Assembly (NCBI GenBank): GCA_023667845.1
Contig: JAMPIU010000143.1
Span: 188,574-252,573, forward strand
Reading direction: 5' to 3'
Source: Dehalobacter sp.
Lineage (GTDB): Bacteria; Bacillota; Desulfitobacteriia; Desulfitobacteriales; Syntrophobotulaceae
Length of the DNA: 64,000 bases
The notes beneath the pieces were generated by a model. The model had not been told where the DNA came from and did not search any database. It saw nothing but the letters and a program-made list of their open reading frames with translations. Shown here piece by piece: positions 1-64,000 of this stretch. The translations under genes and the position numbers were made by a program. How positions within the stretch are numbered: the stretch's first letter is position 1; the number at the start of each line of letters is the position of its first letter.

Positions 1-345
1 AACGGCAATGATATCTACGTTGAAATTCCGATCACTTTTGTTCAGGCCGCCCTGGGTGATGAAATTGACGTGCCTACCCTTCACGGCGATGTCAAAATAA
101 AGATACCCGAAGGAACCCAGACATCGAAAGTCTTCAGAATCAAAGGAATGGGTGTTCCTTACCGGAGAGGCAGCGGGTGCGGTGACCAGCATGTCAGGGT
201 GATTGTAGCAACGCCTACCAAACTCACGGAACGGCAGAAAGAGTTGCTCAGCGAATTTGGAAAAATAACGACCGAAGGCCAGCAGCTTGGTAAAAAATCG
301 CTTTGGGACAAGGTGAAGGATAATGTCCGGGATGCTATCGGTTAA
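1..345 (+). CDS. dnaJ: Chaperone protein DnaJ, C-terminal part (5' end outside window)
   Basis: The reading frame is open from the first base and ends at the TAA at 343-345. The visible ~114 residues match the second substrate-binding beta domain and tail of Hsp40: 'ITFVQAALGDEIDVPTLHG' followed by 'IPEGTQ' and 'FRIKGMGVP' are hallmark DnaJ C-terminal signatures. DnaJ is the cytoplasmic co-chaperone that delivers clients to DnaK and stimulates its ATPase. The J domain and zinc-finger part lie upstream of the window. It is followed after 44 bases by prmA in the same orientation, the usual hrcA-grpE-dnaK-dnaJ-prmA arrangement of Firmicutes. Confidence 0.95.
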   Translation, partial: NGNDIYVEIPITFVQAALGDEIDVPTLHGDVKIKIPEGTQTSKVFRIKGMGVPYRRGSGCGDQHVRVIVATPTKLTERQKELLSEFGKITTEGQQLGKKSLWDKVKDNVRDAIG

Positions 346-389
346 TTGCAGTTTAACGGCGAATAAGATCTGAGAAAAGGGAGTTAGCC

Positions 390-1316
390 ATGAATTGGAC
401 TGAGATAGCGGTAACAGTATCATCTGAGGGAGAGGAGGCTGTTACCGATCTTTTATATCGGATAGGCAGCAAGGGTGTGGTTATCGAATCGCCTGAGCTG
501 ATTAATGGGTATGTTGAATCCGGGATCTGGGATTATCACATCTATGCGGACTTGGAAGTAACGGGAAAGTGTGTGGTCAAGGGCTATTTCCCGGAGGATG
601 AAAGCTTAAGTCCCAGGATCGCCTCCTTACGGGAAGAACTTCTGCTCTTCAAGGAATTATTTCCGGACTGGATAGTGGAAACGAATTCCGTGATGGTGAA
701 GGAAGAAGACTGGGAGAACGAATGGAAGCAATACTTTAAACCAGTCCGAATCGGCAAACGCTTCCTGATCAAACCGACCTGGGAACAGGTGGATACGCAG
801 GATCAGGTGGTCATCATTGAGATTGATCCTGGGATGGCTTTTGGGACGGGTACCCATCCGACAACCGCTCTCTGCCTGGAGGAGCTGGAAGACCATATTC
901 AGGAAGGTTCGGACGTCTTTGATATTGGCACCGGCTCCGGGATCCTGGCTGTGGCGGCCGCCAAGCTTGGCGCAAACGTCCAGGCCGGAGACATTGACCG
1001 CCTGGCTGTGCGGATTGCGCGGCAAAATGCAGCGCTGAATCACATGGAAGATAAAATTAAGGTCGAAACGGGAAACCTCGGTGAGGTCTTTACGGGGAAA
1101 GCTGATGTCGTCATCGCCAATATCATCGCGGATGTAATCATTGAACTCCTGCCTTCCCTGCCTCAGCTGATGAAACCGGAGGGTATCCTTCTTGCTTCCG
1201 GCATCATTGATACCCGGGAAGACAATGTTCTGGAAAAAATGAATGCGGCAGGTCTCCGCTGTATCGGAAGGCTTGAAGATGCAGGCTGGGTACTGCTGAA
1301 AGCTACGTTTGCTTGA
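390..1316 (+). CDS. prmA: Ribosomal protein L11 methyltransferase
   Basis: 308 residues, normal for PrmA. The protein transfers methyl groups from S-adenosylmethionine to ribosomal protein L11 in the cytoplasm. The N-terminal third is the L11-recognition part; the catalytic Rossmann fold follows, with 'GMAFGTGTHPTT', the SAM-binding loop 'DIGTGSGILAVAAAKLGA' (about residues 175-192) and 'VIANIIADVI', which matches the NPPY-like position of the family. The ATG at 390 has 'AAAGGGAG' upstream with good spacing. It lies between dnaJ and rsmE, the conserved Firmicute order. Confidence 0.95.
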   Translation: MNWTEIAVTVSSEGEEAVTDLLYRIGSKGVVIESPELINGYVESGIWDYHIYADLEVTGKCVVKGYFPEDESLSPRIASLREELLLFKELFPDWIVETNSVMVKEEDWENEWKQYFKPVRIGKRFLIKPTWEQVDTQDQVVIIEIDPGMAFGTGTHPTTALCLEELEDHIQEGSDVFDIGTGSGILAVAAAKLGANVQAGDIDRLAVRIARQNAALNHMEDKIKVETGNLGEVFTGKADVVIANIIADVIIELLPSLPQLMKPEGILLASGIIDTREDNVLEKMNAAGLRCIGRLEDAGWVLLKATFA

Positions 1317-1338
1317 GTGTATTGAGAGAGGGAATCCT

Positions 1339-2076
1339 ATGCACCGTTTTAAAATCTCGTCCCGCGAAAAGGACACTTTTAACATAACCGGAGAAGAACT
1401 TCATCACCTGACGCATGTGGTGCGGCTTGAATGCGGCGCTAAAGTCATGGGCTTTGATAATTCCGGCGGTCAGTGGGTCGGGGTCATTGAAGAACTAGCC
1501 AGGGACTCAGCTCGCTGCAGAGTTGTTGAAGAGGAATTCCCTGACGTGGAAGCAGAGGCAAGGGTATACCTTGTCATGGGACTGGCCAAGGGAGAAAAGA
1601 TGGAGTGGGTCATCCAAAAAGGGACTGAGCTCGGAATGGCCGGATTTATCCCTTTAAGGATGAAACGGTCTGTCCTGCAACTGGAAGGAACTAAAGCACG
1701 GGACAGGGTAGTCCGCTGGCAAAGAATCGCGGCTGAGGCTGTGAAACAATCTCACCGGGTCATCGAACCGGAAATTATGGAAGTAGCCGATTGGACGCAA
1801 CTGAAGGGACTGCTGCCGGCAGAGACGCAGTGGCTGATTCCTTATGAAGATGAAAAGACGCACTCCTTAAAGGAAGTGCTTCAGGGATATGAACCCAGAT
1901 ACCCGATTGCTGTACTTATCGGGGCCGAAGGGGGCTTTGCGCCGGAAGAGGTGGCCTGGGCCGAGGAAAAACTTCAGGCCAGGAGTGTCTCTTTGGGACC
2001 GCGTATTCTGCGGACAGAGACGGCGGCTCTGGCAGCTCTTGTGATGACGCTCGCTTACTTCGATGATCTCGGGTAA
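1339..2076 (+). CDS. rsmE: 16S rRNA (uracil1498-N3)-methyltransferase RsmE
   Basis: About 245 residues. RsmE methylates N3 of U1498 in 16S rRNA. Visible signatures are the N-terminal PUA-like part ('HRFKI...EELHHLTHVVRL'), and the SPOUT knot region 'LIGAEGGFAPEEV' followed by 'LGPRILRTETAALAAL', both diagnostic. I chose the ATG at 1339 because 'GAGAGAGGG' precedes it at good distance; a longer frame back to 1309 would overlap prmA and lacks a better site. It is co-directional with prmA and mtaB. Confidence 0.93.
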   Translation: MHRFKISSREKDTFNITGEELHHLTHVVRLECGAKVMGFDNSGGQWVGVIEELARDSARCRVVEEEFPDVEAEARVYLVMGLAKGEKMEWVIQKGTELGMAGFIPLRMKRSVLQLEGTKARDRVVRWQRIAAEAVKQSHRVIEPEIMEVADWTQLKGLLPAETQWLIPYEDEKTHSLKEVLQGYEPRYPIAVLIGAEGGFAPEEVAWAEEKLQARSVSLGPRILRTETAALAALVMTLAYFDDLG

Positions 2077-2078
2077 AT

Positions 2079-2172
2079 CTGGGGTAAGTTTGTAGGACAT
2101 AATATCCGCGTGCCATGGATGGCATAATCCATTCAAAAGCCGTGCTCCAATCACAGCGGAATTGCCCCCCAG
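2079..2172 (+). repeat. Intergenic palindromic patch A (member of a three-copy family)
   Basis: GC-rich non-coding patch between rsmE and mtaB. It contains 'GTGCCATGGATGGCA' (2110-2124, self-complementary core), then 'AAAAGCCGTGCTCC' and 'CAGCGGAATTGC'. It is bounded by CTGGGG (2079-2084) and CCCCAG (2167-2172). The same words recur at 5991-6100 and 12140-12240 in the same order. Boundaries are approximate. Confidence 0.5.
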
Positions 2173-2254
2173 CCTGATCATATGGTCGTTTATGTCAGTC
2201 TATAAGCCGGAAATAATTCTTATGTTTTCTATACAGGCAGTTATTTGAAGAAGG

Positions 2255-3763
2255 TTGTATTTGTTGCGAGGGAAAGAAGCCAAGCGTATGAATAACAAAA
2301 ATAATCAAAAAATAACCGGGAGTAAGGCGAGTTCGGAGAACTTTGATAGCATAGGAAGTGCAGGGAGCTTTGAAGGCCCGGAGGGCTCAAAAACCCTGAA
2401 AGGCTTGAAGGTAAGTTTTCTGACGCTTGGCTGCAAGGTCAACCAGACTGAAAGCGAAGCACTTTCTCAGCTGCTGGCCGGTGAAGGTTATAAGACCGTC
2501 CAGGAGGCTGATTCTGCCGACGTGATCATTATTAATACCTGCACCGTAACCGGTACAGGGAGCATGAAATCCCGTAAGCTCATCCGCAAGATGGTCAAGG
2601 ATCATCCGGAGGCGATCATTGCTGTCATGGGCTGCTATGCCCAGCTAAGTCCTGATGAGGTTGCAGGGATCGATGGAGTCGGTCTGATCATGGGAACTCA
2701 GGACCGGAGTTCCCTGCTTCAGTTTTTACGCGATATTCAGGACGAACGTGCTGTCGATGCTTCAGCAAAGAGGCCGATCGAATCTTTAAGACCTCTCCGA
2801 AAGGTCAAAAGCTTTGAGGAAAGCGTAAAATATGAGGAGCTTCCGCTGATCAAAAATGAGAACAGGACACGGGCCATGCTGAAGATTCAGGATGGCTGCA
2901 GCCAGTTTTGTACATACTGCATCGTACCTTATACCAGGGGGCCGTCACGCAGCCGTGATCCTGAAAATGTCTACCGGGAGGCCAGGGAACTTCTGAAGGC
3001 AGGATACAAGGAAATTGTACTGACCGGTATTCATATCGGCGCCTTTGGCAGGGACTTTGCCCATAAGAATATGAATCTGGGACTTCTGGTCAGTGAGCTG
3101 GTGAAGCTTCCGGGGATGAAGAGACTCCGGCTTGGTTCGATTGAACCGATGGAGTTTTCGCTGGAATTGCTGGAGGTTATTGCTGTCAATGCAGCAGTAT
3201 GTCCCCATTTCCATATTCCGCTTCAGAGCGGTTCCGACAAGATCCTGAAAAAAATGAACAGACCTTATACGACAGAGGATTATGCTGCTTTGCTGAAGCA
3301 GATAAGGGCCAGAGTTCCAGACGCGGCAATCGCCTCCGATATTATGGTCGGCTTTCCCGGAGAAACAGATCAGGATTATCAGGACAGCCTGCGTTTTGTT
3401 GAGAGCTGCGAATTTTCCGGTATTCATGTTTTCCCTTATTCCCGGAGGCCCGGTACGCCCTCGGCGGATATGCCGGAGCAGATACCCAACCGTATCAAAA
3501 CAGCCAGGGTCAGGGAACTGATTCAGATCGGTCAAAAGAGCCGAAGAAAATACGAGAGAAAATTTATCGGAAAACAGCTTGAAGTAATTTTGGAAAATGT
3601 GGATCAAGACGGAAGAGCCCGCGGACATACCCAAAATTATCTGGAACTTCGAATTCCGTCCAGCCTGGCTGAGAGTGATCTCATCACTTATACTGTCCGC
3701 GAGGAGGATCTGGTTTCTGTCCCGGGAAACGCTGCTAGCCGAGAAATCAATGAAGCTGAATAA
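2255..3763 (+). CDS. mtaB: tRNA threonylcarbamoyladenosine methylthiotransferase MtaB
   Basis: Radical SAM methylthiotransferase that adds the 2-methylthio group to t6A37 of tRNAs reading ANN codons. Visible: N-terminal UPF0004 domain with 'LGCKVNQTES' (Cys about residue 60) and further cysteines in 'INTCTVTG' and 'VMGCYAQLSP', holding the auxiliary Fe-S cluster; radical SAM triad 'CSQFCTYC' (Cys215, 219, 222 counted from the first start); 'IPLQSGSDKILKKMNR'; a C-terminal TRAM segment. The 'GCKVNQ' form separates MtaB from MiaB/RimO. The N-terminus is uncertain: TTG at 2255 or 2261 after 'GAAGAAGG', or ATG at 2288; conserved sequence begins near residue 52, so about 40 residues form a variable leader. 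Confidence 0.92.
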   Translation: MYLLRGKEAKRMNNKNNQKITGSKASSENFDSIGSAGSFEGPEGSKTLKGLKVSFLTLGCKVNQTESEALSQLLAGEGYKTVQEADSADVIIINTCTVTGTGSMKSRKLIRKMVKDHPEAIIAVMGCYAQLSPDEVAGIDGVGLIMGTQDRSSLLQFLRDIQDERAVDASAKRPIESLRPLRKVKSFEESVKYEELPLIKNENRTRAMLKIQDGCSQFCTYCIVPYTRGPSRSRDPENVYREARELLKAGYKEIVLTGIHIGAFGRDFAHKNMNLGLLVSELVKLPGMKRLRLGSIEPMEFSLELLEVIAVNAAVCPHFHIPLQSGSDKILKKMNRPYTTEDYAALLKQIRARVPDAAIASDIMVGFPGETDQDYQDSLRFVESCEFSGIHVFPYSRRPGTPSADMPEQIPNRIKTARVRELIQIGQKSRRKYERKFIGKQLEVILENVDQDGRARGHTQNYLELRIPSSLAESDLITYTVREEDLVSVPGNAASREINEAE

Positions 3764-3849
3764 AGCACAATTTGTCAAATGGTGTTTAATCTTCTAATAT
3801 TTTATAATATAATAATTAACAAATGATCCTCAAAATACAAGGAGCTACA

Positions 3850-4707
3850 ATGAAGAAGATCGGGAATTGGAAGAAGCCCCTTATTATTGTTTTAATTGTA
3901 GTCATTGCGCTGGGTGTATTATTATTAAAAGCACCATTGTACGCACAAGTCCGAAGCTATGCGGTGATGTGGGCTTACACCAAATATGAAAATTCCAAGA
4001 GCCTGATGGATAAACAGCAAGTCTCTGTTCAGATCCCGGGCGGTTCCAGTACGGAAGCAAAAGACTGGTACCCGTTTGTCATGGTATTTAACGATAATGA
4101 AGGTTTTTCGCAGTACACCGGAAGAGACCTTTCCCTGTCGATGATCTATAATTTTGGCGCGTTCAGCTGGAATTACGGTTCGTCCACGCTTTACAAGGAT
4201 GATTCGCCTTATTATGCGAGCTTTTATGGCGGATATCTGATCAAGGACAACTCTGGGCAAAGCAAGTATGGTTTTTCTGCAGATGGAAAGCTGAATATCA
4301 GTGAAATAACGGCTGTAACGGAATATGATTATAAGAAGCTGGTCCTGGACAGCCTGGGCTGCCCTGTCGAGCAGCAAAAAATGGATGTTCTTTCCTCCGA
4401 GGTCAAGAGCAGAGTCGCATATGCGGGTTATGAGGGCTGGGAACAAATCGATGCAATCATCCTGGTAAACAGTCCGGCCCACAAATATGAAGGCAGCCGT
4501 CGCGCTTACATTCAGTACGGCAATCCGCTCAAAAAAACCAGCCTGGAGGATTTCCCGCTGATTGCATCCCGTACAAGAATTTATGTGAGATATTTTGAGG
4601 AGTTTGACAGTACAGTCCTTTTGTATATCTTTACTCCTTTTGCAGAGACGCTGGAGCAATGTGACCAGAATATTCTCAGCAAGACAGTCATTGCGAAAAG
4701 CGAATAA
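3850..4707 (+). CDS. Membrane-anchored extracytoplasmic protein of unknown function
   Basis: 285 residues from the ATG at 3850, which has 'AAGGAG' seven bases upstream. I do not recognise the family. The N-terminus is a positively charged stretch (MKKIGNWKK) followed by a strongly hydrophobic segment of about 20 residues, so it is probably an uncleaved signal anchor with the rest outside the membrane. The body is rich in Tyr, Ser and Asp with no cysteine motif or catalytic signature I can name. It sits between mtaB and the HIT protein on the same strand; codon usage looks like its neighbours. Confidence 0.8.
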   Translation: MKKIGNWKKPLIIVLIVVIALGVLLLKAPLYAQVRSYAVMWAYTKYENSKSLMDKQQVSVQIPGGSSTEAKDWYPFVMVFNDNEGFSQYTGRDLSLSMIYNFGAFSWNYGSSTLYKDDSPYYASFYGGYLIKDNSGQSKYGFSADGKLNISEITAVTEYDYKKLVLDSLGCPVEQQKMDVLSSEVKSRVAYAGYEGWEQIDAIILVNSPAHKYEGSRRAYIQYGNPLKKTSLEDFPLIASRTRIYVRYFEEFDSTVLLYIFTPFAETLEQCDQNILSKTVIAKSE

Positions 4708-4752
4708 CCCGGCAGCAAAGGCCGCCAGGATAAAAAATTGGAGGTTCGGCCT

Positions 4753-5097
4753 ATGGACAATTGTATTTTTTGCAAAATCGTGAACAAGGAAATTCCTTTA
4801 GCAATCGTCTTTGAAAACGAAGATATCCTGTGTTTTAAGGATATTAACCCCGTGGCGCCTGTTCACATTCTGGTTATTCCGAAAAAACACCTGACCAGTC
4901 TGAATGATCTGACAGAAGATGACATGGCTGTGACCGGCAGGATTTTTGTCCTGATCAAGCAGCTTGCAGTAGAATTCGGGGTCGCGGAATCGGGCTACAG
5001 AGTTGTTGTAAACTGCGGGCCTGACGGAGGTCAGGAAGTCGGACATCTGCACTATCATCTGATCGGCGGCAAGCCGCTGGGCAAGAAAATCGGCTAA
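4753..5097 (+). CDS. HIT family protein (histidine triad nucleotide-binding)
   Basis: 114 residues from ATG 4753, preceded by 'TTGGAGG'. The histidine triad 'HLHYHLIGG' (HxHxHxx) near the C-terminus and the N-terminal zinc-type 'NCIFCKIV' mark the HINT/PKCI branch, which hydrolyses nucleoside phosphoramidates such as AMP-lysine. 'INPVAPVHILVIPKKH' is the standard family block. Length is normal. An upstream TTG at 4738 is in frame but has no spacing to a Shine-Dalgarno. Cytoplasmic; it closes the mtaB-region run before the rpsU promoter. Confidence 0.93.
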   Translation: MDNCIFCKIVNKEIPLAIVFENEDILCFKDINPVAPVHILVIPKKHLTSLNDLTEDDMAVTGRIFVLIKQLAVEFGVAESGYRVVVNCGPDGGQEVGHLHYHLIGGKPLGKKIG

Positions 5098-5171
5098 ACA
5101 TCTTTTGGAAAAACCGTCAGATTAGGACTGAGTTGTGTTTTGATATGCCAAAAAAGCAGGCTCCTTCCAGC

Positions 5172-5200
5172 TTGACGTGTCCATATTCATCCTTTATAAT
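5172..5200 (+). promoter_or_regulatory. Predicted sigma-A promoter of rpsU-yqeY
   Basis: TTGACG (5172-5177), a 17-base spacer and a perfect TATAAT (5195-5200), 39 bases before the rpsU start. Placement and spacing are ideal for sigma-A. Confidence 0.8.
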
Positions 5201-5238
5201 TATTTCGTATCATTTACCAGTGGAGGGAGGGATAAAAA

Positions 5239-5415
5239 ATGAGTGAAGTCAGAGTCGGTAAAAATGAATCCCTGGATTCCGCACTCCGCCGGTTCAAGCG
5301 AAATTGTCAACGTTCGGGGGTATTATCGGAAGCTCGCAAACACGAGCATTACGAGAAGCCAAGCGTTAAGAGAAAAAAGAAATCTGAGGCTGCGCGGAAA
5401 CGTAAATTCAAATAA
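5239..5415 (+). CDS. rpsU: 30S ribosomal protein S21
   Basis: 58 residues, starting [19 protein letters not shown] and ending in a lysine/arginine-rich tail '[15 protein letters not shown]'. '[18 protein letters not shown]' and '[11 protein letters not shown]' are the S21 signatures. The ATG at 5239 follows 'GGAGGGAGG'. S21 joins the 30S subunit late and supports initiation. The protein is read in a different frame from the longer spurious frame over the same DNA. Fifteen bases separate it from yqeY, with which it shares a promoter. Confidence 0.96.
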
Positions 5416-5430
5416 GGGAGTTGGCTCCAA

Positions 5431-5886
5431 TTGTCCCTGAAGGATCGTCTGGTTGAGGATATGAAGACAGCTATGAAGGCCAAAGAGGAGGGGAAGGTTA
5501 GACTTTCTGTTATCCGAATGGTACGGGCTGCCATCAAATACGCTGAGATAGACAAGAAAATGGAGTTCAACGATGATAATCAGGTTATCGAGGTTCTTGC
5601 CCGCGAGTTAAAAATGCGGCGGGATGCGATGGAACAGTTTGCCAACGCGAACAGGCCCGACAAAGTTCAGGAGCTCGAAGAGGAAGTCGCCATCCTAATG
5701 GAATACTTACCTCAGCAGCTCACTGAAGGGGAAATCCGCGAAATAGCTAAAGAAATCATCGCTGAAACCGGTGCCCAAGGCCCCAAAGATCTGGGGAAAG
5801 TCATGGGAATTATTACGCCGAAGATAAAAGGAAGAGCCGAAGGGAAGCTTGTGAATCAAGTCGTGAGAGGACTCTTGGGTTCCTAA
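5431..5886 (+). CDS. yqeY: GatB/YqeY domain-containing protein
   Basis: 151 residues with a TTG start at 5431 after 'AAGGGAG'. It carries the stand-alone YqeY domain related to the C-terminal tRNA-binding part of GatB: 'SLKDRLVEDMKTAMKAKE', 'VIRMVRAAIKYAEIDK', 'LPQQLTEGEI' and the end 'KGRAEGKLVNQVVRGLL' are typical. The rpsU-yqeY pair is conserved in Firmicutes. The exact biochemical role is not established; a tRNA-related one is usually assumed. Transcription is closed by the hairpin at 5899-5936. Confidence 0.93.
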   Translation: MSLKDRLVEDMKTAMKAKEEGKVRLSVIRMVRAAIKYAEIDKKMEFNDDNQVIEVLARELKMRRDAMEQFANANRPDKVQELEEEVAILMEYLPQQLTEGEIREIAKEIIAETGAQGPKDLGKVMGIITPKIKGRAEGKLVNQVVRGLLGS

Positions 5887-5898
5887 AAAAGAGTAGTG

Positions 5899-5936
5899 AA
5901 AAACTGCCGCTAAAACATAAGCGGCAGTTTTTTTGT
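5899..5936 (+). terminator. Rho-independent terminator after yqeY
   Basis: Perfect 10-bp stem AAACTGCCGC (5901-5910) / GCGGCAGTTT (5921-5930) with a 10-base loop and a run of seven T. Confidence 0.92.
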
Positions 5937-5959
5937 TTTAATTGGTATACTCTGGGTTT

Positions 5960-6100
5960 AAGCCATAACCCTAACCGCTCTTCGTCTATTGTGCCATGGA
6001 CGTTGAAAAGCCGCGCTTCTTATCGAATGCCATGTCGTCCATGACGCATTCGACCCTAGGCACATTCAGTGCCGCCGCGTGCTCCGCTTGGCCGAGAATA
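5960..6100 (+). repeat. Intergenic palindromic patch B (three-copy family)
   Basis: Part of the 395-base gap between yqeY and yqfC. It carries GTGCCATGGA (5991-6000), AAAAGCCGCGCTTC (6006-6019), 'ATGCCATG' and 'GTGCTCCGCTTGG', words shared in the same order with the patches at 2.1 and 12.2 kb. No ORF with a ribosome site is present. Further on, TGACGTTAAAT is repeated in tandem (6108-6118, 6120-6130). Boundaries are approximate. Confidence 0.5.
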
Positions 6101-6281
6101 GGCTACATGACGTTAAATCTGACGTTAAATTTTGCGTCCATTAAGCTATCATATTAAAAATGAGCGAGCATCTGCTCTTTCATTTTCCTTTGCTCTCCCC
6201 TGTTCCTCTGGGTCTCCCGCTAACTGCTTGGACTATTCTCTGCTCCTGGTGCATAGACATGCTATGAAGGGAGTGGTAAGC

Positions 6282-6554
6282 GTGCTGAAAAGGCTTCAGA
6301 AACATGCTGGTGAGATCCTGGAGTTTCCGACGGATGTCCTGGATAACGGACCTAAAATAACCATTATCGGACGCAGTGAGATCATCATAGAATATTTTGA
6401 TGAAGTGGTCGGATTTTCGGATCAGGAAATTACTTTGCGGACTTCCGAGGGTAAACTCTGCCTTAACGGAGATAAATTTATTCTTACCGCTGTGCAGGAT
6501 CATGAGATCAGTATCCGCGGCCGGTTAACCGGACTAAGCTTTGGGGAGGGCTGA
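6282..6554 (+). CDS. yqfC: Sporulation protein YqfC
   Basis: About 90 residues from the GTG at 6282, chosen because 'AAGGGAG' lies nine bases upstream and the length then fits YqfC (about 93 in Bacillus). Signatures: 'LEFPTDVLDNGPKITIIGR' (family 'LP.DV....PRITMIG'), 'IEYFDEVVGFSDQEITLRTSEGKLCLNGDKF', ending 'ISIRGRLTGLSF'. In Bacillus yqfC and yqfD are sigma-E dependent mother-cell genes. It is followed two bases later by yqfD. Confidence 0.85.
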   Translation: MLKRLQKHAGEILEFPTDVLDNGPKITIIGRSEIIIEYFDEVVGFSDQEITLRTSEGKLCLNGDKFILTAVQDHEISIRGRLTGLSFGEG

Positions 6555-6556
6555 AG

Positions 6557-7759
6557 GTGTTCGGAAAATTTGGCAGATACCTGCACGGAAGGGTAACCAT
6601 TCAAGCGCAGGGTAAGAATTTAGCTGGATTTATTAATGAGGCGCTTAAAGACAGGATTGAATTTTATAATGGAAAAAAATTGACGGATAGCTTTTTGGCC
6701 GAGATCAATGCCGCAGATTTCAGACGTTTGCGCAAGGCAGCCAAAAAAGCAGGAATCAAAATCAACATCCGGAACAGATACGGGTTTCCGTTTGTAGCGC
6801 TACGCTGGCAAAAACGCAAGGGTCTGATTTTTGGTGTTTTTATCATCATTGCAGCACTCACGGTTCTTTCTCAGTATGTACTTTCCATTAGTGTGGAAGG
6901 AAACAGCAGAGTTTCAGCGGATCAGATTATTGCTGAAGCCGGGAAAGCCGGCTTAAATAAATGGGTGCTGAAAAGTTCCCTTGACCTTGATCAGATGAGC
7001 AAACAAGTTCAAGAGAGCATACCTGACCTGGTCTGGATGACGATGGAAGAGCGCGGAACGAATATCAAAATCAGAGTCGTCGAAAAAACCCTGCCGCAAA
7101 CTGTTTTATTCCAGGGAGATCTTCTGGCAGCCAAAACAGGCTATGTGGAAGATGTGATCGTCATTCAGGGGCAGGCGCTAATTGCTGAAGGACAGCTGGT
7201 TACTGCCGGACAGGTTTTGATCAAGGCTGCAGGAGGAATGACGGAATACAGCTTTGATGTATCTGGTCAGAACAGAGCCAAACAAAACGCGACCGATGCT
7301 CCGGCGGCCAAAGGCTTTGTCCGGGCAAGGGTCTGGTACAGCGCGGACAAGATTATTCCCATGGAAGAAGATAGGACGGAAAAGACAGCAAATAGGACCA
7401 ATGGCTGGGGAATAAAAATAAATAATCGTGTAATAATGATAATGAATCAGGACAGCCCCTATTCAGATTCGATCCAAGAAACCTGCACATATGCATTGCC
7501 CGGTTGGAGGAATTGGCGTTTTCCTGTCGAATTGTTAAAAGTACATTATGAAGAAACTCAAAAAGCACATGTAAGCCGTACAGCAGCAGAAGCAAAGAAG
7601 CTTGCCGAGACCCTGGCCAGGGAGGAATTGAAACAAAAACTGCCTTCAGGGGTCAAAGTACTGCACGATAAAGTCCGGATCCTTTCATCCAAAAAAGGAA
7701 CGGAACATGTCAGGGTTGAAATTGAGACCTTTGAAGATATCGCGGTATATAAAAAATAA
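6557..7759 (+). CDS. yqfD: Sporulation protein YqfD
   Basis: 400 residues, GTG start at 6557 after 'GGGGAGGG'. Visible parts: a cytoplasmic N-terminal ~85 residues, a hydrophobic transmembrane segment near residue 90-110 ('GLIFGVFIIIAALTVLSQY'), then an extracytoplasmic portion with 'ISVEGNSRVSADQI', reminiscent of POTRA/FtsQ-type folds, and 'PQTVLFQGDLLAAKTGYVEDVIVIQGQALI', a YqfD hallmark. Required for efficient sporulation in Bacillus; it probably sits in the mother-cell membrane. It forms a pair with yqfC and is followed by phoH, the conserved order. Confidence 0.92.
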   Translation: MFGKFGRYLHGRVTIQAQGKNLAGFINEALKDRIEFYNGKKLTDSFLAEINAADFRRLRKAAKKAGIKINIRNRYGFPFVALRWQKRKGLIFGVFIIIAALTVLSQYVLSISVEGNSRVSADQIIAEAGKAGLNKWVLKSSLDLDQMSKQVQESIPDLVWMTMEERGTNIKIRVVEKTLPQTVLFQGDLLAAKTGYVEDVIVIQGQALIAEGQLVTAGQVLIKAAGGMTEYSFDVSGQNRAKQNATDAPAAKGFVRARVWYSADKIIPMEEDRTEKTANRTNGWGIKINNRVIMIMNQDSPYSDSIQETCTYALPGWRNWRFPVELLKVHYEETQKAHVSRTAAEAKKLAETLAREELKQKLPSGVKVLHDKVRILSSKKGTEHVRVEIETFEDIAVYKK

Positions 7760-7791
7760 GCAAATATCCTTGCATTTGGAGGAACTCACAT

Positions 7792-8772
7792 TTGCGTAAT
7801 GAATCGAAACTAAACCTGAAAGACAAAGATGAAGCATTAAACCTGTTCGGTCTCGAGGATGTCAACTTAAGATTTCTGGAAGAGCGTCTTGGTTGTCAGA
7901 TTGTTTTTCGCAGTGAAGAGATGACGATTTCAGGTGAAGAACAACAGGTCAAGCTTGCCGAAGCAGTCCTCAAACAGCTTCTGGACTTAATTCGGAAAGG
8001 CAATACACTGACTCTGGCCGATGTAACTTATGTTGTTTCCCAGGTGGAAGAGGGCAGCGTGAAGGATATGGCTCAAAACCTCACCCATATCATCGCGACG
8101 ACGCAAAGGGGGCGGCCGATTAAACCCAAGACGCTCGGACAGGCCAAGTATGTTAAAGCCATTGCCAAGGATTCACTCGTCTTTGGCATCGGACCCGCCG
8201 GGACAGGAAAGACCTATCTGGCGGTGGTCATGGCGGTCAAGGCGCTGAGGGCCAAAGAGGTGAACAGGATTGTTCTCACCCGGCCTGCGGTGGAAGCCGG
8301 AGAAAAACTCGGTTTTTTGCCCGGGGATTTGCAGGAGAAGGTCAATCCGTACCTCAGGCCGCTCTATGATGCGCTCTATGATCTTCTTGGACCGGAAACG
8401 ACCGCACGGTATATTGAGAAAGGCACGATTGAGATTGCTCCGTTGGCCTATATGCGCGGGCGTACGCTAGACGATTCATTTATTATTCTGGATGAGGCCC
8501 AAAATACATCTCCGGAGCAAATGAAAATGTTTCTGACCAGGCTCGGATTTGCCTCCAAAGCAGTGGTTACCGGTGACATTACTCAGGTTGACCTTCCCCG
8601 CGGTAATTATTCAGGGCTGATTGAAGTACAACATATCCTGAAAGGTATCGGAGATATTTCCTTCCATTACTTTACTTTGGACGATATTGTACGTAACCCG
8701 CTTGTACAAAGCATTATTCACGCTTACGATGCGCAAGATATAAAAGAGGACAAGCAGTCCGGTAAGGATTGA
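7792..8772 (+). CDS. phoH: PhoH family protein (P-loop ATPase)
   Basis: 326 residues; TTG start at 7792 with 'TTGGAGGA' upstream. KH-like N-terminal segment, then the PhoH ATPase: Walker A 'GPAGTGKTYLAV' (about residue 133), 'LTRPAVEAGEKLGFLPGD', Walker B 'FIILDEAQNTSPEQMKMFLTR', and 'VVTGDITQVDLP'. PhoH2-type proteins are linked to RNA metabolism; the precise substrate is unsettled. Always next to ybeY in Firmicutes, as here (one gene intervening). Confidence 0.94.
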   Translation: MRNESKLNLKDKDEALNLFGLEDVNLRFLEERLGCQIVFRSEEMTISGEEQQVKLAEAVLKQLLDLIRKGNTLTLADVTYVVSQVEEGSVKDMAQNLTHIIATTQRGRPIKPKTLGQAKYVKAIAKDSLVFGIGPAGTGKTYLAVVMAVKALRAKEVNRIVLTRPAVEAGEKLGFLPGDLQEKVNPYLRPLYDALYDLLGPETTARYIEKGTIEIAPLAYMRGRTLDDSFIILDEAQNTSPEQMKMFLTRLGFASKAVVTGDITQVDLPRGNYSGLIEVQHILKGIGDISFHYFTLDDIVRNPLVQSIIHAYDAQDIKEDKQSGKD

Positions 8773-8778
8773 TGGGAC

Positions 8779-11034
8779 TTGAATAAAAAATTGAAAACAA
8801 TGCTTTTGCCTAAAAAGACCAAGAATGCTATGACAAAATACCAGATAGCATTATTTCTGCTGTTCTTTATTCTTTTAACCGCGATATTGGCCTCGGATCT
8901 TTTTCAGTCCAAATTAAATATTGAATCCGGTGAGCCCAGTCCGGAATTGATCACGGCACCTTATGAAAAGAAAGTGACGGATCTTGCCAAGTTCCAGGAG
9001 GAACAAAAAGCAGCAGCGAATGCAGTCGGACCTGTTTATATGGCCGATGACGATCAAATTTCCAACTTGTCAAAAGATTTGGATCGGACATTTGAGATTC
9101 TGGCGGATCAGAAAGATTCTAAGGACAGTCTTACAGAAAAAATGGACGAGCTCCGCAAGAAAGTCCCTTATAGCGAATTGTCGAACAGCACGCTTGAAGC
9201 GCTGCTGAATTTGTCTGATCACGAGATTGTATCTGCCTCCGGAACTAGTTCAGTTGTCATCCTTGGGATAGCAAGCGATGCCGAGACCGGAGCGAGATAT
9301 CAGGCAGAAGTATCACTTTTACAGGACCGAATGAGTGAACAGATCAATCAATCCAATGTAACTGAACCTGTGAAAGAACTTATCAATGAATTTATTGAAC
9401 AGTGTGTGATCAAACCGACACTGACCATCGATGAAGAAGCGACAAAGAAAATGCAGGATATTGCCATTTCTAAGGTTAAACCATCCATCCGGACCTATCG
9501 AGAAAATGAAAAAATTATAGGACCGGGGGAAATTGTTGATGATCAGATTTATCAGGCCCTGCAGGCGTACGGATTGATCAAAGTAGAATCTCCATGGAAG
9601 CCGGCTTCCGGTATTGCAATGATTGTCTTGGTTTCGATGATTATTTTGATTTTGTTCGCCTACCAGTTCAGCCCCGACACGTTTACCCACTGGCAAAGGA
9701 TGGTGCTGATCGGACTTCTGATGATTGTTGCGCTGGCCATGGGTAAAGCCTTTATGGCGATCAGTCTTGGGGACAATGATTTAAACACTTTGACGGCTAT
9801 CCTGATACCTGCGGCCTGGGTTACGATGACGGTTACACTCCTGCTTGGCGTTAAGATCGCAGTTCTGGTAGGCGTCATTCTGGCTATTTTCACCGGGATG
9901 ATGGCAGATCCAGGGAATATGGGAGCAGCAGGTTCGCTGGCAGCCTTATTTTCTTTGCTTAGCGGCATCGTCGGAATACAGGGTGTTGCTAAACTGGACC
10001 GTCGTTCTGAGCTGGCCAGGGCAGGATTGTTTGTGGCTTTGGTAAACATTGCCCTTGTAAGCGGTGTTGCCTTGATCCTTCAGATTAGTCCGACCGATTG
10101 GCTGATCGGATGCATGCTGAGCGTTGCCAACGGATTTCTGACGTCTGTTCTTACCATGGGTGTTTTGCCTTGGCTGGAACAGGGCTTTAACATTACATCG
10201 GCGGTAAGGCTGTTGGAATTATCCAACCCGAATGCGCCGCTGTTGAAAAGCTTATTGATCGAAGCTCCAGGGACCTACCATCACAGCGTCCTGGTTGGGA
10301 ATCTGGCTGAAACTGCCGCTGAAGAAATTAAAGCTGACCCTGTGCTGGTCAGAGTCGGTGCGCTCTATCATGATATCGGCAAGCTGAAAAGACCGTACTT
10401 CTTTATAGAAAACCAGTTTTCCAAGGATAATCCCCACGAAAAGATTGCCCCGACGCTTAGTTCCCTAATTATCATTTCCCATATCAAAGACGGACTAGAA
10501 ATGGCCAAAGAGCATAAGCTTCCATCCAATATTCAGGATATTATTGCGCAGCATCACGGGGACAGCACGGCATCGTTCTTTTACCATAAAGCACTCGAAG
10601 AGAATCCAGATATTTCGGAAGAAGCTTTCAGGTATGACGGGCAGCGTCCCCAGTCTAAAGAGGCGGCGCTGGTTCTTCTGGCGGATAATGTTGAAGCAGC
10701 CGTTCGTTCCCAGAAGGACAGTTCGCCGGGAAAAATTGAAGGATTGGTGCGTAAGATTATCAAGGAGAAATTTGATGAGGGTCTGCTTGACCAATGTGAC
10801 TTAACCTTTAAGGATCTGGATAAGATATCTATAGCATTTGTTAAGGTTCTAAGCGGAATATTCCATTCCAGGATCGAGTACCCTGAATTGCCGTCCGCCA
10901 AGACCAAAGTGGCAGAGGAAGCGGGCACGGGTCAGAAACAGGAGGAACCCAAAACGCAAAAAGAGAATGAGTCTCCGACTAAGCAGGACAGCGAGCCTGG
11001 TTCGTCATCTGAAAAAAATAATTCTCACGGATAG
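8779..11034 (+). CDS. pgpH: 7TM-HD domain protein, cyclic-di-AMP phosphodiesterase PgpH type
   Basis: 751 residues, TTG start at 8779 six bases after phoH. Order of parts: N-terminal transmembrane helix (about 20-42), a large extracellular 7TMR-HDED domain (about 45-270), a seven-helix membrane block (about 275-470), a cytoplasmic HD domain with '[12 protein letters not shown]' and '[13 protein letters not shown]', and '[12 protein letters not shown]', then a charged Lys/Glu/Ser-rich tail. PgpH proteins hydrolyse c-di-AMP. The phoH-pgpH-ybeY order is typical (yqfE-yqfF-yqfG of Bacillus). Confidence 0.93.
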
Positions 11035-11080
11035 GGGGGAGAAAAAGACTTGCTCTTTAAAGGCAGGTCTTTTCTGGGAA

Positions 11081-11692
11081 ATGGAACTAGATATCAGTTG
11101 GGAAGAGGATTCTGTTGCAGAAGATGAACAAAATAAAATAGCAGAACTGCTTCGTACGGGCATTCAGAAAGCGCTTCTTGAGGGAGGCGGCCCGGATGAC
11201 GCTGAGATCGGACTTGTCCTGACCGATGATGAATCCATTCATCTCCTGAATAAGACGTACCGCGGAATTGACAGCCCTACGGACGTCCTGTCTTTTGCCC
11301 TTCGGGAAAAGGGGGAAGGGGAGCCGGAGATTTATTATAATCCTCAGTCGGACAAAGATAAGAAAGAATGGCTTGAGTATTCTCTCGAAGAAATTATTGA
11401 CGAAGAAGATGAAAATATTGACGAATACGAAGAAGATAATTTTGAGGAGTACGAAGAGGATGACGATGATTTCAGCTACTGCGATACGACTCTCGGTGAT
11501 ATCGTGATTTCTGTCGAAAGAGCCCGTTCTCAGGCCATTGAGTATGGGCATTCCTTTGCCAGAGAGATTGTTTACCTGGCAGTGCACGGAACACTGCACC
11601 TTCTGGGGTACGATCATGGCAGTGAGGAGGATTCCAGTGTCATGCGGCGTCTGGAGGAACAGGTTATGGATCAGCTGAGCCTGCTGCGCTGA
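11081..11692 (+). CDS. ybeY: Endoribonuclease YbeY (rRNA maturation factor) with acidic insertion
   Basis: 203 residues from ATG 11081. Signatures: '[19 protein letters not shown]'-like block, '[11 protein letters not shown]', and the zinc site '[11 protein letters not shown]' (HxxxHxxxxxH). YbeY processes 16S rRNA 3' ends and is involved in ribosome quality control. The protein is about 45 residues longer than the usual ~155-160: between '[12 protein letters not shown]' and 'LGDIVIS' lies a low-complexity stretch of Glu/Asp with a few Tyr (about residues 80-132). The start is uncertain; frames open to 10967 but overlap pgpH without a ribosome site. Confidence 0.92.
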
Positions 11693-11707
11693 CAAGGGGG
11701 AAGAATA

Positions 11708-12082
11708 ATGCCGGATATCCGTAAGCCTGCTGGTTTTATCGGCAGCTGCAGAGGGGCTTTGCACGGGATTGCTTACTCGCTGAGAACAGAAAAACACCTC
11801 AGATTTCATTTTTTTGCCGCTGCGGTTGTTGTTCTGGCAGGCGCTTACTTTCGTCTTTCAGGCGTTCACTGGCTGTTTATTATTTATGCCATTGGCAGCG
11901 TTCTGGTGGCGGAGTTGTTCAATACCGCGCTGGAAAGGGCGATTAATCTGGCTGAACCCGGGTACCATCCCCTTGCCGGCCTCGGCAAGGATGTTGCTTC
12001 CGGTGCCGTACTGGTTGCCGCTATCCAGGCTGTCGTTATTGGGATCATTATTTTTGGATCTTATTTGATAAAGATTTTTTAG
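11708..12082 (+). CDS. dgkA: Diacylglycerol/undecaprenol kinase family protein
   Basis: 124 residues; ATG 11708 after 'AAGGGGGAAG'. DgkA-type integral membrane kinase with three predicted helices: 'GIAYSLRTEKHLRFHFFAAAVV', the catalytic Glu/Asn motif 'VLVAELFNTALERAINLAEPG', 'LGKDVASGAVLVAAIQAVVIG'. Gram-positive members phosphorylate undecaprenol, feeding the lipid carrier for cell-wall synthesis. It is placed between ybeY and cdd/era as in Bacillus. Confidence 0.93.
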   Translation: MPDIRKPAGFIGSCRGALHGIAYSLRTEKHLRFHFFAAAVVVLAGAYFRLSGVHWLFIIYAIGSVLVAELFNTALERAINLAEPGYHPLAGLGKDVASGAVLVAAIQAVVIGIIIFGSYLIKIF

Positions 12083-12087
12083 GGTAG

Positions 12088-12250
12088 GTCTGTGGGCGAC
12101 AATACCACCTTTCGGTTGTTGCGTCCTCCTTGACGCGTCGCTTCTTGCCATTGCCATCCATGGCATCGCGACATTAGGCCATCCGTGGCCGTCAAAAGGC
12201 CGCGCTTCGCACTCCATGCTCCGCTCACGGCGGAACTGTAGCCCACAGAC
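12088..12250 (+). repeat. Intergenic palindromic element C with 10-bp terminal inverted repeats
   Basis: 163-bp non-coding element between dgkA and cdd bounded by perfect inverted repeats GTCTGTGGGC (12088-12097) and GCCCACAGAC (12241-12250). It contains nested small palindromes (GCCATCCATGGC, GGCCATCCGTGGCC) and the words CAAAAGGCCGCGCTTCGC, 'ATGCTCCGCT' and 'CGGCGGAACTG', shared with the patches at 2.1 and 6.0 kb. It has no ORF. A miniature mobile element or a folded RNA are both possible. Confidence 0.6.
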
Positions 12251-12322
12251 TGATCTTAGGATTGTTTAAGGAGGTCTGCAAGTCGTAGCGTTGTTATTAT
12301 CTAAGACGGGGGGCGGAATGAG

Positions 12323-12748
12323 ATGAAGAACGAACAGGCTGTGGATATCAATCAGGCTACGGAGCTGATTCGCCAGGCGCATCAGGCTTGTGAAGAGGCT
12401 TATGCCCCTTACTCCTGCTACAAGGTTGGCGCCGCCGTTCTCTGGGAATCCGGAAGGATTACTTCCGGTGTCAATGTCGAAAATGCTTCCTATGGCCTGA
12501 GTGTCTGTGCGGAACGCAATGCCGTGTTCCATGGGATCGGATTGGGGGAAAGGCGGATCAAAGCGGTTGCTATCGCAGTTCCGCTCGAGGAGATGCCGTC
12601 CCCATGTGGTGCCTGCCGGCAGGTGATCCGGGAGTTCGCCTCGGACTGCCTTGTTTTGCTCAGCAATGGCAGCGGAGAAATCAGGAAAATTTGTTTGAAG
12701 GATCTTCTCCCTGATTCGTTTGGCCCGGAGTTTTTAAAAAGCATTTAG
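12323..12748 (+). CDS. cdd: Cytidine deaminase
   Basis: 141 residues, ATG 12323 with 'GGGGGGCGGAA' upstream. Zinc-dependent deamination of cytidine and deoxycytidine to uridine forms for pyrimidine salvage. Catalytic motif 'CAERNAVF' (Cys and Glu) and 'PCGACRQVIREF' (the two further zinc cysteines) are intact; 'YAPYSCYKVGAAVLWESG' and 'GVNVENASYGLSVCAERNA' are the family blocks. It stands between dgkA and era in the normal order. Confidence 0.95.
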   Translation: MKNEQAVDINQATELIRQAHQACEEAYAPYSCYKVGAAVLWESGRITSGVNVENASYGLSVCAERNAVFHGIGLGERRIKAVAIAVPLEEMPSPCGACRQVIREFASDCLVLLSNGSGEIRKICLKDLLPDSFGPEFLKSI

Positions 12749-12757
12749 GATAAGAGA

Positions 12758-12832
12758 CCACATGATATACAGCTATAGGATATACAACGATAGGATACAC
12801 AATTTTATGATACAAGATTTTATGATACAAGG
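12758..12832 (+). repeat. Tandem array of five 15-bp units between cdd and era
   Basis: Five consecutive 15-base units (12758, 12773, 12788, 12803, 12818). Units 2 and 3 read CTATAGGATATACAA and CGATAGGATACACAA; the 15-mer ATTTTATGATACAAG is repeated exactly at 12802-12816 and 12817-12831. The last unit runs into the era ribosome-binding site AAGGAAGG. The units are also in frame with a 25-codon ATG-to-TAA stretch (12762-12839). Confidence 0.8.
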
Positions 12833-12844
12833 AAGGTAAAGCAT

Positions 12845-13762
12845 TTGAACAAACAGGAGAAAAAAGGTTTTCGATCGGGTTTTGTTGCGGTGATCGGACG
12901 GCCCAATGCCGGGAAATCGACCTTGCTGAATACGCTTTTGGGTCAGAAAGTGCTGATTATATCCGATAAGCCGCAGGCAACCAGAAACAGAATCCGGTGT
13001 ATCCTTACCGAAGAGCGCGGGCAGGTCATCTTTTTTGATACGCCCGGTATTCATAAACCGAAGCACCGCCTGGGCGAATATATGGTCGCGGCCGCCAAAA
13101 GCACTTTGCAGGGCGTCGATTTTGCGATATGCGTCGTCGATGCCTCCGTACCGTTTGGATCGGGGGATGAATACGTGCTTCAGGTCATTAAGGACAGCGG
13201 AGCTCCGTGCATTTTGGCCTTAAATAAAATTGACCTGATTTCCAAGGATCAGTTGCTGGAGAAAATAGCCGGCTTTGCCAAAATAGCAGATTTTAAAGAA
13301 ATCGTTCCAATTTCAGCTTTACAGTCCGAGAATACCACGAAGTTAATGGATCTGATTTTTGAAGCGCTTCTGCCTGGCCCAATGTATTTTCCGGATGATG
13401 TCGTCATAGACCAGCCGGAGAAGTTTGTCGTTGCAGAGCTGATCAGAGAAAAGCTGATGAACCTGACCAGAGAAGAAGTTCCGCACTCGGTCGCGGTCGT
13501 GGTCGATAAGATGGAAGAGAAAAAATCCCTGATTAAGATAGAGGCTGTGATCCTCGTCGAGCGTGATTCCCAGAAAGGAATTGTGATTGGCAAGGAAGGA
13601 AGTGTCTTAAAAGAAGTCGGAAGGCTTGCCCGGGAAGAAATTGAAACGCTGCTGGGCAGCAAGGTATTCCTTGAACTTTGGGTCAAAGTCAAGAAGGACT
13701 GGCGCAACCAGAATAACCAGCTCAGGGATCTGGGATATAATCTGAAGGACCTGAAAGAATAA
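12845..13762 (+). CDS. era: GTPase Era
   Basis: 305 residues; TTG start at 12845 with AAGGAAGG nine bases upstream. G domain: G1 'GRPNAGKST', G2 region 'QATRNRIRC', G3 'DTPGIHKPKHRLGEYM', G4 'NKID'; C-terminal KH RNA-binding domain with 'VIGKEGSVLKEVGRLAREEIE' and 'KVFLELWVKVKKDWR'. Era binds 16S rRNA near its 3' end and couples 30S maturation to growth, fitting the neighbouring ybeY. Length is standard. Confidence 0.96.
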   Translation: MNKQEKKGFRSGFVAVIGRPNAGKSTLLNTLLGQKVLIISDKPQATRNRIRCILTEERGQVIFFDTPGIHKPKHRLGEYMVAAAKSTLQGVDFAICVVDASVPFGSGDEYVLQVIKDSGAPCILALNKIDLISKDQLLEKIAGFAKIADFKEIVPISALQSENTTKLMDLIFEALLPGPMYFPDDVVIDQPEKFVVAELIREKLMNLTREEVPHSVAVVVDKMEEKKSLIKIEAVILVERDSQKGIVIGKEGSVLKEVGRLAREEIETLLGSKVFLELWVKVKKDWRNQNNQLRDLGYNLKDLKE

Positions 13763-13859
13763 ATGCCGCGGGGTACATTAGGGTTATTAAAAAATAAGGT
13801 ATCTTATCATATTAGCGGTACGGGAAAGTATAAAAGAACGCTGAAGGGAAGGTAGACTT

Positions 13860-14501
13860 ATGAATATCGCCGGAAAAATTGACCATACGCTTCTGAAATC
13901 TGAAGCTACGGAGAAGGATATCGTCGGTCTTTGCCATGAGGCTGTCAAACACGGTTTTGCTTCCGTTTGTGTAAACCCCATATATATCTGTACCGCCGCA
14001 CGCCTGCTGCACGGAACGAGTGTCATACCGTGCACGGTCATAGGTTTTCCGCTTGGAGCTGAGTTTACCGAAATAAAGATGCAGGAGATTCTGGCAGCGA
14101 AAGCCCATGGCGCGAGGGAAGTTGATGCCGTGATGTGCATCGGCAAAGCCAAATCCGGCGATTGGAAAGCCGTGCAGCGTGACGTGAATTTGATGGTTCA
14201 GACGGCCCAGGGCTGCGGTCTAAAAATAAAAATGATTATTGAAACGGGGCTTTTGGACGAGGACGAAAAGCGGAAGGCGGCTGAAATTATCCGGGAAGCT
14301 GGAGCAAACTATATCAAAACATCGACGGGCTATTTTGGCGGCGCAACAGTTGAAGACGTCAAAAACCTGAAAAACTGGGCAGGCCCTGTTGTTAAAGTCA
14401 AAGCATCCGGCGGAATCAAGACGAAAGAGTTTGCTTTGGAACTGATCAAGGCAGGTGCCGACAGACTCGGAACCAGCTCCGGGATCGTAATAATCCAGTA
14501 G
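13860..14501 (+). CDS. deoC: Deoxyribose-phosphate aldolase
   Basis: 213 residues; ATG 13860 after 'AAGGGAAGG'. Class I aldolase that cleaves 2-deoxyribose-5-phosphate to glyceraldehyde-3-phosphate and acetaldehyde in deoxynucleoside catabolism. The Schiff-base lysine lies in 'YIKTSTGYF'; the second conserved lysine in 'VKVKASGGIKT'; 'VDAVMCIGKAKSGDW' and the phosphate-binding 'GADRLGTSSGIVI' complete the TIM barrel. It lies in the same direction as era and the nearby cdd, so nucleoside salvage functions are interleaved with the era cluster. Confidence 0.94.
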   Translation: MNIAGKIDHTLLKSEATEKDIVGLCHEAVKHGFASVCVNPIYICTAARLLHGTSVIPCTVIGFPLGAEFTEIKMQEILAAKAHGAREVDAVMCIGKAKSGDWKAVQRDVNLMVQTAQGCGLKIKMIIETGLLDEDEKRKAAEIIREAGANYIKTSTGYFGGATVEDVKNLKNWAGPVVKVKASGGIKTKEFALELIKAGADRLGTSSGIVIIQ

Positions 14502-14556
14502 TATCTAGTTCTTAGATGTATTAACTGTTTAGTCAATAGAAATTACATAAATAGGA

Positions 14557-14578
14557 ATGCTATCCAAATAGATAGCAT
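14557..14578 (+). terminator. Weak hairpin downstream of deoC
   Basis: ATGCTATC (14557-14564) and GATAGCAT (14571-14578) form an 8-bp stem with a 6-base loop. The U tract is poor ('CTATTGAAAA'), so this may be a weak terminator or mRNA end. Confidence 0.35.
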
Positions 14579-14630
14579 CTATTGAAAATATAATAGGGAA
14601 TAAAGACACGACCGGGGATGATGTTGGGAG

Positions 14631-15374
14631 ATGGCGGTCTATCAGGCGGATGCGATTGTGATCCGCAGCAGGGAGTATGGTGAGTCGGACAGGCTTATCA
14701 CGCTTTTTTCAAGGGAAAAAGGAAAGCTAGAGGCTGTGGCCAAGGGGGTTCGAAAACCCAAAAGCACCCAGAGGGGCGGGACGCAGCTTTTTACGTATGC
14801 CGATTTTTTGTTGTACAGGGGGAAGACACTGGATACGGTGAATCAGGCTCAGCCCCGGGAGAACTTCATCCATCTCTGGGACGATTTTGACCGGACGATC
14901 ACCGCGTCGGCAATGGTCGAGCTGCTGGATATTTCTACTGTCAGGGAACAGCCTGATCCGGAACTGTTCACTCTTACCTTAAGCTTTCTTTTTTTGCTCA
15001 AACATCTTGACCCGTATATGGCTCAGGCTGCTTATGCGCTCAGGCTCATGCACCTGCAGGGTTATCTGCCGTCGATGGAGGGTTGTACCGAATGTGGCGG
15101 AGACCTTTCCGGCGAGCAGGTCTATTTGAGTGCGGAGGCCGGAGGTTTTCTTTGCGCGGCCTGTAAAAACAACCGGATCGTCAGAGCGCTGAACCCGGGA
15201 AGCCTGGCCCTGATGCGCCAGTTGTACCAGGCCGATCTCGTGAAGATTGATCGACTGCGCTGGAACAAAAAAATGCGGCAGGAAATCCTCGAAAGCCTTT
15301 GCCATTACTGTGAACAAAAATTTGAACGCAAACTCCTGGCCTGGAGACAAGGCAGTGAGTTCTGGAACAAGTGA
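14631..15374 (+). CDS. recO: DNA repair protein RecO
   Basis: 247 residues, ATG 14631. OB-fold N-terminus 'AIVIRSREYGESDRLITLFSREKGKLEAVAKGVRKPKS' region, then a helical domain and the zinc site 'CTECGGD' ... 'LCAACK' (four cysteines). RecO acts with RecR to load RecA at gaps coated with SSB. The last codons (...GSEFWNK) are encoded by a GTGAGTTCTGGAA motif that repeats beyond the stop codon, suggesting that the C-terminal end lies in a small duplicated patch. Confidence 0.93.
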   Translation: MAVYQADAIVIRSREYGESDRLITLFSREKGKLEAVAKGVRKPKSTQRGGTQLFTYADFLLYRGKTLDTVNQAQPRENFIHLWDDFDRTITASAMVELLDISTVREQPDPELFTLTLSFLFLLKHLDPYMAQAAYALRLMHLQGYLPSMEGCTECGGDLSGEQVYLSAEAGGFLCAACKNNRIVRALNPGSLALMRQLYQADLVKIDRLRWNKKMRQEILESLCHYCEQKFERKLLAWRQGSEFWNK

Positions 15375-15406
15375 GTTCTGGAAGGTGAGTTCGGTGAGTT
15401 CTGGAA
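15355..15406 (+). repeat. Short direct repeats at the recO 3' end
   Basis: GTGAGTTCTGGAA occurs at 15355-15367, 15371-15383 and 15394-15406, with a partial GTGAGTTC at 15385-15392. The first copy is inside recO, the rest lie between recO and the glyQS promoter. Confidence 0.85.
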
Positions 15407-15408
15407 GA

Positions 15409-15437
15409 TTGACAGTGAAGCTTTATTGGCATATAAT
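15409..15437 (+). promoter_or_regulatory. Predicted sigma-A promoter of glyQS
   Basis: Perfect TTGACA (15409-15414), 17-base spacer, perfect TATAAT (15432-15437). It lies just downstream of recO and upstream of the T-box leader. Confidence 0.9.
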
Positions 15438-15443
15438 ATCTCA

Positions 15444-15722
15444 GATAAAGGTTATACTGCATGTAAGCAGCTTTCTTTTTAGGAAAATATTTTGTCCGCA
15501 TAGATGGAAAAGATGCCTGCGATAGCCGCTAAGAGAGTCCGGGAGGGTGAGAGCCGGACAGGTGAAAACAGGTTGGGCAGTCTGGAGCGGACCAGGTTCA
15601 AAGAGGATTCCAAGTTACGTGACAAAGTTACGTAAGTATATTGGAATCAAGCAGGGTGGAACCGCGGGAAATGCTCTCGTCCCTGCAGCAATTATTTGCT
15701 GTATGGATGGGGGTTTTTATTT
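15444..15722 (+). ncRNA. T-box leader (glycine) upstream of glyQS
   Basis: The conserved T-box sequence AAGCAGGGTGGAACCGCGG is at 15649-15667. Upstream is Stem I with 'CTAAGAGAG' (AG-bulge type) and 'GGGTGA' loop elements; a GGC at 15576-15578 is the likely glycine specifier, an assignment by position only. After the T-box a competing GC-rich hairpin ('GTCCCTGCAGCAA' with 'TTGCTG...GGGGG') ends in TTTTTAT, the terminator. Uncharged tRNA-Gly should favour antitermination and raise glyQS expression. Confidence 0.9.
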
Positions 15723-15740
15723 TTGAACGGAGGAAATCAT

Positions 15741-16619
15741 ATGAAATTTCAAGATCTTATTCTGGCCCTTAACCAGTTTTGGGGGGAGCAGGGATGTATT
15801 ATTGCTCAGCCCTACGATATTGAAAAAGGCGCAGGAACGATGAACCCGGCCACTTTTTTACGGGCACTGGGACCGGAACCCTGGAATGTGGCTTATGTGG
15901 AGCCGTCCAGGCGTCCGACCGACGGCAGATACGGTGAAAATCCGAACCGTCTGCAGCACTATTTTCAGTATCAGGTCATTCTGAAGCCTTCGCCGGATAA
16001 TGTCCAGGAGCTTTATCTGGAAAGCCTGGAGCGGCTCGGAATCAATCCGGCCGACCATGATATCCGGTTTGTGGAAGACAACTGGGAATCCCCTACACTG
16101 GGGGCCTGGGGCCTTGGTTGGGAAGTTTGGCTGGACGGCATGGAAGTCACCCAGTTCACCTACTTTCAGCAGTGCGGCGGTATTGACTGCAAACCCGTCT
16201 GCGCAGAAATTACGTATGGGATAGAAAGGCTGGCGACCTTTATTCAGGGCAAGGAGAGCGTTTTTGATATTGAGTGGGTCGGAGACATTAGCTACGGTGA
16301 TATTTATCTGCAGAATGAAATTGATTTTTCACGCTACAACTTTGAAGTGGCTGACATTGATGCGCTGCGGCAGTGGTTTGATATGTACGAGAAGGAATCA
16401 GAGCGGACCGTCCAGGCAGGCCTGGTCGTGCCGGCCTACGATTATGTACTGAAATGCTCTCACGCGTTTAACCTTCTGGAAGCCCGGGGGGCGATCAGTG
16501 TGACGGAAAGAACCGGGTACATTGCCAGAGTAAGACACCTGGCCCGTCTGTGTGCCCAGGCCTATGTCACCCAGCGAGAAACACTCGGGTTTCCTTTACT
16601 GAAAAAAAGGGGGGAATAA
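15741..16619 (+). CDS. glyQ: Glycyl-tRNA synthetase alpha subunit
   Basis: 292 residues from ATG 15741, which has 'GGAGG' upstream; an in-frame extension to 15696 lies in the leader and is not used. Catalytic subunit of the alpha2-beta2 enzyme: '[17 protein letters not shown]', '[26 protein letters not shown]', '[22 protein letters not shown]' and '[10 protein letters not shown]' are signature blocks of class II GlyQ. It charges tRNA-Gly together with GlyS, encoded two bases downstream. Confidence 0.97.
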
Positions 16620-16621
16620 AA

Positions 16622-18694
16622 ATGAGCAAGGACTTTTTACTGGAAATCGGCATGGAAGAAATGCCCGCCAAATTTGCACCAGGTGCAGTGGCCCAGCTGG
16701 AGAACAATGCCCGAAAAATGCTGGCGGAACTGCGTTTAGCGTATAAGAATCTGCAGTGCTACGTGACACCGAGGCGTCTGGCGCTCTATGTAGAAGCTCT
16801 GGCTGAGAAACAGCAGGATATCAGTGAAGAAGTCAAAGGACCTGCCCAGAAGGCAGCATTTGATGCTGAAGGCAAACCGACCAAAGCGGCTGAAGGATTT
16901 GCGCGCGGACAGGGCGTCAAGACCGAAGACTTTTTTCTGAAAGAAATCAATGGTGTGCCCTATGTGTATGCTGTAAAATCCCAAAAAGGCGAAGAAACCG
17001 AAAAGCTGCTGCCACAGGTCTCGCTGAATCTGGTTACGAGCCTCAACTTTCCGAAACCGATGCGCTGGGGAGATTATGAGATCCGCTTTGCACGCCCGAT
17101 CCGCTGGCTGATCTCGCTGTTTGGTGACGAGGTGATTCCTTTCAGCTATGCCGGGGTTCAGGCCGGAAGAACTTCGCGCGGACACCGTACGCTTGGCAGC
17201 TATATCCGGATTGTTCAGCCGGCTGAATATCTGAACGCGTTGGAATCGGTCTTTGTGCTGGCTGACCAGGAGAAAAGAAAACAGAATATCTGGAGCCAGA
17301 TCCAGCTGTTGGCCGCTAAGGTCGGCGGCGAAGTCGACCAGGACGAGGACCTGCTGACTGAGATCTGTCATCTGGTGGAATATCCGACCGCACTTTTGGG
17401 CGAAGTTGATGTCAAATATATGGTCCTGCCGGGAGAAGTCATTACCACGCCGATGAAGGAACATCAGCGTTATTTTCCGGTCAGGGCGGAGGACGGCAAA
17501 TTGCTGCCGTACTTCATTACGGTACGGAACGGCGACAGAACCTCGCTCGATATCGTGAAAGAAGGCAATAAGAAAGTGCTCAAAGCCCGTCTGGAAGATG
17601 CCGCTTTCTATTACCGGGAAGATCTGAAAAGTCCGCTGCATACCTTTGTTTCAAAGCTTGACAGGGTCGTGTATCATGAAAAGCTCGGCACAGTCGGGCA
17701 AAGGGTCGACCGGCTTCAGAAACTGGCCGTCGTGATTGCGAACGAAATGGGTCTGGATACAAAAGAAACAGAACGGGTCAATCGGACGGCCTATCTGGCC
17801 AAAGCAGACCTTGTGTCGCATATGGTTTACGATTTTCCTGAACTTCAGGGAATCATGGGTGCGTACTATGCCGGAAGCAATGGCGAAGACCCGGCGGTTT
17901 GTGCCGGAATCCTTGAACATTACCGGCCGCGTCATGCCGGAGACGCGTTCCCTTCCTCTGTAACCGGGAAAGTGGTTAGTCTCGCTGATAAACTTGATGC
18001 GATCGTCGGTTCTTTCGGGATCGGCATCCAGCCGACTGGTTCGCAGGACCCGTATGCGCTAAGGCGTCAGGCGCTTGGAATCGTCGGCCTGATGGTTCAA
18101 GATGAACTGGACCTGTCTCTTCTACGGCTAATCGAAGCGTCTTACAGCATCTTCAGCACACAGCGAATTACGTTGGAGCCGTTAGAGAAGATCAGACCGG
18201 CCCTTCTGGACTTCTTCGTCCAAAGGGTCCGCTACCTGCTCCAGGAATCCGGACTGCGCTATGATACGATTGACGCTGTCATGGCCCACGGAACAGAAAA
18301 GCCTGCTCATCTGATGAAAAAGGCCGTGGTTCTCGCCCAAGTCAGGGATGAAGCTGACTTTGTCTCCTACAGTAATGCCTATGTCCGTTGTGTGAACCTC
18401 GGTAAGAAAGCAGCTGCCGTGGCATGGCAGGTTTCCGATTTACAAGTAAGCTCGGAGTTGGCGCTCGCCGAATGTCTGCACGAAAAAGCTCCACTGATCC
18501 GGAGGGCTGTGAACGATGTGGATTTCAGGAAAGCCTACGCATTTGCTGTTGAGATTGTGCCATTGATCGAAAAACTGTTTGAAGACGTCATGATCATGGT
18601 CGAAGATGAAAAGCTCAGAAATGCTCGTTTAGGATTGTTGAAGAGCTGTGTGGAAGCCCTGGGCTGTCTCGGAGACCTGACACTTCTAGCGTAG
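16622..18694 (+). CDS. glyS: Glycyl-tRNA synthetase beta subunit
   Basis: 690 residues from ATG 16622, two bases after glyQ with 'AAGGGGGG' upstream. Starts with the typical 'LLEIGMEEMPAKFAPGA'. 'TPRRLALYVEALAEKQQD', 'PKPMRWG' and 'FARPIRWL', an HD-like middle part ('YHEKLGTVGQRVDRLQKLA', 'KADLVSHMVYDFPELQGIMG') and a C-terminal DALR anticodon-binding region are visible. The beta subunit supplies tRNA binding. Length is in the usual range. Confidence 0.97.
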   Translation: MSKDFLLEIGMEEMPAKFAPGAVAQLENNARKMLAELRLAYKNLQCYVTPRRLALYVEALAEKQQDISEEVKGPAQKAAFDAEGKPTKAAEGFARGQGVKTEDFFLKEINGVPYVYAVKSQKGEETEKLLPQVSLNLVTSLNFPKPMRWGDYEIRFARPIRWLISLFGDEVIPFSYAGVQAGRTSRGHRTLGSYIRIVQPAEYLNALESVFVLADQEKRKQNIWSQIQLLAAKVGGEVDQDEDLLTEICHLVEYPTALLGEVDVKYMVLPGEVITTPMKEHQRYFPVRAEDGKLLPYFITVRNGDRTSLDIVKEGNKKVLKARLEDAAFYYREDLKSPLHTFVSKLDRVVYHEKLGTVGQRVDRLQKLAVVIANEMGLDTKETERVNRTAYLAKADLVSHMVYDFPELQGIMGAYYAGSNGEDPAVCAGILEHYRPRHAGDAFPSSVTGKVVSLADKLDAIVGSFGIGIQPTGSQDPYALRRQALGIVGLMVQDELDLSLLRLIEASYSIFSTQRITLEPLEKIRPALLDFFVQRVRYLLQESGLRYDTIDAVMAHGTEKPAHLMKKAVVLAQVRDEADFVSYSNAYVRCVNLGKKAAAVAWQVSDLQVSSELALAECLHEKAPLIRRAVNDVDFRKAYAFAVEIVPLIEKLFEDVMIMVEDEKLRNARLGLLKSCVEALGCLGDLTLLA

Positions 18695-18970
18695 GTTCAG
18701 CCTCATTTTTCAAAGGGATGACATTGATCCCCTTTACGTCTCTGTACGTCTCTGTATGTCTGATTCTTCTGAGGGTTGATTTAGATTATTTCTGGAGGCA
18801 TTTTGGATATTTTCTTAAAATGTATATTTTGTTTTTCTTTTTAATGATAAGGCTTTCCTTTTTTCGAATATGTTATATAATATAGAAATATGACATACTA
18901 TATCATTGGATTACCGTCAATGTGCTACGATATTTGAACTTTAGTTTCTATTTTCCGGAGGGTGAGAAAA

Positions 18971-19633
18971 ATGCAGCTTTCCGAGCGCCAGGAGAAGATC
19001 CTCGAACTTGTGAAAAAATCCAGCCCGATGACGGGAGAACAAATAGCCAGTCAACTGAATTTGAACAGGGCGACCTTAAGACCTGATCTGACAATTCTGA
19101 CCATGGCGGGTGTATTGGAGGCGCGTCCCCGAGTCGGCTATTTTTATAATGGAAATGCGGGACCTTCACCTATCGCCCAAAGGGTCAGGCAGCTCAGAGT
19201 CGGTGATTTCAAATCGATTGCAGCTGCTGTCAAGGAGAGCGTCTCGATTTACGATGCAGTCGTATCCATGTTTACCAACAATGTCGGCAGTCTGATCGTG
19301 ATTAATGATGAACGTGAGCTTAAGGGGATGGTTTCCCGCAAGGATATCCTGAAGGCTTCACTTGGCAATATGGATCTGCACGGGATGCCGATCAGTGTCA
19401 TCATGACCAGGATGCCGAATATTATCATGGCTGCATCCGATGAATCTGTACTCGAGGCCGCCAAAAAGCTGGTACAGCACCAAATTGATACGCTTCCGGT
19501 CGTCGAAAGCTATATCAATGAGGGAGGCCGCGAAAGTTTTGAGGTAGTTGGCAGATTTACAAAGACCAATGTAACCAGCCTGTTTGTAGAACTGGGACAG
19601 GATAAATTTCCAAATACCGCAAAGTGGTTTTAG
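18971..19633 (+). CDS. CcpN-like transcriptional repressor (HTH plus CBS pair)
   Basis: 220 residues from ATG 18971 after 'GGAGGGTGAG'. N-terminal winged HTH ('SERQEKILELVKKSSPMTGEQIASQLNLNRATLRPDLTIL' region) followed by two CBS domains (about 85-135 and 145-205; 'NNVGSLIVINDERELKGMVSRKDILKA', 'HQIDTLPVVE'). This is the architecture of CcpN/YqzB, the ATP/ADP-sensing repressor of gluconeogenic genes in Bacillus. The following two genes are the PPDK regulator and PPDK, which supports a role in pyruvate/PEP control. The 276-base upstream gap is AT-rich. Confidence 0.88.
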   Translation: MQLSERQEKILELVKKSSPMTGEQIASQLNLNRATLRPDLTILTMAGVLEARPRVGYFYNGNAGPSPIAQRVRQLRVGDFKSIAAAVKESVSIYDAVVSMFTNNVGSLIVINDERELKGMVSRKDILKASLGNMDLHGMPISVIMTRMPNIIMAASDESVLEAAKKLVQHQIDTLPVVESYINEGGRESFEVVGRFTKTNVTSLFVELGQDKFPNTAKWF

Positions 19634-19657
19634 AGGAGAAAGCGAGGGGGTGTTTTG

Positions 19658-20488
19658 GTGACCGATCAAATCCCGGTAATTTATGTAATTTCCGATGCGC
19701 TGGGAGAGACGGCAGAGTTTGTCAGCAGAGCGGCAGCAGCACAGTTTAACGGAATAAAGACAAAAATTCGCCGGGTGCCTTATGTTCTGGATGAAACGCA
19801 TATCGATGACATCTTGGAAGAAGCGGTAGAGGAACAGGCAATTCTCGTTTACACGCTGGTCCTGACAAATTTGAGGCTCTACATAGAACGACGGGCCAAG
19901 GAAAAAAATCTAATCACTATCGATATTTTGAGTCCGCTGATTTCGGCATTGGCTGATAAAACCGGACTTGATCCCAAAAATATACCCAATGTTACGCACC
20001 GACTGGATGAACAGTACTTCCGGAAGGTAGAGGCTGTGGAGTTTGCAGTTAAATATGACGATGGCAAGGACCCGCGAGGGCTGCTGTATGCTGATGTCGT
20101 CCTAATAGGCGTGTCCCGGACCTCAAAAACACCGCTAAGCATGTACCTTGCCCATAAAGGGATTAAGGCTGCGAATATCCCGCTGGTGCCGGAAGTGACA
20201 CCGCCCCGGGAACTGTATGAAGTTCCCCGAAATAAGGTCTTCGGGCTGATCTTAGGCCCGGAAAAGCTGAACCAAATACGCAGTGAACGGCTGAAAACGC
20301 TGGGACTTGGAGCATCTGCCGATTATGCCAATCTGAACAGGATTATGGAAGAGCTCGACTATGCCAAACAGATCATGAAGAAGATTGGCTGTGTAATCAT
20401 AGATACCACCAATAAAGCGGTCGAAGAAACCGCAAGTGTGATTCTGCAGAAAGTAACAATAAACGGGGAGTTGAGAAAAGATGGTTGA
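19658..20488 (+). CDS. Pyruvate, phosphate dikinase regulatory protein
   Basis: About 276 residues; GTG at 19658 chosen for its 7-base spacing from 'GCGAGGGGG' (a TTG sits one codon upstream). DUF299 family bifunctional enzyme: ADP-dependent kinase that inactivates PPDK by threonine phosphorylation and Pi-dependent pyrophosphorylase that restores it. The P-loop-like 'GVSRTSKTPLSMYLA' is the family hallmark, with 'YVISDALGETAEFV' at the N-terminus and 'GLILGPEKL'. It overlaps ppdK by eight bases, so target and regulator are translationally coupled. Confidence 0.95.
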   Translation: MTDQIPVIYVISDALGETAEFVSRAAAAQFNGIKTKIRRVPYVLDETHIDDILEEAVEEQAILVYTLVLTNLRLYIERRAKEKNLITIDILSPLISALADKTGLDPKNIPNVTHRLDEQYFRKVEAVEFAVKYDDGKDPRGLLYADVVLIGVSRTSKTPLSMYLAHKGIKAANIPLVPEVTPPRELYEVPRNKVFGLILGPEKLNQIRSERLKTLGLGASADYANLNRIMEELDYAKQIMKKIGCVIIDTTNKAVEETASVILQKVTINGELRKDG

Positions 20489-23144
20489 CAAAAAATATGT
20501 GTACTTGTTTCGTGAAGGCAGTGCCGACATGAAAAACCTTCTTGGAGGCAAGGGAGCAAACCTGGCTGAAATGACCAACATCGGACTGAATGTCCCGCAA
20601 GGCTTTACGATTACCACGGAAGCCTGTCTCGAATACTATGACTGCGGCGAGCAGCTGCCCGGAGGATTATGGGAACAGATCCTTCCCGCGATCCAGGATG
20701 TCGAGAAAGCAAGCGGCAAGAAATTTGGCGATCCCGAAAACCCGCTTCTGGTTTCGGTCCGTTCCGGTGCGAGGGTTTCCATGCCCGGGATGATGGATAC
20801 AATCCTGAACCTTGGTCTGAACGAAGGTACAGCCAGCGGCGTCAGCAAGGCAACAGGCAATGAGAGATTTGCTTTTGACTGCTATAGACGCTTTATCCAG
20901 ATGTTTGGCGATGTCGTACTTGGAATAGCCAGCCACAAATTTGAGAATATCCTGGAAGAAGTCAAAGAAAAGCAGGGTGTAACGTTCGATTCCGAGCTTT
21001 CTCCGGAAAGTCTGAAAGGACTTGTGGTCAAGTTTAAAGCGCTTGTTAAGCAGGAGACCGGCGTACCATTCCCTGATGATCCGTATGAACAGCTTAAGGA
21101 AGCGATCACCGCCGTTTTCAAATCCTGGAACAACCACCGGGCGATCGTGTACCGGAAAGCCAACGGTATTCCGGACAGCTATGGCACCGCTGTCAACGTC
21201 CAGTCGATGGTATTCGGCAACATGGGTAATGACTCCGGCACAGGCGTGGCCTTTACCCGGAACCCGTCAACCGGTGAAAAACACTTGTATGGGGAATATT
21301 TGATGAATGCCCAGGGTGAAGACGTCGTTGCAGGTATCCGTACACCGCTTTCGATCGACAGCCTGCAAAATGACAATCCGGAAATTTACCGCCAGTTCAG
21401 CGAGATCGCCAAGAATCTGGAAAACCATTATAAAAACATGCAGGATATCGAGTTCACGATTGAGAAAGGCAGACTCTACATACTCCAGACCCGTAACGGA
21501 AAATGTACGATTTCTGCTGCAATCCGCATTGCTGTTGAACTTTGTCAGGAAGGCCTCATCACCAAAGAAGAAGCAGTCGAGAGAATTGATCCGCATCAGC
21601 TGGAAAAACTGCTGCACCGCAGAATCGATGATGCCGCGAAGCTCGATGTTGTAGCGACAGGACTGCCTGCCTCACCGGGAGCAGCTTCCGGCAAGATTAT
21701 CTTCAGTGCGGATGAAGCTGAAAAGCTTGGCCAGACCGGAGAAAAAGTCATCCTCGTTGGTACGGAAACCACCCCGGACGATATTCACGGCATGCTTGCA
21801 GCCCAAGGGATTCTGACCAGCAGGGGAGGCATGACCAGCCACGCTGCTGTTGTAGCCAGACATATGGGCAAACCTGCAGTCTGCGGTTGTGATGCTTTGA
21901 AAATTAACCTTGCCGACAAGATCTTTATGATCGGCGATGATGCTTATCCCGAAGGTACCGAGATTACGATCGACGGCGCAACAGGCCGGGTCATCAGGGG
22001 AACTGTTCCGATGAAGGATCCTGACTTAAGCGGTGAATTCCAAAAAATTCTGGAGTGGTCCGATGGAATCAGAAAGCTTCAGGTTATGGCCAATGCCGAT
22101 AATCCGCCTGATGCCGCCAAAGCAAGAGAATTCGGAGCCCAGGGCATCGGACTTTGCCGGACGGAACACATGTTTATGGATCCTGCCCGTATCCCGATTG
22201 TCCAGAAGATGATTCTGGCTCAGACGCTCCCCGAAAGAGAAGCTGCCTTGGCTGAACTTCTGCCGATGCAGGAAGGCGATTTTTACGGCATCTTGAAGGC
22301 CATGCACGGACTGCCGGTGACGATCCGTCTGCTGGACCCGCCTCTCCATGAATTCCTGCCAAATGGCGAAGAACTTGCTCTCGAGATTCAGGAATTAAAA
22401 CTCACGGCCAACCTGCAGGATGAAAAAGTCCAAAAGGAAATCAAGGCTAAAGAGGTTCTGCTGAAGAAAGTCCGCGGTCTCCAGGAGATGAATCCGATGC
22501 TCGGCCATCGCGGCTGCCGTCTTGGAATCTCGTATCCGGAAATCTACGCGATGCAGTCCAGAGCTATTTTTAAAGCTGCAGCTAGACTCGTGAAAGAAGG
22601 AGTTGACGTGCGTCCGCATGTCAAGATCCCGCTCGTCATTCATCATAAAGAACTCGAGATTCTGCGCAAGCAGACCGAGGAAATCGCCCAGGAGATCATC
22701 AAAGCCGAAGGCGTCAAGATCAACTACCAAATCGGAACGATGATCGAAGTGCCGAGAGCGGCGCTTACCGCAGACGAAATTGCACCGTTCGCCGAGTTTT
22801 TCTCGTTTGGGACCAACGACCTTACCCAGACCGTTTTAGGCTTTTCCCGTGACGACGCCGAAGGCAAATTCCTGCCCGACTATCTGAACCAGAATATCTT
22901 GGCCAATAACCCATTTGCAGTCTTAGACCGGGACGGCGTCGGCAAGATTATGAAGATCTGCGTCGATCTCGGACGTAAAGCAAATCCGGGCATCAAAATC
23001 GGAATCTGCGGTGAACACGGCGGAGATCCTTCCTCGATCGAATTTTGCCAGGAAATCAACCTGGACTATGTCTCCTGTTCACCCTTCCGCGTACCAATTG
23101 CCCGCCTAGGCGCTGCGCAGGCTGCCTTAAAGAATCGCGCTTAA
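20481..23144 (+). CDS. ppdK: Pyruvate, phosphate dikinase
   Basis: 887 residues, normal length. Reversible conversion of pyruvate, ATP and Pi to PEP, AMP and PPi. Domain order: N-terminal nucleotide-binding domain ('GGKGANLAEMTNIGLNVP', 'VSVRSGARVSMPGMMDT'), phosphohistidine domain with catalytic His in 'GGMTSHAAVVARHMG', C-terminal PEP/pyruvate barrel ('GIGLCRTEHMF', 'FFSFGTNDLTQT', catalytic Cys in 'GICGEHGGDP'). The threonine next to the catalytic His, the target of the regulator, is present. A terminator follows at 23181-23218. Confidence 0.97.
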   Translation: MVDKKYVYLFREGSADMKNLLGGKGANLAEMTNIGLNVPQGFTITTEACLEYYDCGEQLPGGLWEQILPAIQDVEKASGKKFGDPENPLLVSVRSGARVSMPGMMDTILNLGLNEGTASGVSKATGNERFAFDCYRRFIQMFGDVVLGIASHKFENILEEVKEKQGVTFDSELSPESLKGLVVKFKALVKQETGVPFPDDPYEQLKEAITAVFKSWNNHRAIVYRKANGIPDSYGTAVNVQSMVFGNMGNDSGTGVAFTRNPSTGEKHLYGEYLMNAQGEDVVAGIRTPLSIDSLQNDNPEIYRQFSEIAKNLENHYKNMQDIEFTIEKGRLYILQTRNGKCTISAAIRIAVELCQEGLITKEEAVERIDPHQLEKLLHRRIDDAAKLDVVATGLPASPGAASGKIIFSADEAEKLGQTGEKVILVGTETTPDDIHGMLAAQGILTSRGGMTSHAAVVARHMGKPAVCGCDALKINLADKIFMIGDDAYPEGTEITIDGATGRVIRGTVPMKDPDLSGEFQKILEWSDGIRKLQVMANADNPPDAAKAREFGAQGIGLCRTEHMFMDPARIPIVQKMILAQTLPEREAALAELLPMQEGDFYGILKAMHGLPVTIRLLDPPLHEFLPNGEELALEIQELKLTANLQDEKVQKEIKAKEVLLKKVRGLQEMNPMLGHRGCRLGISYPEIYAMQSRAIFKAAARLVKEGVDVRPHVKIPLVIHHKELEILRKQTEEIAQEIIKAEGVKINYQIGTMIEVPRAALTADEIAPFAEFFSFGTNDLTQTVLGFSRDDAEGKFLPDYLNQNILANNPFAVLDRDGVGKIMKICVDLGRKANPGIKIGICGEHGGDPSSIEFCQEINLDYVSCSPFRVPIARLGAAQAALKNRA

Positions 23145-23180
23145 GCGGCACTGCACGATATCAAAACCTAGACCCATGGG

Positions 23181-23218
23181 AATGACGTCATCAACAACAT
23201 TGAGGCGTCATTTTTTTT
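23181..23218 (+). terminator. Rho-independent terminator after ppdK
   Basis: AATGACG (23181-23187) pairs with CGTCATT, followed by eight T. The inner TCATCAA/TTGAGG bases can extend the stem with a bulge. Confidence 0.88.
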
Positions 23219-23620
23219 GTTTGGGTGGTTGTAGTTGTAGGCTGTATTGTGATACCCATACCTACCTACCCGAATATTGAGAGGTCTTGTCAGTATAATG
23301 TATTTACGTAATGCGGTAAGTAATCAGCCTCAGAGCGCAGTTAACTGACAATTTAACGTGAAAGATGACTTTTACAGTATTTTGTAAATATTTTATTTTA
23401 TGATACAATTTAATGCTTTAAGCAGGATTTTTAAACTTAATGTTGAATTAAACAGTTAAAGAATTGAAAGAACGTCTGAAGGATTTTTGTGAAAAATAAA
23501 AGACGAAGTACAGAATCTTAGCTTATTCCGCCAGAAAGTGGCGGAATTGTGGCCTCAGGTGCTATTTCTTTTGTTTTCACGTCTGATCCCTTTTGATTCT
23601 TGTGAAGAAGGTGGTTGTAG
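23219..23620 (+). other. Intergenic region upstream of dgt
   Basis: About 400 bases without a credible ORF. It is AT-rich and includes a perfect 9-bp hairpin ATTCCGCCA (23525-23533) / TGGCGGAAT (23539-23547) with loop GAAAG, not followed by a T run, 74 bases before the dgt start. I see no recognisable riboswitch. Confidence 0.6.
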
Positions 23621-24610
23621 ATGTCCCAGTCGATCAGGTTAAGAACGGAGGAACATGAATTTCAGCGGCTCTCGCCTCTGGCAGCGAAAAGCGCCGAAGC
23701 AAGGAGAGCGAGAGAAGAAGTCGAATGCAGCGTTCGAACCAGGTTTCAACGAGACAGGGACAGAATTTTGCACAGCAAGCCTTTTCGCCGCCTGAAACAC
23801 AAAACGCAGGTCTATATTGCTCCTGTCGGAGATCACTATCGGACCAGGATGACGCACAGCCTGGAAGTCGCACAGATCTGCCGGACTATCGGCCGGGCGC
23901 TGAGCTTAAACGAAGATCTGATTGAGGCAATTTCCCTGGGTCACGATGTCGGTCATACACCTTTTGGACACGTCGGAGAAGAAACGCTGGCCTCCCTGAT
24001 CGGCCATTTTGAACACAATGAACAGTCGGTCAGGATTTACACTGTCCTTACCGGAAACGGCGAGGGTCTAAACCTCACGGAGCAGGTTCTGGACGGAATT
24101 CTACACCATACCGGTCCTGGGATGCCTAATACATTGGAGGGGCAGATTGTAAGGATTGGAGACAGGATTGCCTATCTCTGCCACGATTTTGACGATGCTT
24201 TGCGCGCTGAGATTCTGTCCGTGAACGACCTTCCGGCCACGATCAGAAAAGAGATCGGCTCCAGCACCAGCGAAATGATCACGACCATGGTCCTCGATAT
24301 GATTCAGGCTTCCGAAGGCAAGGACACGATTTGTCAGTCCGCAGAAATCTCTGCAATCATGAAAGAATTCCGCGACTTCATGTTTGAGAGAGTATATTAC
24401 AGCAGCTCACTGCAGGAGGAACGCAGCAAAAGCCGATTGATTTTGGGAATTCTTTTCGATTACTACCTGCATCATCCGGAAATTCTGCCTGAAGACTATC
24501 TGAGATGGACAGGGGGAGATCTGAAACAAGCCATCACTGACTATGTTGCGGGTCTGACAGACAACTATGCCATCAGCATCTTCAAACATCTTTTTATTCC
24601 TAAAGAGTAG
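23621..24610 (+). CDS. dgt: Deoxyguanosinetriphosphate triphosphohydrolase-like protein
   Basis: 329 residues, ATG 23621 after 'GAAGGTGG'. HD-domain dNTP triphosphohydrolase: 'HSKPFRRLKHKTQVY', first His in 'TRMTHSLEVAQICRTIGRAL', HD pair in 'SLGHDVGHTPFGHVGE', second helix 'HNEQSVRI' and the late Asp in 'DRIAYLCHDFDDA'. Such enzymes cleave dNTPs to nucleosides and triphosphate. In Clostridia it regularly precedes dnaG-rpoD, as it does here. Confidence 0.93.
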   Translation: MSQSIRLRTEEHEFQRLSPLAAKSAEARRAREEVECSVRTRFQRDRDRILHSKPFRRLKHKTQVYIAPVGDHYRTRMTHSLEVAQICRTIGRALSLNEDLIEAISLGHDVGHTPFGHVGEETLASLIGHFEHNEQSVRIYTVLTGNGEGLNLTEQVLDGILHHTGPGMPNTLEGQIVRIGDRIAYLCHDFDDALRAEILSVNDLPATIRKEIGSSTSEMITTMVLDMIQASEGKDTICQSAEISAIMKEFRDFMFERVYYSSSLQEERSKSRLILGILFDYYLHHPEILPEDYLRWTGGDLKQAITDYVAGLTDNYAISIFKHLFIPKE

Positions 24611-24736
24611 CAGGGAAATAAGGTACTAAACAAAAAGTGCAAAAAATTGTCTCAAAATAAGAAGGAAAAATAAAAAGTTTATCGAAAAAGATAAAGGCTT
24701 GTCAGAAAAACGTAAATCCATGAAGGGCGTGCTGGT

Positions 24737-26572
24737 ATGGATCATAAAATATCTGAGGATTTTATCGAAGAAGTACGCCGCCAAGCTGACATTGTTGAAA
24801 TTATCTCTGAACATGTGGTGCTGAAACGTACGGGCAAAAACTATCAAGGGCTTTGTCCGTTTCATTCTGAAAAGACGCCGAGTTTCAATGTAAATCCCGA
24901 TCGTCAGATGTTCTACTGTTTTGGCTGCCACACCGGCGGAAATATTTTTTCTTTCCTGATGAAGAAAGAAGGCTTAGCCTTCATCGAAGCTTTGAAGAAG
25001 GTAGCCGGGAAGTATGGGATGGAGCTGCCGGAAAGAGAGCTTTCTTCGGAGGAAAGGAAGAACGAAGCCCAGCGCAGCCGCTGGCGGGAGATTCATGAGT
25101 GGGCTGCCTGCTACTACCACGACGTGCTTCTGCATCGTCCCGAAGGACAGGATGGACTGGCTTACTTTGAACACAGAGGGATTGGCCCCGAAGTCATCCA
25201 GGATTTCCGTCTTGGGTTTGCGCCGGACAGGTGGGATGGCTTGATCAGGGAGCTTGCAGACAAAGGAGTCGCACCGGAAGAACTGGCTGAATTTGGGCTC
25301 GCTGTCCGCAGGGAAACCAGTGAGCAGGAAATCAGTTATTACGACAGATTCCGCAACAGAGTGATTTATACCATCCTCGATGTCAAAGGGGCTCCGATTG
25401 CTTTTGGCGGAAGGGTGCTCGATGATTCTACACCTAAATATTTGAATTCACCGGAAACAAAATTTTTTCATAAAGGACGCAATCTTTACGGCATTCATCT
25501 GGCTTCCCGGGGAATCAGGGAGGCAGGGTATTCTTTACTCCTTGAAGGGTATATGGATACAATCGCAGCGCAGAGAGCAGGCTTCACAAATGCTGTCGCC
25601 TCACTCGGAACCGCCCTGACTAAGGATCAGTCCAGGCTGCTTAAAAAATATTCAGGCAAGATCGTAATTGGCTATGACTCGGATAAGGCAGGGATTCAGG
25701 CAGCCCTGCGGGCCGGTGAGATCCTTCTTGATGAAGGTCTGAACATTCAGGTGCTGCTGTTTGAGGATGCCAAGGATCCCGATGAATTCCTGAAAAAGCA
25801 CACCGTCGCTGAATTCCGCAAAAAACTCGAAAATACCATCACTTTTATCGAGTTTAAATATAAAATGCTGATCCGGGACACCCCCCTGCGGACCATACCG
25901 GATAAAGCAGAGCTGATCAGAAAGCTTGCTCCCGATATCCTTAAAGTTTCAAGCGTTGTTGAGAAAGAAGGATATGAAAGATATCTAAGTCTGGAGCTCG
26001 GTCTCACGCTCGAAGCAGTTCAGCACGAGATCGACAGCTTGACGAAGAAAACCAGAGAAAACAGGGGCAATTTCGAAAATTTTTCGCAACAACAGGATAT
26101 TTCTGTAAAAAAAAGAAATACTATAGAAGGGACGGACATTGACAGTTCTCAGGAATCTTATGTCCATTTAGGAGTTTTCCGGGCCGAACAGACCATTCTC
26201 AGAATCATCCTGGAGAATCCCAATTATAAAAATCAAGTAGCTGACAACCTGGATAAGGAATTTTGGAGGCTGCAGGAACATAGATATATCTTCGAGAATT
26301 TCCCGGAAAACAGTTTGAATCTTATCAATAATGATAGCTGGTATGAGAAGGTTCAAAGGCGTCTTGCCGAAATATATGAATTGTCCATCGATTTCGATAA
26401 AGCCGATATGCTCCTTAAGGACTGCATTGCTTTGATTAAGGAGACAAAGAAGAAAGAGACGATCGAAGATTTGCAGGCCAAAATGATTTTATTGGAAAAA
26501 ACTGGGGATATGACTGGGGCGTTTGCCCTGCTCCAGGAGATAGGAGAGCGGTTGAAACGTGGCGAAAAATAA
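24737..26572 (+). CDS. dnaG: DNA primase
   Basis: 611 residues, ATG 24737. N-terminal CHC2 zinc finger '[16 protein letters not shown]' ... '[10 protein letters not shown]' (residues about 40-65), primase core and Toprim domain ('[17 protein letters not shown]', '[14 protein letters not shown]', '[11 protein letters not shown]'), then a C-terminal helicase-interacting domain. DnaG synthesises RNA primers at the replication fork. The downstream rpoD start lies inside its last codons (14-bp overlap), the macromolecular-synthesis operon arrangement. Confidence 0.97.
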
Positions 26573-27719
26573 TAAGAAACAATTTGTTGCGAATTATCCG
26601 CTGGAAGGGGAGAATTCCGTGACCGTAGATGAAATGAAGAAGGAAAATGTCTCGACTTTAATTGAGCTGGGCAAAACCAAGGGTAATCTTACCTATGATG
26701 AGATTGCCAATGCTTTGCAGAAGGTCGACCTTTCTGAGGATCAGATTGAGGAGATCTATGACCAGCTGAGCGGGCTCGGCATTGATGTTGTTGATGACAG
26801 CGTCGAAGTGGTCATCGACAAAGAAACAAAAGATCTTGCCGACGAGATCGCTAATGAGACAGACATTGACCTTTCCATTCCTGAAGGTGTGGGGATAGAC
26901 GATCCCGTCAGGATGTACCTGAAGGAGATCGGCCGGGTTCCTTTGCTGACAGCGGAAGATGAGATTGAACTGGCTCTCAAGATGGAGGCCGGGGATGAAA
27001 TGGCCAAGCGCCGTCTGGCGGAAGCAAACCTGCGTCTGGTGGTCAGTATTGCCAAGCGCTATGTGGGCCGCGGCATGCTTTTCCTGGACCTGATCCAAGA
27101 GGGCAATCTTGGTCTGATTAAAGCTGTGGAAAAATTTGATTACCGCAAAGGCTTTAAATTCAGTACGTATGCAACCTGGTGGATCAGACAGGCCATCACG
27201 CGCGCGATCGCCGACCAGGCCAGAACGATCCGCATACCGGTCCATATGGTCGAAACGATTAATAAACTGATCCGGGTCAACAGACAGCTCCTGCAGGAAC
27301 TGGGCCGCGATCCAACCCCGGATGAAACAGCCAAGGTCATGGAGATACCGGAAGAACGTGTGCGGGAGATCTTGAAGATCGCTCAGGAACCTGTTTCTTT
27401 GGAAACACCGATCGGGGAAGAGGAAGATTCCCACCTCGGAGATTTTATTCCCGACGAGGATGCTCCGGCTCCCTCTGAAGCCGCGTCATTCATCCTGCTC
27501 AAGGAACAGCTTGAAGAGGTCCTTGAGACGCTCACCCCGAGAGAAGAGAAAGTCCTCAGACTGCGTTTCGGACTCGATGACGGACGCACCAGGACCTTGG
27601 AGGAAGTTGGCCAGGAATTCGGCGTAACCAGAGAAAGAATCAGGCAGATCGAGGCCAAGGCGCTGCGCAAGCTCCGCCATCCAAGCCGCAGCAAAAAATT
27701 GAAGGATTATTTAGACTAA
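26559..27719 (+). CDS. rpoD: RNA polymerase primary sigma factor (sigma-A)
   Basis: 386 residues with a GTG start at 26559 inside dnaG, 'GGAGAG' upstream; a later ATG (26634) is possible. Region 1.1-like N-terminus, region 1.2 '[22 protein letters not shown]', region 2 '[22 protein letters not shown]' with the -10 reading '[17 protein letters not shown]', region 3, and region 4 HTH '[21 protein letters not shown]'. This is the housekeeping sigma factor; its short form (no long 1.1 spacer) is typical of Firmicutes. Confidence 0.97.
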
Positions 27720-27834
27720 AATCAGGACTTTCTTAAAAATTTTTCTTATGTTAAAGACGATAAATAAGACTAAAAAGGATTAAGAAAAGTTGAGATAAAT
27801 CCAGATAACGCAAGATAAAATTGATAAAACATGC

Positions 27835-27863
27835 TTGACCGTCGCGCAATAATTCCGTATAAT
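27835..27863 (+). promoter_or_regulatory. Predicted promoter of the tRNA pair
   Basis: TTGACC (27835-27840), 17-base spacer, perfect TATAAT (27858-27863), 15 bases before tRNA-Asn. Confidence 0.85.
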
Positions 27864-27878
27864 AAACGTCGCAGGCTT

Positions 27879-27953
27879 TCCTCGATAGCTCAACGGTAGA
27901 GCAATCGGCTGTTAACCGATAGGTTGCTGGTTCGAATCCAGCTCGGGGAGCCA
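27879..27953 (+). tRNA. tRNA-Asn (anticodon GTT), CCA encoded
   Basis: The acceptor stem TCCTCGA pairs with TCGGGGA (one G-U); D-arm 'GCTCAACGGTAGAGC', anticodon GTT at 27911-27913 in a stable stem, T-loop 'GGTTCGAATCC', encoded CCA at 27951-27953. Confidence 0.96.
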
Positions 27954-27961
27954 TATTTTTT

Positions 27962-28036
27962 GGGCCTATAGCTCAGCGGTAGAGCGGCCGGCTCATAACC
28001 GGTTGGTCCCTGGTTCGATCCCAGGTGGGCCCACCA
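27962..28036 (+). tRNA. tRNA with CAT anticodon (Met or Ile2), CCA encoded
   Basis: Acceptor GGGCCTA pairs with TGGGCCC (T-G wobble in one position); 'GCTCAGCGGTAGAGC' D-arm; anticodon CAT at 27994-27996; T-arm 'CTGGTTCGATCCCAG'; CCA at 28034-28036. Eight bases separate it from tRNA-Asn. Whether it is elongator Met or lysidine-modified Ile2 cannot be decided from the anticodon; it lacks the C1-A72 mismatch and GGG/CCC anticodon-stem expected for the initiator. Confidence 0.93.
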
Positions 28037-28123
28037 CCAAAAATAATGAATTTGAAATCAAAAACAAAACTCTGGTGCAAGCCGGAGTTTATTGTTATAG
28101 GGATGATAACATTGAGGAATACA

Positions 28124-28966
28124 ATGGTTTCAGAACAGCAAGATAATAAGCTGGAAAATAAAACGGCCATAAAGCTTGGCTCCCGCCTGGAGACAATTGC
28201 GTCACTGGTGCCCGCCGGCGCCAGGGTCGGGGATATCGGTACGGACCACGCCTATCTGCCTGTCTATCTGGTACAGGCCGGAGTGATTTGCCAGGCTGTC
28301 GGGGTAGATGTTCACAGCGGGCCTTATGAATCTGCTGTCGAAAATGTTAAAGCCTATGGACTACAGGACAAAATCCAGATCCGGCACGGAGACGGACTGA
28401 CTCCGCTGGAGTCTGGGGAAGTCGATACATTGGTCATTGCCGGTATGGGCGGTGTGACGATCCTGGAAATACTCGCCACGAAGCCGGAAGTGCTGCAGAA
28501 CGTCCAGACACTGATCCTTCAGCCGCAGGGCGCTGAGAATAGAGTCAGATTGGAGCTGCTTTCCGAGGGTTGGAGGCTGAGCGAAGAATGTCTGACTGAA
28601 GAGGACGGCAGGCTGTATACCGTCATTTGCCTGTCCCGCTTAGAAGGCCTGGATAGAGAAGAAGTCGAACAGCGGATGAAGCAGATCATTCAGGATATTG
28701 CCGCGGACTGTACCGGAATGCCTGCGTTGGAAGCAGCAAAGGATCTGGAACAGACGCTGCGTAATTTTATCTGGCAGCTCGGACCGCTGATCATCGAACG
28801 CAAAGAACCCCGCTTAAACAACATCATTGCCGACACCACGAGTAATCTCAGAAGAGTCGTTCTGGAAATGATGCGCACAAACAGGGTTACAGTTTCCCAG
28901 AAAGCAGAACAGATGAGGCAGGAAATCGCCATGATGGAGGTAATAAAAAAATGGCTGTATCAGTAG
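28124..28966 (+). CDS. trmK: tRNA (adenine22-N1)-methyltransferase TrmK
   Basis: 280 residues from ATG 28124, with 'GAGG' six bases upstream; a frame back to 28025 would run into the tRNA and is rejected. SAM-dependent enzyme making m1A22 in tRNA: 'LGSRLETIASLVPAGARVGDIGTDHAYLP' block, motif 'VIAGMGGVTILEIL', 'LILQPQGAENRVR'. A C-terminal coiled coil follows. The rpoD-trmK-nif3 order is conserved in Firmicutes; trmK overlaps nif3 by 16 bases. Confidence 0.93.
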   Translation: MVSEQQDNKLENKTAIKLGSRLETIASLVPAGARVGDIGTDHAYLPVYLVQAGVICQAVGVDVHSGPYESAVENVKAYGLQDKIQIRHGDGLTPLESGEVDTLVIAGMGGVTILEILATKPEVLQNVQTLILQPQGAENRVRLELLSEGWRLSEECLTEEDGRLYTVICLSRLEGLDREEVEQRMKQIIQDIAADCTGMPALEAAKDLEQTLRNFIWQLGPLIIERKEPRLNNIIADTTSNLRRVVLEMMRTNRVTVSQKAEQMRQEIAMMEVIKKWLYQ

Positions 28967-30105
28967 GCCAGGTTGAACAACTCATCGAAAAGATAGCGCC
29001 GCGTTCCTGGGCAGAAGACTGGGACAATCCCGGACTCCTGGTCGGCAGCAGCGCGCAGCGAGTCAATAAGATTCTATTGACGCTGGACGGAACCATGGAA
29101 GCCGTCGAAGAAGCTGTTTCGGAAAAAGCTGAACTGATTGTTTCCCACCACCCGCTGCTGTTTAAATCGCTGAAGAATCTCCGAATGGACAATCAGGCGG
29201 CGTTGGTCCCCCTATCGCTTTTCCGCAATGGGATCTCATTTTATGCTGCCCACACGAATCTGGACCAGTCGTATCTGTCGTCGAGCCTGATGTTTGCTAA
29301 AATGCTCGGATTGCAGAAAACAGAGTTCCTGGAAACCACCTCTGCTGAGAAACTGATTAAGATCGTCACTTTTGTTCCGGAAGAACACGTCGAGACTGTC
29401 CGGAAGGCTCTAACCGCCGAAGGCGTCGGCAGTGGAATTACCGATGGCGAGCACAGTGATGCCTACAGCGAATGTTTCTTCCAGACGAACGGTGAAGGCA
29501 TGTTCCGGGCGCTGGATGGAGCCGAGCCAACGATAGGAAAAGTCGGAGAGCTGACCAGAGTACCCGAGATCCGGCTCGAGAGCATTGTCGAAGAGCACAG
29601 CCTTGGCAGGGCGGTCAAGGCTTTGCATAAGGCACATCCATATGAAGAACCCGCTTACGACCTGATACCACTCCGGAATACCGGAAAACCTAGAGGATAC
29701 GGGGTGGTCGGGACATTACCGAAACCTGTCAGACTGCCCGATTTGTGGGAAGGATTTCTGAAACAGCTTACGGAGAAGTATGGCCATGACTGTTCTTCGG
29801 TGCGATTGGCCGGAGATCCTGACAGAAAGATCAAAAAAATTGCCATATTAAACGGCAGCGGAAGCAGTTTTGTGGCGAAGGCTGCCTTTAAAGGCGCTGA
29901 TTTATATATCACAGGGGAAATCGGCTACCATAACGTGCTGGATTGTCTCGAATCAGGTATGGCCGTCGGTGAGCTCGGGCATTTTCTTAGCGAAATCCCA
30001 ATGATCCATGCGCTTTACGATTATATTAGAGCCGATCGAACAATGAATGACGTAGAACTGGTTATCAGCGCGGCGAGCAAAATACCGTGGTTGAAACGTG
30101 GATAA
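28951..30105 (+). CDS. Nif3-like dinuclear metal center protein
   Basis: 384 residues, ATG 28951 overlapping trmK. NIF3/YqfO family: 'WAEDWDNPGLLVGS', the metal ligands in 'IVSHHPLLFKSLKNL' and 'AAHTNLDQS', a central inserted PII-like domain (about residues 130-240, 'KIVTFVPEEHVETVRKALTAEGVG'), and C-terminal 'DLYITGEIGYHNVLDC' with 'ELGHFLSE'. Annotated in databases as GTP cyclohydrolase 1 type 2 homolog, but the cellular role is unsettled. Long form with insertion is normal for Firmicutes. Confidence 0.92.
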   Translation: MAVSVGQVEQLIEKIAPRSWAEDWDNPGLLVGSSAQRVNKILLTLDGTMEAVEEAVSEKAELIVSHHPLLFKSLKNLRMDNQAALVPLSLFRNGISFYAAHTNLDQSYLSSSLMFAKMLGLQKTEFLETTSAEKLIKIVTFVPEEHVETVRKALTAEGVGSGITDGEHSDAYSECFFQTNGEGMFRALDGAEPTIGKVGELTRVPEIRLESIVEEHSLGRAVKALHKAHPYEEPAYDLIPLRNTGKPRGYGVVGTLPKPVRLPDLWEGFLKQLTEKYGHDCSSVRLAGDPDRKIKKIAILNGSGSSFVAKAAFKGADLYITGEIGYHNVLDCLESGMAVGELGHFLSEIPMIHALYDYIRADRTMNDVELVISAASKIPWLKRG

Positions 30106-30451
30106 AGTTATCAACATGACTGAATTGTCTAAAAGATAAATTTATAGTTGGCTCCAATAGCGTCCTGGTTATTTTTGGACGCATGATCATAAGAGCTCAA
30201 AAGTTATGCACAATTTGTTCACAACTTGTGCATAACTAAGAATTAAAATAATTACAAAATTATAGGGAAAATTTGATTATAGTGTTATAAATTGTAGCTT
30301 GAATTTTGTTTTTGGGATGATATACTGTGATTACGCCGTAATTTGTCGAAGCAACTAATGTCGAAACAAATCATTGCACTCCTGATATACGCTTATGAAA
30401 TAAGCAACAAATTGATTACGGCGATTTACTTTAGATACGTTTAAGAATTAT
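30106..30451 (+). other. Intergenic region upstream of rnpB with DnaA-box-like and dyad elements
   Basis: 346 bases without an ORF. It holds TTATCAACA (30108-30116), a small stem GCGTCC/GGACGC (30160-30182), a perfect 12-bp inverted repeat (30202-30213 / 30226-30237) whose arms contain TTATGCACA and its complement TGTGCATAA, with TTGTTCACA between them, and the 13-base dyad ATTACGCCGTAAT (30330-30342) whose half ATTACGGCG recurs near 30415. TTATNCACA is the bacterial DnaA box. Confidence 0.6.
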
Positions 30452-30480
30452 TTGACCAAAAACAGATAATCTAGTAAGAT
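30452..30480 (+). promoter_or_regulatory. Predicted promoter of rnpB
   Basis: TTGACC (30452-30457), 17-base spacer, TAAGAT (30475-30480), five bases before the mature RNA end. Confidence 0.7.
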
Positions 30481-30485
30481 TGGAT

Positions 30486-30852
30486 AGCGAAGTCAACCGG
30501 ATGGTCGCGGGGACAAGTGCCGAAAGGTCGTCTCTGAGGAAAGTCCGAGCTCCACAGGGCAGGGTGCCGGGTAACGCCCGGCGGGGGGAGAATCCCTTCG
30601 AGGAAAGTGCAACAGAGATATACCGCCGCTGCCAAGCGGTAAGGGTGGAAAGGTGAGGTAAGAGCTCACCGGCAGTCAGGTAACTGGCTGGCCCTGCAAA
30701 CCCCACCTGGAGCAAGACCAAATAGAGGAACGATGGAGCTGCCCGCTCTGTTCCCGGGTAAGGTCGCTTGAGGCTGTCGGTAACGGCAGTCCTAGATAGA
30801 TGATCATCACCTCGCAAGAGGTACAGAACTCGGCTTATAGGTTGACTTCGCT
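30486..30852 (+). ncRNA. rnpB: RNase P RNA
   Basis: The ends AGCGAAGTCAAC (30486-30497) and GTTGACTTCGCT (30841-30852) form helix P1. Universal core elements are present: 'GAGGAAAGTCCGAGCTCC', 'CAGGGTGCCGG...', 'GAGGAAAGTGCAACAGAGA', 'CCTGCAAACCCC', and 'AGAACTCGGCTTATAGG' near the 3' end. It is the catalytic RNA that matures tRNA 5' ends with RnpA. About 367 nt, size consistent with the ancestral A-type fold. Confidence 0.96.
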
Positions 30853-30899
30853 TACATACTTTGTTTATGAAAATTGAATGTTATTTCACATATTGGTTA

Positions 30900-30928
30900 T
30901 TGACAGAAGGTAACATGTTACGTATAAT
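30900..30928 (+). promoter_or_regulatory. Sigma-A promoter of the marR operon
   Basis: Perfect TTGACA (30900-30905), 17-base spacer, perfect TATAAT (30923-30928). The spacer and the region downstream of -10 are covered by the two palindromic operators. Confidence 0.9.
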
Positions 30929-30952
30929 AACAACGTAACATGTTACCTTCTG
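30904..30952 (+). promoter_or_regulatory. Double palindromic operator of the MarR regulator
   Basis: A perfect 20-bp inverted repeat (30904-30923 and 30933-30952, 9-base spacer ATAATAACA). Each arm itself contains the 12-bp palindrome GTAACATGTTAC, so two identical dyad sites lie 29 bp apart and overlap the promoter spacer and start region. This is the expected layout for MarR autorepression by two dimers. Confidence 0.88.
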
Positions 30953-30968
30953 TTTATGGAGGCGAAAA

Positions 30969-31430
30969 ATGATGAACGAACTGGAACAACAGGCTGATAT
31001 TTTCGGAACCATCTTTGTATTGTCAAACAGGCTGCAGGTACTTGGGGATGCTTTTGATAAGAATATTACCATTAAGCAGTGGCTTTTTCTGGTCAGTGTG
31101 GTCCATTTTGAAGAGCCGCCGACGGTTAGTGAAGCGGCTGATTACATCGGTTATTCCAGGCAGAATGCCAAACGCTTGGCAGCGACGCTCGAAGAAAGCG
31201 GATTTATAATCATCTCAAAAGATAAAAAAGATGCCAGAGCTTTGAGAATTGCACTCACCCCAAAATTCAACACCTATTTTGGGGAACGGAGACAGAGAGA
31301 ATTGGTATTCATGCAGAAGCTTTTTAACGGATTTGACCCTGAATTAACGGATGGATTTTATCAAGGTTTAGTCAAGCTCGGCCACAATATTGAAATGATG
31401 GAGACTGAAAATGAAGAGATTAAGGAGTAA
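30969..31430 (+). CDS. MarR family transcriptional regulator
   Basis: 153 residues; ATG 30969 after 'TGGAGGCG' (a second ATG follows immediately). Winged HTH protein: dimerisation helices at both ends, central 'TIKQWLFLVSVVHFEEPPTVSEAADYIG' region with recognition helix 'SRQNAKRLAATLEESGFI' and wing 'ISKDKKDARALRIALTPKF', matching MarR. Ligand unknown. It overlaps the next gene by 20 bases, so both are transcribed from the promoter at 30900, under likely autorepression via the palindromes at 30904-30952. Confidence 0.9.
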   Translation: MMNELEQQADIFGTIFVLSNRLQVLGDAFDKNITIKQWLFLVSVVHFEEPPTVSEAADYIGYSRQNAKRLAATLEESGFIIISKDKKDARALRIALTPKFNTYFGERRQRELVFMQKLFNGFDPELTDGFYQGLVKLGHNIEMMETENEEIKE

Positions 31431-32277
31431 AAAAATGATAACGTTAGGTGTTGTTACAGGTATTCTTGCATCGATTATTCTGCTGGCCGTCGTCTACTTT
31501 AGCCAACCTTATTCGTCTTTAAAATCAGACTTTAATAAGACGGCTGCCCAACTTATTTCTGAGACCCAACCGGAAACAAAAATGTTTTCGCAGCAGGATA
31601 TTGCCCGTTTGCCTGAGCCTGTCCGAAAATATTTTATTCACTGCGGCTATATCGGTACTTCCAAAATGTCCTGGATGAAAACCAAATTTAAAGACGTACC
31701 TTTTTCCACCGGCGTGGATAAGGCAACGCTTACCATTGACTATATGCAGTATAACTTTGTTGAAACGCCGAACCGCTTGGCTTTCATCGACAGTGCGATG
31801 TACGGAATCCCTTTTCAGGGCTTCGATAGCTACAATCAAGGCGTGGGCTCTATGAAAGGCGTGATCGCCAAAGCCTTTACGCTGTTTGACCAAAAGGGTG
31901 TCGAAATGGATAAGGCCTGTCTGGCAACGGTGCTCGCAGAGAGTTTGTATGTACCAAACATTGCCTTACAAGACTACATCACTTGGGAAGCGATTGACGA
32001 TATGCATGCCAAAGCGTCGATTACTTCCTTCGGCATAAGCGCGAGTGGCATCTTTACCTTCAATGAAGCAGGAGAAATACTTGAATTTACCACCAATGAC
32101 CGAATGGCTGTAAGTTTTGACGGCAGTAAGCAAAGCATCCCCTGGTCTGCGGTATATGAAGGTTATGAGAGGAATGAGAACGGTATCTTCAAACCGACCA
32201 TTTTAAAGGCAGTCTGGCATTATCCGGAAGGAGATCTGATTTATTTTAACGGGGAAATTTTATCTTCATCAACGTAA
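31411..32277 (+). CDS. DUF6544-like membrane-anchored protein
   Basis: 288 residues from ATG 31411 (GGAG seven bases upstream); ATG 31435 with AAGGAG is equally well placed. The N-terminus has a basic stretch (KRLRSKK) and one hydrophobic helix, so it is anchored with the body probably outside. 'RLPEPVRKYFIHCGYIG' and 'GYERNENGIFKPT' resemble the DUF6544/DUF6920 family, for which no function is established. Co-transcribed with the MarR gene and so presumably part of the response controlled by its unknown ligand. Confidence 0.8.
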   Translation: MKRLRSKKMITLGVVTGILASIILLAVVYFSQPYSSLKSDFNKTAAQLISETQPETKMFSQQDIARLPEPVRKYFIHCGYIGTSKMSWMKTKFKDVPFSTGVDKATLTIDYMQYNFVETPNRLAFIDSAMYGIPFQGFDSYNQGVGSMKGVIAKAFTLFDQKGVEMDKACLATVLAESLYVPNIALQDYITWEAIDDMHAKASITSFGISASGIFTFNEAGEILEFTTNDRMAVSFDGSKQSIPWSAVYEGYERNENGIFKPTILKAVWHYPEGDLIYFNGEILSSST

Positions 32278-32323
32278 ATAAAACCGTTATGTAAAATTCC
32301 TCGTCTAACAATCCAAAAAATAT

Positions 32324-32737
32324 TTATCGTTTAGCTTCAAGCCGTTCTAGTCTTTCAGAAACACGTTGATTGGTTTCGATCTGGCTCTCGCGGAAATCGA
32401 ATAAAGCATTGACTTTTCCAGAAAGATCATGCTCCACACGCGCTTGGCTTTGGCGAATGTTGATAATGTCCGCCTTAATCGTTTGGATGTCCTGCTGCAT
32501 CTGCTCCTGGCTAACAGCAATTGTATCTATACTCGTCCAGATTTGCTGCTGGCCGGCCTTGAACTCTTGCTGGTCAGACTGAAGATGCTGTAAGCCAGAC
32601 CGAATTTCTTGTTGGTTAGACTGAAGTTGTTGTAGCCCTTCTTCGAATCGATCCTGTCGGCTATCAAGTCGTTCCATTCTATTCCCAAGAGAACCCAATT
32701 GATCCAGTACCAGTTCCTGAAATTGATCGTTATCCAT
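32324..32737 (-). CDS. Small coiled-coil protein with Gln-rich heptads
   Basis: 137 residues on the minus strand, with a strong AAAGGAGGT seven bases before the ATG. The whole protein is predicted coiled coil, with two 14-residue repeats ('GLQQLQSNQQEIRS' and 'GLQHLQSDQQEFKA') and a C-terminal 'SERLERLEAKR'. No cysteine, membrane segment or enzyme motif. I do not recognise a function. A similar but shorter coiled-coil gene lies at 63424-63669. It is convergent with the DUF6544-like gene. Confidence 0.8.
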   Translation of the reverse strand: MDNDQFQELVLDQLGSLGNRMERLDSRQDRFEEGLQQLQSNQQEIRSGLQHLQSDQQEFKAGQQQIWTSIDTIAVSQEQMQQDIQTIKADIINIRQSQARVEHDLSGKVNALFDFRESQIETNQRVSERLERLEAKR

Positions 32738-32950
32738 CTGTTTTACCTCCTTTCAGTAATTTTACTTCCTGAGACATCCTTATTATACCATATAATGGAA
32801 TACAAGGGAACATATGTTTGTGCAAAATATTTTCGTTTTTGCCTTTGGACAAAGATATAAGTACATTTTATAGTGTTTCTAGTGTAATGAAAACGGCTCG
32901 AGCCCTTTGATATGAGCTTATTTTAAAATCAATCTTAAATTCACTTACTT
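32738..32950. other. Intergenic region left of the respiration module
   Basis: AT-rich non-coding sequence; GGTATAATAAGG on the minus strand near 32784-32795 may be the -10 of the coiled-coil gene. Nothing else recognisable before the gene remnant starting at 32951. Confidence 0.5.
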
Positions 32951-33030
32951 CCCCGATAATGCTCCCGGTAATGTCGGCAATACTCGCTGTGATTACCGGG
33001 ATGTCTATGTTATGTTCACGAAAAGCTCAG
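32951..33030 (-). pseudogene. 80-bp remnant of the ferritin-like gene
   Basis: This stretch matches 43636-43716, codons about 53-80 of the intact ferritin-like gene, with four substitutions and one missing A. The frame is broken by the deletion, and no start, stop or ribosome site belongs to it. It lies in the same orientation as the intact copy, 10.7 kb away, on the other side of the respiration module. Confidence 0.9.
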
Positions 33031-33118
33031 TTTGTCAAGGTTTGTAACGTTTTTCACGACAGAAATGATCTGAATTATATTTTATAATAAGATAAAGATA
33101 TAAAAAAGGAGGGATATC

Positions 33119-34240
33119 GTGTCGGAGAATAAACTATTATTGTCATTTTTACTGGAGTTAAGTGAAGCCCTGTCGAATTATGGGCAACCGCAGATCCAAG
33201 AAGAACTGCCAAAGTTGTTTTGCGAAGTTATCAAGGCAGATGGTTGTGCGATTTATGAGCAAAAGATTAATAACTATATTTTACATAAACAATATTCTGC
33301 TTCGGTTTCTTCTCACTTTGCTTCTTTCTGGCAGCAGATAGGATGGAATTTATCGACTGCTGCTGTATATATTGACGCTCCAGAAACAGCCGGTCGCTAT
33401 TTTCAGGGCGGAATCTGGCAGAGATGCCTGTTGTTGCCTTTGCTAAGAGAAGATAAGATTGAGGGAGTTTTGCTGGCAGGCTGGGCGGGGGCCTCTCCTT
33501 TAGACGGTTTATTACAGGAAGAGCTACGGCTATTGCAGCCTATATCCCAGCTTTTATCAGATATCTATTGCACCACGCATCTGATCACTGCCCTGAAAGA
33601 GAGAGAAAAATCCCTGTCCATCCTTTATCAGAAAGCTGAACAAGAGCTGGAAAACGGTCGCAGACAGGTATCTCTAGCCCTTCATGATGAGGTGGGACAA
33701 GTGCTGACCTCAATATTGCTTCAATTGAATATTCTGCAACAATCAGAGGATTTGGACTATGTGAAAGGGCGTCTTGGTGGTCTTTCTCATATTACGCAGC
33801 AAACCCTTGAGGAAGTCCGGCGTATTTCCCATAATTTGCGGCCTGCTCTATTAGAAAATTTAGGTTTACAGGCGGCGTTGGAATCTCATATTAAGGAATA
33901 CACAGATTCCACGGGAATTGCGGTGGAGTTTAGGCACCATAATCTGGAGGAACGCTTACCCGATGATGTGGAGATCATCGTTTACCGGGCGGTGCAGGAA
34001 GGACTGACCAATGTCGCCCGCCATGCCGGAGCCAGTTCCGTTATGATTAATTTGACGGTAAAAAGCAACAAACTTCTGCTGCAAATTGCAGATAATGGTA
34101 AAGGCATGGAAGAAAGAAAAAGCAGTGGCCTCGGTCTTTTGGGGATAGAGGAGCGGGTGAAGCTGGCTAAGGGTAAATTCTGGTTGCTTAATCAAAAGGA
34201 TCAGGGATTAACTCTCAATATCTTACTGCCCTTGGTTTAA
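33119..34240 (+). CDS. GAF-domain sensor histidine kinase (NarL-type partner)
   Basis: 373 residues, GTG start 33119 after 'AAAGGAGGG'. No transmembrane segment, so a cytoplasmic sensor. N-terminal GAF-like domain (about 15-155), coiled coil, HisKA_3 dimerisation box 'SLALHDEVGQVLTSILLQLN' with the phospho-accepting His, and HATPase_c with N box 'VQEGLTNVARHAGA', G1 'DNGKGM' and 'GLGLLGIEERV'. Two cysteines in the GAF part ('FCEVIKADGCAIYE') could bind a cofactor, but this is speculation. Paired with the regulator 17 bases downstream; probably controls the molybdoenzyme operon. Confidence 0.92.
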   Translation: MSENKLLLSFLLELSEALSNYGQPQIQEELPKLFCEVIKADGCAIYEQKINNYILHKQYSASVSSHFASFWQQIGWNLSTAAVYIDAPETAGRYFQGGIWQRCLLLPLLREDKIEGVLLAGWAGASPLDGLLQEELRLLQPISQLLSDIYCTTHLITALKEREKSLSILYQKAEQELENGRRQVSLALHDEVGQVLTSILLQLNILQQSEDLDYVKGRLGGLSHITQQTLEEVRRISHNLRPALLENLGLQAALESHIKEYTDSTGIAVEFRHHNLEERLPDDVEIIVYRAVQEGLTNVARHAGASSVMINLTVKSNKLLLQIADNGKGMEERKSSGLGLLGIEERVKLAKGKFWLLNQKDQGLTLNILLPLV

Positions 34241-34257
34241 GCAAGTAGGAGGTTAGC

Positions 34258-34929
34258 ATGGAAAAGCAGACAACAATTTATTTGGTAGACGACCATAAAC
34301 TGTTGCGGGACACCCTGCGGATGTTCCTGGAAAGTAAAGCGAATATTCGGGTGGTTGGCGAGGCAGGCAATGGAGCCGATGCGGTTGCGGAAGTACTCTA
34401 TTTGCAGCCGGATTTGGTACTGATGGATATTTCTCTGCCTGATTTTGATGGAGTAGAAGCCACGGCCCGAATTATCAAAGGTCTGCCAAATATTAAAGTG
34501 ATTGCTGTTACCATGCATCCGGAACAGCTTTATTTGCTAAAGTTTCTCGAAGCCGGCGGGATGGGGTATCTTCATAAATCTGCGGCTGACCGGGATCTGC
34601 TTAAGGCAATTGAGCAAGTTCAGCGGGGTGAGGTTTTCTTAAGCACAGATGGTGTGCAGGTAATAGCCGGCCAATACAGGGTTCAGAGTTCAATTCCATC
34701 GGCAGTACCCCAGAAGGAAATATCCCCTGAAGTTCTATCTTACAGAGAAAGACAGGTACTTGGTCTGCTTTCCCATGGTTATAGCAGTCGGGAAATCGGT
34801 GAGATACTTTTTTTATCCGCCAGTACCGTTGAAACTTACAAACGGCGTATCAGTGAAAAACTAAAATTATTTAAGAAAGCGGATTTAGTGGAATACACCA
34901 TCCGTCATAAAATATTTGAAGATATGTAG
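34258..34929 (+). CDS. NarL/FixJ family response regulator
   Basis: 223 residues, ATG 34258 after 'GTAGGAGG'. Receiver domain with acidic pair 'LVDDHKLLRD', phospho-acceptor Asp in 'LVLMDISLPDFDG', Thr in 'VIAVTMHP' and Lys in 'YLHKSAADRDLLKAI'; C-terminal LuxR-type HTH 'LSYRERQVLGLLSHGYSSREIGEILFLSASTVETYKRRI' region. It should be phosphorylated by the adjacent kinase and activate the downstream operon. Confidence 0.94.
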   Translation: MEKQTTIYLVDDHKLLRDTLRMFLESKANIRVVGEAGNGADAVAEVLYLQPDLVLMDISLPDFDGVEATARIIKGLPNIKVIAVTMHPEQLYLLKFLEAGGMGYLHKSAADRDLLKAIEQVQRGEVFLSTDGVQVIAGQYRVQSSIPSAVPQKEISPEVLSYRERQVLGLLSHGYSSREIGEILFLSASTVETYKRRISEKLKLFKKADLVEYTIRHKIFEDM

Positions 34930-34932
34930 CAG

Positions 34933-34953
34933 TTGTCATGGAATACGTGACCA
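34933..34953 (+). promoter_or_regulatory. Possible operator dyad upstream of the molybdoenzyme operon
   Basis: TTGTCA and TGACCA flank 'TGGAATACG', giving an imperfect dyad (GTCA N9 TGAC) just after the response regulator gene and about 105 bases before the receiver-like frame. A candidate site for the neighbouring regulator; support is weak. Confidence 0.3.
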
Positions 34954-35058
34954 AATAGGGAAAGAAGATCGATGGTTCTTCATGACAGACAGATAAATCT
35001 CTTTTTTGTAAACTAAAGTCAAATTGTATGCGCGTACGATTTAAAGGAGTTGTTTTTG

Positions 35059-35484
35059 GTGAGATGGATGAAGGAAAACAAAGGAACAAAGGAAGCTGAA
35101 ATAATCGTAGCTGTTCCTAATGTCTGGCTGCGGCTACCGATTGTCGATTTGCTTTTCTTGATGAGGAAAGGGTATATTCACGTCAAAAGCATGACGGAAT
35201 TATATGAAAGGGTGAAAAAAAAATCCGGCGGTATCTTAATTATTGACATTTTCGCCTATAAGGAAAGCTGTCCAGATACCATAGCCCGCCTCAAAACGGA
35301 AAACCCCACGCTTGCAATTGTTCTTCTCCTTTCCAGGGACGAGTCAGTCTATGCTCATTATTCAGAAAGCATCGACGCTTGTTTCATTGTTGAAAAGGAA
35401 AAAGCGGACAAAATGCTTTTGCCTGCCCTTCACCAAGCCTTGCAAAAACAACAAATGCTTTTAAACGAAAAGGAGGTAAATTTG
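35059..35484 (+). CDS. Degenerate receiver-like reading frame, open in frame into the molybdoenzyme gene
   Basis: About 142 codons starting at GTG 35059 (or TTG 35056), with AAAGGAG nine bases upstream, so it has its own translation signal. The pattern beta strand 'AEIIVAVP', 'GGILIIDIFAY' with an Asp at the beta-3 end, 'AIVLLLSRDE' and 'ACFIVEKEKADKMLLPALHQAL' resembles a response-regulator receiver, but the N-terminal acidic pair is missing. No stop codon separates it from the next gene: its last codons contain that gene's ribosome site. A TAA one frame over (35477-35479) lies right after AAGGAGG, so a one-base indel may have fused the two. Function unknown. Confidence 0.6.
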
Positions 35485-37971
35485 ATGGGAAAAGAAGATG
35501 GAAACATTCTCAGGAGAAATTTTGGCAGAAGAACCTTCCTTAAAGGCACGGCGGCTGCGGCAGCGATGGCTGGCGCGGTTGCGGCGTCTCCGGGAAGTAC
35601 GGTACTGCAGGCTTTGGCTGCAGGTGATGACGCGCAAACTACTAGCCTAGAGGAGCAAATTTTCGCGGGTGCCTGCCCAGCCTGTTGTCTTGGCGGCTGT
35701 AGCCTCAATGTACATGTCAGGAATGGGAAAATCGTTAAAACATCTAAGCGGGATTTTCCAGATAAGAAATGGAATCGTATTTGTGGGAAAGGTCTTTCAC
35801 ACGCACAACGAACCTATGAAGAAAGGCGCCTGAAATATCCGATGCGTAGAGTCGGGGAACGTGGTGAAGGCAAATGGGAGCAGCTTTCATGGGATGAAGC
35901 CATTCGATATATTTGTGAAAAGTGGAAAGGTTATCAACAGGAGTTTGGTAATTCCAGTATTGCCTATTCCTTTGGTGGAGGAAATTCAACAGTATGCGTA
36001 AACAATTATTATAAGAGGCTGTTTAATTGGATGGGGGGCACCTTTCTTTTTCATATGTTTGATATGGCGGCAGTGGACTCTGGGGGTAGATCATTTGGCT
36101 ACGGACCTTGGTTCTTCGGGAATGCTATTCCTGATATAATAAACGCCAAATACATCTTTATGTGGGGGACCAATCCTACCTCGTCGTACAAGCAAAATTG
36201 GCATTTTGTACAGGAAGCGGTTGAAAACGGGTCAAAGTTGATCGTTATTGACCCAAATTACACAACTACCGCATCTAAGGGAACCCAGTTTGTACCGATT
36301 CGGATGGCGACCGACGCTGCGCTAGCTATGGCAATGATTAATATTGTTGTTAAGGAAGGTTTAACAGATAAGGAATTTATTGCTCAAAATACCGTTGGCC
36401 CCTTCTTAGTAAAAGAAAGCGATGGTTTATATTTGCGCCAGAGTGATCTCGGAGGAGCAGCCAATGCTGAAAATAACGCGATTGTTGTCAGAGGAGCCGA
36501 CGGGAAAGTCGGTTTGCCTTCAGAAATTCTCAACCCCGTTATTAATGGTACGTTTGAGATTAATGGCGTTAAAGTAACCACCGCTTATGATTTGCTGTTG
36601 GAAAGAACAGCCGAATGGACGCCTGAAAAAGCCTCTGAGCTTTGCGACATTCCCGTGGAGACCATCTATGAACTTGCTCGTATGTTTGCTGCCGGTCCTA
36701 CTACCATATATACCTCTAATGGGATTGACCATACGGGTAATGGAGCACCAGCATATATGGCAATGTATGCTTTGGCTATGATAACAGGTCAAGTGGCGAA
36801 GCCTGGAGCAGGACTTAATGGTGATGAGTCCATGGCTTTAGGAACGATATTCGATTGTTCAAGTATTATCTACCCGCCGGGGAAAGTTCCCGGGCCAGTT
36901 GTTCCTTCACTTAAGTTACTTGATGTTTTGAATGAAGGCAAAATTGGTGATACTCCTTTAACGTTAAAAAGTTTATATCTTAGCACTTCAAACTTTCTTC
37001 GGGCTCAGTCCGAGAGAAAAGCTGGGATTGAAGCATTCAAAAAGCTGGACTTGGTTGTTATTGCCGATCAATATATGAGCGATACCGCCAAATATGCAGA
37101 TATCGTTTTACCTGTATGCGGATACTTTGAATATGAAAGCGTACTCACTATGTTTAACCCATTTGCTAAAATGACTGAAAAGGCAATAGACCCTCTTTAT
37201 GAGAGCAAACCAGATTTGGAAATCATCAATTTACTAGGAAAAGGTATGGGTCTTGGGGATGAGTTCGTAGTTACCAGAGATGAGTTTTACACAAAACTTA
37301 TGGATAACGATGCCTGTAAGGCGGTCGGCATTAGTTGGGAGAATTTGAAAAAGGAAAAGACAATGCGCTATATGCCGGATGACTATATTCATGGAGCATA
37401 TGCCAGGTCAGGTGGCGGAGCCGCATTTATGACTGGTGCAGAAGCTCACTCGGGAAATGGTTCTTTCCCGACTGCTACCGGACGTGCCCAATTCTATCAG
37501 GAAGCCTTTAAACCCTATCTCGATTATGGTCAAAAAATTGATCAGAAAAAAGAGAGTTTGCCTTATTGGGAACCGCCAATAGAAGCTTGGCAAGATAATC
37601 CGTTGTCTTCCAAATATCCTTTAATCTTCGCCACAGAACGGAGTAGATTAAAAGCAAATACCGGTTTTACCCATGTTCAGTGGTTATTAGAAATAATGCC
37701 AGAACCTTTTGCCAAGATCAATCCTCAGGATGCGGCTGCGCGTGGGATTGTCCAAGGAGATACAATAAAGGTTATTAATGATCGGGGTCATATGGTTTTG
37801 AAAGCATTTGTGACTGCAGCTGTTCGCCCTGGAATGATAGTTCTCAACCATGGGTTTGAGCATGATCAGTTTATTGATGGAGACGAAGGTGATTTAACCT
37901 CCAGAGCGTTTAATCCTGCGGTCCCCAATAATGCCTACTATGATGTCTTGTGCGAAGTTAAAAAAATGTAA
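35485..37971 (+). CDS. Tat-exported molybdopterin oxidoreductase catalytic subunit (DmsA/PsrA-like)
   Basis: 828 residues from ATG 35485, which has a perfect AAAAGGAGGT seven bases upstream. N-terminal twin-arginine signal 'FGRRTFLKG' plus alanine-rich hydrophobic stretch; [4Fe-4S] site 'CPACCLGGC' with the fourth Cys in 'RICGKG'; molybdopterin domain ('MWGTNPTSSYKQNW', 'LIVIDPNYTTTASK'); C-terminal molydop-binding domain ('GDTIKVINDRGHMVLKAFVT'). The metal ligand may be Asp in 'MFDMAAVD' by rough alignment with DmsA, an uncertain point. Acts outside the membrane as the terminal reductase (or oxidase) of the module; substrate unknown. The same frame extends upstream to 35050 without a stop. 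Confidence 0.9.
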   Translation: MGKEDGNILRRNFGRRTFLKGTAAAAAMAGAVAASPGSTVLQALAAGDDAQTTSLEEQIFAGACPACCLGGCSLNVHVRNGKIVKTSKRDFPDKKWNRICGKGLSHAQRTYEERRLKYPMRRVGERGEGKWEQLSWDEAIRYICEKWKGYQQEFGNSSIAYSFGGGNSTVCVNNYYKRLFNWMGGTFLFHMFDMAAVDSGGRSFGYGPWFFGNAIPDIINAKYIFMWGTNPTSSYKQNWHFVQEAVENGSKLIVIDPNYTTTASKGTQFVPIRMATDAALAMAMINIVVKEGLTDKEFIAQNTVGPFLVKESDGLYLRQSDLGGAANAENNAIVVRGADGKVGLPSEILNPVINGTFEINGVKVTTAYDLLLERTAEWTPEKASELCDIPVETIYELARMFAAGPTTIYTSNGIDHTGNGAPAYMAMYALAMITGQVAKPGAGLNGDESMALGTIFDCSSIIYPPGKVPGPVVPSLKLLDVLNEGKIGDTPLTLKSLYLSTSNFLRAQSERKAGIEAFKKLDLVVIADQYMSDTAKYADIVLPVCGYFEYESVLTMFNPFAKMTEKAIDPLYESKPDLEIINLLGKGMGLGDEFVVTRDEFYTKLMDNDACKAVGISWENLKKEKTMRYMPDDYIHGAYARSGGGAAFMTGAEAHSGNGSFPTATGRAQFYQEAFKPYLDYGQKIDQKKESLPYWEPPIEAWQDNPLSSKYPLIFATERSRLKANTGFTHVQWLLEIMPEPFAKINPQDAAARGIVQGDTIKVINDRGHMVLKAFVTAAVRPGMIVLNHGFEHDQFIDGDEGDLTSRAFNPAVPNNAYYDVLCEVKKM

Positions 37972-37985
37972 AGGGGGAATAAACA

Positions 37986-38603
37986 ATGCGTTATGGAATG
38001 GCGATAGATTTAAAACGTTGTATTGGTTGTCATGCCTGTTCGGTGGCCTGTAAGTCCAATAACAACTTGCCTAATCATATTTGGTGGAACAAGGTATTGA
38101 CCGTTGGCGGAGAGGGAATGGATACGGCATCGGGCACATACCCTAATGCAAAAATACAGTATGTACCGATGAACTGTCAGCACTGTGAAAATCCTGCTTG
38201 TGTCAAGGCTTGTCCTGTAGGAGCTACCTACAAACGGGATGAGGACGGAATTGTCATTCAGGATTATGATAAATGTATTGGCTGCAGGATGTGCATGGTG
38301 GCCTGCCCTTACAGTGCCCGCAGCTTTAATTGGAGCAAGCCGGAGTATTATTTAGAGCATACGCTGGGTGATATCGATGCCCCGGTGCATCAGTATAATG
38401 TGGTGGAAAAGTGTACTTTTTGCGTGAACCGGATTGCCAGAGGTGCAGAGCCGGCGTGTATGGAGCTTTGTATCGGTCGTGCCCGCTACTGGGGAGATTT
38501 GGACGATCCGAACAGTGAAGTCAGCAAAGCGATCCAAGGCCGCAACTATGTCAAGATGCTTGAAGAAAAAGGTACCGGCCCGTCCGTGTACTATTTAACT
38601 TAA
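37986..38603 (+). CDS. 4Fe-4S dicluster electron-transfer subunit (DmsB-like)
   Basis: 205 residues, ATG 37986 after 'AAAGGGGG'. Four cysteine groups for four [4Fe-4S] clusters: 'CIGCHACSVAC', 'CQHCENPACVKACP', 'CIGCRMCMVACP', 'CTFCVNRIARGAEPAC' with 'LCIGRARYWGDL'. This is the electron wire between the NrfD-type anchor and the molybdoenzyme. No signal peptide of its own, so it is likely exported with the catalytic subunit through Tat. Fourteen bases after the catalytic gene. Confidence 0.95.
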   Translation: MRYGMAIDLKRCIGCHACSVACKSNNNLPNHIWWNKVLTVGGEGMDTASGTYPNAKIQYVPMNCQHCENPACVKACPVGATYKRDEDGIVIQDYDKCIGCRMCMVACPYSARSFNWSKPEYYLEHTLGDIDAPVHQYNVVEKCTFCVNRIARGAEPACMELCIGRARYWGDLDDPNSEVSKAIQGRNYVKMLEEKGTGPSVYYLT

Positions 38604-38619
38604 GAAAGGGGCTAATAAA

Positions 38620-39804
38620 ATGAATGCAAAAGTGGCGAAGCAAGGTGGTTCAAAACTTTGGTTGATTATTTTCGCCCTTCTGTCAGTGATTGGCCTGGCT
38701 TGCTGGGTTTTGCAGCTGACCAAGGGTTTGCAGCTGACCAATTTGGATAACAATAATTGCTGGGGACTTTATATTATCGGGTTCATGCTTTTCACAGGTA
38801 TAGCAGCAGGTTCTCTGATCTTTTCCTCCTCCGCCTACCTTTTCAAAGGGATGGCGGAATATAAGCCTTTTACAAGGATAGCGGCCTTCGTCGGGGCTAT
38901 CGGCAGTGTAGTTGCCGCCGGACTCTTCATCATTGTGGATATCGGCAATCCGGAAAGAGTCTGGAATATTATTCTTAGCGCTAATATTGAATCCCCGATG
39001 TTTTGGGATACTGTGATTTTAGCAGCCTATGTTGTCATCGGCATTGTATTTACACGTCAGTTAATTATGGCGGAACAGGGCGAAAAAGAGGAGAAGGCCT
39101 TGTACGGCATTTCTCTGGTAGCCTTTATTGCGGGTTTATTCGTGACGGTTACCTCCTTCGCCTTCTCGATGCAGGTAGCCAGACCCTTGTGGAATAACCC
39201 GGTAGAACCGCTGTCATTTTTGGCGGCAGCCCTAGTGGCAGCGTTGGCATTGCTGATTATCCTCTTTGCGATACTTAATAAGAGCGGTTATATAGAGATA
39301 AGCAACGAAAAACTATCTAAACTGGGCAAGCTGGCCGGAGCATTTCTCGCGGTCGAATTGATGGTAGTCTTCGGTGAAGCAGCGATCGGTTTGTATGCCG
39401 GTGCTGGAGATGAATATAAGATCCTTAACTGGTTGGTACTCGGTAAAGGGGCACCACTCTTCTGGATAGAACTAATTGCTATTGCAACAGGTGTGGTTCT
39501 CCTGCTCAACAAGGGAACGCTCGTCGCAGGAGCGGGGGTCGGGATTCTTGCGATCTTCATGATTAAATACACACTTTTACAGGCCCAATTACTTAATCCA
39601 CTGCTTTCTTATCCCGGTCCTGAAGGTTACGTTAGCGGTCAGGGAATCTACCTACCTTCAATAATTGAAATCGGACTAGCAGTAGGTATTATTGCCTTGG
39701 GTTGTCTACTGGTCATGATCGGTCTCAATAAGCTTGATCTCGGTGCGAACACTAATCAAAGCCTGGATAAACATAGGCTTGGCGCGAGATCTGAGCAGGC
39801 TTAG
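38620..39804 (+). CDS. NrfD/PsrC family membrane anchor subunit
   Basis: 394 residues, ATG 38620 after 'GAAAGGGG'. About nine to ten transmembrane helices. 'NNCWGLYIIGFMLFTGIAAGSLI' and 'FIIVDIGNPERVWNII' are typical of the polysulfide reductase NrfD family, which exchanges electrons with menaquinol in the membrane. The third structural subunit of the complex. A hairpin follows before torD. Confidence 0.94.
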   Translation: MNAKVAKQGGSKLWLIIFALLSVIGLACWVLQLTKGLQLTNLDNNNCWGLYIIGFMLFTGIAAGSLIFSSSAYLFKGMAEYKPFTRIAAFVGAIGSVVAAGLFIIVDIGNPERVWNIILSANIESPMFWDTVILAAYVVIGIVFTRQLIMAEQGEKEEKALYGISLVAFIAGLFVTVTSFAFSMQVARPLWNNPVEPLSFLAAALVAALALLIILFAILNKSGYIEISNEKLSKLGKLAGAFLAVELMVVFGEAAIGLYAGAGDEYKILNWLVLGKGAPLFWIELIAIATGVVLLLNKGTLVAGAGVGILAIFMIKYTLLQAQLLNPLLSYPGPEGYVSGQGIYLPSIIEIGLAVGIIALGCLLVMIGLNKLDLGANTNQSLDKHRLGARSEQA

Positions 39805-39830
39805 TCAGAGAATATCTCTTTTTTCGGCAA

Positions 39831-39862
39831 ACCGGCAGGCTGATTGGTTTCAGCCTGCCGGT
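39831..39862 (+). promoter_or_regulatory. Strong intercistronic hairpin
   Basis: Perfect 13-bp inverted repeat ACCGGCAGGCTGA (39831-39843) / TCAGCCTGCCGGT (39850-39862), 6-base loop, no T tract. It may protect the upstream structural mRNA or lower expression of the accessory genes. Confidence 0.75.
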
Positions 39863-39922
39863 AAAGCAATTAATAATTAAGCGGTAAAATCTTCAATATA
39901 GAAAATGGATAGGAGAGAAAAA

Positions 39923-40633
39923 ATGGTAAACACGCAAGAAGTAAACACGCAAGAACAAGAAATTCGAAGATCTTTGGCAGCATCCGATATGTATCAATTG
40001 TTGTCTATGTTTTTTCGCCTACCCACAGTGGAAATGGCTACTGCCTTGTTAAACGGAAGTCTAGCGGAAGATGTTATAGCTATTTACTGCGAGCTGAATT
40101 TCTCAATAGAAGAGATTCAACACATTAAAACCAAATTTACAACGTTCCAGAATGATGAAAAGACAAAGGAAGAGCTTCTTACAGAGATACGCCAAGAGTA
40201 TACACGATTGTTTACCAATCCGAAAAAACCGGCAATGGATATCTATGAAACATTGTTTTGCTTTAATCCCGAAAAGAATGAAGGAAGCCCCAGTCTTTTC
40301 ATTAGCCCGGCGGCTCTTGATGCAGAGCGTTGTTATAAGAAGGCTGGACTAATGATGACTAAGGAGGTCAACGAACCTGGTGACCATATGTCCACTGAGA
40401 TGGAATTCATGATGTATCTTTATCTGGAAAAGGCCAGAGCCTTACAGGAAAACAATCAAGAAAAACTTGATAGGAGAGAGGCGGAAATCCAAGAATTTTC
40501 AGAAGTACATTTGAAGAAATGGGCAAAACAGTTCTTTAATCATTGCATTACCTTAAGTAACAGCGAGGTTTACCGTACTCTCGGAGAAATAGGAAGCGCT
40601 TTTATGCGAGAAATGCTGGTTAAAAACTATTAA
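39923..40633 (+). CDS. TorD family molybdoenzyme chaperone
   Basis: 236 residues from ATG 39923, with AGGAGAG seven bases upstream. All-helical TorD/DmsD fold: 'SDMYQLLSMFFRLPTVEMATALL' at the N-terminus, 'EYTRLFTNPKKPAMDIYETLF', and the diagnostic 'EPGDHMSTEMEFMMYLY' near residue 150. Such proteins bind the Tat signal of the catalytic subunit and hold it until the cofactor is inserted. Its place in the operon ties it to the gene at 35485. Confidence 0.92.
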   Translation: MVNTQEVNTQEQEIRRSLAASDMYQLLSMFFRLPTVEMATALLNGSLAEDVIAIYCELNFSIEEIQHIKTKFTTFQNDEKTKEELLTEIRQEYTRLFTNPKKPAMDIYETLFCFNPEKNEGSPSLFISPAALDAERCYKKAGLMMTKEVNEPGDHMSTEMEFMMYLYLEKARALQENNQEKLDRREAEIQEFSEVHLKKWAKQFFNHCITLSNSEVYRTLGEIGSAFMREMLVKNY

Positions 40634-40663
40634 AAATTTCTCCTAAGAAATAGGGGTGTTTGC

Positions 40664-41806
40664 ATGAGATTCGAAAAAGGTTTTTCGATTAAGATAGCCG
40701 AGAATAGATGTTTAAACCAGACTCATCATGCAGTAGAATGCAATCATTGCATAGAGAATTGTCCCTCAAAGGCTATTTTATTACATGAACATAGCGTTTA
40801 TCTGAATAAAGACTTATGTTGTGGTTGTGGGTTATGTTTTAATGATTGTCCAACCCAGGTCTTTAGCTCCAGTCTATGGGATGAGACCTCAATAGTGGAA
40901 GAAGTAGAGGAACAGAAATGGAAAGCTACAGAGTTTTTTTGTGGTAAACATTCGTCTCCTTTTAATAAAGACAAGACGTGGAAAATGGGAGCAGTACAAT
41001 TACCGGCTTGTCTAAGTATGATTTCTAAGGGAGCTTGGTATGAATTCGGCTTAAAAACAGCAATTGAACTCCATTTGGACCAGTGTGAGGGGTGTTCTAT
41101 GTCTTGCACTTTATCCCGGTTGGACTTCAATGTAGGGACAGCGGCTGAATGGTTGGAGGCTTCAGGGTGTACACCGGAAATCAGCTATATACACCAGAGT
41201 AGTAAGGGTAAAACCAAAAAAAATCTTAAAGCGATCGAAACCGGACTCAAAGTTACTTCACGACGGGATTTGTTTTTGTCTGTGATAGGCAAAGGCAGGC
41301 AGATAAGCGAAAACATACGTAACAATACAAAATCTTTCTCTAAGGAACGTGATCAAGAACGACGAAATAGTTATTTGCCTGATTGGCAGAAACGTCTGGC
41401 TGAAGTGTATCCTAATAACAGGATTAAAGGCGCTTCTCCAGCTTATTGGCCAACAATTCAAATAAATGACAAATGCGTAAATTGTGGAATGTGTACTAAT
41501 TTTTGTCCCTCAAAGACCTTGAAAAATACTGTAGAAGGCGGTATCTGTACGCGCTATTTTACCAGTGGGTTGTGTTTGGACTGCCGGATTTGCCAATTGT
41601 TTTGTCCGAGAGAGGCTATAAGCAGAGACAGGGAAAAAGTTGAGAAACCCTTTGAAGCAACTACACTCTTCAGTGCGGCTGCTATAAAATGCCGGCGATG
41701 CACGAGTATTACCTTTGATAATACCAGGCATTTATGTTATTGGTGCCGGGAAGAAACCGCTATTGATGATGAGATTAAAGAAAAATACAGAAAACTATTA
41801 CTTTAG
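40664..41806 (+). CDS. Polyferredoxin-like 4Fe-4S protein of the molybdoenzyme operon
   Basis: 380 residues, ATG 40664. N-terminal pair of clusters ('CNHCIENCPSKAI', 'CCGCGLCFNDCP'), a middle segment with 'QLPACLSM' and 'CEGCSMSC' reminiscent of the cysteine part of heterodisulfide reductase/hydrogenase delta subunits, and C-terminal ferredoxin domain ('CVNCGMCTNFCPSKTL', 'CLDCRICQLFCPREAI'), ending with a rubredoxin-like 'CRRCTSI' ... 'CYWCREE'. No membrane helix or signal peptide, so cytoplasmic. It may feed electrons to or regulate the membrane complex; I know no characterised homologue. Confidence 0.85.
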   Translation: MRFEKGFSIKIAENRCLNQTHHAVECNHCIENCPSKAILLHEHSVYLNKDLCCGCGLCFNDCPTQVFSSSLWDETSIVEEVEEQKWKATEFFCGKHSSPFNKDKTWKMGAVQLPACLSMISKGAWYEFGLKTAIELHLDQCEGCSMSCTLSRLDFNVGTAAEWLEASGCTPEISYIHQSSKGKTKKNLKAIETGLKVTSRRDLFLSVIGKGRQISENIRNNTKSFSKERDQERRNSYLPDWQKRLAEVYPNNRIKGASPAYWPTIQINDKCVNCGMCTNFCPSKTLKNTVEGGICTRYFTSGLCLDCRICQLFCPREAISRDREKVEKPFEATTLFSAAAIKCRRCTSITFDNTRHLCYWCREETAIDDEIKEKYRKLLL

Positions 41807-41820
41807 ATGGTGGGAGTTAA

Positions 41821-43119
41821 GTGAATAAGGAGAAGCAAAGAGACAAAAAGCTCATAGGTATTACGGTATTGCTACTCATTTTTGCTGTCATTTATCAACA
41901 TTTTGCTAACGAAAAAGATACCTTGTCGGTTCTAAGACAGGGAGAACCGGCGGCAGCACGTTTTGAAAATGCAGGTGGAAACTATCCCAGCTATAAATTA
42001 TGGGATGCCCAAGAAAACTTTTTGGGATACGGTGTAATTGCCGGTGCTTCTGGTTATGGCGGCAAACTCTCAGTACTCAGTGTCTTGAATCCGGCAGGAC
42101 AAATCACCAAGGTTTCTCTAACCGAAAATAGTGAAACGCCTTTGTACTTGAATAAAGTCCTAGCCACTGGATTTTTGCAAAAGATTCTTGGAAGAAATCC
42201 TGAGCAAGGATTTGGGGATATCAATGCGGTGTCCGGAGCAACCATAACTTCGGAAGCGATTATTGCTGCGGTGCAAAAGGGTTCGGTCCAAATAGCGAAT
42301 GAGCAACTGGGTATGAAAATTCCCAACGATGATGGCGTTAATCCAACCTGGAAGGATATGGCGGCCCTAGCCTTAGTTTTGACGGCAATCATTTGCTCTG
42401 CCAGAAAGATTAAAAAGTTACGCCCATGGCTGTTATTTTTATCCGTAATTTTCATTGGATTTATTTTAAATAATTCTTTAACTTTCAGTAACTTTGTCAG
42501 TCTTTTCTCGGGTAACCTGCCGTCATTTGTAGAACGCCCGATTTGGTACCTGATGGTACCCGGTATCCTGATTATTACGCTGTTCCGGGGGGAGAATTTT
42601 TATTGCAGTTGGCTTTGTCCTTTTGGTGCGGTTCAGGAGGGAATATATCGCAGTCTAAACCTGTTTAAGTTTTCCCCTTCTCAAAACATCCAATCAAAAG
42701 TCGGTAAATATCGCTGGTGGATGTTGTGGGTAGCGGCCATGACCGCGTTAATTTTTAATAATGCCGGGATTGCCAGCTACGAACCGTTCTCTGTTTGCTT
42801 TGACGGCAGTGGGAATATTGCTCAATGGATCATCATGTCGATCATCCTGTTGATGTCAATTGCTTTGTTTCGTTTCTGGTGCCATAGTTTTTGTCCAGTA
42901 GGTTTGATGCTGGATTTTATGGCGCGCCTTCAACGGAAATTAAAGAGAAAGAAAATAGAGATTAGGGAAAATGCAAATTGTAATCATTGTGACAATGCTT
43001 CTTGTCCCCAAAAGATTTCCGGGATGAGTCGACAGGATAAGTTATACCTTGTTCTTGTTTCCATAGTAAATATAATCATTCTTATTGCTTTATTACTTAA
43101 TATTAGCAGTATGTCCTAG
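41821..43119 (+). CDS. NosR/NapH-like membrane flavoprotein with FMN-binding domain
   Basis: 432 residues, GTG 41821 after 'TGGTGGGAG'. An N-terminal signal anchor, an extracytoplasmic FMN-binding domain with covalent flavinylation motif 'VSGATITSEAI' (SGATxT), then about five transmembrane helices with two CxxxCP motifs ('CSWLCPFGAVQEG', 'CHSFCPVGLMLD') and a short 'CNHCDNASCP'. This resembles NosR/RdhC/NapH proteins that pass electrons across the membrane. FMN attachment would need ApbE, which is not in the window. Last gene of the module; likely an alternative electron route to the exported reductase. Confidence 0.9.
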   Translation: MNKEKQRDKKLIGITVLLLIFAVIYQHFANEKDTLSVLRQGEPAAARFENAGGNYPSYKLWDAQENFLGYGVIAGASGYGGKLSVLSVLNPAGQITKVSLTENSETPLYLNKVLATGFLQKILGRNPEQGFGDINAVSGATITSEAIIAAVQKGSVQIANEQLGMKIPNDDGVNPTWKDMAALALVLTAIICSARKIKKLRPWLLFLSVIFIGFILNNSLTFSNFVSLFSGNLPSFVERPIWYLMVPGILIITLFRGENFYCSWLCPFGAVQEGIYRSLNLFKFSPSQNIQSKVGKYRWWMLWVAAMTALIFNNAGIASYEPFSVCFDGSGNIAQWIIMSIILLMSIALFRFWCHSFCPVGLMLDFMARLQRKLKRKKIEIRENANCNHCDNASCPQKISGMSRQDKLYLVLVSIVNIIILIALLLNISSMS

Positions 43120-43166
43120 TTTAGATTCACAAAAAAAGAATGGGTATCGGAATGTCCGAGCTCATG

Positions 43167-43281
43167 CTTATATTCATAACTGGGATAAAAACAGGCGTAT
43201 TGCCATCTTCATCTGACATCAAATATTTTCCTTCTGTTATGAAAAAACTGGTGGACAATGACTTGTTCATCAGTTTCTTTT
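43167..43281 (-). pseudogene. Remnant of the DNRLRE-domain gene and its upstream terminator
   Basis: 43167-43219 matches 46018-46070 (C-terminal codons of the gene at 45939-47015), and directly after it 43222-43281 matches 47108-47169 (the hairpin and T tract beyond the start of that gene). About 1 kb between these two parts is missing, so this is an internally deleted copy in the same orientation. Confidence 0.85.
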
Positions 43282-43351
43282 AAAGATTAGTTTCAATCTA
43301 GTATTCATTTATTATTCACATTGGATAGCGTAAATGGTTTTGTCAAAATTA

Positions 43352-43876
43352 TTAGATCAAACGTACATTCATATTCACGGTTGGATGATCTTCAATGGAA
43401 TCTTGGATGAGATTATTACTATAGGATTTTTGGGATTTTTGGTGTTTTAGATAATGAGCATAGTGTTGCAGCCATAAGGCATGAAATTCCTTATCAATCT
43501 TAAAGTCTAGGAGCTTATCTAATAAATCTGAATTTAGATTTTCTTCTACTAAGTCGGCGTATATTTCCAATATCTGATTTTCTAAAGCAAACCCAATCTT
43601 ACAGATATTTTCCTGCCCGGCTAATTCAATCGCCTCCCCGATAATGCTCCCGGCAATGTCGGCAATACTTGCTGTGATTAGCGGGATGTCTACGTTATGT
43701 TCACGAAAAAGCTCAGTAAAAAATTTGGCATGCTTTTTATCAGCTTCAACGATTTTGAATAGAGCTTTGTTAAATACCGGGTCGTCGTTTTCAGACAATT
43801 GGGACTGATAATAATGGATCTGAAGGTTCTCCAACTCGTAGATCCTTTTTAATTTTGCTGTTCGTTTTTCATCCAT
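43352..43876 (-). CDS. Ferritin-like diiron domain protein
   Basis: 174 residues on the minus strand, start after 'ATAGGAG'. Four-helix-bundle pattern with metal-ligand motifs typical of rubrerythrin/COQ7-like proteins: Glu in 'YELENLQIHYY', ExxH in 'VEADKKHAKFF', Glu in 'FALENQILEIY' and 'KEFHALWLQHYAHYLKH'. No rubredoxin domain. Possibly peroxide or oxygen defence, but the reaction cannot be told. Codons 53-80 are duplicated as a remnant at 32951-33030. It is convergent with the respiration module. Confidence 0.8.
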   Translation of the reverse strand: MDEKRTAKLKRIYELENLQIHYYQSQLSENDDPVFNKALFKIVEADKKHAKFFTELFREHNVDIPLITASIADIAGSIIGEAIELAGQENICKIGFALENQILEIYADLVEENLNSDLLDKLLDFKIDKEFHALWLQHYAHYLKHQKSQKSYSNNLIQDSIEDHPTVNMNVRLI

Positions 43877-43890
43877 TTTAAATCTCCTAT

Positions 43891-43929
43891 AGAAGAGTAA
43901 GTATTCATTTAGAAGAGTAAGTATTCATT
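43891..43929. repeat. Tandem 20-bp repeat upstream of the ferritin-like gene
   Basis: AGAAGAGTAAGTATTCATT at 43891-43909 is repeated exactly at 43911-43929, in the promoter/leader of the minus-strand gene. Confidence 0.9.
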
Positions 43930-43991
43930 AGTTTTCTCTGGTTTTATAAAAATTATTTGCCAATTATCTTTCAAATTGCATGCCGAGAATA

Positions 43992-44072
43992 ATGGCACTA
44001 TCTCATAAATCAGATCAAATTGATTTCACTAAGCAAGAAATGTTGGATACTGCGATAAAATTTATTGCTTAG
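43992..44072 (+). pseudogene. Short TetR-like N-terminal fragment (possible remnant)
   Basis: A 26-codon stretch from ATG 43992 to TAG 44070. Its end 'DFTKQEMLDTAIKFIA' resembles the first helix of TetR-type regulators, then a stop follows. No ribosome site. Probably a fragment or chance similarity. Confidence 0.25.
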
Positions 44073-44160
44073 TTGGCAGAATAACAAAAAATTGGTATTG
44101 ATACCCGCGGTAATAAGTGGTATGTTTTTTATGGCACAAAATCAAAATGGGGTGAATGTA

Positions 44161-45717
44161 ATGGTTGAAAAAAAGAGAAAGAAGAAAAAACTGAAAAAAG
44201 TTTTTATGATCATAGCACTGGTAATCGCAGGCATTGTTGCCGGGACGGCAGCATTTGCCTTCTATTTCGCGAAGGGAGGCAATCTGCCCGGCGACAGTGT
44301 GAATTTGAACGATCGGGTCAGTATTCTTTTGATAGGGACGGATAAAAGGCCAGGGGCAAGTTCTTACAATTCGGACTCGATTATTGTAGCCAGCTTTGAC
44401 CCGAAGACGAAACTTATTTCCTTACTGTCCATTCCGAGAGACACCCGGGTAACGCTCCCCGGATCAAAAAGCTATTGTAAGATCAATGCCGTTCCCATGT
44501 TAAAAGGGATTCCGGAGCTGGAAAAACAGGTTACCGAACTGACCGGTATTGAGCTGGACGGGTATGTCCTGACGAATTTTAATGGGTTCAAGGACATGAT
44601 CGATACGCTGGACGGGATCACCATTGACGTGGAAAAAGACATGAAGTATGAGACCGGGGATAAAGAGGACGGCTATATCAACCTAAAAGCCGGGGTACAG
44701 GAATTAGACGGGACAAAAGCGCTCCAATATGCCCGTTTCCGTCATGACGCAACCGCCGATATCGGGAGAACCGCCAGGCAGCAGAAAGTACTGACCGCTG
44801 TAGGTAAAAAAATGCTTCAGCCTGCCACCATATTAAAATTGCCCGAGCTAATTCCGGAATTAATGAAGGCTGTGGAAACAGACTTGTCTCTGAAAGATCT
44901 CCTAAAACTCGCCGGGGCGGCCAAGTCCTTTGAAGATGCAACGATCGTGACCCAAACACTGCCCGGCGATGCGATTAATCTTGACGGGTTAAGCTACTGG
45001 GAGGTAAACAGAGACGCAGCCAAAGAAGTCGCTCAGAACCTTCTTTTGGGTAAAACCACCGATAAAGTCTGGGACAGTACGGTCCTTGCCTCCTTGGATC
45101 CGGAAGTTAAATCCCACCTTGCGGCCCCATCTACGGCAGCTGGGATTGATATACCGGAAATACCCGGCGTAACTGCACCTGAACCGGGAGCGATACCCGT
45201 GACGACGATCCAAACGGAGCAGTATTCGGGGACAATCACCTGGTCGCCTGCCGACAGTACCTTTGTTGCAGGTCAGGAATATACAGCGACGATTACGCTC
45301 ATTCCTAAAGCAGGGTATACCTTAAAAGGCGTCGGTGCGAACTTCTTTACCGTACCGGGAGCAACAGCGCATAATGCTGCAGGATCCGGGGTCATTACGG
45401 CGGTGTTCCCGGCGTCATCACCTATAGCGTCAGCAGCCACCATCGACATTTCGGGAATAGCCGGGGTTACACCGCCCGCACCGGGAGCGGCACCTGTGAC
45501 AGCGATCACCGAAACGGAGCAGTATACGGGGTCGGTCACCTGGACACCGGCCGACGCCCTCTTTGTGGAAGGCCAGCAATACACAGCGACCATCACACTG
45601 GTTCCGAAAGAAGGATATACCTTGGAAGGCATTGGCGCAAACTATTTCACAGTACCGGGCGCAACAGCGACAAATGCGGCCGGATCAGGGGTCATAACAG
45701 CGGTGTTTCTACGATGA
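44161..45717 (+). CDS. LytR-CpsA-Psr (LCP) family cell-wall ligase with two C-terminal repeats
   Basis: 518 residues from ATG 44161 ('GGGGTG' upstream; frames further up overlap decayed DNA). A lysine-rich N-terminus and one membrane helix (about 15-38), then the extracytoplasmic LCP domain: 'VSILLIGTDKRPGASSYNSDSIIVASFD', 'SIPRDTRVTLPG', 'DMIDTLDGITIDV', 'LQYARFRHD', 'GRTARQQKVL', with the Arg/Asp residues that bind polyprenyl phosphate. LCP enzymes transfer wall glycopolymers to peptidoglycan. The C-terminal ~190 residues are two ~90-residue beta-rich repeats not part of LCP, probably a surface-adhesion or wall-binding module. Confidence 0.9.
   Translation: MVEKKRKKKKLKKVFMIIALVIAGIVAGTAAFAFYFAKGGNLPGDSVNLNDRVSILLIGTDKRPGASSYNSDSIIVASFDPKTKLISLLSIPRDTRVTLPGSKSYCKINAVPMLKGIPELEKQVTELTGIELDGYVLTNFNGFKDMIDTLDGITIDVEKDMKYETGDKEDGYINLKAGVQELDGTKALQYARFRHDATADIGRTARQQKVLTAVGKKMLQPATILKLPELIPELMKAVETDLSLKDLLKLAGAAKSFEDATIVTQTLPGDAINLDGLSYWEVNRDAAKEVAQNLLLGKTTDKVWDSTVLASLDPEVKSHLAAPSTAAGIDIPEIPGVTAPEPGAIPVTTIQTEQYSGTITWSPADSTFVAGQEYTATITLIPKAGYTLKGVGANFFTVPGATAHNAAGSGVITAVFPASSPIASAATIDISGIAGVTPPAPGAAPVTAITETEQYTGSVTWTPADALFVEGQQYTATITLVPKEGYTLEGIGANYFTVPGATATNAAGSGVITAVFLR
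45145..45714 (+). repeat. Two ~90-residue repeats within the LCP gene
   Basis: Unit 1 45145-45414, unit 2 45442-45714. Shared landmarks are 'TEQYSGTITW'/'TEQYTGSVTW', 'QEYTATITL'/'QQYTATITL', 'GYTL' and 'FTVPGATA', 'NAAGSGVITAVF'. The DNA is also clearly similar, so the duplication is recent. Similar repeats occur in Firmicute surface proteins. Confidence 0.88.
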
Positions 45718-45890
45718 TGCCGTATACCAATACCGTATTAACCAGCCGGGGTTGTCCTTTTCAGTGTGAATTTTGCTAAAATAGCGGTGCTTATGTTCAT
45801 AAAGTATTTTGAAATAAACCGATTAAACATGTAATTCAGAAAGAAATTGAAGAACTTCCAACAAAACTGCCTTTGAAGTCGGATTGAAGA
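45717..45890 (+). pseudogene. Radical SAM protein remnant
   Basis: In one frame it reads 'YTNTVLTSRGCPFQCEFC', the CxxxCxxC cluster motif of B12-type radical SAM enzymes, then a stop, 'NSGAYVHK', another stop, 'VIQKEIEELPTKLP' and a third stop. These blocks are in family order, so this is a decayed central piece of a gene, overlapping the LCP stop codon. A perfect 11-bp inverted repeat lies at 45867-45877 / 45900-45910. Confidence 0.85.
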
Positions 45891-45938
45891 GATCCTGATT
45901 TCAAAGGCAGAATACTGCGTACGGCGGAACGGTTTTGG

Positions 45939-47015
45939 TCACGTTTTGTTTGTAATGGTGATTCGGGGGAGAGCGGTCTTTTGTCCGCTGCTATTCTGAG
46001 TTACCGGGAAAATGGAGGTTATATTCATAACCGGGATAAAGACAGGCGTATTGCCATCTGCATCAGACAGGACCAAGATGCCATATTCATTTTTATAAAC
46101 CAGTCCTGAAGCCTGAACGATAGACCCCAAATACATTTGGACATCTGTTGAAACCGGCACATAGTCGTGATAAGCAGTAATCAGGTTTTTGTCACAACCG
46201 TCTGGGAACTGTGGCGGGGGCAGGTAGGTGATCGAAGGATCGTATACCGTTCCATCGCCTGTATAAATTGCGGCAATGGCATTGAGCGGAATCGCTTCTT
46301 GCTGTCCGTTATCAAGCAAAATAAAAATCATTCCATAGGTTCCTTCGGGGGATACATACAGTTGATACGGAGTTCCGGTGATCGCGGAAGGACTAAAACC
46401 TGTTAAAAAAACGGACATGGTATTTGTCGGATACAAGGTGATCAGCTGCTCAATAAGGTGCGCCAACTGCGCATAGCTGAAGCAAAGCGCGGTATCCGGT
46501 TTCACCGGGGTGTAAGTTAAAACTAATCTTGGATCAAATGGTTCGTAGTTGATGCTATTCGTGGCAACGGCAACGACAGAAGTGCCGTCAGAATTTGTCA
46601 GTGCGATGCCGTTGTTGGAATAAGCTCCGTTCAGCCAATCATTGATCAGCGTTGTGACATCAATTTGGACAGTGGTATATAAATCTTCTGTTGTAATATC
46701 AATCCCGGATGGTGTTGCGGTGAAAGCAGGACGTGTATTGTAAGTCACGGTGGCTGTACTAAATGGATCGGTTACTCTGTTGACAACAAGCGGACTTGGA
46801 GCAGCACCGCTTTTAACAATCACAGATAATTCGAGCAAGGCGCTGTCAACGGAAGTGACCGGTAACACAGGCAAAACAATTTGCAGGAAACTGATGCAGT
46901 TTTGAAATGAAGGATCTGTACCGGAATAAACCAGTGGGTAGGATGAAAAATTCATGTCGGGCAGGTAAGATGATACGAAAGTCGTATCGGGTATATTCAG
47001 GGTTAACGTAGCCAT
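45939..47015 (-). CDS. DNRLRE domain-containing protein
   Basis: 358 residues on the minus strand. ATG at 47015 is preferred (AGAAGG seven bases upstream); starts at 47021 and 47033 are in frame. The N-terminal half is a DNRLRE-type beta domain: 'NIPDTTFVSSYLPDMNFSSYP', 'LLELSVIVKS', 'DVTTLINDWLNG', 'NNGIALTNSDGTS', 'PRLVLTYTP'. No signal peptide is visible. The C-terminal half ('GTPYQLYVSPEGTYGMIFILLDNGQQEAIPL' region and after) is not recognised. DNRLRE domains occur in surface and phage-like structural proteins; no enzymatic role is implied. A truncated copy lies at 43167-43281. Confidence 0.85.
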   Translation of the reverse strand: MATLTLNIPDTTFVSSYLPDMNFSSYPLVYSGTDPSFQNCISFLQIVLPVLPVTSVDSALLELSVIVKSGAAPSPLVVNRVTDPFSTATVTYNTRPAFTATPSGIDITTEDLYTTVQIDVTTLINDWLNGAYSNNGIALTNSDGTSVVAVATNSINYEPFDPRLVLTYTPVKPDTALCFSYAQLAHLIEQLITLYPTNTMSVFLTGFSPSAITGTPYQLYVSPEGTYGMIFILLDNGQQEAIPLNAIAAIYTGDGTVYDPSITYLPPPQFPDGCDKNLITAYHDYVPVSTDVQMYLGSIVQASGLVYKNEYGILVLSDADGNTPVFIPVMNITSIFPVTQNSSGQKTALPRITITNKT

Positions 47016-47130
47016 TTTCATACCTTCTCTCAAAATTAATGACTGTAACTGAAAATTCGAGTTTGTACATCATATGCTTTTTGGGACAAGATGTTTCAGG
47101 CTACGATTGATATTTCCCTTCTGTTACGAA

Positions 47131-47170
47131 AAAACCGGTGAACAATGACATGTTCATCCGTTTTTTTTTA
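47131..47170 (+). terminator. Hairpin with T tract between the DNRLRE gene and sigma factor
   Basis: CGGTGAACA pairs with TGTTCATCCG (one G-U), followed by nine T; a preceding A run makes it potentially bidirectional. A diverged copy is at 43240-43281. Confidence 0.75.
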
Positions 47171-47293
47171 TATAAGTCTGAATATCAGAAAGAGGGTGCA
47201 AAGTTCGTCTAGGGTAAGGTTGGGACTCTCTGGAAAAGAATGTGACTTTTTCCAGAGCTCACTCGTTTTATGGATGAAAGGAGAATTTACCCT

Positions 47294-47776
47294 ATGCAAG
47301 AATTGTCACCGCGGCTTACTAACACTTTTTCAACAAAATACAGTAGTTATGGCGAGATGCTTTTTAAAATCGCCATGGTTCATCTTGGAAGTAAAGAAGA
47401 TGCGGAAGAAGTCATGCAAGACGCATTTTGTAAACTCTTGTACAACTCACCTGGGTTTAACGATGATCAACACGAAAAGGCCTGGCTGATCAAAATTACT
47501 GTAAATCTTTGCAAAGATAGGCTTCGGAGTGTATGGCACAAACGCGTTATAAAAATGGAGGCGATAGAAGAGTACTATGAAGATCCTATTGACAGTGATG
47601 TCATGAAGGAGATTCTTAAACTCCCTGTAAAATTAAAAGCAGTGATCTATCTGTTTTACGTTGAAGATTATTCGATTAAGCAAATATCAGAAATTCTTAA
47701 GATAAAGGAATCAGCAATAAAGATGCGCTTACATCGCGGTCGTGAAATCCTTCGAATTGAATTAAAGGGAGAATGA
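47294..47776 (+). CDS. ECF-type RNA polymerase sigma factor
   Basis: 160 residues from ATG 47294 (AAAGGAG upstream). Region 2 'MLFKIAMVHLGSKEDAEEVMQDAFCKLLYN' and region 4 'LPVKLKAVIYLFYVEDYSIKQISEILKIKESAIKMRLHRGREIL' region mark a small sigma-70 family member of the SigV/SigW type. It is followed three bases later by a membrane protein that is probably its anti-sigma partner. The signal is unknown; the divergently oriented ABC transporter downstream might be a target. Confidence 0.92.
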   Translation: MQELSPRLTNTFSTKYSSYGEMLFKIAMVHLGSKEDAEEVMQDAFCKLLYNSPGFNDDQHEKAWLIKITVNLCKDRLRSVWHKRVIKMEAIEEYYEDPIDSDVMKEILKLPVKLKAVIYLFYVEDYSIKQISEILKIKESAIKMRLHRGREILRIELKGE

Positions 47777-47779
47777 AAG

Positions 47780-48691
47780 ATGAATGGAAATGATATTAAA
47801 CGTGTGATTGCCAAGCTTGAACCTGACCGGGAAATGGCGGATAGAATATCAGAAAAACTAGTAAAAAAGCCGAAGCGGAGAGTTAGTATAAAACCTGCTG
47901 CTGCCATCGCTGCCGCACTTGTTATCATGATTGGGGCTGGGACTTTTGTTAATTCTAATTTCGGCAAAGTTGATCAAAATAAAGTTGGAATTTATATCCC
48001 GCAGGTACAAATATCTGAGAACACGGAAGTAAAAGCCAAAATGATCGGGCTAATCGTCTATCAAGGCAGAATATATACGCAAAGCGCCTTGCAAATTGAT
48101 GCGAACAATGCGGAGAAACTGATTGGAGAAAAGCTGGGTATGACCAAGGCCAATATAACCGAATGGAGCAAGCAGGATGATTACGCTGTCGAATTGGCCT
48201 CGACGGTAGGGGTACAAGCAGTTTATACGGTTAAAGGCTATGATAAAAGTTATAGAATCATGACCTGTGAAAAAATCAACGGTGAAACTTATGCGTTTTT
48301 TTATGAGTGTTTGAACGGGTTGACAGTTAAAACCGGAAATGATATTTTTGAAAAATTTAAAATGGAAAACAATATTGAATCAGTGAAATATGAAAATTTC
48401 GGCAGCTGGAACAATGGTAAGAATGAAGTTCAATCTCTGACGAATCCGGATGGCGTCAATCACTTTCTTGCTGCTCTGGAAAACGCTGTTCCCAATACGC
48501 GGGAGAGTTTACCCGACTTATTTGAAGATCAAGGTGAAACCAGTCAAAAATTTATATACGTAACCTTGAATGACGGCAGTAAAGTCCAACTAAGGCTTTT
48601 TAAAGAGGGATATGTTTACTACAACGGTGTTGATTTATTCTTTAAAGTAGACAGCAATGCTTTTATGAGTTTTTGGAATGAATTGATTTAA
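47780..48691 (+). CDS. Membrane protein, probable anti-sigma factor
   Basis: 303 residues, ATG 47780 after 'GGGAG'. A charged cytoplasmic N-terminus of ~40 residues ('NDIKRVIAKLEPDREMADRISEKLVKK'), one transmembrane helix (about 41-60), then an extracytoplasmic domain of ~240 residues I do not recognise. Topology and tight linkage to the ECF sigma gene suggest the anti-sigma factor, with the short N-terminal part holding the sigma factor; no zinc (ZAS) motif is present. Inference from context. Confidence 0.8.
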   Translation: MNGNDIKRVIAKLEPDREMADRISEKLVKKPKRRVSIKPAAAIAAALVIMIGAGTFVNSNFGKVDQNKVGIYIPQVQISENTEVKAKMIGLIVYQGRIYTQSALQIDANNAEKLIGEKLGMTKANITEWSKQDDYAVELASTVGVQAVYTVKGYDKSYRIMTCEKINGETYAFFYECLNGLTVKTGNDIFEKFKMENNIESVKYENFGSWNNGKNEVQSLTNPDGVNHFLAALENAVPNTRESLPDLFEDQGETSQKFIYVTLNDGSKVQLRLFKEGYVYYNGVDLFFKVDSNAFMSFWNELI

Positions 48692-48832
48692 AGAGGATCG
48701 CATTGACAGGAAAGAATGCAGGGAATACACGAATACGGTCCCTATTACGGTTGCAGATTCATAGGATGCAATGACCTGCGACAGACCTTATCGAAAGGGA
48801 TCAAGTGAAGATGAAGATACCCGGCCGAAGGG

Positions 48833-49627
48833 TTAAACGTGCAGATCCCTTTTTCGGTAAAAGATATAGGTGGAGATGCAAAAGATAGAAACAAGCCCAA
48901 GCGAGAGTATGACAGCCGTTAGGTTGAGCCCATTGCCCTCTGCCAAATCAACATAACTAAAATATTTAAAAGGAGAGAGCAGGTTAAGAGCGTTCAGCTT
49001 GTCTGTTATGTCGGTTATTTTGGATATCACGAATGCAGCGAAGAGTATCCCCGCGGCAAGGGAACCGGAAGTTTTTGGATTCTTGAGGAAAGCTGACAGT
49101 GCTGTTCCAAGCGAAAGGAAGATAAGCTGAACGATAAACATGCTCAACATGAACATTACGATTTCACTTGAAATGTCATTTCCCTTATTGTAAGCAGCGA
49201 CCATAACAAGGGAAGAAACAAGCGTTACAATATTCAGAATAACCACATTCACAAAGGCCGCAAGAAGCTTGGAAGTGATAATGGTATCTCTTGAGACGGG
49301 TTTGATCATCAGGAATTCGGTTGTCTTGTCTCGTTCCTCTTTGGCAACGATACCGGCTCCGAGCAAAACAGCATGGATGGCAGCTGCAATCTCAATGTAA
49401 AGAAACAACATTGCAAAATACCCGGACATCGTGGTTACATCAAATGAGCCCATTCCCAACAGTGCTTTGATGGAGTAGGGTATATTGTCAAAAATTTTGT
49501 TGTACTGTCCGCCTGCCGAATAGGCGGTATATTTGCCCATGCCGCTTAGAACCCCCAAAAACATACAAACGCACCATATGATCAACGCTTTTTTGTTGGC
49601 TTTTAATTCTCTTAAAAAAATATTCAT
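48833..49627 (-). CDS. ABC-2 type transporter permease
   Basis: 264 residues on the minus strand, 'GGGAGG' upstream. About six transmembrane helices; 'AKEERDKTTEFLMIKPVSRDTIITSKLLAA' is the hallmark cytoplasmic loop of ABC-2 permeases of the YtrC/NosY kind. Third gene of an ATPase-permease-permease operon. The two permeases are paralogous (same loop in both) and probably form a heterodimer. Substrate unknown; antimicrobial peptide or bacitracin-type export is common for this class. Confidence 0.9.
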   Translation of the reverse strand: MNIFLRELKANKKALIIWCVCMFLGVLSGMGKYTAYSAGGQYNKIFDNIPYSIKALLGMGSFDVTTMSGYFAMLFLYIEIAAAIHAVLLGAGIVAKEERDKTTEFLMIKPVSRDTIITSKLLAAFVNVVILNIVTLVSSLVMVAAYNKGNDISSEIVMFMLSMFIVQLIFLSLGTALSAFLKNPKTSGSLAAGILFAAFVISKITDITDKLNALNLLSPFKYFSYVDLAEGNGLNLTAVILSLGLVSIFCISTYIFYRKRDLHV

Positions 49628-49662
49628 GATCCGACCTCCCTTTTAGTGAAACCCAAAGTTAA

Positions 49663-50463
49663 TCAGCTCACGGCATGGATATCTTTTTTGGCATAAATGA
49701 TATAGGCTGTTACCGTTGCGATAATAACAATAACAGCGCCTGTGATAAGGTAGGGAGCTTCATAGTTTGAATTTCTGATAATGTAAGAAGGATTAAAATA
49801 TTTAAATGGTGAGAGAAAGCGTGCGGCATCATTTTCACCGGTGGCTAAAAACGCTCCGATAAAGAAAAATCCAAAAACGACCCCGAGTGAAACCGGAAGT
49901 ACGGATTTTAACTTTGGAATGATCACCGTGACCGCAGCCCCGATCGAGAAAAAAATGAGCTGAATGAAAAGTAGCGTGAGATTGATCATAAAAAGCAGCA
50001 TAACGCTGAAATCAGCTGTCTTAACCATGGTGGCAAGGATGGAGGCAGCCGCATAATAAATTAAGTTCGTGATTATGAGCATGGTTAGTGCAGCCAGAAG
50101 CTTGGAGCTGACAATAGCCGAACGCGAAACAGGCTTGACGAGAAGGAAATCCGCTGTCCTTTCCCTCGTTTCTTTGGAAAGAATGGAGACGCCGAGATTC
50201 ATGGCCTGAATGGCACCGCACAATGTGATGAAGGAGAATATCATCGAATAAAAGCCCAAAAGAGAGGTGATGCTGTCAAGCGAAATACCGAGTATTGCCC
50301 TCACCGACGCCGGGTAGCCGCCCAGCAGCCTTTTAAAATCTGCCGCATCATTCGCAATTGCTGGATAGACAGAAAAGTAAATCCCAGCGAGCGCAATCAA
50401 AGTGCATGTCCATAGAATCGTCGATTTTCGCAGGGAGTTAAGCTCGTGCCAGAACATATTCAT
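49663..50463 (-). CDS. ABC-2 type transporter permease
   Basis: 266 residues on the minus strand; ATG at 50463 with AAGGAGGG nine bases upstream (a TTG at 50472 overlaps the ATPase stop). Six predicted helices and the loop 'SKETRERTADFLLVKPVSRSAIVSSKLLAA', paralogous to the next permease. Ends 'YAKKDIHAVS', compare 'YRKRDLHV' of the partner. Middle gene of the operon. Confidence 0.9.
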   Translation of the reverse strand: MNMFWHELNSLRKSTILWTCTLIALAGIYFSVYPAIANDAADFKRLLGGYPASVRAILGISLDSITSLLGFYSMIFSFITLCGAIQAMNLGVSILSKETRERTADFLLVKPVSRSAIVSSKLLAALTMLIITNLIYYAAASILATMVKTADFSVMLLFMINLTLLFIQLIFFSIGAAVTVIIPKLKSVLPVSLGVVFGFFFIGAFLATGENDAARFLSPFKYFNPSYIIRNSNYEAPYLITGAVIVIIATVTAYIIYAKKDIHAVS

Positions 50464-50468
50464 AACGA

Positions 50469-51350
50469 TCAACCCTCCTTGGCATAATAATGCATGAAGA
50501 TCTCTTCAAGGTCAGGTTCGTAAATGGATATGTTGACAAGCTCAAGCTCCGCAATTTTTTTCATCATAGAATTAATGTTGCCTTTGAAAATAAAATCAGC
50601 CGTATTCTCTTTGATTTCAAGCCGGCTTACACCACTGATATTGAAGATCTCTCCGGCTATGGGAGATTTTGCTTCAATTTTAAAACTCTTATAGCTATCT
50701 GCCTGAAGCGTGCTCATTTTTTCAAGTTTTATGATTTTACCGTCTTTGATGAACGCTACCCTGTCGCACATCCTCTGAACTTCGCCGAGAATATGCGATG
50801 AAAAGAATACGGTCGCACCCTTTTGATTCTCCTGCGCGATAATGTCGAAGAATTTTTGCTGCATCAGCGGGTCTAAGCCACTGGTTGGCTCGTCGAGTAT
50901 GATCAGCTTAGGCTCGTGGAGCAGCCCCTGGACAATGCCAACCTTTTTTTTGTTGCCAAAAGAGAGATCGTCGATCTTTTTCTTAAGGTCGAGATCCATG
51001 ATCTCCGCAAGCTCCTTGATTCTCTTCATACAGTCCTTTTTGTAAAAGCTCGCGGAATATTTGAGTAGATCGATAACCTTCATGTTATCGTAATAAAATA
51101 CCTCACTTGGCAGATAGCCCACTTCTTTGCGTATTTCCGGGAACTCACTGCAATTTTTACCGAAGATTTCGGCGCTTCCCCCGGTGGGGTAGATAAGCCC
51201 GAGCAACGTTCGGATGGTCGTCGATTTGCCGGCGCCGTTCGGCCCGATAAACCCAAAGATCTCGCCTTCCGTGACATCAAGATTCACGTCAACGATGCCT
51301 CTTGCCTTGTTGTAACTTTTCGTGAGATTCTTCGTTTGAATGACAGTCAT
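50469..51350 (-). CDS. ABC transporter ATP-binding protein
   Basis: 293 residues from the ATG at 51350 (AAGGAGGAGG upstream); a frame extending to 51392 has no better site. Walker A 'GPNGAGKSTTIR', Q loop, signature 'LSFGNKKKVGIVQG' (variant of LSGGQ), Walker B 'LIILDEPTSGLDP', H loop 'FFSSHIL'. A C-terminal ~75-residue extension ends the protein. Drives the two downstream permeases in the cytoplasmic membrane. First gene of the operon; its upstream gap is shared with the Mn2+ riboswitch operon in divergent orientation. Confidence 0.93.
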   Translation of the reverse strand: MTVIQTKNLTKSYNKARGIVDVNLDVTEGEIFGFIGPNGAGKSTTIRTLLGLIYPTGGSAEIFGKNCSEFPEIRKEVGYLPSEVFYYDNMKVIDLLKYSASFYKKDCMKRIKELAEIMDLDLKKKIDDLSFGNKKKVGIVQGLLHEPKLIILDEPTSGLDPLMQQKFFDIIAQENQKGATVFFSSHILGEVQRMCDRVAFIKDGKIIKLEKMSTLQADSYKSFKIEAKSPIAGEIFNISGVSRLEIKENTADFIFKGNINSMMKKIAELELVNISIYEPDLEEIFMHYYAKEG

Positions 51351-51510
51351 TAATGTTGCCTCCTCCTTGTCTGTTAAGGATACACACATCATTTTTGAAT
51401 GAACATAATACTTTCCTTAAGTTAGACCTATTGTATCACAGCCGGTTTTTTTTATGTTATTTTAGCAGTAATTTTTTGCAATACAGAATATTCGTACAAA
51501 ATATTCGTAG

Positions 51511-51539
51511 TTGCATCAAAATTTTCCTTCTGATATAAT
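51511..51539 (+). promoter_or_regulatory. Predicted promoter of the riboswitch operon
   Basis: TTGCAT (51511-51516), 17-base spacer, TATAAT (51534-51539), about ten bases before the riboswitch. Confidence 0.75.
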
Positions 51540-51547
51540 AGCCTTGT

Positions 51548-51670
51548 TCGTAAATCAAAGGGGAGTAGCTGGATAATAAAGTCGTCAAGACGGATTTCGA
51601 TCCCGGCTTTATTGCAATTGACCATTGTAAGCGAGACCTTTGCCCTTGGGGGTGAAGGTTTTTTTATTTA
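51548..51670 (+). ncRNA. yybP-ykoY (manganese) riboswitch
   Basis: Conserved loop 1 'AAAGGGGAGTAGC' (from 51558), 'AAAGTCGTCA' pairing with 'GGCTTTATTG', and loop 3 'AAGCGAGACCTTTGCC' (51629-51644) match the yybP-ykoY aptamer. The last helix can rearrange into a terminator, ACCTTTGCCC...GGGTGAAGGT followed by TTTTTTTATTT. Known members bind Mn2+ and turn expression on by preventing termination. It precedes the DUF5685 gene by 38 bases. Confidence 0.92.
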
Positions 51671-51707
51671 TATTTAAATAAGATATGAATGAAGTCAGGT
51701 GAAAAAT

Positions 51708-52520
51708 ATGTTCGGTTATGTCGTCGCCAATATTGAGAAGCTAACTGCCGAAGAAAAACTACACTATCGGTCGTGCTACTGCGGTTTATGCCGAACGCTG
51801 GGAGAGCGTCACGGCACCCTCAGCCGTATCACCCTAAACTATGACATGACTTTCCTCGTACTGTTTCTTTCAGCGCTTTATCAGAAAGATACCACCATTC
51901 AAACTGGGCGGTGCATCATGCATCCCCGCAAACCTCACGGCTATTGGCATAACGAGATCTCAGACTATACCGCCGATATGAGTATTGTCCTGACTTATTT
52001 CAAATTTCTCGATGATTGGAAGGACGAACGGAAGATCCTGTCGCTGGGTGAAGCCAAGCTGTTCGAAAAGAAATACAGGCAGGCTGCTATTCGCTATCCC
52101 CGGCAATGTGCTGTCATCAGTGAGTGCTTGAGTACCCTTTCCGACATTGAAAAATCAGGGGAACTGAAACCGGATCTTCCTGCAGGTTGCTTCGGCAGGC
52201 TCATGGGTGAGGTCTTCGTTTTCCAAGAAGATGACGATGCCCAAGACTTACGTAACTTTGGAGAAGCGCTTGGCAAATTCATTTACATTATGGATGCCTG
52301 TCTTGATCTCAAAAAGGACATCCAAAAGGAATGCTATAATCCGCTGACGGCGTTGTCAACAGATCATTTTCCGCAAATATTAAACCTGCTCATGGCCGAC
52401 TGTATGGAAAAATACCGGCAACTGCCAATCAAACGCGATCAAAACCTTATTGAAAACATTCTCTATTCAGGCGTTTGGACAAGGTATGAAGCAGCGAATA
52501 AGAAAGCAAAGGGGAGATAA
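51708..52520 (+). CDS. DUF5685 family protein
   Basis: 270 residues from ATG 51708 ('CAGGTGA' upstream; a GTG three codons earlier is less well spaced). 'MFGYVVANIEKLTAEEKLHYRSCYCGLCRTLG' is the characteristic DUF5685 start with CxxC, and 'CLDLKKDIQKECYNPL' contains a further conserved Asp/Cys. The body is all-helical with many His/Asp, reminiscent of terpenoid-synthase-like folds ('DACLDLKKD'). Function unknown. First gene behind the Mn2+ riboswitch, so expression probably rises with manganese; the conserved acidic motifs would fit a metal-dependent protein. Confidence 0.88.
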   Translation: MFGYVVANIEKLTAEEKLHYRSCYCGLCRTLGERHGTLSRITLNYDMTFLVLFLSALYQKDTTIQTGRCIMHPRKPHGYWHNEISDYTADMSIVLTYFKFLDDWKDERKILSLGEAKLFEKKYRQAAIRYPRQCAVISECLSTLSDIEKSGELKPDLPAGCFGRLMGEVFVFQEDDDAQDLRNFGEALGKFIYIMDACLDLKKDIQKECYNPLTALSTDHFPQILNLLMADCMEKYRQLPIKRDQNLIENILYSGVWTRYEAANKKAKGR

Positions 52521-52526
52521 GAAAGA

Positions 52527-53096
52527 ATGATATCCGATCCTTATCAAGTACTTGGTGTTCCTCAGACGGCTGCGGATGGTGAAATAAAAAAAGCCTATCG
52601 CAAACTGGCCAAAAAATACCACCCTGACCTGAATCCCGGCAATGCGGAAGCGGCTAAGAAAATGAGTGAAATCAATGCCGCTTACGAACAGATCAAAAGC
52701 GGAACCCCCTACCCAAACACCTATTACAACGGGAGCAACGCTTCCAGAGAATATGCTTCCTCAGCGTATGATTCGGTAAAACACTATATCAATCTGGGCT
52801 ATTTTCGCGAGGCACTGAATATTCTGGCCAGGATGAGTGACCGAAGTGCCGAATGGTACTATTGCAGTGCCGTCGCCAATGCCGGTATCGGCAACATCAT
52901 CATTGCGCTGAACCACGCCGAAACAGCCGTACGCATGAGTCCCGGCAATCCGGAATACCAACGCATCTTAAATATGCTGCAACGCGGCGGACGCGTTTAT
53001 CAGCAACAAAGACGCGGCTTCGGCATGCCGAATGACACGCTGGACAAACTCTGTTTTGGCTTATGTATCGCGGACCTTTGCTGTCCGTTCTGTTGA
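52527..53096 (+). CDS. J-domain protein (DnaJ-like)
   Basis: 189 residues, ATG 52527, six bases after the DUF5685 gene. N-terminal J domain with the essential HPD ('[27 protein letters not shown]'). A central tetratricopeptide-like helical part ('[32 protein letters not shown]') and a cysteine-rich end '[14 protein letters not shown]'. It should recruit Hsp70 (DnaK) to an unknown client, plausibly the DUF5685 protein next to it. DUF5685 and J-domain genes are frequently neighbours in Clostridia. Confidence 0.9.
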
Positions 53097-53122
53097 TGAG
53101 AATTGCGTAAGGAGTGTGTGCA

Positions 53123-53533
53123 ATGGGTAATTTGAAAAATAAGCTGACACGTTTGATGATTGGCCGGTACGGCATTGATCAGTTGTATTATGCTTTACTT
53201 GGAGTCTGGTTTGTATTACTGATCGCCAATACGTTTATCCGTTCCGGTATCATCAGTATTTTGATGGGGGCCGTTCTGGCTGGAATGATCTTCAGAACCT
53301 TATCCCGGAACATCTATAAAAGACGCCAGGAAAACGATAAATTCATGAAAATGTGGAATAGGATTAAGGCTGAAGGTTCTTTGACGATACGCCGAATCAA
53401 AGAAATTAAAACCCATCGTTTCCGCAGATGTCCGCACTGTAAAAGAGTACTTCGGCTGCCGCGGCGAAAAGGCAAACATACAGTAAAGTGCCCTTGCTGC
53501 CATCATGAATTTGAGCTCTGTATCCGCTTATAA
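53123..53533 (+). CDS. Small membrane protein with C-terminal zinc ribbon
   Basis: 136 residues from ATG 53123, with AAGGAG eight bases upstream. Two adjacent hydrophobic helices (about 18-60), then a basic linker and a zinc ribbon 'CPHCKRVLRLP' ... 'KCPCCHHEFEL' (four Cys). Third gene of the riboswitch operon. Function unknown; the zinc ribbon would face the cytoplasm if the N-terminus is inside. Confidence 0.85.
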   Translation: MGNLKNKLTRLMIGRYGIDQLYYALLGVWFVLLIANTFIRSGIISILMGAVLAGMIFRTLSRNIYKRRQENDKFMKMWNRIKAEGSLTIRRIKEIKTHRFRRCPHCKRVLRLPRRKGKHTVKCPCCHHEFELCIRL

Positions 53534-53591
53534 TTAAAAACAAATAAGTTTGATATAATAGTAGTACTTATAAACGGTAAGAACTAAAAAG

Positions 53592-53632
53592 AATAACCTT
53601 GGAACTTCAAGTCATTCCAAGGTTATTTTTTT
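53592..53632 (+). terminator. Rho-independent terminator of the riboswitch operon
   Basis: Perfect 13-bp stem AATAACCTTGGAA (53592-53604) / TTCCAAGGTTATT (53615-53627), 10-base loop, followed by T run. Confidence 0.93.
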
Positions 53633-53824
53633 CGATTAATATTTTGCTTTCATGATCTGTTTAATATCTTTCTTTCATTACCGTCAGGAATTGCGCTTCA
53701 ATCCGACTCAATCTGAGTTTATCTATAAACAACATAAATATATCGATAAATGATAAATTAATATTGACTTACAATAATATGCCATTTACAATAGAACCAA
53801 AATAGATAGAAAGGGTATGATACA

Positions 53825-54271
53825 ATGTGGAATCCAAGTAAGTCCGTAAGACTATCTTCCATTTGTACCAAGATCGCCATTGTCCTGGTCATTTGCGCAG
53901 CTTTTGCTATGCCGAATTTAATCCCTACATATGTAAACTACACAGGAAAAAATCCTGAAATCATTCATTCCTTGCTCCTAACGGTCTATGCCTGTGTTCT
54001 GCCGGGGATGTTATCCTTGATCTGCCTTGGCAGGCTTCTTTCCAACATCAGGCGGGAAGAAGTATTTGTAGAAAAAAATGTCAAGCTCCTGCGGGCGTTG
54101 TCATGGTGCAGTTTTGTCGTCTCCGCCATTTTGTTCATCTCAGGATTTTATTATATTCTTTTTGTGATTATAGCCGTTTGTGCCGCTTTTTTAGGGCTGA
54201 TCCTGAGAGTGATCAAAAATGTTTTTGAACAGGCGATTGTTATTAAAAGAGAAAATGATTTTACGATTTAG
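53825..54271 (+). CDS. DUF2975 domain membrane protein
   Basis: 148 residues, ATG 53825 after 'GAAAGGG'. Four predicted transmembrane helices with the DUF2975 pattern ('CLGRLLSNIRREEVFVEKNVKLLRALSWCSFVVSAI'). Such proteins are almost always paired with a small Xre regulator, as here 15 bases downstream. Role unknown, possibly in controlling the regulator at the membrane. Confidence 0.9.
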   Translation: MWNPSKSVRLSSICTKIAIVLVICAAFAMPNLIPTYVNYTGKNPEIIHSLLLTVYACVLPGMLSLICLGRLLSNIRREEVFVEKNVKLLRALSWCSFVVSAILFISGFYYILFVIIAVCAAFLGLILRVIKNVFEQAIVIKRENDFTI

Positions 54272-54286
54272 GGGGAGGGATTCTCA

Positions 54287-54505
54287 TTGATTGTCGTTAA
54301 TCTCGACGTTATGATGGCAAAAAGAAAAATTTCTGCCGGTGAGCTGGCGGATAAAATCGGAATCACTCCGGCTAATCTTTCAATTCTAAAAAACAACAAG
54401 GCCAAGGCTATCCGCTTTTCGACCCTGGAAGAAGTTTGCAAGGTTCTGAATTGCCAGCCCGGAGATTTATTAGAGTACCGGAAAGGAGAACAGGAAAATG
54501 AATAA
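54287..54505 (+). CDS. Small XRE-family transcriptional regulator (YozG type)
   Basis: 72 residues, TTG 54287 after GGGGGAGGG. The whole protein is one HTH_3 domain: 'MIVVNLDVMMAKRKISAGELADKIGITPANLSILKNNKAKAIRFSTLEEVCKVLNCQPGDLLEY' in the family order, cut here to its landmarks 'AGELADKIGI', 'ILKNNKAKA' and 'CQPGDLLEY'. Companion of the DUF2975 protein; it overlaps the next gene by eight bases, so the three are one transcript, probably autoregulated. Confidence 0.9.
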   Translation: MIVVNLDVMMAKRKISAGELADKIGITPANLSILKNNKAKAIRFSTLEEVCKVLNCQPGDLLEYRKGEQENE

Positions 54506-55997
54506 CAGGGAGATGAATAACAGTACGGATACGGCAACCTATACAAGGAGTGATATTGTTTTCGCATTGGCCATGCTGGTCTGCGGCTTCTTATATTGGA
54601 ACTTGATCCCGGCTGCCGGGCTTGGCGCAGGGGTTACCTTATTTGCAGCGGTATTCTGTCTGTGTACCGTCCTATATCTGAAATCAGGTGAGTTCCGTCA
54701 AACAGGAACGAGCTTGTTATGCTTCATCATTATTGTCATGTCGGCCCTGGTTTTCTTGCTTTTTGACAATATCCTGATCAAAGGACTGAATTTTATCTTT
54801 CTTACAGCCGCTGTCATCTATTGGATCAGCCTGTCTACGGGCAGAAACCTGGAGAAAAGGATTTCCGTTTATATCCTGGGCGATTTTTTTAATCAAGTTT
54901 TGGTCATCCCATTTTGCAATTTGGCCTGCTGCTTTGGTGCGGTCAAGGGACTGTTTGGCAGAAATCAAAAGGGAAAATCTCTTCTGGCCGGCGCGGTTGG
55001 TATTCTTGTGATGATTCCGATTCTGGCCGCAGTCATCAACCTATTGACACGAGCTGATGCTGTTTTCGCAGGGGTGATCGCCAATCTGCAGTTTTCGGTA
55101 TCGATGAATATTATTGTCCAGATATTGATGGGAATTCCCGTCGCTTGTTATCTGTACGGCTTGATTTACGGCGACCGGCATGGGAGGAATACGGGATATG
55201 TCACCGTCGAGACTGTTGACAAAACGGCCGCCGCTTTCCGTTTTTCCCCGGGAGTGACCGTATACACCGCCTTGACAGCATTGAATCTTGTCTTTATGGT
55301 CTTTTTTCTTTCTCAGGTCACCTATCTTTTCTCGGCATTCAATGACCGTCTCCCGGAACTCATGACGCATGCGGAGTATGCCCGTAGAGGCTTTTTTGAA
55401 CTTTGTGCGGTAGCCGGAATCAATATGGTCGTGATTACGGTGGCCCATCTTATTGTGAAAAGGGACAAGGTCAAGATCCTGCAAATAGAAACAGCCATTT
55501 TATGTCTTTTTACCTTGATGTTGATCATCACGGCCATCAGCAAGATGGTGATGTACATTAATTATTTTGGTTTGACCCCGCTGCGTGTCTATACGACCTG
55601 GTTTATGCTTGTGCTGCTCTTTCTATTCGCGGTGATCGCTGTCAGACAGTTTAAAAAATTTAACGCAGCCAGGATCATGCTGGTCGGATTTGTAGTGCTT
55701 TTCATGGTCCTGAGCTACGGAAACATCGACGGACGAATAGCTGCCTATAATATTGACAGGTACAGTAACGGAACACTGGAGAATCTCGATGTGCAGGCTT
55801 TGTCCAGCCTGTCTGAGGCAGCAGTCCCGTATATCTACACCTTATACCAGGAAACAACGGATCAGAGCCTGAAGGCGGATCTTAAAGCAGCCATTGATCA
55901 ATCAGCTGGATCTGCGCTCGGAGCGTCGCGTCAAGAGACATTCCGGGATTTCAATTTTCAGCGGCATATGGCGGAAAGCATCAGAAAGATGCTCTGA
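54498..55997 (+). CDS. DUF4153/DUF4173-type polytopic membrane protein
   Basis: 499 residues, ATG 54498 overlapping the XRE gene. About ten to twelve transmembrane helices; 'YFGLTPLRVYTTWFMLVLLFLF' and 'FELCAVAGINMVVI' are recognisable blocks of the DUF4173 family (compare 'Y.....YGLT..R.......L'). The C-terminal ~100 residues are soluble helices. No transported substrate is known. Downstream of the XRE/DUF2975 pair, a frequent association. Confidence 0.85.
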   Translation: MNNREMNNSTDTATYTRSDIVFALAMLVCGFLYWNLIPAAGLGAGVTLFAAVFCLCTVLYLKSGEFRQTGTSLLCFIIIVMSALVFLLFDNILIKGLNFIFLTAAVIYWISLSTGRNLEKRISVYILGDFFNQVLVIPFCNLACCFGAVKGLFGRNQKGKSLLAGAVGILVMIPILAAVINLLTRADAVFAGVIANLQFSVSMNIIVQILMGIPVACYLYGLIYGDRHGRNTGYVTVETVDKTAAAFRFSPGVTVYTALTALNLVFMVFFLSQVTYLFSAFNDRLPELMTHAEYARRGFFELCAVAGINMVVITVAHLIVKRDKVKILQIETAILCLFTLMLIITAISKMVMYINYFGLTPLRVYTTWFMLVLLFLFAVIAVRQFKKFNAARIMLVGFVVLFMVLSYGNIDGRIAAYNIDRYSNGTLENLDVQALSSLSEAAVPYIYTLYQETTDQSLKADLKAAIDQSAGSALGASRQETFRDFNFQRHMAESIRKML

Positions 55998-56029
55998 TAG
56001 CTCCGACAGCCTCTTTTGATTGTGAAGGC

Positions 56030-56268
56030 ATTACTTACAGTCCCAGTCATCAATAAGGAGCGGACACTATCAATGATCGGCGTCATGGGTTGAACCTCCG
56101 CAAAATGGCGCAGTGCGGCCGGCATGGTTTCGGTCGGCGCAAATGCGGAGCTTGTAAATATCAATATCATCAAAAGATAGCTGAACACGCCTGACCCCTC
56201 AAGGCTTTTCGCAAGCAGGCCAAAAGCGACACTGCTGACGATACAAAATAATAGGAAAGACCAGAGAC
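56030..56268 (-). pseudogene. ABC-2 permease C-terminal remnant
   Basis: Minus-strand frame reads 'FGLLAKSLEGSGVFSYLLM', 'FTSSAFAPTETMPAALRHF', 'VQPMTPIIDSVRSLL', the C-terminal part of a DrrB/multidrug ABC-2 permease. It begins directly after the stop of the metallophosphoesterase gene, has no start region, and loses similarity near 56040. No ATPase gene accompanies it. Confidence 0.85.
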
Positions 56269-57156
56269 TTAAAGGTATTCCTTTAAGCCTCTGGGTCCTG
56301 CGAGAACTTCCCGGCCTATATACAAGGTACCGTCATCCTTGGTTTTGACATGCCATTTAACCAGTGTAATATTGCCTTCCGCGATCTCTATCCCCGTGAT
56401 CGAACGGGGATGAACACAACTGCCGTCATTAAAATAAAGCGGTTTCCCCGCATCAGGGAACATGGGCCTATGGGTGTGACCGGCAATCAGCATGTGCTTT
56501 TCCTGGTTGACCCATTCAGTAAGGTTTTGTTCTATAGAATCTTTCTTATGATAATTTTTAGCTGTACTGGTGGGGTCTTTAAAACCGAACAACTCAAGTT
56601 TCTTCCATACATATCTGACCAAAAATCTTCGTAACCCCCAAAACGTATAATCCAACATACTGCCTTGGTGCCCGTGGATCAAAAGAATTTTCCGCTCTGA
56701 ATCCTTATACCGTAAAACGAGCCCTTCGCGAAATTTAACATTCTCAAATAAAGGAACGTGACGCTTCTCCTCGGCATCATAGTACCGGTTAAAGCATTTC
56801 CGTACAAAATGATCGTTGTTTTTCACCATGTCATGGTTTCCGTAAATGAAATAAACGCGGCCTTCATTATAAAATTTTTGCAGGAGTGAAAGTGTGTCCT
56901 TATGAACAGGCACGATGTCCGACATGTTTTTATACTTCCACAGTTCGTCACCGTCACCAAGCTCGATATACGTGTACTGTTCCTTATAATAATGCGTTAA
57001 CGCTGCAAAATACAGATTCTCATTCCCGGAAAAATCATCAGCCCAGCTGCCGTCACCCCTATGGACATCGCTCATTAAGATCATCTTTGAGGAATCGTCA
57101 ATAGGGATTTCTTCAGCAGATTGAAAAGCTTTGGATATACGATCCACAGCGTTCAT
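56269..57156 (-). CDS. Calcineurin-like metallophosphoesterase
   Basis: 295 residues on the minus strand from the ATG at 57156 (an ATG at 57180 lacks a clear ribosome site). All five metallophosphatase motifs are present: 'SDVHRGD', 'GDGDELWK', 'GNHD', 'IHGHQG' and 'AGHTHRPM', giving a dinuclear metal site. No signal peptide. A C-terminal beta hairpin 'GTLYIGREVLAGPRGLKEYL' follows. Substrate unknown; the 'SDVH.GD' form resembles UDP-diacylglucosamine pyrophosphatase-like enzymes but the host makes no lipid A, so another phosphoester is likely. Confidence 0.9.
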   Translation of the reverse strand: MNAVDRISKAFQSAEEIPIDDSSKMILMSDVHRGDGSWADDFSGNENLYFAALTHYYKEQYTYIELGDGDELWKYKNMSDIVPVHKDTLSLLQKFYNEGRVYFIYGNHDMVKNNDHFVRKCFNRYYDAEEKRHVPLFENVKFREGLVLRYKDSERKILLIHGHQGSMLDYTFWGLRRFLVRYVWKKLELFGFKDPTSTAKNYHKKDSIEQNLTEWVNQEKHMLIAGHTHRPMFPDAGKPLYFNDGSCVHPRSITGIEIAEGNITLVKWHVKTKDDGTLYIGREVLAGPRGLKEYL

Positions 57157-57329
57157 AGGATACCACCCGCCCAAAAGCATCTTCGTTTAATGTCAATATA
57201 TTCAGGGGGCAGTATCAAGAGTGCCGGTCTTCTTTCGACTATATAATCGATAACAAAAACTGCCAGTGTAGAAAAGGTAAATATGTTAATAATAAGTGTA
57301 CATTCCAAAAGGAAAGGAGGGAAAAAGTA

Positions 57330-57476
57330 ATGGCAAAATATAGACTTCCCGTAGACAAGAGTCAGGCAGCTAGTGTAATGGGTGTAAGCTTAGGCCCTGA
57401 TACATCCGCTAGACAGAATGGTTCCGTAGGTGGATACATGGTGAAGAAGACTTTTGAAAGCCTTGGTATGCGTTAA
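57330..57476 (+). CDS. Short alpha/beta-type small acid-soluble spore protein
   Basis: 48 residues, ATG 57330 after a strong AAAGGAGGG. 'GVSLGPDTSARQNGSVGGYM' is the second conserved DNA-binding motif of alpha/beta SASPs, followed by 'VKKTFESLGMR'. The usual N-terminal half with the germination-protease site (TEFASE-like) is missing; only 'YRLPVDKSQAASVM' precedes the motif, so the protein is about two thirds of normal length. SASPs coat DNA in the spore and protect it from UV and heat. It stands alone with its own terminator. Confidence 0.88.
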   Translation: MAKYRLPVDKSQAASVMGVSLGPDTSARQNGSVGGYMVKKTFESLGMR

Positions 57477-57510
57477 CAAAAACTGATTTTCGAGAGCAAA
57501 TGATAAGCCG

Positions 57511-57548
57511 GAAGGGAACCGTGAGAGAATACGGTTCCCTCTTCTTTA
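57511..57548 (+). terminator. Terminator after the spore protein gene
   Basis: Perfect 10-bp stem AGGGAACCGT (57513-57522) / ACGGTTCCCT (57531-57540), loop GAGAGAAT, then CTTCTTT. Confidence 0.85.
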
Positions 57549-57639
57549 ACCTTAAATAGGATGCCTTAAAATTTACATCATTATGCCGGTAAAAAATTCC
57601 TAAAAGTATCTGGAAGAAGTCATAGATATCCTCATGGAT

Positions 57640-58332
57640 TTATTGAATAAGAATCTCTTTCGGTAAGTCGAATGTACCTTCGGGGATAGAACCTGCACCG
57701 ACGTTAATGTCTGTATATTCTGAGGTGTTGGTCTGCCCATCCTGAACCAGTTCAAACTTAATGACGATTCCGTATTTTGTACTTAACCAATCTTTATAAT
57801 TCCCTTGGGCGCTGGTTACAGAAAGTATTTTGCATTCCAATCCGTTAAGCGTTTGTGTCCCGATGATTTGGTAACTTACATCAGCGTTTTCATCTGTATC
57901 TAATGCCGCTAAATAGTCCATGGGGGTAATATTGTCATTCCCTTTATATTCGGTAATATTTATCTTAGCAGCCACATTTTGTCCTGGCCGGTAGGAAACG
58001 ATTTCTCCCTTTTCTAAATCGAAGATGGAGATCGTTCTTTGCCCATCCGTAATCGTATCCGTTTTCATTTTGGTATCTTGGAACCAAACGCTGCTTTCGG
58101 AAGATACTCCCGCATTCGTTGTTACAAGATGATAAGAAATCTCTCTGAGACCTGTACCTTTCATAATTAAGTTTGAAACCACTTCCTGATCACTGGTGTC
58201 ATCGGTTCCAGCGGAGGAGATTGCAGCCGAAGGAGCAGAAGAATTGTTTTTAAAGCTGCAAGCGGAAAGGATCAAGGTACTTATGAGCAATAGGACGGTA
58301 ATCGTAAGAAGCTTCTTGTCAGTAATTTTCAT
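57640..58332 (-). CDS. Lipoprotein, LolA-like
   Basis: 230 residues on the minus strand, with 'GGAGAAGG' before the ATG. Type II signal peptide: 'MKITDKKLLTITVLLLI' then lipobox 'LSAC', so it is lipid-anchored outside the membrane. The body has beta-strand character ('VWFQDTKMKTDTITDGQRTISIFDLEKGEIVSY', 'GLECKILSVTS', 'YGIVIKFELVQDGQT'), similar to LolA/LolB-like and DUF4412-type lipoproteins that bind hydrophobic ligands or, near ABC systems, act as sensors. No co-transcribed neighbour. Confidence 0.85.
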   Translation of the reverse strand: MKITDKKLLTITVLLLISTLILSACSFKNNSSAPSAAISSAGTDDTSDQEVVSNLIMKGTGLREISYHLVTTNAGVSSESSVWFQDTKMKTDTITDGQRTISIFDLEKGEIVSYRPGQNVAAKINITEYKGNDNITPMDYLAALDTDENADVSYQIIGTQTLNGLECKILSVTSAQGNYKDWLSTKYGIVIKFELVQDGQTNTSEYTDINVGAGSIPEGTFDLPKEILIQ

Positions 58333-58553
58333 GATTTACCTTCTCCAAACGTAATAGGTTATTGTCGGTTAAGAAGATATTCGTCATGGATAAGAGAATA
58401 CCCTTTGAATGAAGCTTAGCCCACCAATTTTAATAGACAAACCTTGGTGCAATTGTTAGAGAAAGAAGATACAATAAAAGCAATAAAAGACGAAGCCTAT
58501 AAAATATTCTGTTGTACATAAAATAACGAAAAATAACGAAAAGAGGTTAGATC

Positions 58554-59021
58554 ATGAGTGACCAAATGAGGAACGACCATGAGAACGACCATGATGATTT
58601 TTATCAATCTCTAAGGAAAAAGATCAAGGACTACTTCACAAGCGAAGAAGGTAAAACGAATAAGTATGCAGAGTATATCCTGATTGCCCCCGACTTATTT
58701 CATCTTCTGTGCAAATTGACTGTAGACAAGGAAGTCAACGTAGACGATAAAGCAAAACTGGCGATTGCGATTGCTTATTTTGTTTCACCGATTGATTTAA
58801 TCCCTGAGCTCTTTGTAGGCCCGGTAGGATTTGTTGACGATATATCCGTGGCTGCTTATGTCCTGAACACCATTATTAATAACACGAACCCGGAAGTTGT
58901 CCGCAGGCACTGGGCCGGCGAGGGCGATATCCTGATTAAAGTCCAGGAAATCATAAAAGTTGCCGATCATATGGTTGGCACCGGACTGTGGAAGAAAATT
59001 AAAGGGATGTTTAGTAAATAA
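58554..59021 (+). CDS. DUF1232 (YkvA-like) protein
   Basis: 155 residues, ATG 58554 after 'AAAAGAGG'. The DUF1232 core 'KLAIAIAYFVSPIDLIPELF' followed by 'GFVDDISVAAYVLN' is diagnostic; the PID motif gives the family a short membrane-associating helix. An N-terminal extension of ~45 charged residues ('NDHENDHDDFYQSL') precedes it. Function unknown. Confidence 0.88.
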   Translation: MSDQMRNDHENDHDDFYQSLRKKIKDYFTSEEGKTNKYAEYILIAPDLFHLLCKLTVDKEVNVDDKAKLAIAIAYFVSPIDLIPELFVGPVGFVDDISVAAYVLNTIINNTNPEVVRRHWAGEGDILIKVQEIIKVADHMVGTGLWKKIKGMFSK

Positions 59022-59068
59022 CGCAATAGGGTATAACAAAGAATGAAGATAAAATGGAGCGTAATATC

Positions 59069-60199
59069 ATGCAATATACGATACTAGGAAAAACAGGACT
59101 CCAAGTTTCAAGGCTGGGGCTTGGCTGTATGCGGTTCCCGAAAAGTGAAAAAGAAGCGATAGAAATGGTGCGGTATGCGGTGGATCACGGAGTCAATTAC
59201 CTGGACACCGCTTACATGTATCCAAACAGTGAAATAATTACCGGGAAAGCGCTTCAAGGGGGCTATCGGAATAAGGCGTTGATCGCCACCAAAAGCCCTA
59301 TATGGAAAATCGGCAGTCACAAAGACTTTGAGAAATACTTGGATGAAGAGCTGGAACGCTTGGGAACCGATCATATCGACATGTATCTTCTTCACAACAT
59401 GAATCATGACAATTGGGAGAAAGTCAATCATTTTGATGGCCTTACTTTTCTTGATAAAATGATCCAAAAGGGTAAAATACTGCACAAGAGTTTTTCTTTT
59501 CATGGGACACTGCCGGCATTCAAACAGATTGTGGATACCTTTGACTGGGAAATGGCGCAAATTCAGCTGAATATTCTGGATGAAAATCAGCAGGCCGGGA
59601 TCGAGGGGTTGAGATATGCGGCAGGCAAGGGCCTGGCGGTCGTTATCATGGAACCGCTAAGGGGCGGCTACATGCTGGCGAACGTTCCTGAAGCAGTCGT
59701 TGATTTGGTTCATCAATATCCGGAAAAGAGATCCTTGGTCGCGTGGTGTTTCCGCTGGCTTTATAATATGCCTGAGGTTTCCGTAATTCTTAGTGGGGCC
59801 AGCACGCTGGAGCAGTTGAAGGATAATTTGCGGATCTTTGATGAATCTGCAGTCAACGTAATGTCCGAGGCTGACCAAAACCTGATCAAAAAAATCCGGG
59901 AAGCTTTCGAGTCCAATAACAGCATCGGCTGTACAAGCTGCCGCTATTGTATGCCCTGTCCCCAAGGCGTAAGCATTCCTGAAATATTCAGACTCTACAA
60001 CAGCCACCAGCTTATGAAAACGCATTGGGTGGACAAAGGGATGTACAGGGAAAACTTGCTCCCCTCCGGTTCCGGTGCTGATCAGTGTATCTCTTGCGGA
60101 AGCTGTGAGGAACATTGTCCGCAGGCGCTGAATATCCCGGTCTTGCTGAAGAAAGTACATGCGGAATTTACGGCGAAGACGACAGGTGGTTGGAGCTGA
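59069..60199 (+). CDS. Aldo/keto reductase with C-terminal 4Fe-4S domain
   Basis: 376 residues from ATG 59069 (GGAG nine bases upstream; ATG 59054 is also in frame). AKR barrel: 'LGLGCMRFP', catalytic Asp/Tyr in 'YLDTAYMYPNSE', Lys in 'ATKSP', His in 'DMYLLHNM'. C-terminal Fe-S part with 'CTSCRYCMPCPQGVSIP' and 'CISCGSCEEHCPQALNIP', two [4Fe-4S] sites. This subclass is common in anaerobes; substrate unknown, possibly ferredoxin-linked. Confidence 0.93.
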   Translation: MQYTILGKTGLQVSRLGLGCMRFPKSEKEAIEMVRYAVDHGVNYLDTAYMYPNSEIITGKALQGGYRNKALIATKSPIWKIGSHKDFEKYLDEELERLGTDHIDMYLLHNMNHDNWEKVNHFDGLTFLDKMIQKGKILHKSFSFHGTLPAFKQIVDTFDWEMAQIQLNILDENQQAGIEGLRYAAGKGLAVVIMEPLRGGYMLANVPEAVVDLVHQYPEKRSLVAWCFRWLYNMPEVSVILSGASTLEQLKDNLRIFDESAVNVMSEADQNLIKKIREAFESNNSIGCTSCRYCMPCPQGVSIPEIFRLYNSHQLMKTHWVDKGMYRENLLPSGSGADQCISCGSCEEHCPQALNIPVLLKKVHAEFTAKTTGGWS

Positions 60200-60220
60200 T
60201 TTTGTAGAGAATCTATGTAT

Positions 60221-63200
60221 CTATAGGATATTGGCGCATGGTTTTCTTAATAATCCTTCGATTTCCTCAGCAGGCATTGGTCGGTAGAAATAATAACCCT
60301 GAACCTCGTTGCACATGTTCCGGCTTAAGAATTGTACTTGTTTCTCGGTTTCCACCCCTTCGGCAATAACCTCCAGGTCTAGATTTTTAGCAAGATTTAT
60401 GATGACTTTGGTGATTGCTCTGTCTTTTTCATCTTTTTCAATACCATGAACAAAATGCATATCCATCTTCAAACGATCGATCGGCAAATTCTTTAGCCTG
60501 TTTAAAGAGGAGTATTCTGTGCCAAAGTCATCGATAGAGATGGTAATCCCTAATTTCTTAAAATCGTTTAAAACCTGAACAATATTTGTTTCATTTATCG
60601 CAGAACCTTCTGTAATTTCCAATTCCAGATACTTGGGTTGAAGTCCGGTTTCTTGAAGGACATTTGCGATCTGCTCAACAATATTCGGGTCACGAAGTTG
60701 ATTTACCGAAATATTAACAGACATCCGCACCGGAGGATAACCTTTTTCCTGCCAGATCTTATTTTGCCGGCAAGCTGTTTTAAGTACCCATTCTCCGATC
60801 GTGTTAATGATCCCGCTTTGCTCGGCAATCGGGATAAATACTGCCGGGGATACCATTCCCAACTCCGGATGCTTCCATCTTAACAAAGCTTCCATTCCGA
60901 TGATTTTTGCTTCCGGAAGATGGACCTGAGGCTGGTAATACACCAGCAATTCTTCGCGTTCTAAAGCTCGGAACAGACTGTTTTTCAGTATCATTTTATT
61001 CCGAATGTCCTCTTTCATCTCGGAAGAACAGAGGGCATACTGGTTTTTCCCTTTTTCTTTGGCCTGATACATCGCAATATCTGAGTTTATAATCAACGTT
61101 TCCGTATCTTGTCCATCGATAGGATATAGCGCAATCCCTGCACTTGCTGTAACAAAGAATTCCTTACCTCTTAATACCGCCGGTTCTTTGAATAAACCCA
61201 TGATTTTATCGGCAATGATCATAACATCTTGATAGTCGGAAATATTATTCAGCAAAATCAGAAATTCATCGCCGCCAAAACGGGATACCGTGTCGGTTTT
61301 GCGGGTGCATTCCAATAATTTCTGCCCGACTTTAGTGATCAGTTCGTCCCCGCCTTCATGGCCCAAAGTATCATTAACCGTTTTGAAAGAATCAAGATCC
61401 AGGAAAATCACCGCGAGCATCTTTTGAATCCGGCCGGCTTGGTGGATCGCTTGCGTGACCCTGTCCTGGAACAACACCCGGTTGGGTAGCTTTGTCAAAT
61501 GATCATAGTAGGCTAGTTGTTTAATTTCTTTTTCCGCCTGGACTTTCGTCAGAGCGTCTCCCAAAATATTTGCAATGACCTTGAGTAAATCAATCTGGTC
61601 TTCACGCCATTTTTTAGGGGTTCTGCGGGAGTCAATCCCGAATGAGCCTAATATCTGACCGTTTCCAGCAATGGGCAGGCAAATGACTGATTTTGTATGA
61701 ATCATTTTGCCCTCTGATATCTGATTCATGAGGATCGAGTCTTCCGCTCCCGGGCATTCTATCGCTTCTCTGATAACACGATCATGCCGGTACCAAGCAA
61801 ACGGAAGGGTAACGCGATGTAGCTCCCGGTCCAGTAAATAAATCCATGCCCTGTCCATCTCAAAAAACCGTCCGCATTCCTCAAGCGCCTGACTGATTTT
61901 CTGCTCTAAATTCATTTGATTTGCTGTAATGAAATCCGAAGAAATCTTCGAGATTAATTTCTGCAGCTTCATCTGCTCAGCGTTTTCTTTCAGTCTGCGA
62001 ATGTACAGTTTGTTGACATAGAGAGCCAACCCAAGAACGACAAGGAAAAACAAGATTCTTGCCAAATAGTCTTGAGCATTGATCTCAACGTTAACCTTTG
62101 GCGCTATGAACCAGCCCAGAATCTGGGTAGATATGATGGAAATTGCCAATGAAGCTAAGATAATGCGTTGATTGAACACCAGGGCAATAATTACAAAAAT
62201 AATTGGAAACGCCCAAACCGTAATACTTCCGGATTCAATAAACCTTAAAGTGAAAATTGGAATGGAGAGAACACTCGCCACAAAATAAGTAATATCTTTT
62301 TTATCTTCCGCTATAGGCATCCACTTCACGAACAAAATGATAAGTCCTAAAAAAAGGACAGCGATACTTGTCAATATGACGGGCGTCAAATCGTTCGTCA
62401 TGTCAAAAAGAAAAAACGAAACAAAATTAATAAAGCCGCAGGCAAACATAGCATAGGCCATATAGCTGATAATATTGCCGCGGGTGGATTCATTTAAGAT
62501 GGTTTCTTCATCAGTGATGATCTTTTCCGGCTTCATCAGTCCATATTTTTTAATTGCGTAGTAAATGACGATGAGCGACATCGAGATAATAAAAGGAGCC
62601 AATTGGGGAAGCGGCATTTTCCAAAAAGTACTGGCGACAATATCCGTAAAGGATGCAAAGATTAAAGTCGCAATAATCCAAGATAGAATGAGCCTTGCCT
62701 TTTTCTTACTATTCCAGGAAGAAGCTTTTCTCCCCCATAACCAGATCATTCCTGCGGAAACGATGCAGAAAATAATATAATAATAATTGAAAAAAGAATT
62801 AAAGCCGCTATTCGGAACATTAATCCAGCCATTGGCTGTATGGATTAATTTATACTTCGATTCCGCGGAACCGGAGAGCCCATAAATATACATTGTCAGG
62901 ACCGAGGGGAAATAAAGCAGAAGGTACAGCCACCATTTGTTTAGCAAATTTTTTTTCTCGGTTAGAATGATACTGAAATGAAGCAGGATGCTGAAAAACG
63001 AACCCCAACCAACGACTGAGATCCTGCGCCAGATTAAGCTAAGTTCTTGAGTCTGGGCAGAAACGCAAATGGAAAACCCGAAAGCCCATAGACTCAAGGA
63101 AATGCACAGCGCAAAAAAAGCTTTGTTCAATCCGGCTTTCGGGTCAAGATAAAGTGTATAGGCCCCAAGAAAGCTGCTCATTACACAAGAAAAGAAAAAT

Positions 63201-63229
63201 AAAACTGAAAAGAAATGTGATGATTCCAT
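60221..63229 (-). CDS. GGDEF-EAL cyclic-di-GMP protein with 7TM sensor and GAF domains
   Basis: 1002 residues on the minus strand; ATG preceded by 'GAAGGGA'. Order: an N-terminal 7-helix HisKA_7TM-like block (about 1-235), a second helical membrane block (about 245-405), GAF (about 420-560), GGDEF with 'RFGGDEFLILL' and an inhibitory RxxD ('RKTD') five residues upstream (about 575-735), EAL with 'MEALLRWKHPELG' and 'DDFGTEYSSL' (about 745-995). Both catalytic motifs look intact, so it may make and degrade c-di-GMP in response to a membrane signal. Confidence 0.93.
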   Translation of the reverse strand: MESSHFFSVLFFFSCVMSSFLGAYTLYLDPKAGLNKAFFALCISLSLWAFGFSICVSAQTQELSLIWRRISVVGWGSFFSILLHFSIILTEKKNLLNKWWLYLLLYFPSVLTMYIYGLSGSAESKYKLIHTANGWINVPNSGFNSFFNYYYIIFCIVSAGMIWLWGRKASSWNSKKKARLILSWIIATLIFASFTDIVASTFWKMPLPQLAPFIISMSLIVIYYAIKKYGLMKPEKIITDEETILNESTRGNIISYMAYAMFACGFINFVSFFLFDMTNDLTPVILTSIAVLFLGLIILFVKWMPIAEDKKDITYFVASVLSIPIFTLRFIESGSITVWAFPIIFVIIALVFNQRIILASLAISIISTQILGWFIAPKVNVEINAQDYLARILFFLVVLGLALYVNKLYIRRLKENAEQMKLQKLISKISSDFITANQMNLEQKISQALEECGRFFEMDRAWIYLLDRELHRVTLPFAWYRHDRVIREAIECPGAEDSILMNQISEGKMIHTKSVICLPIAGNGQILGSFGIDSRRTPKKWREDQIDLLKVIANILGDALTKVQAEKEIKQLAYYDHLTKLPNRVLFQDRVTQAIHQAGRIQKMLAVIFLDLDSFKTVNDTLGHEGGDELITKVGQKLLECTRKTDTVSRFGGDEFLILLNNISDYQDVMIIADKIMGLFKEPAVLRGKEFFVTASAGIALYPIDGQDTETLIINSDIAMYQAKEKGKNQYALCSSEMKEDIRNKMILKNSLFRALEREELLVYYQPQVHLPEAKIIGMEALLRWKHPELGMVSPAVFIPIAEQSGIINTIGEWVLKTACRQNKIWQEKGYPPVRMSVNISVNQLRDPNIVEQIANVLQETGLQPKYLELEITEGSAINETNIVQVLNDFKKLGITISIDDFGTEYSSLNRLKNLPIDRLKMDMHFVHGIEKDEKDRAITKVIINLAKNLDLEVIAEGVETEKQVQFLSRNMCNEVQGYYFYRPMPAEEIEGLLRKPCANIL

Positions 63230-63423
63230 ATTTCCCTTCTCTGATGAAAATACTGCTAAGATCAGATTTACATCATTTTCAATAAAGTAATCAATGGCTA
63301 TTCAACAAATTATTCTACTTTTAACTACATTTTCCTTCATCATTTTTCAGAAAGCATCAACTATTTTACAGAATTGCCTTATAATGCAAATGAATGTTCA
63401 ACTTTATGTCAAAAAAATAAAGG

Positions 63424-63669
63424 CTATAAAGCCTTTACCTTGTTGTCAATAATTTTTATTTTTAAGCTATTATTTGTCAGTTCATCTCTCATTTCCCTGA
63501 TAGCTTGCCAAGTCATATCTTGTTTTTCGGAAAATTCATTTTGTTTTTTGGTAAATTCATTTTGTCTTTCAGTAAATTCATTTTGCTTGTCGCTCAGCAT
63601 TTTAATCTCTGTTCGTAAAGCCTTTTCCATGGAGTTTAGCTTTTCCAGAATTAAATCCGATTTATCCAT
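63424..63669 (-). CDS. Small coiled-coil protein with seven-residue repeats
   Basis: 81 residues on the minus strand, 'AGGGGGATG' upstream of the ATG. It contains three 7-residue repeats of the form QNEF(T/S)(E/K)(R/K), encoded by a 21-bp DNA repeat of period 21 between about 63533 and 63595. Overall coiled coil; no motif. Resembles the coiled-coil protein at 32324-32737 in style but not clearly in sequence. Function unknown. Confidence 0.7.
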   Translation of the reverse strand: MDKSDLILEKLNSMEKALRTEIKMLSDKQNEFTERQNEFTKKQNEFSEKQDMTWQAIREMRDELTNNSLKIKIIDNKVKAL

Positions 63670-63812
63670 ACGCTCATCCCCCTGCTTCTAGGATCTATCA
63701 TATCACCATGCGAATACTTCTACAAGAACTAACTTTACCATTTATAACCATTTGAGCAAAAATATTTTCTTATAGTTGATTGTTTAATAATGGTGACAAA
63801 GGAGGCGCTGGT

Positions 63813-64000
63813 TTAGCGGAACCAAACTTCACAACCATCAAATGGGTTGGCTGTTCCTAAATTCAAGTGCCCGTTTGCTGTTTTAAACAAGATCCTTGCG
63901 CCGTAGTTATGAGGATTTCCCAGGCCGTTTAAGGTAATGGGAGACCAATGAATGCCATCCTTAGACTTAAACAAATCAAATCCATTAAATGGATAGATTG
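63813..64000 (-). CDS. C-terminal fragment of a repeat-type protein (5' end outside window)
   Basis: Open on the minus strand from the window edge to the stop at 63813. The ~62 visible residues include 'SKDGIHWSPITLNGLGNP', 'YGARILFKTANGHLNLGTANP', 'FDGCEVWFR', a pattern like a repeated beta-propeller blade of sialidase/BNR-type proteins. Family assignment is tentative because only the end is visible. Confidence 0.6.
   Translation of the reverse strand, partial: IYPFNGFDLFKSKDGIHWSPITLNGLGNPHNYGARILFKTANGHLNLGTANPFDGCEVWFR

Follow-up and report, generated by a model that had tools for sequence, protein, structure and literature searches.

The locus analysed here raises the question of whether a receiver-like reading frame that runs without a stop into a Tat-signal molybdoenzyme is one genuine gene or two genes joined by a sequence error and, if it is one gene, whether it yields one protein or two. 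The gene lies within a 64,000-nucleotide stretch of Dehalobacter sp. DNA (hereafter, the window), and all window features described below are on the forward strand.

An open frame shared by thirteen loci

When the window sequence was re-read, a single open frame was found between a stop before 35017 and the stop at 37971 (973 aa counted from TTG 35050; 970 aa from GTG 35059), with zero stops between the receiver-like part and ATG 35485, as described in the initial annotation. Both Shine-Dalgarno sequences (AAAGGAG upstream and a second one before the internal start) and ATG 35485 were also recovered at the places that it gave. The frame from 35059 to 37971 encodes, in order, a receiver-like domain, the internal Shine-Dalgarno sequence and start, a Tat signal, and a DmsA-like molybdoenzyme.

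To compare this arrangement among relatives, a first search used the N-terminal domain (hereafter, N-domain) alone against 61 relatives and gave matches in ten genomes, each inside one long open frame. Wider alignment-based searches, in which the phylum was sampled at 398 genomes and all families belonged to one phylum, extended the set to 13 loci in 12 genomes of Bacillota. The fused frames measure 970–1,049 aa where complete. The carriers are the window genome, a congener (G004), three Desulfosporosinus (including D. hippei DSM 8344 and strain HMP52), a Desulfitobacterium MAG, G034, G031, G032 (two loci), G008, a Syntrophomonadaceae MAG (L024), and G114, a genome of another class of the same phylum. 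The congener's N-domain is 94% identical to that of the window; in the other carriers the value is 22–47%. Contig ends cut two of the loci (G052 on the 3' side, G008 on the 5' side), and the junction is spanned in both. The two loci of G032 are tandem fused operons (L069 13104–16217; L070 762–3695), each with its own kinase/regulator pair. Searches for plasmid copies found none.

The same loci bear on the proposal, made in the initial annotation as one of two alternatives, that a small gene was once separate and lost its stop through an indel. A TAA does sit one frame over at 35477–35479, as had been noted, and would be the candidate for the lost stop; it is, however, the tail end of the extended Shine-Dalgarno sequence GGAGGTAA, and no stop ends the upstream part at any of the 13 loci, which include those of two genomes on single contigs (G032 and G034). 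No separate small gene ending at a stop was found among the relatives searched. Candidate matches to such a gene outside the fused loci proved to be full-length NarL-type regulators or the Tat regions of other molybdoenzymes. The 13 in-frame loci thus argue decisively against an indel or an assembly error, a reading to which we give negligible probability. The regulator-enzyme fusion frame is confirmed as real and not an artefact, because the arrangement is kept across distant species of anaerobes in the Desulfitobacterium/Desulfosporosinus group; the other alternative of the initial annotation, internal initiation, gained support.

The catalytic part (35485–37971) corresponds to an 828-aa short form and was identified as a DMSO-reductase-family (DmsA/YnfE-like, putatively type II) molybdopterin catalytic subunit. 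It contains the Fe4S4, molybdopterin, and dinucleotide-binding domains of that family (Pfam: Molybdopterin 1.6e-48, Molydop_binding 1.6e-19, Fe4S4 2.7e-8, all above cut-off). TIGR02166 matched at 3.9e-100, and the named DmsA/YnfE and type II models all scored below their curated cut-offs, which do not fix the subtype. Among proteins of known structure, those nearest in sequence are a type II enzyme (5e7o/4ydd) and ethylbenzene dehydrogenase (2ivf). The Tat signal peptide of the short form (35485–35619) has the motif RRTFLK, of the SRRxFLK type, a hydrophobic stretch, and an AxA site with likely cleavage after ALA; TAT_signal was found in 10/10 alignment members. The signal is N-terminal in the short form only.

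Start sites in the fused frame

The start of the long form is placed at GTG 35059, behind the Shine-Dalgarno sequence AAAGGAG at 35043–35049 (feature 35043–35061; duplex energy −8.0). Among the carriers, the long-form start is TTG or GTG wherever it can be placed, usually behind a AAAGGAGYTGTTTTG-type sequence of about −8 kcal/mol; in the paralogue G032b it is poorly defined, with almost no Shine-Dalgarno sequence (−1.5). The motif AAAGGAGYTGTTTTTG marks the fused gene in most carriers. Immediately 5' of the long-form Shine-Dalgarno sequence lies the inverted repeat AAATTGTATGCGCGTACGATTT (35021–35042), of a type shared by the window, G004, and G114, and the Desulfosporosinus and Desulfitobacterium relatives have another inverted repeat, TTGTGC-N6-GCACAA, in the same place. 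This leader element may act as an operator or, in the transcript, as a hairpin; the Rfam search of the leader returned no family, one chance-level match aside. A second copy of the leader motif (G003 C1:1982455) lies antisense inside an ATPase gene and was discarded as a chance match.

The internal site comprises the Shine-Dalgarno sequence AAAAGGAGGT (35468–35477) and the in-frame ATG 35485, with an adjacent TTG at 35482 (feature 35468–35487; duplex energy −12.3). An in-frame start codon behind a Shine-Dalgarno sequence, 13–21 codons before the twin arginines, is conserved at 13/13 loci. The codon is ATG, TTG, or GTG, so that the encoded residue switches among M, L, and V; in these loci TTG makes up about 20% of Leu codons and GTG 13–35% of Val codons. 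The Shine-Dalgarno energy is −11.5 to −12.7 in nine loci and weaker (−7.6) in the three Desulfosporosinus and L024, all of which have ATG.

Based on anti-Shine-Dalgarno duplex energies, the internal site is the sole one at or below −11 kcal/mol before an in-frame start within the 49 long frames of the window. The background was counted over the window plus ten loci (about 160 kb), where four sites at −11.4 or better occurred in 47,498 codons of 11 stretches (8e-5 per codon). About 0.002 such sites are expected by chance per 21-codon linker (0.016 for an ATG at −7.5), figures that apply per locus and must not be multiplied as independent, given that the loci are related. When the linker was recoded synonymously, a site of equal or better strength was kept in 0.7–5.8% of resamples per locus (13% in L024). 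The background counts and the synonymous resampling together rule out a chance origin of the internal Shine-Dalgarno sequence. A scan for an internal promoter of the short form gave matches at shuffle level. Five non-fused homologues (frames of 822–831 aa) start 13–19 codons before the twin arginines, at the same spot and behind Shine-Dalgarno sequences of −10.7 to −12.4; this shared position marks the internal start as the ancestral kind of start of the unfused enzyme. Two products from the fused gene are, in our assessment, quite probable.

Could the long form be the only product that matters? The Tat pathway would then work on a tethered signal, the receiver-like domain would stay on the inner face of the membrane and be cut off with the signal peptide, and the internal start would be a vestige of a former separate gene. 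According to the initial annotation, a Tat signal ~150 residues into a fusion would be unable to work normally. This is too strong: the Tat system recognises the internal, tethered signal of the Rieske protein Sco2149, for which about eight residues before the twin arginines suffice (PMC5449189). The linker here is longer than that, and a likely signal-peptidase site follows it. Sco2149 and other Sec-Tat membrane proteins resemble the present gene in having a twin-arginine signal away from the N-terminus (PMC5449189). However, Sco2149 is tethered by Sec-inserted membrane helices that precede its signal and not by a folded cytoplasmic domain, whereas here the signal follows a soluble domain that an internal start can bypass. 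Moreover, the internal Shine-Dalgarno sequence and start are present at every locus, far above chance and even after the exchange of the catalytic part in G114 (see below), and an interchange of TTG, GTG, and ATG is the behaviour of a start codon only. We therefore consider a role for the long form alone quite improbable and retain the reading with two products, under which the long form may itself reach Tat.

The receiver-like domain and the kinase/regulator pair

The N-domain (35059–35445) was examined with receiver profiles, an AlphaFold2 model, Foldseek, and a table of active-site residues. For the window sequence alone the receiver match is weak (PF00072, E = 0.0094, below the Pfam cut-off), but for the family it is firm: PF00072 matched 8/10 members (best 6.9e-9), and a PDB search with the family profile hit response regulators of the NarL/LuxR type (8e-9). 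AlphaFold2 predicted a (beta-alpha)5 fold (mean pLDDT 63 over 190 residues; ~75 in the domain, <50 in the linker and signal), and Foldseek matched the model to receiver domains with a target-normalised TM of up to 0.82. The domain thus has both the fold and the profile match of a receiver. The window domain has Asp63, Ser92, and Lys113, with Pro20-Asn21 in place of the acidic pair. The phospho-acceptor Asp63 is kept in 13/13 loci, Ser92 in 12/13, and Lys113 in 11/13, and the Mg-binding acidic pair (DD) is absent from 12/12, replaced by P/S/K plus N/H, so that the full residue set of a catalytically competent receiver (DD, Asp, Ser/Thr, Lys) is incomplete. The second G032 domain also lacks Ser92, Lys113, and a conserved Trp. 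The fusion has no GerE match and carries the Tat precursor at the output position, which sets it apart from NarL-type response regulators. Because it combines a receiver fold with loss of the Mg-binding acidic pair, the N-domain is, judged by its sequence, a pseudo-receiver as defined in PMC12632262. With Asp63, Ser92, and Lys113 mostly retained, the domain may be phosphorylated.

A further possibility is that the short form is the only one with a role. The upstream frame would then be either a leader whose translation carries ribosomes across the internal start (translational coupling) or the decaying relic of a regulator, and its protein would have no function. The weak, non-ATG upstream start and the loss of the acidic pair would fit such a reading, as would the dN/dS values of the three Desulfosporosinus, in which the N-domain (0.15–0.26) evolves faster than the catalytic part (0.05–0.07). 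However, Asp63 is invariant among domains of 20–40% identity, the receiver fold is kept, and dN/dS of the N-domain between close pairs is 0.13–0.36, well below 1, which indicates that the N-domain protein is under purifying selection, less strict than on the catalytic part in Desulfosporosinus. In addition, no locus has lost the open frame into the enzyme, although coupling would not require it, and the domain is inherited with a kinase and a regulator. An upstream frame without a functional protein thus appears improbable, and we favour the reading in which both products have a role.

The inheritance of the domain was traced through its neighbours. Directly upstream of the fusion in the window are a histidine kinase (33119–34240; HisKA_3 1.2e-10, HATPase_c 1.5e-9, and a weak GAF-like N-terminal match) and a NarL/UvrY-type response regulator with a complete receiver and a LuxR HTH (34258–34929; PF00072 5e-25, GerE 1.5e-15). 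Among the fused loci with sequence in that position, the regulator was found at 12/12 and the kinase at 11/11, and the pair was found upstream of 0/7 non-fused homologues. Grouping of all fused catalytic domains in a single clade was rejected (p-AU 0.0007) and dropped. Because the fused enzymes do not form one clade, two changes are needed on the catalytic tree, and the history of the kinase–regulator–pseudo-receiver module would involve either one gain and one loss (e.g., the pair and the domain lost together) or two gains.

G114 provides the clearest case of exchange. Its kinase (63% identity to the window), regulator (67%), and N-domain (47%) are of the window's type. The window, G004, and G114 form a clade in the N-domain tree (100/100) and in the regulator tree (89/84), one that is rejected by the catalytic domain (p-AU 1.7e-6). 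Its Tat/catalytic and 4Fe-4S parts are of the Desulfosporosinus type, with 75% identity in the catalytic domain vs 37% to the window, and the switch in identity falls beyond the internal start, in the region of the Tat signal. This pattern indicates that the catalytic part of G114 was exchanged while the kinase, regulator, and pseudo-receiver stayed together, and that the gene either retained its in-frame fusion and internal start through the exchange or regained them. Thus, the pseudo-receiver travels with the kinase/regulator pair. Its link to the pair, which the initial annotation had proposed, is supported by both synteny and module exchange, from which a dependence on the pair is read. 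Between the window and the congener (L012), the catalytic domain (35850–37950) is a mosaic of 79–97% DNA identity, while most of the rest of the operon has 95–100%; this suggests that the catalytic part has been exchanged or has diversified repeatedly.

Possible roles of the two proposed products

We consider it likely that one gene gives two products and that its pseudo-receiver serves the kinase/regulator pair. The weak upstream GTG/TTG start (Shine-Dalgarno energy of about −8 kcal/mol) would produce a long form of ~970 aa, composed of the pseudo-receiver, a helical linker, the Tat signal, and the molybdoenzyme, and the internal start, usually with a stronger Shine-Dalgarno sequence and otherwise with ATG, would produce an ordinary Tat precursor of ~820 aa. 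A TorD-like chaperone would mature the short form, which would then be exported to serve as catalytic subunit in a respiratory complex of the DmsABC type. The pseudo-receiver would be functionally part of the upstream kinase/regulator pair; with its acidic pair missing, it would probably dock on the kinase or pair with the regulator and not take part in normal phosphotransfer. Enzyme precursor still awaiting export would thereby exert feedback on the operon's controlling two-component system. The sequences themselves show the conserved in-frame fusion and internal start, the receiver fold lacking its acidic pair, and the strict synteny and joint inheritance with the kinase and regulator; production of both proteins in cells and the direction and chemistry of the feedback are inferred, and a conserved frame is not in itself proof of accumulation of the long form.

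The long form is probably a reporter on unexported enzyme precursor, and the cytoplasmic pool or sensor role first proposed for it is plausible. Since Tat can use a tethered signal, the long form may be retained in the cytoplasm or brought to the membrane, and in both cases the pseudo-receiver would be expected to stay inside. Its simplest use would be feedback through binding or titration of the kinase or regulator by unexported precursor, a tentative suggestion that we consider possible but somewhat less likely than not. Unlikely, in our assessment, is an export checkpoint in which the pseudo-receiver stays attached to the enzyme while the precursor folds, receives its cofactor, and is taken up by Tat; cleavage would then free it, together with the signal peptide, from the membrane face. 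If this were true, the kinase/regulator pair would read enzyme export, and the input of a two-component system would be protein maturation and not a ligand.

Isoforms from internal starts have precedents. In Rhodobacter capsulatus, long and short forms of AerR arise through an internal CTG start, as shown by experiment (PMC6199135). AerR resembles the fused gene in having one frame with two in-frame starts whose products differ in their N-terminal region and in regulation, and differs in being a cytoplasmic regulator with an extra part of 41 residues, whereas here a whole pseudo-receiver precedes an exported respiratory enzyme; its isoforms are experimental, whereas the two forms here are predicted from sequence. 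SpaO (PMC13059759) and ClpB (PMC6168691) are likewise bacterial genes that give a full-length and a shorter C-terminal protein by internal translation; as reported, they involve neither a change of compartment nor a receiver domain. The domain here shares with the pseudo-receivers treated in PMC12632262 the replacement of receiver residues, in its case both acidic ones, and differs in having no DNA-binding output. In the open-access literature, we found no published receiver–molybdoenzyme fusion and no pseudo-receiver on a Tat-exported oxidoreductase. Gene callers that pick the internal start would hide the upstream domain, and similar cases may have been overlooked.

If both products are made, a two-component system is joined to the enzyme it controls through protein fusion and not through substrate sensing, and the choice of start codon decides which enzyme copies bear the signalling domain. 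The locus would then offer a case for two open questions: the role of pseudo-receivers that lack the metal site, and whether maturation or export of a Tat enzyme is reported back to transcription.

The genes downstream of the fusion encode a DmsB-like 4Fe-4S electron-transfer subunit (37986–38603; Fer4_11 5.4e-23), an NrfD-type membrane anchor (38620–39804; NrfD 5.9e-37), and a maturation chaperone of the TorD/DMSO-reductase-II type (39905–40633; Nitrate_red_del 3.3e-18, TIGR03482 4e-16). With its Tat catalytic subunit, this set corresponds to the DmsABC/YnfEFGH and type II DMSO-reductase-family operons, which the present operon differs from in its pseudo-receiver, its upstream kinase/regulator pair, and its polyferredoxin and NapH-like genes. 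The polyferredoxin-like 4Fe-4S protein (40664–41806; ferredoxin-type matches only, all below cut-off) is kept in most fused operons. The NapH-like gene encodes a protein (41821–43119) that joins an RnfG-like FMN-binding domain to a NapH/NosR-like membrane 4Fe-4S part (NosR 5.4e-14, NapH 1.3e-10, RnfG 6.9e-8, all below cut-off), and such a joined protein lies at the end of several fused operons. The non-fused homologues in G031 and G032 are preceded by several TATCAAATGATAC-like repeats (L071, upstream of 5070 and 10318; L093, upstream of CISM genes), pointing to a different regulator.
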